This document shows positions 1 through 32,688 of a stretch of 32,688 nucleotides of DNA, piece by piece. The DNA comes from an uncultured Pelagibacteraceae bacterium (GTDB lineage Bacteria > Pseudomonadota > Alphaproteobacteria > Pelagibacterales > Pelagibacteraceae). Made by a program: the position numbers and the translations under genes. Numbering within the stretch: the first letter of the stretch is position 1; each line of letters starts with the position of its first letter. Below the pieces are notes generated by a model. The model saw only the letters and a program-made list of their open reading frames with translations. It was not told the origin of the DNA and did no database searches. The stretch covers positions 1 to 32,688 of the forward strand of contig CATMHL010000003.1 in assembly GCA_950068185.1 (NCBI GenBank), given 5' to 3'.

Positions 1-1136
1 TTGTAATGTAACATAAATCTTACTCTTTTTTGTCCTTCCAAACTTTCAATTCGTTGTTCATCTTCTGTCGTTCCCAAGGTTGTAGTAACTAATGCTTGAG
101 TTTCACCTCTGGTAAATAAAGCAGATCCATGAGTCCTAGGTAATACTCCAACTTCACACTTAATAGGTCTCACATCTGACAATCCTCTTCCATCAATTCT
201 TTTTTTACTTTTAAGTATCTTTGTTCTTACTATATCTTTTTCTAAATTTTTTAATTGTAAGGATATTTCAAGCTCCGAATAAGTATCATCTCCTTCGAAT
301 AAGGATTTACATTTTTCGGACGCTAAATTAACTAATTCTGATCTTTTCTTTTTGTCTTTTTCAGAAAAAGCTTTTTCTAAATCTTTTGTTAGTTCTTTTG
401 AAATTTTATTTTTTAATTTGCTATAATCTTTTTCTTCTATCTTCCACGCTTCGTTTGAACTTTTTTTAGCTAGAGATTCTATCGCTTTGATTACTGGAAT
501 AAATTTTTCGTGTCCAAATTTAATTGCATCTAACATCTGTTTTTCGGTTAAACTTGATGCTTCAGATTCAACCATTAATACTGCATCTTTTGTGCCAGCA
601 ACAACTAAATCTAATTTGGACTCTTTTAACTCTTCTTTAGATGGATTTAATACATAATTGTTATTTATATAACCTACTCTTGAAGCAGCTATAGGTCCTT
701 GAAAAGGTAAGCCCGAAATTGCTAAAGCAGCTGACGATGCGATAATTGACAATATATCTGCCTCGTTTTCATTATCGTACGAAAGTACTGTTGGTAAAAT
801 TTGTACTTCATTTCTAAAATTTTCTGGAAATAATGGACGAATCGGTCGATCAATTAATCTTGAAATCAAAGTTTCAGATTCAGTTGGCCTTGCTTCTCTC
901 TTAAAATAACCTCCTGGTATTTTGCCAGCTGCATAATATTTTTCTTGATAATTTACTTGTAGTGGAAAATAATCAGTTTCTGGATCAACTTTTTTTGCAC
1001 CCACAACCGTTGAAATAACAACGGTTTCTCCACAAGTTGCAATTATGGCCCCGTCTGCTTGGCGGGCTATCTTGCCAGTTTCCAAAGTTAATTTTTTTCT
1101 ACCTAGTTCTATTTCTTCTTTAAATACTTTAAACAT
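1..1136 (-). CDS. pnp: Polyribonucleotide nucleotidyltransferase (PNPase), 3' part cut by window start
   Basis: Reverse-strand reading frame MFKVFKEEIELGRKKLTLETGKIARQADGAIIATCGETVV...PGGYFKREARPTESETLISRLIDRPIRPLFP... is typical PNPase; runs off the left edge; located right after rpsO. Confidence 0.96.
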   Translation of the reverse strand, partial: MFKVFKEEIELGRKKLTLETGKIARQADGAIIATCGETVVISTVVGAKKVDPETDYFPLQVNYQEKYYAAGKIPGGYFKREARPTESETLISRLIDRPIRPLFPENFRNEVQILPTVLSYDNENEADILSIIASSAALAISGLPFQGPIAASRVGYINNNYVLNPSKEELKESKLDLVVAGTKDAVLMVESEASSLTEKQMLDAIKFGHEKFIPVIKAIESLAKKSSNEAWKIEEKDYSKLKNKISKELTKDLEKAFSEKDKKKRSELVNLASEKCKSLFEGDDTYSELEISLQLKNLEKDIVRTKILKSKKRIDGRGLSDVRPIKCEVGVLPRTHGSALFTRGETQALVTTTLGTTEDEQRIESLEGQKRVRFMLHY

Positions 1137-1397
1137 TTATTTTCTTAGTTTTAATTTTGTTAATATATTTTTATATGACTCAGAGTTGTTGCTTTTGAGA
1201 TATTCTAATAGGCGCTTTCTTCGGTTGACTGCATATAATAAGCCCCTCGTCGAATGTTTATCATTTTTATTTTTTTTAAAATGATTAGTTAAATTATTTA
1301 TTTTTTCACTTAATAAACCAATTTGAACTTCGGATGAACCTACATCTTTTGAATTAAGTTTCAAAGAGTCAATTATCTTTTTATTTTTTTTCTGCAT
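1137..1397 (-). CDS. rpsO: 30S ribosomal protein S15
   Basis: 86 aa with GSSEVQIGLLSEKINNLTNHFKKNKNDKHSTRGLLYAVNRRKRLLEYLK, the S15 signature. Confidence 0.98.
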   Translation of the reverse strand: MQKKNKKIIDSLKLNSKDVGSSEVQIGLLSEKINNLTNHFKKNKNDKHSTRGLLYAVNRRKRLLEYLKSNNSESYKNILTKLKLRK

Positions 1398-1399
1398 AA

Positions 1400-1768
1400 T
1401 TATTTATTTTTTTGTATTAATTTTTCTATTTTTTCAGCATAATCAAACGATTTATCACCAACAAAAGAAACTTTTGGCAAAAACTTCATATCAATCTTTT
1501 TTGACAGAGCTTTTCTAATAAGATGGGAAAATTCAGTTAATATGTTAACTGCATGTTCTGTATCTTTTCCGCCCAATGGTATGACATACACTCTAGCATT
1601 TTTAAGATCTGGACTCATCCTGACTTCAGTAACCGTAATACTTTTTGTTTCTAAAATTGGTACTTTTGCCTCATCTTTTAAAAAAATTTGTCCCAAGGAC
1701 TGTTTTATTAATTCTCCTACTCTTAATTGTCTTTGTGAAAAGGGAGCATTATCGTTTCGCCTAATCAT
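1400..1768 (-). CDS. rbfA: Ribosome-binding factor A
   Basis: 122 aa; RVGELIKQSLGQIF...ITVTEVRMSPDLKNARVYV; located between infB and rpsO. Confidence 0.95.
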   Translation of the reverse strand: MIRRNDNAPFSQRQLRVGELIKQSLGQIFLKDEAKVPILETKSITVTEVRMSPDLKNARVYVIPLGGKDTEHAVNILTEFSHLIRKALSKKIDMKFLPKVSFVGDKSFDYAEKIEKLIQKNK

Positions 1769-4002
1769 TAAATTCTTCTTTCTGTCTCTATAATCTTATA
1801 AACTTCGATTACATCTTTTTCTTTAAAATCGGCAAAATTTTTGAGGGTTATACCACATTCAAGACCTGCCGTTACTTGTTTTGCGGCATTTTTTTCTCTA
1901 AAAATACTATTTATTGCACCTGTATATAATACATTTCCATCTCTTATCAACCTGGCATTTAAATTATTTACTATTTCTCCTTCTATAACTTTTGATCCGG
2001 CTACTTTGCCAACTTTCGAAACCGTAAAAATTGTCTGCACTTCTGCAGAACCTACCGCTTGTTCTTTTACATCTGGTTTTAGTAAACCTGATAATGAGTC
2101 ATTTATAAAATCTAAAACCTCATAAATTATATTAAAAAATTTTATTGTTATTTTATGAGTTTCAGCCAATTTCTTTGCTTCTTTATTTGGTCTCACATTA
2201 AAACCTATAAGAATAGCATTAGAAGCTCTTGCAAGAGTTACATCTGTTTCAGTAATTACACCAATATTAGATAAAATTATTTTTGGAGTAACTTCTGGAT
2301 GCTTGATTTTCTCAATTGCATTTTTTAGTGCTTCGCTAGAACCATGTACATCAGATTTAATAATTATAGACAGTTCTTCAGGTGTAGCGGTGTCGTCAAA
2401 TGCAGATTCTTTATTTGCTGAAATTAGTGGTGCCTGTTTTGATTTCAAGTCTTTAATTCTATATTCATTTATTTTCTTTGCTTTCTCTTCAGAATCCACC
2501 ACTATAAAATCATCACCAGCAAATGCAGAATTATTCATACCCAAAATCTCTACTGGAGTTGATGGTAATGCTGAATCAATATTTTGTCCTTGATCATTTA
2601 TCATTGCCCTTATTTTTCCCCAAGTGTTTCCGCTAACAAAATAATTCCCTTTCTCTAAATTACCACTTATTATCAAAACTGTAGACACTGATCCTTTACC
2701 TTTATCTATTCTAGATTCTAGTATAACCCCTGTTGCAGAGCCTTCGAAACTTGCTGTTAGATCAAGAAGGTCTGATTGAAGAGTAATATTTTCCTTAAGT
2801 TTATCTAAATTTTTTTTTGTAATCGCTGAAACCTCAGCAAACAATGTGTCTCCACTTAATTCTTCTGCAATTAACTCATATTGCAAAAGTTCATTTTTTA
2901 TTTTTTGTGGATCAGCTGCAGGTAAATCACATTTGTTTATTGCAACAATAATTGGCACTTTTGCCGCTTTTGCGTGTTTTATTGCTTCTATTGTTTGAGG
3001 TTTAACTCCATCATCAGCTGCCACAACAAGAACAACGATGTCTGTCACTTTTGATCCTCTTGCTCTCATTTCAGTAAAAGCTGCATGGCCTGGTGTATCA
3101 ATAAATGTAATACTTTTTCCTTTTTCTGTTTTTACTCTATAAGCCCCTATGTGTTGAGTTATTCCTCCATGTTCCTGTGCAACAATGTTCGTGTTTCTTA
3201 AAGCGTCCAGTAATGATGTTTTTCCATGATCAACATGACCCATAACAGTTACAATTGGAGGTCTTGATTTTAAATTTTTGTTATCTTTTTTTTCGGGTTT
3301 TAAAATATTTAAATCTGGTTTTTTTTCCCTAATAGGTATATTTCCAAATTCTTTTACAAGATATTCCGCTGTATCAGCATCAATAGTATGATTTATAGTT
3401 GCAACAACACCCATACCCAAAAGATGTTTGATTATATTACTAGCCTGCATAGCCATTCTATTTGAAAGTTCTTGTATAGTAATCTTGCCAGGAATATTGA
3501 CTTCATGAACAATTTTTTTAGTTTCAATCTTTGCTTTTTCAGAATCTTGGTTTTTCTTTTCTTTAAGTCTGGCACGTCTTACCGATGCTAAACTTCTCTC
3601 TCTTCCATCCAAAACTTCATCATCTAAAGCTTTTGATAAAGTAAGTTTTTGTTCTCTTTTTGAAGTAAACCCTTTGTCTTTTCCTAAACTGCTCTTTTTT
3701 GGTTGTAAACTATCTTCTTTTAAATTTTTAAATCTATTCGTGGCTCTTTCTTCAGCCATCTTTCTAATATCAACATTGCTGTTTATTCGTGTTTTTTTTG
3801 GAATGAAATTAGCAGTTGATTTAGATTTGTTAAAGTTATTATCTCGCGATTGAAATTTCTTTTCTCCCCATCTTCTTGGAGCTTTTTTTTCTATAAGAAC
3901 CGATGTTTTTTGCCTACTTTTTACATAATTCGGAACATTATGTAGTGTTTTTGATGAAACACTTAAAGTAAGTTTTTTTTTCTTTATTTTTTTTTCTTCC
4001 AT
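1768..4002 (-). CDS. infB: Translation initiation factor IF-2
   Basis: 744 aa; [23 protein letters not shown]...[12 protein letters not shown]...[18 protein letters not shown]-domain motifs. Confidence 0.98.
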
Positions 4003-4016
4003 AAAAAAGATTTTCT

Positions 4017-5564
4017 TTATTTAAATACAATATTTCTAGCGTTAATAATTAAATTATCCGCTTCATTATTCGTCAAAGCAAACTCCTCAAGATATCCTTC
4101 AATTTTATATCTGATGCCTTTTTTTTCATCATAACCACCTATCAATTCATCAGTAGAAAGGTCTGCAAAATCCTTCAAAGTTTTAATTTTTTTTTCACCT
4201 AATGTTAATAACATTCCTGGTGTAAGCCCCTTGTGATTTATCAAATCATCATTAACGCCAAGATCTTTTAATTTTTTTTCAATATTTTCTTTTTCTTTAA
4301 CAAGATATTCCGCTGCTCTTTCTTTTAATTCATTGGCTGTGTTTTGGTCTACACCTTCAATTTTTATAATCTCATCTAGAGATGCTTGAGAAATTTCTTT
4401 AACTGAAGAAAATCCTTCGGCAACCAAAAGTTGTCCTAAAGTTTCATCTACCTCTAAATTTTTTACAAAAATTTCAGTTTTTTCTTTGAATTCTAATTGT
4501 CTTTTATCAGACTCTTCCTTTTCAGTTAATATATCTATTTCGAAATCAATTAATTTTGATGCCAATCTAACATTTTGTCCTCTTCTTCCTATTGCTTTAC
4601 TTAAATTTTCTTCAGTTAAAATAACTTCTATTTTTCTATTTTGATCGTCAATTATTACTTTTTGAATTTCAGCAGGCGCCAAAGCACTTACAACAAGAGA
4701 TGCCACATCTTCTGACCAATGAACTATATCTATTTTTTCTCCTGAAAGCTCGTTCACTACCGATTGGACTCTACTTCCCCTCATACCAACGCATGCTCCA
4801 ACGGGATCAATAGAAGAATCTTTTGAGATAACGCAAATTTTTGCTCTACTGCCTGGGTCTCTAGCGGACGATTTAATTTCGATGATTCCATCATAAATTT
4901 CAGGAACTTCTTGAAAAAATAATTTTTCCATAAATTTTGGACTAGCTCTAGATAAAAATATTTGTTGGCCCTTATTTTCTCTAATTACATCATAACAATA
5001 AGCTTTGATTCTATCTCCAGTCTTTAGAACTTCTCTAGGTATAAGCTCTTCTTTTTTAATAATAGATTCAGCTCTATTTAGATCTACAATTACATTTCCA
5101 TATTCTAATCTTTTTACCATACCACTTAAAATTTCATCCTTTTTACCAATAAAGTCATTATATTGCCTTTCTTTTTCAGCAGAGCGCACACTTTGAGTTA
5201 TCACCTGCCTGGCTGTTTGAGCAGCAATTCTTCCTAAATCTATAGGGGGTAATTGTTCAAATATTTCATCTCCGACTTTAATGTTTTCTTTATTTTGTAT
5301 TTTTTTTGCATGCTCCAATGAAATTTCAGTATCCAAATTTTCTGGTGACTCCACAATTGTTAATACCTTGTGCAAACTTATATTCCCATTTTCTCTGTCG
5401 ATTTTAGCTCGTATGTCATTTTCTGATCCAAACTTTGTTTTAGCTGCCTTTTGTATTGCTAACTCCATTGAGCTTAGTATAATTTCTGGATCAATAGATT
5501 TTTCTGCGGCAACAGCTTCAGCTATTCTTAAAAGTTCTACTTTATCAGATCTTTGGTTCAACAT
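4017..5564 (-). CDS. nusA: Transcription termination/antitermination protein NusA
   Basis: 515 aa with S1 and KH-type motifs (DPVGACVGMRGSRVQSVVNELSGEKIDIVHWSED; AIGRRGQNVRLASKL) and C-terminal helical repeats. Confidence 0.97.
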   Translation of the reverse strand: MLNQRSDKVELLRIAEAVAAEKSIDPEIILSSMELAIQKAAKTKFGSENDIRAKIDRENGNISLHKVLTIVESPENLDTEISLEHAKKIQNKENIKVGDEIFEQLPPIDLGRIAAQTARQVITQSVRSAEKERQYNDFIGKKDEILSGMVKRLEYGNVIVDLNRAESIIKKEELIPREVLKTGDRIKAYCYDVIRENKGQQIFLSRASPKFMEKLFFQEVPEIYDGIIEIKSSARDPGSRAKICVISKDSSIDPVGACVGMRGSRVQSVVNELSGEKIDIVHWSEDVASLVVSALAPAEIQKVIIDDQNRKIEVILTEENLSKAIGRRGQNVRLASKLIDFEIDILTEKEESDKRQLEFKEKTEIFVKNLEVDETLGQLLVAEGFSSVKEISQASLDEIIKIEGVDQNTANELKERAAEYLVKEKENIEKKLKDLGVNDDLINHKGLTPGMLLTLGEKKIKTLKDFADLSTDELIGGYDEKKGIRYKIEGYLEEFALTNNEADNLIINARNIVFK

Positions 5565-5584
5565 AATTGAATTCCGTTTCCTCT

Positions 5585-5611
5585 AAAAAAAAATGGGCAA
5601 AAGCCCATTTT
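5585..5611 (-). terminator. Intrinsic terminator-like hairpin between metK and nusA (possible nusA attenuator)
   Basis: Minus-strand AAAATGGGC-TTTT-GCCCATTTTTTTTT: perfect 9-bp stem (5590-5598 / 5603-5611), 4-nt loop, T-tract down to 5585. Confidence 0.85.
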
Positions 5612-5667
5612 GGATTTTCCAGGTAACTTAAGGTTTATTTAATTTATATTTTAACTTTTTTCAAGGC

Positions 5668-6834
5668 CTACTTTTTGAAAATTGTTGTTTTATCAATTTT
5701 TTCCCAAGAAAAGGAACCATTTAATCTTGGTTTTCTACCAAAATGACCGTAGGTTGCAGTACATTCATATATAGGTTTATTTAAAGACAACATTTCTCTT
5801 ATACCTCTAGGGCTTAAATCAAAATTATCTTTTATTAAATTTTTCACATGTTTTGACTTTTCATCATCACCGTCAAAAAGATCAACGTATATTGATAAAG
5901 GTTTAGAAACACCAATAGCATAAGCTAATTGAATTAAACATTTATTTGCAATTTTTGAGGCAACTACATTTTTTGCAATATATCTTGCGGCATAAGCAGC
6001 CGATCTATCAACTTTACTTGGATCCTTGCCAGAAAAGGCTCCTCCTCCATGAGGCGCGGCTCCACCGTAAGTATCAACAACAATCTTTCTTCCCGTTAAA
6101 CCTGAGTCTCCATCGGGTCCTCCAATTATAAACTGACCTGTCGGATTCACATAAAACTCCTCTTCCTTTAATCCTGATAGCAATTCTTTTGGAATTGATT
6201 TTTCTAAATATGGACGGACTATTTCTTTTACTTGAGATTGATTAACTTCCGGTGAATGCTGAGTAGAAATTACAACAGACGTTACTTTTGTTGGTATTCC
6301 ATTTTCATACATCATTGTAACTTGACTTTTTGAATCTGGTTCTAACTTATCTGCCTTACCATTTTTTCTATCTGCAGCCATTAATTTTAATATTTTGTGA
6401 GAATAATAAATTGGTGCTGGCATTAAAACTTCAGTTTCATCACATGCGTAGCCAAACATCATTCCTTGATCACCGGCCCCCTCATCTTTTTTATTACCTT
6501 TCGAATCCACCCCCATGGCAATATCCGTAGATTGAGAGTGCAAATGAACATCTATACTACAATTTTTCCAGTGAAATCCTTTTTGTTCATATCCTATATC
6601 TTTAATACAATTACGAACTTTATTTATTAAATCATCTCTCCTAATTGCTGGTCCCCTTGTTTCTCCAACCAAAATAACTTTGTTTGTAGTTGTTAAAGTT
6701 TCACATGCTACTCTGGAAAAAGGTTCTTTTGCTAGATAGGTATCCACAACCATGTCTGATATACGGTCACAAATCTTATCTGGATGACCTTCTGAAACAG
6801 ATTCGCTAGTAAATAAATATGATTTTTTACTCAT
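5668..6834 (-). CDS. metK: S-adenosylmethionine synthase
   Basis: 388 aa; [57 protein letters not shown]. Confidence 0.98.
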
Positions 6835-8408
6835 TAGATTTTAAGTTTTTTAAAAATTAAAGTTAGAAATATATACAATAAAATTATTAAAAAAAATATT
6901 TTATTTCCATGATTGGAAAATAAAGTAGGTTGATTAAAGTAGGGGAAATTTAATTCAATATTACCTGACTCTCCCGTATTAAGTGATTTAAGCACTTTAC
7001 CATTTGGATTAATAAAAGCAGAAATTCCCTTATTGGCAGATCTTGCAATAAAAACTCCTTCTTCGATTGATCGATAAATTGCTTTTGTAAAGTGTTGCTG
7101 TGGACCTATTGATTGACCAAACCAAGCATCTTCGGAAATATTAACTACTAGATCAGGAAGTTGATTTGCTTTTTTTATTTTAGCTGGATAAATTATTTCA
7201 TAACAAATTAGTGGAAGAATCAATTTTTCATTAAACTGACTACCAAGATTTATCATCATTCTTTCGTCTCCGGAAGAAAATGAACTATATCCTGGAGTTA
7301 TTTTTTTTAATCCAAATTTAGATAAAGTTTTTTCAAAAGGTAAAAATTCACCAAAAGGAACAAGATTAATTTTATTATATAATGATAAAATTTCTAATTT
7401 ATAGTTTAAGACCGCTAAACTGTTAAAATATTTTTGATCATCTATGTTATTAATGCTAGTAAAATTATTTATTCCTAAAATTATTAAATGATTTTCAGAA
7501 AATTTATCTTTAAATAAATTTCGATACTTTTTTATATCTTCTAAATAAGATTGATAAAATATCCCTTCTGGCCAAATAAACAAAGTTTTTTTATCTTTCT
7601 TCGGATCACTAATTTTAATAAGTCGTTTAATTTGAAATTCTTCACTTTGATTATTATAATCTTTAAGTGAAAAATTAGGTGAAATTATCTTAACATTGAT
7701 TTCTTTATCAAATTTATAATTGCTGTTGTTAAGTTTAAACTTTCCGTATGAATAATTTCCAATAAAAATTATTAAACAAAACAAAACAAAAAAAATATTT
7801 TTTAAAACAAACTCTTTTTTAAAAAAAAGAAAAGGAATGCAAAAAAAAGTAATCGAAATCAAACTTAATGAATATGCACCTATTAATGATAGTATTTGTA
7901 CAATTTCTGTTGACCATGACCAAGTATATGAAATTAAATTCCATGGGAACCCAGTAAATAAATTTCCTCTTAAAAATTCAAATATAGAAAAAACTAAAGA
8001 AAAAAATAAAATAAAAGAAATATCTTTCTCTACAAAGGTCCCTACTAGTAAAATTGCTAGCCCAAAAAATAAAGATAAGAATAGAGGAATCAATATAAGA
8101 GCAAAAGGAATTAAACCTTTGAACATTTCATCGTGAGTTAAAGATATAGCAATCCAATAATTGCCTAATAAAAAAAAGCCAAACCCAAAAGAACATCCTA
8201 AATAAAAAAAATACCGATTAGACTTTTTATTCCTATATTTAGATTGTGTACTTTTTTTAACTTTTGAAATTAAAAATAATAAAATTGAAAATGTAAAAAA
8301 ATTTATAAATGTTAAATTATATGGAGCAAAACCGAGGATCGTTATTGCACCAAGTAAAAAGGGGGCAAAAAATATAACGAATAATTTATTATTAAGTTTA
8401 GCAATCAA
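6834..8408 (-). CDS. lnt: Apolipoprotein N-acyltransferase
   Basis: 524 aa; hydrophobic N-terminal half then nitrilase-like domain ([44 protein letters not shown]). Confidence 0.93.
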
Positions 8409-8424
8409 ATTAAAATCCTTATTA

Positions 8425-8883
8425 TTAATTAATTGAATTTAAAATTCTCTTTTCAATTTTATTCATCTTGGAATAATCTTGATTTTTAATGTGATTATAA
8501 CCTATCAGATGTAAAAGGCCGTGAACCCAAGCTTTATCAAATTCTAAAAGGAAATTATTTTTTTTTGTTCGAGAATTAATAATTTCATAAGATGTAGCCA
8601 TATCTCCTATATAAAGTTTTTTTTGTTTAATAAATTTTAAATTATTTGAAGACAAAAAAGGAAATGATAAAACGTCAGTTGATTTGTTTTGATTTCTGAA
8701 TTTTTTATTAAGTCTTTTCATATTTAAGGAACTGGTTAATAAAATAGTAAAAGTGATATTTTTTCCTTTAAAAAATTTAACAATTTTTGAAATTTTTTTT
8801 AATTTTTTACTAAAATACTTTTTAGGATTTTTAATTTTTTTATGCCAAGATTTACTATTTACCTCAACATTAACCTTTATCAT
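8425..8883 (-). CDS. ybeY: Endoribonuclease YbeY
   Basis: 152 aa; NKSTDVLSFPF and HGLLHLIGYNH metal-binding motif. Confidence 0.94.
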   Translation of the reverse strand: MIKVNVEVNSKSWHKKIKNPKKYFSKKLKKISKIVKFFKGKNITFTILLTSSLNMKRLNKKFRNQNKSTDVLSFPFLSSNNLKFIKQKKLYIGDMATSYEIINSRTKKNNFLLEFDKAWVHGLLHLIGYNHIKNQDYSKMNKIEKRILNSIN

Positions 8884-9886
8884 CGGTATTCTTTTGATAG
8901 GCTTCTACAATTTTTGTTACCAATGGATGTCTCATTACATCTTGATGGTCAAAATTTATAACTGATATTTCTTTAATACCTTTTAATATAGCTTGTGATT
9001 TTATTAAACCTGATTGATTTTTATTTGGTAAATCAACTTGCGACGGATCTCCATTTACAACTAGTTTTGATTTTTCCCCTATTCTAGTTAAAAACATTTT
9101 AATTTGTGTTTCAGTTGCGTTTTGGGCTTCATCAAGAATAGCAAATGAATTTTTTAAAGTACGTCCTCTCATAAAAGCAAGCGGTGCTATTTCAATGGAG
9201 CCAGATTCAATTTTTCTTTGAATTTTATCGTAGTCCAATAAGTCATAAAGAGAATCATATAAGGGTCTTAAATAAGGATCTATTTTTTCTTTCATATCAC
9301 CAGGTAAAAAACCTAACCTTTCCCCAGCTTCAACTGCTGGTCTCGATAAAATTATTCTTTCAACTTTTTTCTCCAACAGCATAGATAAAGCTACAGCTAC
9401 GGCCAAATAGGTTTTGCCTGTCCCTGCTGGACCTAGTGACATTACTATTTGGTTAGTCCTAAGTGATCTTACATATTCTTTTTGTTTTAATGATCTGGGT
9501 ATAACAGACCTTTTTGGAGTTTTAATTACATCTCCTAGGGGCTGCACAGTTGATTGGTTTTTTGTGTCTAGTACCATGTCTTTATTTAATGATGTAGTTA
9601 CATCATTTCCATCTATTTTTTTATCAGATATAAAGCGTTTAATTAAGTACTCAATTGCATCTTTAACTTTTTCATTTGCATGTTTATCACCCTTAATTGC
9701 AATTGAATTACCTCTAAAATAAATCTTTGAACCGCTAATTTTTTCTAATTCTTTAAGATTATTATCAAAAGATCCTACGATTCCCATCAAAATTTGATTA
9801 TTAAATATACGAACGTTAATTGAGTCATCTACTCCACGTGTTATTGCAACTTCCTTATCACTATTATTTTGTTTATTTATTTTCAC
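8870..9886 (-). CDS. PhoH family protein (PhoH-like ATPase)
   Basis: 338 aa; SLGPAGTGKTYLAVAVA Walker A, FAILDEAQNAT Walker B; 14-nt overlap with ybeY. Confidence 0.94.
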   Translation of the reverse strand: MKINKQNNSDKEVAITRGVDDSINVRIFNNQILMGIVGSFDNNLKELEKISGSKIYFRGNSIAIKGDKHANEKVKDAIEYLIKRFISDKKIDGNDVTTSLNKDMVLDTKNQSTVQPLGDVIKTPKRSVIPRSLKQKEYVRSLRTNQIVMSLGPAGTGKTYLAVAVALSMLLEKKVERIILSRPAVEAGERLGFLPGDMKEKIDPYLRPLYDSLYDLLDYDKIQRKIESGSIEIAPLAFMRGRTLKNSFAILDEAQNATETQIKMFLTRIGEKSKLVVNGDPSQVDLPNKNQSGLIKSQAILKGIKEISVINFDHQDVMRHPLVTKIVEAYQKNTDDKG

Positions 9887-9891
9887 AAAAA

Positions 9892-11220
9892 TTATGCTGC
9901 TTTTACTTTATTGGTTTCGTAAATACCAAATAAATTCTTTTGATTAAAAGATGTAATTTTTATATTTGCTAACTCTCCAACTTTACAATTGTTTGCCTTA
10001 AATATAACTGGAGTCATATATCTTGTTCTGCCAAAATATTCTTCTTGATTATCTAATTTGTTTTCAATTAACACTTCACAATGCTGTTGTAGATATTCTT
10101 TGTTATTTCTATGTTGAAAATTTTCTAATTTATTTTGTAATTTTTTGAGTCTTATTTTACTTTCCACTAAATTATTCAACTTTTTTGTCGCTGATGGTGT
10201 TCCAGGTCTTGGACTAAAAATAAACGAATAAGAATTAACAAAACCTACTTTTTTTACAAGTTCCATTGTGTCCTCAAAATCCTCGTCGGTCTCTCCGGGA
10301 TATCCAACAATAAAATCACTTGAAATTTTAGTATTTTTATTAACTTTGTTCAGTTTTTCGATTACAGACATATAATATTCTCGATTATGTTTTCTGTTCA
10401 TTGATTTAAGAATTTTGTTGGATCCACTTTGAATAGGAAGATGCAAAAGTGGCATAAGTTTTTCACAATCTTTATAACAATCAATTAAATCCTCTGTCAT
10501 GTCTTTTGGATGCGAAGTTGTGAATCTAATTCTTTTTAAATTTTTAATATTATTTAACGTTCTTATTAACGAGGAAAGTCTGTACTTTTTATTGTAGTTG
10601 TAAGCATTAACGTTTTGACCAAGTAAAATAATTTCTCTAGCCCCATTACTAACTAAATTTTGTGCCTCATCAATAATCTGTTCAAAAGGTCTTGAGTACT
10701 CAGGTCCTCTTGTATATGGAACAACACAAAAATGGCAAAATTTATCACATCCCTCTTGGATAGTTAAATAAGAAGAAATTTTATTTTGTGAATTAGAAAT
10801 TTTTTTCAGTTCATCAAATTTTCCTACTACATCAAATTTAGTTTCGTTAATTTTTTCTTTTTTTCTTTCATAATTCAAAATTAAATCCCCAATTTTATGG
10901 TAAGATTGAGGTCCAATTACCATATCAATATATGGCTCTCTTTTTATCATTTCTTCTGACTCAGCTTGAGCAACACACCCAGAAACAACAACTAATGGTT
11001 TTTTTAAATTTTTAAAATCTTTTTTAACTCTACCAATTTCATCATAAACCTTTTCAGTTGCTTTTTTACGGATATGGCAAGTATTCAAAACAAAGCAATC
11101 AGCTTCTTTTTTTATATGAGTTTTACTATAACCAATTATTGAAGTTAAATCGTAAATACGATTTGAATCGTACTCATTCATTTGACATCCGAAGGTTTTG
11201 ATAAATATTTTTTTAGGCAA
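9892..11220 (-). CDS. miaB: tRNA-2-methylthio-N6-dimethylallyladenosine synthase
   Basis: 442 aa; KTFGCQMNEYDSNR and radical-SAM EGCDKFCHFCVVPYTRGPEYSRP, C-terminal TRAM-like region. Confidence 0.96.
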   Translation of the reverse strand: MPKKIFIKTFGCQMNEYDSNRIYDLTSIIGYSKTHIKKEADCFVLNTCHIRKKATEKVYDEIGRVKKDFKNLKKPLVVVSGCVAQAESEEMIKREPYIDMVIGPQSYHKIGDLILNYERKKEKINETKFDVVGKFDELKKISNSQNKISSYLTIQEGCDKFCHFCVVPYTRGPEYSRPFEQIIDEAQNLVSNGAREIILLGQNVNAYNYNKKYRLSSLIRTLNNIKNLKRIRFTTSHPKDMTEDLIDCYKDCEKLMPLLHLPIQSGSNKILKSMNRKHNREYYMSVIEKLNKVNKNTKISSDFIVGYPGETDEDFEDTMELVKKVGFVNSYSFIFSPRPGTPSATKKLNNLVESKIRLKKLQNKLENFQHRNNKEYLQQHCEVLIENKLDNQEEYFGRTRYMTPVIFKANNCKVGELANIKITSFNQKNLFGIYETNKVKAA

Positions 11221-11225
11221 TTTTT

Positions 11226-11636
11226 TTATTTTTTAATTTTTGAACCATATAATTCTAATCTGTGATCAACAAGTTCATAACCAAGTTTTTTAGCAACTTT
11301 TTGTTGTAGTTTTTCAATATCCTCATTAACAAATTCAGTTATTTCTCCCGTATTAACATCTATTAAATGATCGTGGTGTTCTTGTGAAGCCTCCTCGTAT
11401 CTCGCTTTATTACCTTTAAAATCATGTTTTGCAACAATGCCAACTTCCTCAAATAATTTTACAGTTCTATAAACTGTCGCAATACTAATTTTAGAATCAA
11501 CTTTGCTAACTCTCTTGTGCAATTCATCTACATCTGGATGATCTGTTGATTGCGACATAACCTGAGCAATTAGTTTTCTTTGATCAGTAAGTCTTACACC
11601 TCTCTCGATGCATTTATTTTCTATATCACTACTCAT
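11226..11636 (-). CDS. fur: Fur family transcriptional regulator
   Basis: 136 aa; RLTDQRKLIAQVM...HPDVDELHKRV...SIATVYRTVKLFEEVGI...HHDHLIDVNTGEI. Confidence 0.92.
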   Translation of the reverse strand: MSSDIENKCIERGVRLTDQRKLIAQVMSQSTDHPDVDELHKRVSKVDSKISIATVYRTVKLFEEVGIVAKHDFKGNKARYEEASQEHHDHLIDVNTGEITEFVNEDIEKLQQKVAKKLGYELVDHRLELYGSKIKK

Positions 11637-11642
11637 ATCTTA

Positions 11643-11677
11643 TAATTTCATATTACAACCAAAACACATATTTTCAA
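11643..11677 (-). promoter_or_regulatory. Putative sigma70-type promoter for fur
   Basis: Minus strand TTGAAA (11677-11672), 16-nt spacer, TAATAT (11655-11650); predicted start about 7 nt before the fur ATG. Confidence 0.35.
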
Positions 11678-11684
11678 AAAGACT

Positions 11685-12290
11685 TTAACTTAAATATAAT
11701 GGTTTAATCAATTCTTTATCTAATAAACCTTTTAATTGAAGAAATTCAAGCTCTTGATGATCTAAATCTACAATACATAGATTATTGAGTTTTAATATTT
11801 TTTCATCAACGTATTTTGTCACATTTTTTGGAATTACTTTAAATTTATTATCATATTTTTTTATTATTATATCTTCTGTAATTTCTTCTACATTTGAAGT
11901 GCTGTTGAGATTTTTATCAAATTTTTTGATAAAATATTTTTCTCTAAATTTAATAAGGCTAAAAATAGAATCCCTTTTATTAAAAAATTTTGCGCAAGAC
12001 CATATAAATGTATTGTAACCAAATAAATTCAAATTTTTTGACAAACTTACTCCCTTAGCTGTCGCCAAAGATCCTCTTAATCCGGAAAAGTTTCCTGGTC
12101 CTTGATTCACGAAAATACTTGATATATCACCAAACTTTATATTATTTTCTTTAAAAAAATCTAAAATTTGTTTCATTAATAAATCGTTGTTAGATTTATC
12201 ACTTTGCAAAACTTGACTAAATGTTTTATTTTTAGTTTTTATAAATAATGAACCTATATCTGTGCTACAATCAATTGATAAAAAATTCAT
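11685..12290 (-). CDS. tsaB: tRNA threonylcarbamoyladenosine biosynthesis protein TsaB
   Basis: 201 aa; MNFLSIDCSTDIGSLF..., FVNQGPGNFSGLRGSLATAKGVS; in the expected position near fur. Confidence 0.88.
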   Translation of the reverse strand: MNFLSIDCSTDIGSLFIKTKNKTFSQVLQSDKSNNDLLMKQILDFFKENNIKFGDISSIFVNQGPGNFSGLRGSLATAKGVSLSKNLNLFGYNTFIWSCAKFFNKRDSIFSLIKFREKYFIKKFDKNLNSTSNVEEITEDIIIKKYDNKFKVIPKNVTKYVDEKILKLNNLCIVDLDHQELEFLQLKGLLDKELIKPLYLS

Positions 12291-13317
12291 AATATCTGTA
12301 TTGATACTACTATTATTATCAATAAGTAAATCCTTTGGAATAGATATAAATAACCTGAATACAAAAGAAGGTATAATAACTTTGATGTATCACAGATTTG
12401 GAGAAAATAAATATCCATCAACTAATATAAGAAATGAAATTTTTTTAGAACATTTAAAAGAAATAAATAACCTAGGAATTGAATTTATTACCTTTGAAAA
12501 GTTTGAAAAAATTATTAAAACCAAAATAGATAAAAATTATTTACTCCTAACAATTGATGATGCTTTCGGGTCGTTTTATTTAAACGCTTGGCCAATACTT
12601 AAAAATAAACAAATTCCATTTATACTTTTTGTTAGCACCAGAGAAATTGGCAAATATGGTTACATGACTTGGAAACATATAAAAGAAGTTGCAGCAAGTG
12701 ATTTGGTTACAATAGGTAATCACAGCCATACTCATGAATATTTAATTGATTGGGAAGATGACAAAATAAAATCTGATTTAATAACTTCTATACAAATTTT
12801 TGAAAAAGAACTCGGATATTCACCTAAAATTTTTTCATACCCTTTTGGAGAGTATAGCGTTAATTTAAAAAAAATTGTTGCAGATCTAAATTTTGAATTT
12901 GCATTTGGGCAACATTCTGGTGTAATTGATCCTACTAAAAATTTTCTAGAATTACCAAGATTTCCCATAAATGAAAAATACGGAGAGTTAAAAAGATTTA
13001 AATCTATACTTAAAACTTTACCCTTCCCATACGAAAATATCTCACCAGAAAATCGATATCTTAAAAAAAATGAAAATCCACCAGAAATTAAAATTAAATT
13101 TTTTAAAGACTTAATTGATGTTCAAAATATTAATTGCTACTCTAATGAAGGTAATGTTTGGAAAAAATCTAATATTCAGTTCATAAGTAAGAATGAATTA
13201 GTTATTTTACTAAAAGAAAAATTCCGAAGTGAAAGAGGAAGAATAAATTGTTCTCTTTGGGAAGAAAGTGGAAAATGGAGATGGCTAGGTATTCAATATG
13301 TTATTGAAGAATATTGA
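12262..13317 (+). CDS. Polysaccharide deacetylase family protein (NodB/CE4-like), exported
   Basis: 351 aa; hydrophobic N-terminal signal, LMYHRFG, LLTIDDAFGSF, GNHSHTHEYL, SYPFGEYS. Start codon uncertain (GTG at 12262 or a downstream TTG). Confidence 0.88.
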   Translation: MLQSIDKKFIISVLILLLLSISKSFGIDINNLNTKEGIITLMYHRFGENKYPSTNIRNEIFLEHLKEINNLGIEFITFEKFEKIIKTKIDKNYLLLTIDDAFGSFYLNAWPILKNKQIPFILFVSTREIGKYGYMTWKHIKEVAASDLVTIGNHSHTHEYLIDWEDDKIKSDLITSIQIFEKELGYSPKIFSYPFGEYSVNLKKIVADLNFEFAFGQHSGVIDPTKNFLELPRFPINEKYGELKRFKSILKTLPFPYENISPENRYLKKNENPPEIKIKFFKDLIDVQNINCYSNEGNVWKKSNIQFISKNELVILLKEKFRSERGRINCSLWEESGKWRWLGIQYVIEEY

Positions 13318-13329
13318 CAAACTAAATAC

Positions 13330-14547
13330 TTATAAGGCAACTCCTTTTTTTAATTTTATAGGAAGTAAATCTGCTTTGTCAAAGTCTGTTAACGAATTGT
13401 TTTCAATAATATTTTCAATAATTACAACGTACTTTTCTCCTATTGCAGCATAATTTTTTAGGTACTTGGTTAAATCTAACCCTATAATTCTTTTATTTTC
13501 CTGTCTTAACTTTGCTCTTGTCTCTCTAAATTCTTTATATGCATTATGTGTATTCAGATTATTTTTATAGGCTCGCACTGACGCTTTAAGAATTTGAAAT
13601 TGTAAAACTTTATGACTTTGGTCAGGATCTTTATTTTTTGGAGAAATACCTTTTTTACTCCATGTCCATTGACCAAATAAAGCGTTACCTTCTAAGGCAA
13701 ATCTAGATGTTCCCCATCCACTCTCGTTTGCTGCTTGAGCTAGAGCAATAGAAACGGGGATAATATCCATTCTCATTTTAAGTTTTCCCGAGTCTTGATC
13801 TTCAATCTTATACTCTCTAAATCTTCTTTTAAGCCAAACTCTCTCTCCTACTGTATTAAAATTTTTACCTAATATTTTAAAGAGTTTTTTCCTATCTTCA
13901 GTAATTTTATCATTTTCATTAAGTATTAACGGTAAGACAATTTTAATAAATAATTCTCTTTTCTTTTTTGTATCACCTAAAGTTTTAAGATCTTTTGGAA
14001 GTTTGGTAAGATATATCGGTTTTACTTTTTGACCAGCTCGAATACCTTTTAAATCATAACCCAAATCATCAAAGAGATTTAAGGTTGTCTCTGCATTTAA
14101 ACTTACAGTATTATCGTGTTCTAGAGTAAATTCTGGTTTTTGAACTATTTCAATCTTTTTATCTTTTTTTATTTTAGTTTTCTTTAACTTGTCTGTTTTT
14201 AATGATTTATACTCTTGCGCAACATAGGTAAATTTGACTTCGTTAACTACATTTTTAATATACGGTCTCATTACAATTAAACATCCTACAAAAAACACGA
14301 AAGCAACTGATAGATAAATATTTCTTATTGCGTTTTCCCTTAATTCTTGTTTGGCTATTGCTTTATCACTAGAACGATTGACCGGTAATTTAATCCGATT
14401 CTTGATTAATAATAGCTCCAATTGGGAAATTGAAAGTCTTTTTGAACTTCTTGCGTAACTTTTGATTTCAACTACACCATAAAGTTTTGCTAAATGAAGT
14501 AATTGATCTCGATATGACTTAAAAAGTTTTTCAATTTTTTTTGACAC
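13330..14547 (-). CDS. Glucosaminidase domain protein (Bax-like), membrane-anchored
   Basis: 405 aa; TM segment NIYLSVAFVFFVGCLIVM; SIALAQAANESGWGTSRFALEGNALFGQWTW peptidoglycan hydrolase motif. Confidence 0.86.
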   Translation of the reverse strand: MSKKIEKLFKSYRDQLLHLAKLYGVVEIKSYARSSKRLSISQLELLLIKNRIKLPVNRSSDKAIAKQELRENAIRNIYLSVAFVFFVGCLIVMRPYIKNVVNEVKFTYVAQEYKSLKTDKLKKTKIKKDKKIEIVQKPEFTLEHDNTVSLNAETTLNLFDDLGYDLKGIRAGQKVKPIYLTKLPKDLKTLGDTKKKRELFIKIVLPLILNENDKITEDRKKLFKILGKNFNTVGERVWLKRRFREYKIEDQDSGKLKMRMDIIPVSIALAQAANESGWGTSRFALEGNALFGQWTWSKKGISPKNKDPDQSHKVLQFQILKASVRAYKNNLNTHNAYKEFRETRAKLRQENKRIIGLDLTKYLKNYAAIGEKYVVIIENIIENNSLTDFDKADLLPIKLKKGVAL

Positions 14548-14550
14548 TGT

Positions 14551-15126
14551 TTAAATTGCCTCCACGCTTTTTACTTCCGGTATGTAGTGGCACATAAGAT
14601 TTTGTACTCCTTGTTTAAGCGTCATAATCGAGCTTGGGCATCCTGAGCAACTACCCTTTAATTCAACCGTAACTACTCCATCTGCAAAGGACTTAAATGT
14701 AATATCTCCTCCGTCTCTTGCCACAGCAGGTCTTATTTTTGAATCTAACACTTCGTTAATTTTATCAATTATTTCATTAGATTGAATTGGTTCAGAGCTC
14801 GACTTAGACTTGTTTAAAATCTTTTCTAACTTTGAATCTTTGCTAACAACAACATTATTTCCTTTAGAATAATAATCATTAATTTCAGAAATAATACCGT
14901 GCTTTAAATTCTCCCAGTTTAAATCTTTTTCTTTTTTTACTGTAATAAAATCTTCTCCAAAAAACACCATTACCGTTCCTTCTAAGGACAATATTTTATT
15001 AGCTAATGATACTTTGATACTTTGATCATTTTTTAAAAATTCGATTGGACCTACCTCGGAAACTTTTTTTCCGGGCAAAAATTTCAATGTATTAGGATTC
15101 GGTGTATGCTCTGTCTCTACCATCAT
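14551..15126 (-). CDS. NifU family Fe-S biogenesis protein (Nfu/NfuA-like)
   Basis: 191 aa; N-terminal TEHTPNPNTLKFLPGK; C-terminal RPAVARDGGDITF...LKGSCSGCPSSIMTLKQGV CxxC. Confidence 0.94.
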   Translation of the reverse strand: MMVETEHTPNPNTLKFLPGKKVSEVGPIEFLKNDQSIKVSLANKILSLEGTVMVFFGEDFITVKKEKDLNWENLKHGIISEINDYYSKGNNVVVSKDSKLEKILNKSKSSSEPIQSNEIIDKINEVLDSKIRPAVARDGGDITFKSFADGVVTVELKGSCSGCPSSIMTLKQGVQNLMCHYIPEVKSVEAI

Positions 15127-15160
15127 AATAACTACTTAATATTATACAAAAAATCTCTTA

Positions 15161-16171
15161 TCAAGTGAACTTTGTGAGGCCTATTATCTCATATACTTCT
15201 TTGAGATTATTTTTTGCTATTATATTTGCCCTTTTTGAGCCTTTCTCTAGGATTTTATTTAGATAATTTTTATCTTTTAATAATTTTTTTATTTCGTTAC
15301 CTATTGGACAAATTCGCTCAATAAGTGATTCACTTAATTTACTCTTAAAAGTAGAAAAATTTTTACCCCCAAATTCTTTTAAAACTTTAGCTACTTCAAT
15401 TTCATTTATGCTTGCATAAATCGATATAAGATTTGCGGCTTCATGTCTATTTTTTAGTCCATTTGTTTCTGATGGAATAGAATCATTATCAGTTTTGGCC
15501 TTTTTAATTTTTTGATTAATTAAATCTTTATCGTCTTTTAAATTTATTCGGCTTTGATCAGAATCTTCTGATTTGCTCATTTTTTTCATACCATCTCTTA
15601 AACTCATTACCCTGGAAATTTCTTTAGGAATCAGTGGTTCTACTATTGGAAAATAATTGTCACATTTAAAATCATTGTTAAATTTTTTTGCAATGTCCCT
15701 CGTTAACTCCAAATGTTGTTTTTGATCCTCGCCTATTGGGACATGAGTAGCTTTATATATAAGTATATCAGCTGCCATTAAACTAGGATAAACCAATAGA
15801 CCTACGCTGGCATTTTCTTTATTAACGCCTGCTTTTTCTTTAAATTGTGTCATCCGATTCATCCATCCAATTCTTGCAACACAATTAAATATCCACGCTA
15901 ATTCGCTATGTGCAGCTACGCTAGCCTGATTGAATATGATATTTTTTTCTGAATTTAATCCTGATGCAATAAAACTTGCAATAGTTTCTAAAATATTGGA
16001 TTTTAATTCTTTTGGATCTTGACGGTTAGTTATAGCGTGCAAATCAACAATACAATAAACACACTCAAACTTATTTTGTAAATTAACAAAATTTTTAATT
16101 GCACCTAAATAATTTCCTAAATGTAAATTACCTGTTGGCTGAACTCCTGAAAATACCCTTTTTTTATGCAT
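15161..16171 (-). CDS. trpS: Tryptophanyl-tRNA synthetase
   Basis: 336 aa; VFSGVQPTGNLHLGNYLGAIKNF; PVGEDQ-like PIGEDQKQHLELTRDIA; KMSKS. Confidence 0.98.
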   Translation of the reverse strand: MHKKRVFSGVQPTGNLHLGNYLGAIKNFVNLQNKFECVYCIVDLHAITNRQDPKELKSNILETIASFIASGLNSEKNIIFNQASVAAHSELAWIFNCVARIGWMNRMTQFKEKAGVNKENASVGLLVYPSLMAADILIYKATHVPIGEDQKQHLELTRDIAKKFNNDFKCDNYFPIVEPLIPKEISRVMSLRDGMKKMSKSEDSDQSRINLKDDKDLINQKIKKAKTDNDSIPSETNGLKNRHEAANLISIYASINEIEVAKVLKEFGGKNFSTFKSKLSESLIERICPIGNEIKKLLKDKNYLNKILEKGSKRANIIAKNNLKEVYEIIGLTKFT

Positions 16172-16183
16172 ATATAAAAATTA

Positions 16184-17710
16184 CTATTTTAATTTAATAT
16201 CTTTGAATTTAAAAGCTCCCGAAAAATTTGAAATTAAAAAATAACTTATTAAACTAACTATCACTATAATAAATAAGTAAATAAATTTCCAACTTTCATT
16301 ATAATCAAATTTATCTGAAAAAAAGCCTAACAATAAATACAACACTATTCCCATTACAACCACAGATAATATCATGCGAGGAAATTTATAAATAAATTTA
16401 CTATCAAAAATATGTAAATCTCTTTTTTTTATAAAATAGTAATGCATAAAAACATTTATCCAGGAAGAAATTGAAGTTGCTATCGGTATTATAACAAAAC
16501 CAAATTTGCTAAATAAAGATACACTAATTATTATATTTAAAGTCACCGATAAAACTGATAGGTAAAATGGCGTCTTGGTATCATTTCTAGCAAAAAAGAA
16601 ATTTGAGAATATTTTTAATATGGAAAATGCAGGAACGCCAAAAGCAAAAAAAGTAAGTGCAATAGCAGTATTAATGACACTCGCATCATTAAATGAGCCA
16701 TAACCAAATAATGATGTAATAACTTCCTCTGATGCTAAAACTAAAGCAGTTGCAGCCGGTATAGATAAAAATAAGCAAAGTTCCAAGGCTCTATTCTGTA
16801 AGTCAGTGATCTGCTCAAAATTATTATTTTTAACATGTTTTGATAATTCTGGAAGCATAACCGTACCAACTGCAATTCCAGCAACGGCAAGATTTATTTG
16901 ATAAACTCTATCTGCATAATAAAGGTAGGAAACCGCGCCTGCTTGAAAAGAAGCAATTATGGTTCCAACCAAAATATTAATTTGCGTTACACCAGACGAA
17001 AAAATACTTGGAAGTAATTTACGAAAAAAGAACTTTATTTTTTCATCTATTTTTATTTTTAAAGTTAAGATTGGTTTAAAATTTTTTCTAACAAAAAATA
17101 ATAAAATTAATAACTGTAATAAACCTGCAAATGATACAGCATAAGATAATGTTGTAACATCAGATATATTCAGCCTCTGGGAAAGGAATAATGATCCAAT
17201 TAATATTACGTTTAATATAATTGGCGCTGCTGCTGCAGCAGCAAATTTGTTATATGAATTAAGTATTGCCGCAAAAAAAGAAGCCAAACATACAAAAAAT
17301 AAAAAGGGGAAAGTTATTCTGCTTAAATCAACTGCAAGCTCTAATTTTTGAGGATCTTTATAAAATCCTGGAGCTATTAAATAAATCAGCTGTGGCATAA
17401 AAATTTCTGCTACCAAAACAAAAAATAATAAAATAACAAAAAGTAAATTGAATACATTCCTCGCAAAATGGTCTGCTTGTTCTTTATCCTGAGCTAACTC
17501 ACTAGCATAACTAGGAATAAAAGCAGCATTGAATGCTCCTTCAGCAAATAATCTTCTAAAAGTGTTAGGCAGTCTAAAGGCTACAAAAAAAGCATCAGCA
17601 AAAAGACCCGTTCCTAAAAAAATTGCAATTAATATGTCTCTCACATAGCCAAGTATTCTGCTTATTAAAGTAAAAAAACTAAATGTAGAGGTAGATGCTA
17701 TTAAGTTCAT
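16184..17710 (-). CDS. murJ: Lipid II flippase MurJ/MviN
   Basis: 508 aa polytopic; TLISRILGYVRDILIAIFLG...DAFFVAFRLPNTFRRLFAEGAFNAAFIP. Confidence 0.96.
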   Translation of the reverse strand: MNLIASTSTFSFFTLISRILGYVRDILIAIFLGTGLFADAFFVAFRLPNTFRRLFAEGAFNAAFIPSYASELAQDKEQADHFARNVFNLLFVILLFFVLVAEIFMPQLIYLIAPGFYKDPQKLELAVDLSRITFPFLFFVCLASFFAAILNSYNKFAAAAAAPIILNVILIGSLFLSQRLNISDVTTLSYAVSFAGLLQLLILLFFVRKNFKPILTLKIKIDEKIKFFFRKLLPSIFSSGVTQINILVGTIIASFQAGAVSYLYYADRVYQINLAVAGIAVGTVMLPELSKHVKNNNFEQITDLQNRALELCLFLSIPAATALVLASEEVITSLFGYGSFNDASVINTAIALTFFAFGVPAFSILKIFSNFFFARNDTKTPFYLSVLSVTLNIIISVSLFSKFGFVIIPIATSISSWINVFMHYYFIKKRDLHIFDSKFIYKFPRMILSVVVMGIVLYLLLGFFSDKFDYNESWKFIYLFIIVIVSLISYFLISNFSGAFKFKDIKLK

Positions 17711-17762
17711 CTTGACATGTAGGCCTTATTTTTGTGACAATTGTAAGATACTTGCTTTTCCA

Positions 17763-20060
17763 ATGAAGAAAAAGTCCAAAATAGAGAGATACACAGATCA
17801 AGAAGCTTTAGATTATCACAACAGTGGAAAATCAGGAAAAATAGAAATTCTATCTTCAAAACCAATGACAAGTAAAAGAGATTTAGCACTTGCTTATTCT
17901 CCTGGTGTAGCTGCCCCTGTTAAAATGATAGCAAAAAATCCAGATGCGGCCTACGACTATACAACTAAAGGAAATTTAGTTGCTGTAATTAGCAACGGCT
18001 CAGCGATACTTGGACTAGGAAATTTGGGCGCTCTGGCTGCAAAGCCTGTGATGGAAGGAAAGGCAGTATTATTTAAACGTTTTGCGGATATAGATGCAAT
18101 CGATTTAGAAGTAGACTCTTATGATGTAAATGAAATTATTAATTGTATAGCAAATCTTGGAAAAAGTTTTGGAGGAATTAATTTAGAAGATATAGCGGCT
18201 CCCGACTGCTTCGTTATAGAACAGAAATTAAAAGAAAAATTGGATATTCCTATATTTCATGATGACCAACACGGAACAGCAATAATAACTTTAGCAGCAT
18301 TAATTAATGCTTTAGATATATCTGACAAATCTATTAAAGATATAAAGGTAGTAGTAAATGGTGCGGGTGCATCAGCAATAGCTTGTGCTAATTTATTTAA
18401 AAGCAATGGTGTGCCAAATGAAAATATAGTTATGCTAGATAGAAAAGGAGTTTTGTATCGCGGAAGAGATAATCTTGATCAATGGAAATCTGCACATGCA
18501 ATAGATACAAAATTAAGAACACTTAAAGATGCAATTAAGGGTGCAGATGTATTTTTAGGATTATCTACAAAAAACGTACTCTCCAAAGATATGATCAAAA
18601 CAATGGCAAAAAATCCAATCGTTTTTGCTCTTGCAAATCCTGATCCCGAAATCAATCCTGAAGATGTTCATGAAGCTAGAGATGACGCTATCGTTGCAAC
18701 CGGAAGATCAGATTATCCCAATCAGGTAAATAATTTTATTGGCTTTCCTTACATTTTTAGAGGTGCGCTAGATGTTAGAGCAAAAACAATTAATGAAGAA
18801 ATGAAAGTGGCCGCTGCTCATGCAATAGCTGAACTTACAAGAGAAAATGTTCCTGATGAAGTTGCTGCCGCTATGGGAGGAGAACGACCGAAATATGGAA
18901 AAGAATATATAATTCCATCAACTTTTGATCCTAGATTAATTAGTGTAATACCGGTTGCTGTGGCAAAAGCTGCAATGAAGAGTGGAGTAGCAAGGAAAAA
19001 AATAGAAAACTTGGAAGTTTATAAGGATCAACTAAGGCAAAGACTAGATCCATCGTTAACTATAATGCTAGGTATAAATTCACAAATAAAGAAAAATAAA
19101 AAAAGAGTTGTTTTTGCCGATGGAGAGGATGAAAACACTTTAAAAGCTGCAATAGCTTTTAAAAATAACGGTCTTGGGATTCCCGTATTGATAGCAAAAA
19201 AAGAAATAGTAAAAAAAAAATTAAAGGAAATAGGTTTGGACGAAAATTATAATATTGAAATAATTAACTCCACAGATAATGAAAAGAGAGAAAAATATGC
19301 AAAATTCCTTTACGGAAAAATACAACGAAAAGAAGGTCTTTTGGAAAGAGATTGCGATAGGTTAGTAAGAAATGACAGAGTGGTTTGGGGAACTTGTATG
19401 GTTTCATGCGGAGATGTAGATGCAATGGTAACTGGAAATACAAGGCGTTACACATCTACATTAGATAAAGTTAAGCGTGTAGTGGATCCAAGATCAGGGG
19501 AAGTAATTTTTGGTCTAATTATAATGGTTAATAGAGGTAGAACCGTTTTTATAGCTGACATTACTGTTCATGAAATTCCTACTGCAGAGCAACTTTCTCA
19601 AATAGCTATATCAAGTGCAAGGGTAGCTAGATTGTTTGGCTTCAATCCAAAAGTTGCATTCTTATCTCACTCTACTTTTGGTACTCCGAAAACTAGTTCT
19701 ACAAAAAATTTAAGGGATGCGGTTGAAATATTAAAGGAAAAAAAAGTTGATTTTAAATTTGATGGAGAAATGCAGCCAGATGTAGCTTTAAATGAAGAAT
19801 ACAAAGAACTTTATCCATTCTCTGAAATCGTAGGTAACGCTAACATTTTAATAATGCCTGGAAGGCATAGTGCTGCAATTTCATATAAGCTAATGAAAAG
19901 TTTAAGCGCAGTTAAAGTAGTTGGTCCTTTGTTAGTTGGATTAGGAGAGCCTATTGAAATTGCACCATTAAGATCATCAACAAGTGATATAATAAATCTG
20001 GCTTCGGTAGCAGCCTATTCGTCGGACATAATAGATTACAAAAAAAAAAAGAAAAATTAA
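17763..20060 (+). CDS. maeB: NADP-dependent malic enzyme (malic domain fused to phosphotransacetylase-like domain)
   Basis: ALAYSPGVAAPVKMI...IFHDDQHGTAII...; C-terminal PTA-like region. ATG at 17763 (MKKKSKIERYTDQEALDYH) preferred over the 17712 ORF start. Confidence 0.95.
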   Translation: MKKKSKIERYTDQEALDYHNSGKSGKIEILSSKPMTSKRDLALAYSPGVAAPVKMIAKNPDAAYDYTTKGNLVAVISNGSAILGLGNLGALAAKPVMEGKAVLFKRFADIDAIDLEVDSYDVNEIINCIANLGKSFGGINLEDIAAPDCFVIEQKLKEKLDIPIFHDDQHGTAIITLAALINALDISDKSIKDIKVVVNGAGASAIACANLFKSNGVPNENIVMLDRKGVLYRGRDNLDQWKSAHAIDTKLRTLKDAIKGADVFLGLSTKNVLSKDMIKTMAKNPIVFALANPDPEINPEDVHEARDDAIVATGRSDYPNQVNNFIGFPYIFRGALDVRAKTINEEMKVAAAHAIAELTRENVPDEVAAAMGGERPKYGKEYIIPSTFDPRLISVIPVAVAKAAMKSGVARKKIENLEVYKDQLRQRLDPSLTIMLGINSQIKKNKKRVVFADGEDENTLKAAIAFKNNGLGIPVLIAKKEIVKKKLKEIGLDENYNIEIINSTDNEKREKYAKFLYGKIQRKEGLLERDCDRLVRNDRVVWGTCMVSCGDVDAMVTGNTRRYTSTLDKVKRVVDPRSGEVIFGLIIMVNRGRTVFIADITVHEIPTAEQLSQIAISSARVARLFGFNPKVAFLSHSTFGTPKTSSTKNLRDAVEILKEKKVDFKFDGEMQPDVALNEEYKELYPFSEIVGNANILIMPGRHSAAISYKLMKSLSAVKVVGPLLVGLGEPIEIAPLRSSTSDIINLASVAAYSSDIIDYKKKKKN

Positions 20061-20061
20061 C

Positions 20062-20652
20062 TTACTCTCTTTGCCTACTCAAATCGGAAACCATTAAGAT
20101 ACTGGTCACAAGTTCCTTAAGATCAACTATTTGTTTTGCTTCTTGAATAATTTCTTTCTTTTCATTTTCATTATGAGCAATTCCAAAAACGTAAGTTTTC
20201 TGATTAATAGTATCAATATTAAAATTTGCTGCTTTTACATTTTTGTTTAAAATTAATGCAGTTCTCAATTGAGCGGTTATTAAAATATCCTTAACTGTAT
20301 TTTTAAAGGAAAATTTTTGCTTTACTACGATATTGTTTTTTACAGATCTAGAGCCTTTAGTTTCCCAAGCCATTTTGGTTATTCTTAACTTTTCTTCAGG
20401 CTCGTCAACTTTCCCACCCAAAAAAATTCTACCATCAAGAACTTTTACTGAAATTTTAACAAGATATTTTTTTTCGGTTAGAACCAATCTTGCTCGTAAA
20501 TTTTTTTGCATTATAGAATCGTCAATTTGTGTTCCTAATGTTCGAGGATCTAAAGCAACACTTACTCCAGTACCAAAAACTCCACTTGTTGAAGAGCCAA
20601 CACAAGAGTTCAATAAAAGTAAAAAAAATAATATTATAAAGTTTTTTCTCAT
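20062..20652 (-). CDS. BON domain lipoprotein, DolP/YraP-like
   Basis: 196 aa; lipobox-like LLLLNSCVGSS; DPRTLGTQIDD resembles the DolP N-terminus; two BON-like repeats (VKVLDGRIFLGGKV; IDTINQKTYVFGIA). Confidence 0.85.
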   Translation of the reverse strand: MRKNFIILFFLLLLNSCVGSSTSGVFGTGVSVALDPRTLGTQIDDSIMQKNLRARLVLTEKKYLVKISVKVLDGRIFLGGKVDEPEEKLRITKMAWETKGSRSVKNNIVVKQKFSFKNTVKDILITAQLRTALILNKNVKAANFNIDTINQKTYVFGIAHNENEKKEIIQEAKQIVDLKELVTSILMVSDLSRQRE

Positions 20653-20653
20653 T

Positions 20654-21502
20654 TCATTTTTTTAATTTTAAACAATAATTGTAAATCATTTTTTTTGGTA
20701 AATTTTCTTTTTTTGAAACAAATTCGACAACATCCTTGTGAGTATATTTTTTTAACATTTTCTTTATTTCTATTTTAACTGATTCGTGAATTTCTTTTTT
20801 AATATTATTTTTTTTTATTATCTCTGATAAAACAACAGTTAGTTCGCCTTTTAAAGGTTCGGTTAAATTTTCCATTGATTCAATATTGCCCCTGATAAAC
20901 TCTTCGTGAATTTTTGTCATTTCTTTTGCGATTACTATTTTTCTACCGAAAAAATATTTTTTTAATTTTGATATATAAAAATTAATTTTTGAAGCTGGAA
21001 TAAAAAAAATAATCGAATAATCTAAATTACTTAAATTTTTGAGTACACTCTCTAGTTTGTTTTTTTCTTTTGTCAAAAAGCCGTAAAATAGATATTGATC
21101 ACTAAATCCTGAAACACTGAATGCTGATGTGACTGCAGATGATCCCGGAATTGGGTGAACATCTAAATTTTCATCAATACATTTATTAACAAGTATCATG
21201 CCTGGATCAGAAACAGCAGGTGTACCAGCATCAGAAATCAGTGAAACAATTTTATCTTTTTTTATAGAATCAATTACTTTACTGCCAACTTTTTTTTCAT
21301 TAAATTTATGATAAGGTAGGAGTTTACTTTTTATTTGAAAGTAGGAAAGTAACTTTCCTGATCTTCTTGTATCTTCGCACAAAATAATATCTGATTTTTT
21401 CAAGATATTCAGAGCTCTTAAAGTTATGTCCTCCATATTCCCAATTGGAGTAGATACCAAGTAAAGCCCGGGGCCAACAGTTTGTTGTTTATTTTTGTCC
21501 AT
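20654..21502 (-). CDS. rsmI: 16S rRNA (cytidine(1402)-2'-O)-methyltransferase
   Basis: 282 aa; GPGLYLVSTPIGNMEDITLRAL; LCEDTRRSGKLL; LISDAGTPAVSDPG; HPIPGSSAVTSA. Confidence 0.97.
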   Translation of the reverse strand: MDKNKQQTVGPGLYLVSTPIGNMEDITLRALNILKKSDIILCEDTRRSGKLLSYFQIKSKLLPYHKFNEKKVGSKVIDSIKKDKIVSLISDAGTPAVSDPGMILVNKCIDENLDVHPIPGSSAVTSAFSVSGFSDQYLFYGFLTKEKNKLESVLKNLSNLDYSIIFFIPASKINFYISKLKKYFFGRKIVIAKEMTKIHEEFIRGNIESMENLTEPLKGELTVVLSEIIKKNNIKKEIHESVKIEIKKMLKKYTHKDVVEFVSKKENLPKKMIYNYCLKLKK

Positions 21503-21548
21503 TTGATGCCTAAATTATATTTTATATTATTGAAGGTAATTTTTATTT

Positions 21549-22727
21549 ATGAAAAAAATAATAACATTTTCAATACTATCTTATTTATTATTTACAATAA
21601 ATAGTAATGCGATTAATGAAGGATCGAGTGAAAATAATTTAGAAAACTCAAATTTTTTGAAAATAGGTGTTCTACTTCCTTTGTCTGGAAAATTTCAAGG
21701 TATAGGGGAATCTTTTTTAAAAGCAATCCAGTTAGCTTTGTACGATATATCGAATGAAGATGTAAAAATTTATCCTAAAGACAATAAGGGAAATGCTTTA
21801 AATTCTTATCTATCAGCCAAAGAATTTGAAGAACAAGGTATTAAAATCGTCATAGGTCCAATTTTTTTTGAAAATTTAGAAAGGCTTGGTGAAATAAATA
21901 AAATTACTTTTATTTCATTTACTAATCAAACTAAAGATATTCCAAAAAATACGATTGCCTTTGGAATCAACATTGAATCGCAAATTGACGCTTTGAAGAA
22001 ATATTTTAACGAAATAAAAGTTTCTAAAACTTTACTTCTATCACCAAAGTCAGAATTCAGTTATCAGTCGGAATCTGTTGCTAAAAAAGATGTATTAAAA
22101 TTTTATAGAACTTATTCCTATGATGCTAATCCAAAAACAATAACTGGAGAAATAGAAAAAATAACTAGGTATAGAGAAAGAAAAAAAGATCTAGAAAGAA
22201 GAATTAAAATATTAGAAAAATCTGATTTATATAAGGACAAAAACGAACTAAAAAAATTAAAGCAAATGCATACTTTAGGTGAGGTAAATTTTGATTCTGT
22301 TGTTGTTATAGATTTTGGGGAAAGATTAAAAAGTGTCTTAACATCTTTTATGTTTTCTGATGTTTTAAGTGATAAAGTTGATTTTTTTACTATTAATCAA
22401 TGGTTCGATGAAACTTTTTTTAATGAAAATGCCATGCAAAATTTACATTTCCCATCCATTGATTTCGAAAACTTAAAAAAATTCAACAAAAAATTTTTCA
22501 ATACATTTAATGAAAAATCTAATAAGGTTTCAATACTCGCATATGACGCCTTGGGATTAATTTATTACTGTTGGTCTAATAATAATTTTCAATTCAAACA
22601 AGATCAATTATATAATAAGAAAGGATTTAAAGGTCTTCATGGAGAATTTCTTATAGAAAATAATCTAAGTAAGCAAAAGTTAAAAATTTACAAAGTGTCA
22701 GAAAAAAAATTTATTAAAGTATATTAA
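21549..22727 (+). CDS. Penicillin-binding protein activator (LpoA-like periplasmic binding fold)
   Basis: 392 aa; signal peptide; IGVLLPLSGKFQGIGESFLKAIQLALYD...; divergent from rsmI as in the E. coli rsmI/lpoA arrangement. Confidence 0.8.
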   Translation: MKKIITFSILSYLLFTINSNAINEGSSENNLENSNFLKIGVLLPLSGKFQGIGESFLKAIQLALYDISNEDVKIYPKDNKGNALNSYLSAKEFEEQGIKIVIGPIFFENLERLGEINKITFISFTNQTKDIPKNTIAFGINIESQIDALKKYFNEIKVSKTLLLSPKSEFSYQSESVAKKDVLKFYRTYSYDANPKTITGEIEKITRYRERKKDLERRIKILEKSDLYKDKNELKKLKQMHTLGEVNFDSVVVIDFGERLKSVLTSFMFSDVLSDKVDFFTINQWFDETFFNENAMQNLHFPSIDFENLKKFNKKFFNTFNEKSNKVSILAYDALGLIYYCWSNNNFQFKQDQLYNKKGFKGLHGEFLIENNLSKQKLKIYKVSEKKFIKVY

Positions 22728-23320
22728 ATAAAGAATTTTTTAATTTTAAGAAACGCTTTAAATCTATGATCAATAGACATCTTTAATTTAGATTCCATTT
22801 CTCCAAAAGTTTGACTATAACCATCAGGAATAAAAATAGGATCATATCCAAATCCATTTTTTCCTTTTTTTGCTATTGAAATTTTCCCCCTTATAACTCC
22901 CTTGCTAGAGTAGTTTTTGCCATCGGGCCATAAAAGTGTCATACAACAAATAAATCTTGCTGTATTATCATTTGTCCAATCCTTTTTTATATTGCTCATT
23001 TTTTCAAAAATTTTTTTGATCGCTAAATCAAAATTATTTTTTTCACCACTCCATCTAGAAGAATAGATTCCAGGTTCACTCTTCAAAAGATCTATTTCAA
23101 GTCCTGAATCATCTGACAAACAAATTAAACTTGTTTTTTTTGAAAAATATGAAGCTTTAATAAATGAATTTTCTTCAAAACTTTTCCCTGTTTCTTTAGG
23201 AGTTGGAATATTGAATTCTTTTGGAGAATATTTTTTTAGCTCATTTGGTAACAAATTACATATTTCCCTATATTTTCCTTTATTATTTGTTCCAATTAAA
23301 ATTTCTTTAATTTTACTCAT
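22724..23320 (-). CDS. rdgB: XTP/dITP diphosphatase (RdgB/HAM1)
   Basis: 198 aa; GTNNKGKYREI; SFEENSFIKA; SDDSGLEID; PGIYSSRWSG; GYDPIFIPDG. Confidence 0.95.
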   Translation of the reverse strand: MSKIKEILIGTNNKGKYREICNLLPNELKKYSPKEFNIPTPKETGKSFEENSFIKASYFSKKTSLICLSDDSGLEIDLLKSEPGIYSSRWSGEKNNFDLAIKKIFEKMSNIKKDWTNDNTARFICCMTLLWPDGKNYSSKGVIRGKISIAKKGKNGFGYDPIFIPDGYSQTFGEMESKLKMSIDHRFKAFLKIKKFFI

Positions 23321-23326
23321 TTTATA

Positions 23327-23355
23327 CTAGTATTTTTTTTTTTAGTGACCATATA
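23327..23355 (+). promoter_or_regulatory. Putative sigma32-like promoter for grpE
   Basis: CTAGTA (23327-23332), 14-nt spacer, GACCATATA (23347-23355); same spacing and CCATATA core as the dnaK element. Confidence 0.5.
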
Positions 23356-23363
23356 TCAAACCG

Positions 23364-23981
23364 ATGACAAAATCAGACAAAAAAGAAGTGGAAAAAATCC
23401 TATCAGAAGATAAGAAAGAAACTCAAAAAAACACAGCAGCGGAAAAAGAAAGTGCCCCACCGAAAGAAGAAACAATCGAAGATAAACTTAAGGTCACTCA
23501 AGAAAAACTACTCAGAACAATGGCTGAGATGGAAAATCAAAGGAGAAGATTTGAAAAAGAAAATCAAGAAGCTTATGAATTTGGTGGATTTAATTTTGCT
23601 AGAGAATCTTTATCACTCTTAGATAATATTGATCGTGCAATTATTTCATTTAAAAATGATGAAAACTTAAGAAATAACAAAAATTTAAACAAAATTATTG
23701 ATAGCATAGAAATTATAAAACAAGACTTGGTATCTATTTTTAAAAAAAACGGAATAACACCAATTGAATGTATGAACAAAAAATTTGATCCCAATTTTCA
23801 CCAGGCAATGCTTGAGCTTGAAGACAATACCAAAGATGCTGGAACTGTTATTCAAGAGATCCAGAAAGGTTTTATGATGAAAGACCGTTTGCTTAGACCT
23901 ACCCTCGTTGGTGTCACTAAAAAAAGAGAAGAAAAGGTAGAAAATATTAAAAATGATGAAAAAAAAGAGGAAAAAAAGTGA
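23364..23981 (+). CDS. grpE: Nucleotide exchange factor GrpE
   Basis: 205 aa; MAEMENQRRRFEKENQEAYEFGGFNFARESLSLLDNIDRA; FDPNFHQAM; KGFMMKDRLLRPTLVGV. Confidence 0.96.
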   Translation: MTKSDKKEVEKILSEDKKETQKNTAAEKESAPPKEETIEDKLKVTQEKLLRTMAEMENQRRRFEKENQEAYEFGGFNFARESLSLLDNIDRAIISFKNDENLRNNKNLNKIIDSIEIIKQDLVSIFKKNGITPIECMNKKFDPNFHQAMLELEDNTKDAGTVIQEIQKGFMMKDRLLRPTLVGVTKKREEKVENIKNDEKKEEKK

Positions 23982-23990
23982 TTTTTTTAA

Positions 23991-24019
23991 CTTGTAGTAG
24001 TCAAAAAAACACCCATATA
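23991..24019 (+). promoter_or_regulatory. Putative sigma32 (RpoH) promoter for dnaK
   Basis: CTTGTA (23991-23996), 14-nt spacer, ACCCATATA (24011-24019); close to E. coli sigma32 consensus CTTGAA-N13-15-CCCCATNTA. Confidence 0.7.
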
Positions 24020-24041
24020 GCAATAAAAGGAAGCAAATATT

Positions 24042-25985
24042 ATGAGTAGAGTTATAGGGATTGATTTAGGAACTACATATTCATGTGTAGCCATAATGGA
24101 TGGAAGTCAGCCTAAAGTTTTGGAAAACGCAGAAGGAACAAGAACAACACCTTCTGTAGTATCTTTCGGCGAAAATGATGAAAGATTGGTTGGCCAACCA
24201 GCTAAAAGACAAGCAGTGACTAATCCAGCAAATACTTTATTCGCTGTTAAACGATTGATTGGAAGAAGTTTTGAAGATACATCCATTAAAAAAAGTATTT
24301 CAAAGGTACCATATAAGATTATAAAAGCTGACAATAATGATGCTTGGTTAGAAGCGAGAGGCAAAAAATATTCACCATCACAAATATCTGCTTTCATTTT
24401 ACAAAAAATGAAAGAAACGGCAGAAAAGTATTTGGGTCAAGAAGTTACAAAAGCTGTTATTACTGTACCGGCTTACTTTAATGATTCACAAAGGCAAGCA
24501 ACAAAAGATGCTGGCAAAATAGCTGGTTTGGAAGTTCTTAGAATCATTAACGAACCAACTGCAGCTTCACTAGCTTACGGATTAGACAAAAAAGGTGGAA
24601 AAAAAATAGCTGTATACGATTTAGGTGGTGGTACATTTGATATATCAATCCTCGAAATTGGCGAAGGTGTTTTCGAAGTTAAATCAACAAATGGAGACAC
24701 TTTCTTAGGTGGGATAGATTTCGACGATAAAATTGTAAGTTATTTAGTTGATGAATTTAAAAAAGATAATGGAATAAATTTAAGAACTGATAAATTAGCT
24801 TTACAAAGGCTTAGAGAAGGCGCTGAAAAAGCAAAAATTGAACTTTCTTCAACAGCGCAGACTGAAATCAATTTACCTTTTATTACTGCAGACAAAACTG
24901 GACCAAAGCATATTAATATAAAACTAACCAGAGCAAAATTAGAAGCTCTAGTTGAAGATTTAATTAAAAAAACAATTCCTCCATGTAAAACAGCATTAAA
25001 AGATTCTGGTTTTAGTGCTGCTGAAATCAATGAAGTAGTTCTTGTTGGTGGAATGACAAGAATGCCAAAAATAATTGAAAGCGTTAAAACCTTTTTTGGA
25101 AAAGAACCAAACAAAAGTGTAAATCCAGACGAAGTTGTTGCAATGGGAGCGGCTATTCAAGGTGGAGTTCTTCAAGGGGATGTAAAAGATGTCCTCCTTT
25201 TAGATGTAACACCTTTGTCTTTAGGAATTGAAACATTGGGAGCAGTTTCTACAAAACTTATTGAAAAAAATACAACGATTCCGACTAAAAAAAGTCAAGT
25301 CTTCTCAACTGCCGAAGATAATCAACCCGCAGTTTCTATTAGAGTTTTACAAGGTGAAAGAGAAATGGCAGCTGATAACAAGTTGTTGGGAAATTTTGAA
25401 TTAGTTGGAATACCAAACGCTCCTAGAGGAGTCCCGCAAATTGAAGTAACCTTTGATATTGATGCGAATGGAATAGTAAATGTTTCTGCAAAAGATAAAG
25501 GAACTGGAAAAGAACAAAAGATACAAATTCAAGCTTCCGGAGGCCTTAGTGATGAAGAAATTAATAAAATGGTGAGAGATGCCGAAGCAAACAAAGAAGT
25601 AGATAAAAAGAAAAGGGAAGCCGTTGATGCAAGAAATCAAGCTGACACAATTATTCATACAACAGAGAAAACCCTTAAAGAACATGGAGGTAAAATTTCT
25701 GATGCTGATAAAAAAGCTATAGAAACTGGAATTTCTGATCTAAGAAACGCACTTAAGGGCACCGACACAGAAGAAGTAAAGAAAAAAACACAGGCTTTAG
25801 TCCAATCTTCAATGAAACTTGGTGAGGCTGTCTATAAAAGTCAACAAAAAGACGCTGGGGAAAAAGATACAAAACAAAACCAAGATTCAAAAAATAAAAA
25901 TCAAAACAAAGAAAATGTTGTTGATGCAGATTTTGAAGAAGTAAAAGAAGATAAAAGCGACAAAGATAAAGAAAAAAGAGCCTAA
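24042..25985 (+). CDS. dnaK: Chaperone protein DnaK (Hsp70)
   Basis: 647 aa; [46 protein letters not shown]. Confidence 0.99.
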
Positions 25986-26014
25986 GTCTAAAGACATAAA
26001 ATGTCGGTATATAT

Positions 26015-27157
26015 ATGGCAAAAAGAGATTACTATGAAGTCTTGGGCGTTATCAAATCAGTCTCTGCTGAAGAAATCAAAAAAGCTTACAGAAAATTAGC
26101 TCTAAAATACCATCCAGACAGAAACAAAGGCGATAAAGCTGCAGAAGCTAAGTTTAAAGATGCTGGTGAAGCTTATCATGTCCTTTCAGATAAAGAACGA
26201 AGAACTAACTACGACCAATTTGGTCATGCAGCTTTTGAAGGAGCGGGCGGAAGAGAAGGTTTTTCAAATTTTGATTTTTCAAGCGTTTTTTCAGATATTT
26301 TTGGTTCGGATCCTTTTGATGATTTCTTTGAAGGTTTTGGAGGAACGAAGAGAAGAGGACGGAGAAGATCTTCAGATTATAGGGGCGCAGATTTAAGGTA
26401 TGATTTATCCATTTCTCTGGAAGATGCATATAACGGAAAAAAAAAAGAAATGAATTTTTCATCTTCAGATAAATGCGAAATATGTGATGGATATGGAGCA
26501 GAGCCAGGATCTGAACCTATTTCTTGTTCCACATGTGGAGGACAGGGTCAAGTGAGATCGAGCCAAGGTTTTTTTACAATTCAACAAACTTGCCCAGAAT
26601 GTTCTGGCTCAGGAGAACAAATTTCCAGCCCATGCAAAGAGTGCAGGGGAATGGGGAAAAAACAAACTAGAAAAAAAATAGTTGCTAATATCCCAAAAGG
26701 TGTTGATGATGGTACAAGAATTAGATTATCAGCCAAAGGGGAAGCGGGTATAAAAGGTGCGAGAAACGGTGATTTATATATTTTTCTATCAATAAAACCT
26801 CATAGTATTTTCAAAAGATCAGAAGAAAATCTTTTTTTTGAATTTCCTATTTCATTAGCAAATGCAGCGCTTGGGTCTACTGTTGAAGTACCAACGATTG
26901 ATGGAGGAAAGGCAAAGGTAAAAATTCCAGCAGGAACACAGCATGGCAAGCAATTCAGGTTAAAGGGAAAAGGAATGCCAATAATGAAAAATAAAAATTA
27001 TGGTGATTTATATATTCAAGCAATAACCGAAGTGCCTGTTTCTCTTACTAAAGAACAAAAAAATCTGCTAGAACAATTTAAAAAACTAGAAGACACAAAA
27101 ACAAATCCAATTATGAAAGATTTTTTTGAAAAAGCAAAAAGGTTTTGGAAGAACTAA
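26015..27157 (+). CDS. dnaJ: Chaperone protein DnaJ
   Basis: 380 aa; J-domain with HPD (YHPDRNKGD), G/F region, four CxxCxGxG-type zinc motifs. Confidence 0.98.
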
Positions 27158-27934
27158 ATGAAAAAAATTAACTTAGCAATCACTGGATGCCTTGGAAGAA
27201 TGGGACAACAACTTGTTAAATCATCTAAAAGTGCAAAAAATTTTAAACTCGTTTCAGTTACAGAAAACAGGATGGTTAATAAAAAAGTAGCTAGTTTAAG
27301 ACCTCAATTAAATTCAATATCTGCATTTAAAAATGCAAATATAATTATAGATTTCACAATTCCAAAATGCACGTTAGAAGTACTAAAAATTGCTTCTGAA
27401 CTAAAAAAAAGAGTGGTTATTGGAACAACTGGTTTTTCTAAAAAAGAAGAAAATTTGATAAAAAAATATTCTAGAAAAATACCCATACTTAAAGCGGGTA
27501 ATATGAGTTTAGGCATAAACTTATTGATGTATTTAACTGAAATAGCCTCCAAATCCCTTGGGGATAATTTTTTAAGCAAAGTTTTCGAAGTACATCATAA
27601 ACACAAAAAAGATCATCCATCAGGAACCGCTCTGATGCTCGGAAAAGGTATCGCGGTAGGAAAAAAGAAAGATTTTTATAAATTAGTGGGAAAAAAATAT
27701 TTAAATAAAAAGGCTTTTCCTTACAGTAAAAAAATCAATTTCAATTCAATTAGAAAAGGTGAAATTGTAGGAAATCATAAAGTTTTATTCTCAAGTGGAA
27801 AAGAAACTATCACTCTAGACCACGAAGCGTTTGACAGAGCTCTTTATTCTGAAGGCGCATTTACTGCAGCCAAATGGTTAATAAGTAAAAAACCTGGACT
27901 TTACTCAATGAGAAACGTATTAAATTTTAAATGA
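27158..27934 (+). CDS. dapB: 4-hydroxy-tetrahydrodipicolinate reductase
   Basis: 258 aa; LAITGCLGRMGQQLV; VIGTTGFS; EVHHKHKKDHPSGTAL. Confidence 0.96.
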   Translation: MKKINLAITGCLGRMGQQLVKSSKSAKNFKLVSVTENRMVNKKVASLRPQLNSISAFKNANIIIDFTIPKCTLEVLKIASELKKRVVIGTTGFSKKEENLIKKYSRKIPILKAGNMSLGINLLMYLTEIASKSLGDNFLSKVFEVHHKHKKDHPSGTALMLGKGIAVGKKKDFYKLVGKKYLNKKAFPYSKKINFNSIRKGEIVGNHKVLFSSGKETITLDHEAFDRALYSEGAFTAAKWLISKKPGLYSMRNVLNFK

Positions 27935-28566
27935 AATCTGGGGAAATAAATTCTCTTTTTAAAAATTTAAGTAAAGTAATAAAAAATCCCAGAAGCGATC
28001 TTAAATACAAAAATAAATTTACTCTCTTAGTTTCAGTAGTTCTTTCCGCTCAGTGTACTGATGTTAATGTTAATAACGTCACCAAAAATATATATCCAAA
28101 ATATAATAAACCTGAACATTTTGTTAAGCTGGGAAGGAAAAAGATAGAAAAATTAATTAAAAGCATAGGTCTTTTTAGAAATAAAGCTAAAAGCGTTTAT
28201 TTATTATCAAAGCAATTAATTGAAAAACATAACGGACAAGTCCCAAAAAATTTTGATGATTTATATGCTTTACCTGGAGTTGGAAAAAAAACCGCAAGTG
28301 TTGTTTTAAATGAAGGCTTTGGTTTACCTACTATTGCAGTTGATACGCATGTATTTAGAGTTAGTAATAGAACGGGTTTAGCCTATGGAAAAAATCCTGA
28401 CAAAGTACAAGAAAATTTGTACAAAGTAGTCCCTAAAAAATACTTAAAAAAAGCCGGTCATACTTTACTGCTCCATGGCAGATACACTTGCAAAGCAAGA
28501 ACACCTTCGTGTAAGACATGTGTAATAATCAAATATTGTAAATACAATAACAAGGAACTCAGATGA
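27931..28566 (+). CDS. nth: Endonuclease III
   Basis: 211 aa; LLVSVVLSAQCTD; LPGVGKKTASVVLNEGFG; VDTHVFRVSNR; C-terminal 4-Cys cluster CKARTPSCKTCVIIKYC; ATGA overlap with dapB. Confidence 0.97.
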   Translation: MKSGEINSLFKNLSKVIKNPRSDLKYKNKFTLLVSVVLSAQCTDVNVNNVTKNIYPKYNKPEHFVKLGRKKIEKLIKSIGLFRNKAKSVYLLSKQLIEKHNGQVPKNFDDLYALPGVGKKTASVVLNEGFGLPTIAVDTHVFRVSNRTGLAYGKNPDKVQENLYKVVPKKYLKKAGHTLLLHGRYTCKARTPSCKTCVIIKYCKYNNKELR

Positions 28567-29492
28567 AAGTATTAGGAATTGGAAATGCTATAGTTGATGT
28601 AATTTGTAAAGTAAAAGAAAGTTTTTTATCCGAAAATAATCTTACCAAAAGCAGCATGAAACTTGTTGATGAAGCTGAATTTAAAAAACTATTATCAAAT
28701 CTGAAAATTGAAGAAACAATAGCAGGAGGCTCAGTTGCAAATTCTATTGTTGGCTTATCACAATTCGGCAATACAGTTTCTTTTATTGGAAAAGTAAATG
28801 ATGATGAATTAGGTAATAAATATGAAAAAAGCCTGGTTAATGAAAAGGTAAAATATTGTTATCAAAAAAAGAAAGGATCCATTCCAACTGGAACCTGTTT
28901 AATTTTAATTACACCAGATTCTGAAAGAACAATGTGTACATTTTTGGGTATTGCAGGAAAAATTAGCGACAAAGATATTGATGAAAACGCAGTTAAAAAT
29001 AGTGAATTAATTTTTTTAGAAGGTTATTTATGGGATGAGGGTGAACCTAAAGCGGCATTTAATAAAGCTATGAATATATCTAAAAAAAAAGCAATGTCAT
29101 TGTCAGATCAGTTTTGTGTTGAACGTCATAAAAAAAGTTTTTTTGATTTAGTAAATAATAAATTAGATATTACCCTTGCCAATGAACAAGAAATTTTATC
29201 TTTAATTGACGCTAAAAGTTTTAATGAAGTAATTTCATTTGGCAAACAACTAGGAAAACTCCTTGTTATTACTCGAGGTGAAAAAGGAAGCATTGCAATA
29301 CAAAAAAATGAAGTTGTTGAATGTGATAGTCAAAAAGATTTAAAAATTGTTGATTTAACGGGTGCAGGTGATCTTTTTGCTGCGGGGTTTTTACATGGTC
29401 ATATTAATAATTTATCAATAAAAGAAAGTTTAGAAAAAGGAACTGAAATGTCTTCAAAAATAATACAAAAAATTGGAGCTAGACTAAACTAA
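28563..29492 (+). CDS. PfkB-family carbohydrate kinase, adenosine kinase-like
   Basis: 309 aa; GIGNAIVDV; AGGSVANSIVGLSQFG; VDLTGAGDLFAAGFLHG; ATGA overlap with nth. Confidence 0.93.
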   Translation: MKVLGIGNAIVDVICKVKESFLSENNLTKSSMKLVDEAEFKKLLSNLKIEETIAGGSVANSIVGLSQFGNTVSFIGKVNDDELGNKYEKSLVNEKVKYCYQKKKGSIPTGTCLILITPDSERTMCTFLGIAGKISDKDIDENAVKNSELIFLEGYLWDEGEPKAAFNKAMNISKKKAMSLSDQFCVERHKKSFFDLVNNKLDITLANEQEILSLIDAKSFNEVISFGKQLGKLLVITRGEKGSIAIQKNEVVECDSQKDLKIVDLTGAGDLFAAGFLHGHINNLSIKESLEKGTEMSSKIIQKIGARLN

Positions 29493-29604
29493 CTTTCTTT
29501 TTTCTTTTATAACTTCCCTTTCCTTTCTTAGGTCTAACAATACGCTTTTTATATTTTGCAGAAAATAAATCTCTAGCGATAAAATTTCGCAATCTTTTTT
29601 TCAA
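29479..29604 (-). CDS. arfA: Alternative ribosome-rescue factor A-like small protein (41 aa)
   Basis: Manual translation from TTG (29604-29602): MKKRLRNFIARDLFSAKYKKRIVRPKKGKGSYKRKKKVSLV, TAG stop 29481-29479. Matches the ArfA core (E. coli ...[24 protein letters not shown]...). AAGGGG Shine-Dalgarno-like motif 8 nt upstream; start overlaps the TGA of the upstream regulator (ATTTGAAA). Absent from supplied ORF track. Confidence 0.85.
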   Translation of the reverse strand: MKKRLRNFIARDLFSAKYKKRIVRPKKGKGSYKRKKKVSLV

Positions 29605-30239
29605 ATATAATACCCCTTGTTATTATTTTTGATAAAATTGTTATCGTCAAATTTTTCTAAAATCTTTTTTCTAAGTCGATGAATATGAGTTTCAACGGTA
29701 TGAGTTTCACTCTCTGGAGAATAATTCCAAACATTTTTTAAAACTAAACTTCTACTTATCGGTTCTTTGTTTTTGCTAAACAAAATAAGAAAACTGATTT
29801 CTTTTTCGGACAATTGAAGTTCCAGGTTATTTTTTTTAATTTTACGTTCATTTTTATCTATTATATAATTATTTAAATAAATTAAAGAATTCTTTTTAAA
29901 TTCATTTTTAGCAAAAGCGTTAATAATTTTCTTTTTGAAATCTAGTATTGCAAATGGCATATTTAGTTGATCGTTAAGTTCGTCTGATAATATATTTTTT
30001 ACATATGAAGATTCATTAACAAAAATTAATGGAAAATTATTTTTTTTGATTTCGTTATAAAAATTTTTATCTAGTCCAGAAACAAAAAATATAACTAAAT
30101 GATTTTTTTTTTTAGCATCATCTAAGCATAAATTTAAATCTTCATAATATTTAATTTTGTATTTAGAAAATAGCCTCATTTCATTCAAAATTTCTGAAAA
30201 GATTTTATTTCCAAAAACTGATATAGTTACATTACTCAT
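29601..30239 (-). CDS. OmpR/PhoB-type winged-helix regulator with degenerate receiver domain
   Basis: C-terminal wHTH: LELQLSEKEISFLILFSKNKEPISRSLVLKNVWNYSPESETHTVETHIHRLRKKI...NNKGYYI. N-terminal half lacks the expected acidic pair and phospho-acceptor Asp. ATG at 30239 preferred over TTG at 30245. Confidence 0.85.
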   Translation of the reverse strand: MSNVTISVFGNKIFSEILNEMRLFSKYKIKYYEDLNLCLDDAKKKNHLVIFFVSGLDKNFYNEIKKNNFPLIFVNESSYVKNILSDELNDQLNMPFAILDFKKKIINAFAKNEFKKNSLIYLNNYIIDKNERKIKKNNLELQLSEKEISFLILFSKNKEPISRSLVLKNVWNYSPESETHTVETHIHRLRKKILEKFDDNNFIKNNNKGYYI

Positions 30240-30253
30240 TAACAATAATTTGT

Positions 30254-30745
30254 ATGAACATTATAATAAAAAAACATTTACTATTATACAAAGGTTATAA
30301 ATTAAAATGCAGTATTGGTAAATCTGGTATTACACCTTCAAAAAAGGAAGGTGATTTAGTATCCCCCAAAGGAATATTTAGACTTGGTTTTCTCTATTAT
30401 AGGAAAGATAGAATTAAATCACTAAAATGCAAAATAAAAAAAAGAATTATAAAAAAAAATATGGGTTGGTGTGATGACAGCAGGAGTAAAAAATATAATC
30501 AAGAAATATATTTTCCATTTAAATATCATGCAGAAAAACTTTATAGAAAAGATAATATTTATGATATTTTTATTAATATAAAATTTAATTACTGCCCAAT
30601 TATAAAAGGGAAAGGAAGTGCCATTTTTTTACATTTAACTAATATCAATTACAAACCTACAAGTGGTTGCATAGCAATTGTAAAAAAAGATTTTTTAAAA
30701 ATACTTCCGTTAATTAACAAAAAAACAAGAATTTCAATTAGCTAG
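30254..30745 (+). CDS. L,D-transpeptidase (YkuD) family protein
   Basis: 163 aa; GKGSAIFLHLTNINYKPTSGCIAIVKKDF matches the YkuD His...S-x-G-C active-site pattern. Confidence 0.85.
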   Translation: MNIIIKKHLLLYKGYKLKCSIGKSGITPSKKEGDLVSPKGIFRLGFLYYRKDRIKSLKCKIKKRIIKKNMGWCDDSRSKKYNQEIYFPFKYHAEKLYRKDNIYDIFINIKFNYCPIIKGKGSAIFLHLTNINYKPTSGCIAIVKKDFLKILPLINKKTRISIS

Positions 30746-31412
30746 AATTTCTTTCTCCCAGAATTGTAGTACCTAATCTTAAATAAGTGGAACCACTTAA
30801 TATCGCCTGTTCATAATCCGAACTCATACCCATACTTAGATCTTCCAAATTTAATTGTTGTGCAGCTTTTTTTAATTTCTTAAAATATTCTTGAGAGTTG
30901 GAATCAACTGGTGGCATACACATTAAACCTATAACATTCAATGATAGATCCTTAGTACAATAATTGTAAAAATTGTTAAGATCATTAAACATTATTCCTG
31001 ATTTTTGAGGTTCTTCTGCAAGATTCACTTGTATAAATAATTTAACCTTTTTGTTTAATTCTTTTTCGTGATGAGACAGTTTTAAAGCTAATCTGTCATC
31101 GTCAAGAGAATGAATATAATTAAATAATTTAACCGCTTTTTTTGCTTTATTGGTTTGTAATTTACCAATCATATGAAGTTGTAAATTCTTATAGCGATTT
31201 TTAGTATCGATCCATTTATTTTCAGCTTCCTGAATTTTATTTTCTCCATAATGAATATGTCCATTTTCCAAAAGTGGTAGAATTTTATTTAAAGGAAATG
31301 TTTTTGTTACAACAACGATTTTTGGCTTAGTTTTGAGTTGTTTTTTGCTAATAATTTCATTAACCTTGTTTTTAACTCGGCTTAATTTTTCTAAAGTTGT
31401 ATGCATAAACAT
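30738..31412 (-). CDS. YggS family pyridoxal phosphate homeostasis protein
   Basis: 224 aa; KIVVVTKTFPLNKI; HYGENKIQEAENKW; LQLHMIGKLQTNKAKKAV; GLMCMPP; LSMGMSSDYEQAILSGSTYLRLGTTILG. Internal ATG at 31406 is an alternative start. Confidence 0.94.
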   Translation of the reverse strand: MFMHTTLEKLSRVKNKVNEIISKKQLKTKPKIVVVTKTFPLNKILPLLENGHIHYGENKIQEAENKWIDTKNRYKNLQLHMIGKLQTNKAKKAVKLFNYIHSLDDDRLALKLSHHEKELNKKVKLFIQVNLAEEPQKSGIMFNDLNNFYNYCTKDLSLNVIGLMCMPPVDSNSQEYFKKLKKAAQQLNLEDLSMGMSSDYEQAILSGSTYLRLGTTILGERNSS

Positions 31413-31970
31413 TTACCAAGTATTTTTATTTTTGTAGATCAATACAATAATCAAATATTTAAAAATAAAAACCTAAATATAGGTGTTATTTACAGAAATT
31501 ATAAAGATAGAGATAGGGAAAAACAATTAATGAGAATAGCTAAAGCATGTAAAAAAAGTAGATATCAACTTTTTGTTTCAAATGATCTTAAACTTGCGCT
31601 CAAAGTTAAGGCAAATGGTATTTATATTCCATCTTTCAACAAAACAAAAACATTTTCAAATTTAGAAAAAAAAAATATTGCAATCATAGGTTCGGCCCAC
31701 AATCAAAAAGAAATTCATAGAAAAATTTCACAGAATTGTAGTGCTATCTTCCTTTCTCCTGTTTTTAATGTAGAAAAATCAAAAAAATTTTTAGGATTAT
31801 TCAAATTTAATTACCTATCTCACATGAACAAAATAAATATTCTGGCACTAGGTGGTATTTCTGAAAATAACATCCGTAAACTTAAATTATTATATATTAA
31901 AGGTTTTGGAGGTATTAGGGTATTCAAAAAAAAACCGGCCTTAAAAAAGGCCGGTTTTTATAAGTTTTAA
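31401..31970 (+). CDS. ThiE/TenI-like thiamine phosphate synthase family protein, divergent
   Basis: 189 aa; GIYIPSF, IIGSAHNQKEI, AIFLSPVFNVEKSKKF, ILALGGISENNIRKLKLLYIKGFGGI resemble ThiE-family motifs but are degenerate. Confidence 0.65.
   Translation: MHKHLPSIFIFVDQYNNQIFKNKNLNIGVIYRNYKDRDREKQLMRIAKACKKSRYQLFVSNDLKLALKVKANGIYIPSFNKTKTFSNLEKKNIAIIGSAHNQKEIHRKISQNCSAIFLSPVFNVEKSKKFLGLFKFNYLSHMNKINILALGGISENNIRKLKLLYIKGFGGIRVFKKKPALKKAGFYKF
31930..31959. terminator. Bidirectional intrinsic terminator between the ThiE-like gene and the outer-membrane protein gene
   Basis: Perfect 13-bp inverted repeat AAAAACCGGCCTT-AAAA-AAGGCCGGTTTTT with A-tract on the left and T-tract on the right. Confidence 0.88.
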
Positions 31971-31991
31971 TTTAATTTATAAAATTAAAAT

Positions 31992-32688
31992 TTAAAATCT
32001 AAATCCTAAAGCAACTGTACCAAATGCAACAGTTGGATCAGCACTATACGAGTTCACTACTGCAATACTAGTACCGTTACCATGAACACTTATACCATTG
32101 TAATCAGTATAACCTGCTTCAGTTTTTATAAAGATACCTGATGCTAACACTGTTCGTGTTCCGAGAGCCCATGTTGTACCTGATAGATTAGATGGTTGCG
32201 AAATATCACCACTCACCTCTACTTGTGCTCCAGTTAATCCAACTTTCACGTAAAGTGATGAAGTATCACTAAGCACGAGTGTCGGTGCGATATAATAGTT
32301 AACCATGTTGTCTATTCTAAAACTTACATCTGTAGGTGCAGAGTCAAAATTTGTACTTTCAGGGTCAGTTACAGGTGTATCTGCTGCATTGTCCTGATCG
32401 CCGTGAAACTCTAATTTAGCTTCACCTGAAAAGAGTGACGCTCCTACATCTATAAGGAGGTAACTTCCTAATGGAATTGCATAACCAGCTTCAAAGCCTG
32501 TTATTGGCGCAACCTGACCAAGAGAAACTTCGTCTTTTTCAAAAGTTCCGCCTGTTGGAGATGTTCTTGAAGTACCAGACAATTGGATACCATATCCACT
32601 AGCTGATACACCTATATACGGTCCAGCAAAATTACTGGAATCTGCCTGGGCAGTTGTACTCATATTCACTAGCAATAGAGTAAATACA
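31992..32688 (-). CDS. Outer-membrane beta-barrel protein, N-terminus cut by window end
   Basis: In-frame reading continues upstream of the ORF-track start to the window edge (...VFTLLLVNMSTTAQA|DSSNFAGPYIGVSASGYG), consistent with a signal peptide; alternating strand pattern and C-terminal Phe (VALGFRF). Confidence 0.82.
   Translation of the reverse strand, partial: VFTLLLVNMSTTAQADSSNFAGPYIGVSASGYGIQLSGTSRTSPTGGTFEKDEVSLGQVAPITGFEAGYAIPLGSYLLIDVGASLFSGEAKLEFHGDQDNAADTPVTDPESTNFDSAPTDVSFRIDNMVNYYIAPTLVLSDTSSLYVKVGLTGAQVEVSGDISQPSNLSGTTWALGTRTVLASGIFIKTEAGYTDYNGISVHGNGTSIAVVNSYSADPTVAFGTVALGFRF

Follow-up and report, generated by a model that had tools for sequence, protein, structure and literature searches.

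The nusA gene of Pelagibacterales is probably controlled by a leader attenuator, an intrinsic terminator hairpin through which NusA would feed back on the nusA-infB-rbfA-rpsO operon and which would descend from the rimP-leader in a lineage that lacks rimP. The anatomy of this element, its conservation, its attachment to nusA, the position of its promoter signature, and the lack of both an antiterminator and rimP can be read directly from the sequence, and from these features we infer actual termination, partial read-through and NusA dependence at the hairpin. We propose that RNA polymerase, initiating at a promoter between metK and nusA or arriving by read-through from metK, transcribes a leader of about 20 nt and then a GGGC hairpin with U9. 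Some of the complexes would terminate there and release an RNA of about 44 nt, with the remainder continuing into nusA and the translation genes. Polymerase-bound NusA would most likely raise termination at a hairpin whose modest strength would be deliberate, such that high NusA would result in less NusA synthesis.

Architecture and conservation of the nusA leader

The window, which is the whole 32,688-nt stretch of DNA analysed here, carries on its minus strand nusA (4017..5564; TIGR01953, 1.3e-114), which is the controlled gene and the probable feedback regulator, followed downstream in the same operon by infB, encoding IF-2 (1768..4002; TIGR00487), rbfA (1400-1768), and rpsO, encoding S15 (1137-1397). 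The neighbour upstream of nusA, outside the element, is metK (5668..6834, minus strand; TIGR01034). The identities of NusA, MetK, IF-2, RbfA and S15 were assigned using NCBIfam models. Read 5' to 3' on the minus strand, the metK-nusA gap (5565-5667) comprises promoter-like sequence, a leader, the hairpin AAAATGGGC-TTTT-GCCCATTTT with its nine T residues, the stretch AGAGGAAACGGAATTCAATT, and the nusA ATG. The intrinsic terminator (5585..5611, minus strand), identified by motif, conservation and covariation, consists of a 5' arm (5611-5603), a TTTT loop (5602-5599), a 3' arm (5598-5590) and a run of nine T (5593-5585), and its stem contains nine perfect pairs, four of which are G-C. The 20-nt spacer that follows (5565..5584, minus strand) holds a Shine-Dalgarno-like AGAGGA and ends at the nusA ATG (5564). 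These features bear out the first-pass annotation, made from the letters alone, which had described a perfect 9-bp hairpin with a T-tract about 20 nt before the nusA ATG. Its observation that no promoter fits downstream of the hairpin also holds for these 20 nt, and the part of the gap upstream of the hairpin does accommodate a promoter-like signature.

The window has a single match to GGGC-N4-GCCC-N-T8, a pattern that 100 dinucleotide shuffles failed to produce, and the hairpin is the top-ranked terminator-like site in the first 16 kb of the window. Folding of the entire metK-nusA gap gave no unusual stability relative to shuffles (z -0.53); as the folding energy of the gap is uninformative, the evidence resides in the specific motif and its conservation. 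Among Pelagibacteraceae genomes, the related pattern GGG-N6-CCC-NN-T8 is nearly confined to the nusA leader, and a reversed control pattern gave no matches. A dispersed repeat was ruled out, given that the pattern is nearly unique in each genome. An Rfam search of the window element returned no riboswitch or other family over threshold, and the sub-threshold matches to Bp1_162, L20_leader and CyaR were set aside as they look like generic hairpin-plus-U matches.

We compared 90 distinct leaders of nusA, of which 70 are from Pelagibacteraceae and 20 from a second family of the order Pelagibacterales (f2), drawn from loci identified by NusA searches of the same genus, the same family and f2; the sample also includes uncultured Pelagibacteraceae records and one Candidatus Pelagibacter ubique assembly. 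All 90 leaders contain a GGG...CCC hairpin with a T-run of exactly nine residues behind it, and have a GGGC/GCCC stem in 70/70 Pelagibacteraceae and GGG/CCC in 20/20 of f2. When the 70 Pelagibacteraceae leaders were aligned on the hairpin, the GGGC, the GCCC and most columns of the T-run reached 2.0 bits and most flanking positions fell below 1 bit, with full conservation limited to the hairpin and T-run. The stem differs by family, having A-U closing pairs in Pelagibacteraceae and the form GUGGG/CCCAC in f2. Covariation among relatives, a check that the first-pass annotation had asked for, was evident as compensatory changes on both sides of seven of the nine stem pairs in an alignment that includes other alphaproteobacteria, and 98% of the cells in the stem alignment were paired, far more than in shuffled and slid controls. 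The best match of a covariance model built from this alignment was the nusA leader in 15/15 Pelagibacterales genomes, which overlap the training sequences. One assembly (G007) contains two different nusA loci (C7 and C107), both of which have a leader hairpin of their own; with a listed contamination of 5%, this assembly is likely mixed.

Promoter signature, hairpin strength and competing readings

Approximately 27 nt upstream of the hairpin, the window contains a sigma-70-type promoter signature at a conserved position (5637..5664, minus strand), consisting of TTGAAA (5664-5659), a 16-nt spacer and TTAAAT (5642-5637). Relatives have promoter-like hexamers (TTGAAA, TTGAAT or TTGATA) and -10 elements such as TATATT, and in the metK-linked group the -10 mostly ends 25-30 nt before the GGG, with a standard deviation of 6.5 nt versus 23.6 nt in shuffles, a contrast that shared ancestry inflates. 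Two points weigh against the attenuator here, namely that TTAAAT, the version found in the window's own clade, resembles a -10 only weakly and that the generic promoter score in f2 is not above shuffles, and we therefore refer to the nusA promoter as putative. The f2 leaders (L129-L148) strongly share the stretch cTTGATTTATT...GGTGTATAG about 35-60 nt before the hairpin, which may be the promoter of that family and which a generic sigma-70 matrix did not place above shuffles.

Transcription of nusA is predicted to start near 5630, about 7 nt past the -10, which would give a leader of about 20 nt (5612..5630, minus strand; AAGTTACCTGG is common to the window's clade) and, on termination, an RNA of about 44 nt. 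Given the promoter signature upstream of the hairpin, the element is a leader of this length joined to a terminator, and more than the 3' end of metK. A class-wide leader motif like ACATTCTTRTAG between promoter and hairpin was discarded, being only slightly above shuffles. The antiterminator pairing in 5612-5667 for which a search had been suggested did not materialize, as the RNA upstream of the 3' arm offered no stable alternative pairing (mean -1.9 kcal/mol).

To place the strength of this hairpin in context, we scanned approximately 830 kb of SAR11 sequence, comprising stretches of three relatives (G030, G024 and G003; L219-L258) and the window, and recovered no more than 12 good intergenic intrinsic terminators, of which three are nusA leaders. 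Most of the others have stems of 10-13 bp and follow genes that, judged by eye, are substrate-binding-protein-like or porin-like. Strong intrinsic terminators are thus scarce in the SAR11 stretches examined, and most of them lie 12-25 nt after periplasmic substrate-binding-protein-like genes and before permease genes, which suggests fixed partial termination between binding-protein and permease genes in SAR11 transport operons. For a matched control, we traced through relatives the terminator that follows an amino-acid substrate-binding protein gene. This control family has a folding energy of -18.0 +/- 1.7 kcal/mol and T-runs of 6-10, whereas the nusA-leader hairpin is uniformly weaker (-12.0 +/- 1.2 kcal/mol) with a constant T-run of nine and an uninterrupted U-tract. 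By these predicted energies the nusA leader is modest and tightly held, and it is without an antiterminator.

The main rival, which we judge unlikely while giving it real weight, is a constitutive partial terminator that holds nusA-operon transcripts at a fixed ratio and insulates them from metK or trmB read-through with no NusA feedback. SAR11 appears to use such hairpins between substrate-binding-protein and permease genes, yet the nusA hairpin is located at the 5' end of its operon behind its own promoter signature, and its stem sequence and T-run vary far less than those of the control terminators. In favour of a constitutive element are the perfect U9 and the lack of a sensor domain and of an antiterminator; B. 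subtilis NusA-dependent terminators tend to have interrupted distal U-tracts (PMC8060035), and the SAR11 terminator, with its perfect one, could be NusA-independent. However, the corresponding B. subtilis leader does respond to NusA.

It is considerably less probable that the palindrome ATGGGC-N4-GCCCAT is a DNA operator bound by a dimeric transcription factor, or that the short terminated RNA is itself a small RNA. The arms are near-invariant around a variable 4-nt centre, as an operator might be, and a unit of about 44 nt running from promoter to terminator would produce a small RNA with a U-tail, but the T9 run is conserved as strongly as the arms, the f2 arms change compensatorily from A-U to G-C, and the other copies of the palindrome that we examined are in coding sequence.

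While the gene upstream of nusA is metK in the window's clade, several other Pelagibacteraceae genera and f2 have a further gene between the two, judged trmB-like by eye, and in these the hairpin sits after the trmB-like gene and before nusA. We therefore rejected as hardly credible the reading of the hairpin as an ordinary 3' terminator of metK whose read-through feeds nusA: it does adjoin both genes in the window's clade, but its conservation with nusA whatever the upstream gene argues strongly against this, as do a stem that begins 56 nt past the metK stop, when ordinary SAR11 terminators mostly begin 12-25 nt past, and the promoter signature between metK and the hairpin. Of the reading put forward by the first-pass annotation, the part supported is that of a leader terminator of nusA, as the hairpin follows nusA and not metK, has a promoter signature at a conserved distance, is of constant sub-maximal strength and matches the rimP-leader. 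The promoter signature in the gap, the universal conservation, the rimP-leader identity and the missing rimP had been absent from that annotation.

Loss of rimP and leaders in other alphaproteobacteria

RimP_N was detected in none of 70 Pelagibacterales genomes (G000-G087), 23 of which are at least 90% complete; a control search did recover it from ten reference genomes, Caulobacter among them. In Pelagibacterales, nusA is the first gene of the operon and the leader lies directly before it. Among 40 nusA regions sampled throughout the Alphaproteobacteria, approximately 22 carry a similar terminator ahead of the ORF that precedes nusA, an ORF that is rimP where checked, and the stems of these leaders are often GGTGGG...CCCGCC with T-runs of 5-8. 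Of ten such genomes checked, six have RimP_N and in four it was not detected. A genome from another family of the class (G277; L212), with no detectable RimP_N, has the terminator AAAGGTGGATCC...GGAATCCGCCTTTTT directly before nusA and is possibly a second case of a leader kept after loss of rimP. The covariance model also matched upstream of nusA in several non-training genomes (for example G195, G128, G144, G214 and G265), but outside SAR11 it is not specific. Two SAR116 loci (L067 and L068; nusA near 2986) have a trmB-like gene directly before nusA, with no rimP between them and no hairpin; loci missing rimP therefore do not always carry the leader, a point against the NusA-feedback attenuator.

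That the leader still sits directly before nusA without rimP counts, on genomic grounds, against an effector role for RimP and is in keeping with one for NusA. Pelagibacterales thus provide a natural experiment on the effector of the rimP-leader, with rimP undetected and the leader kept before nusA. NusA feedback thereby becomes directly testable on a template of about 100 bp. More tentatively, the SAR11 regulator may have shrunk to a promoter, a leader of about 20 nt and an invariant hairpin with U9 read by NusA, possibly through sequence-specific recognition of GGGC/GCCC; if so, survival of the leader after rimP loss would show that NusA, and not RimP, is the effector of the widespread rimP-leader. 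The data also suggest that a marine lineage which is highly streamlined and has few intrinsic terminators in the sequence surveyed has retained the one before nusA with its T-run length fixed.

Comparison with known attenuators

A search of the literature for SAR11 transcription data found none, and a 2009 survey of Pelagibacter for structured RNAs leaves nusA unmentioned (PMC2704228). The rimP-leader was described by Naville and Gautheret in 2010 as a terminator with an unusual, highly conserved GGGc...gCCC stem and a U-stretch before rimP-nusA-infB; predicted attenuators lay before rimP more often than before any other gene, and the rimP-leader was termed the most ubiquitous transcription attenuator (PMC2965389). 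It has no antiterminator, its terminator lies 4-130 nt before the first gene, and its effector was left open, with NusA as the best candidate for recognition and RimP as the alternative (PMC2965389).

By sequence, the SAR11 element is a rimP-less variant of this known attenuator. Both have a GGGc...gCCC hairpin with a U-stretch (T9 in SAR11) in the nusA-infB leader, neither has an antiterminator, a larger conserved element or an aptamer, and the distance from the end of the T-run to the nusA start codon, 20 nt in the window and 10-26 nt in the 90 relatives, falls in the described range. Unlike the rimP-leader, whose operon begins with rimP, the SAR11 operon starts with nusA, its hairpin has A-U closing pairs (GUGGG/CCCAC stem in f2) and its T-run is fixed at nine. 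The gammaproteobacterial rimP leader, which is a tandem terminator with an antiterminator (PMC2965389), is the form modelled by Rfam RF01770; it shares with the SAR11 element the operon and the general idea, but the window scored 20.7 bits against a gathering threshold of 47, and RF01770 exceeded its cut-off in 0/16 alphaproteobacterial genomes.

According to a review, NusA of B. subtilis controls its own gene by stimulating termination in the leader (PMC12288461), and that leader extends approximately 180 nt before ylxS/rimP (PMC2965389). The SAR11 leader is far shorter, at about 20 nt, and is followed by no rimP. Set against the B. subtilis type, with a suboptimal hairpin and/or an interrupted distal U-tract, the SAR11 element gives a mixed picture: its hairpin is weaker than the control SAR11 terminators (-12 vs -18 kcal/mol), but its U-tract is uninterrupted. 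By analogy with the B. subtilis nusA operon, which also has a terminator in its 5' leader, the level of NusA would be expected to control read-through into the SAR11 operon.
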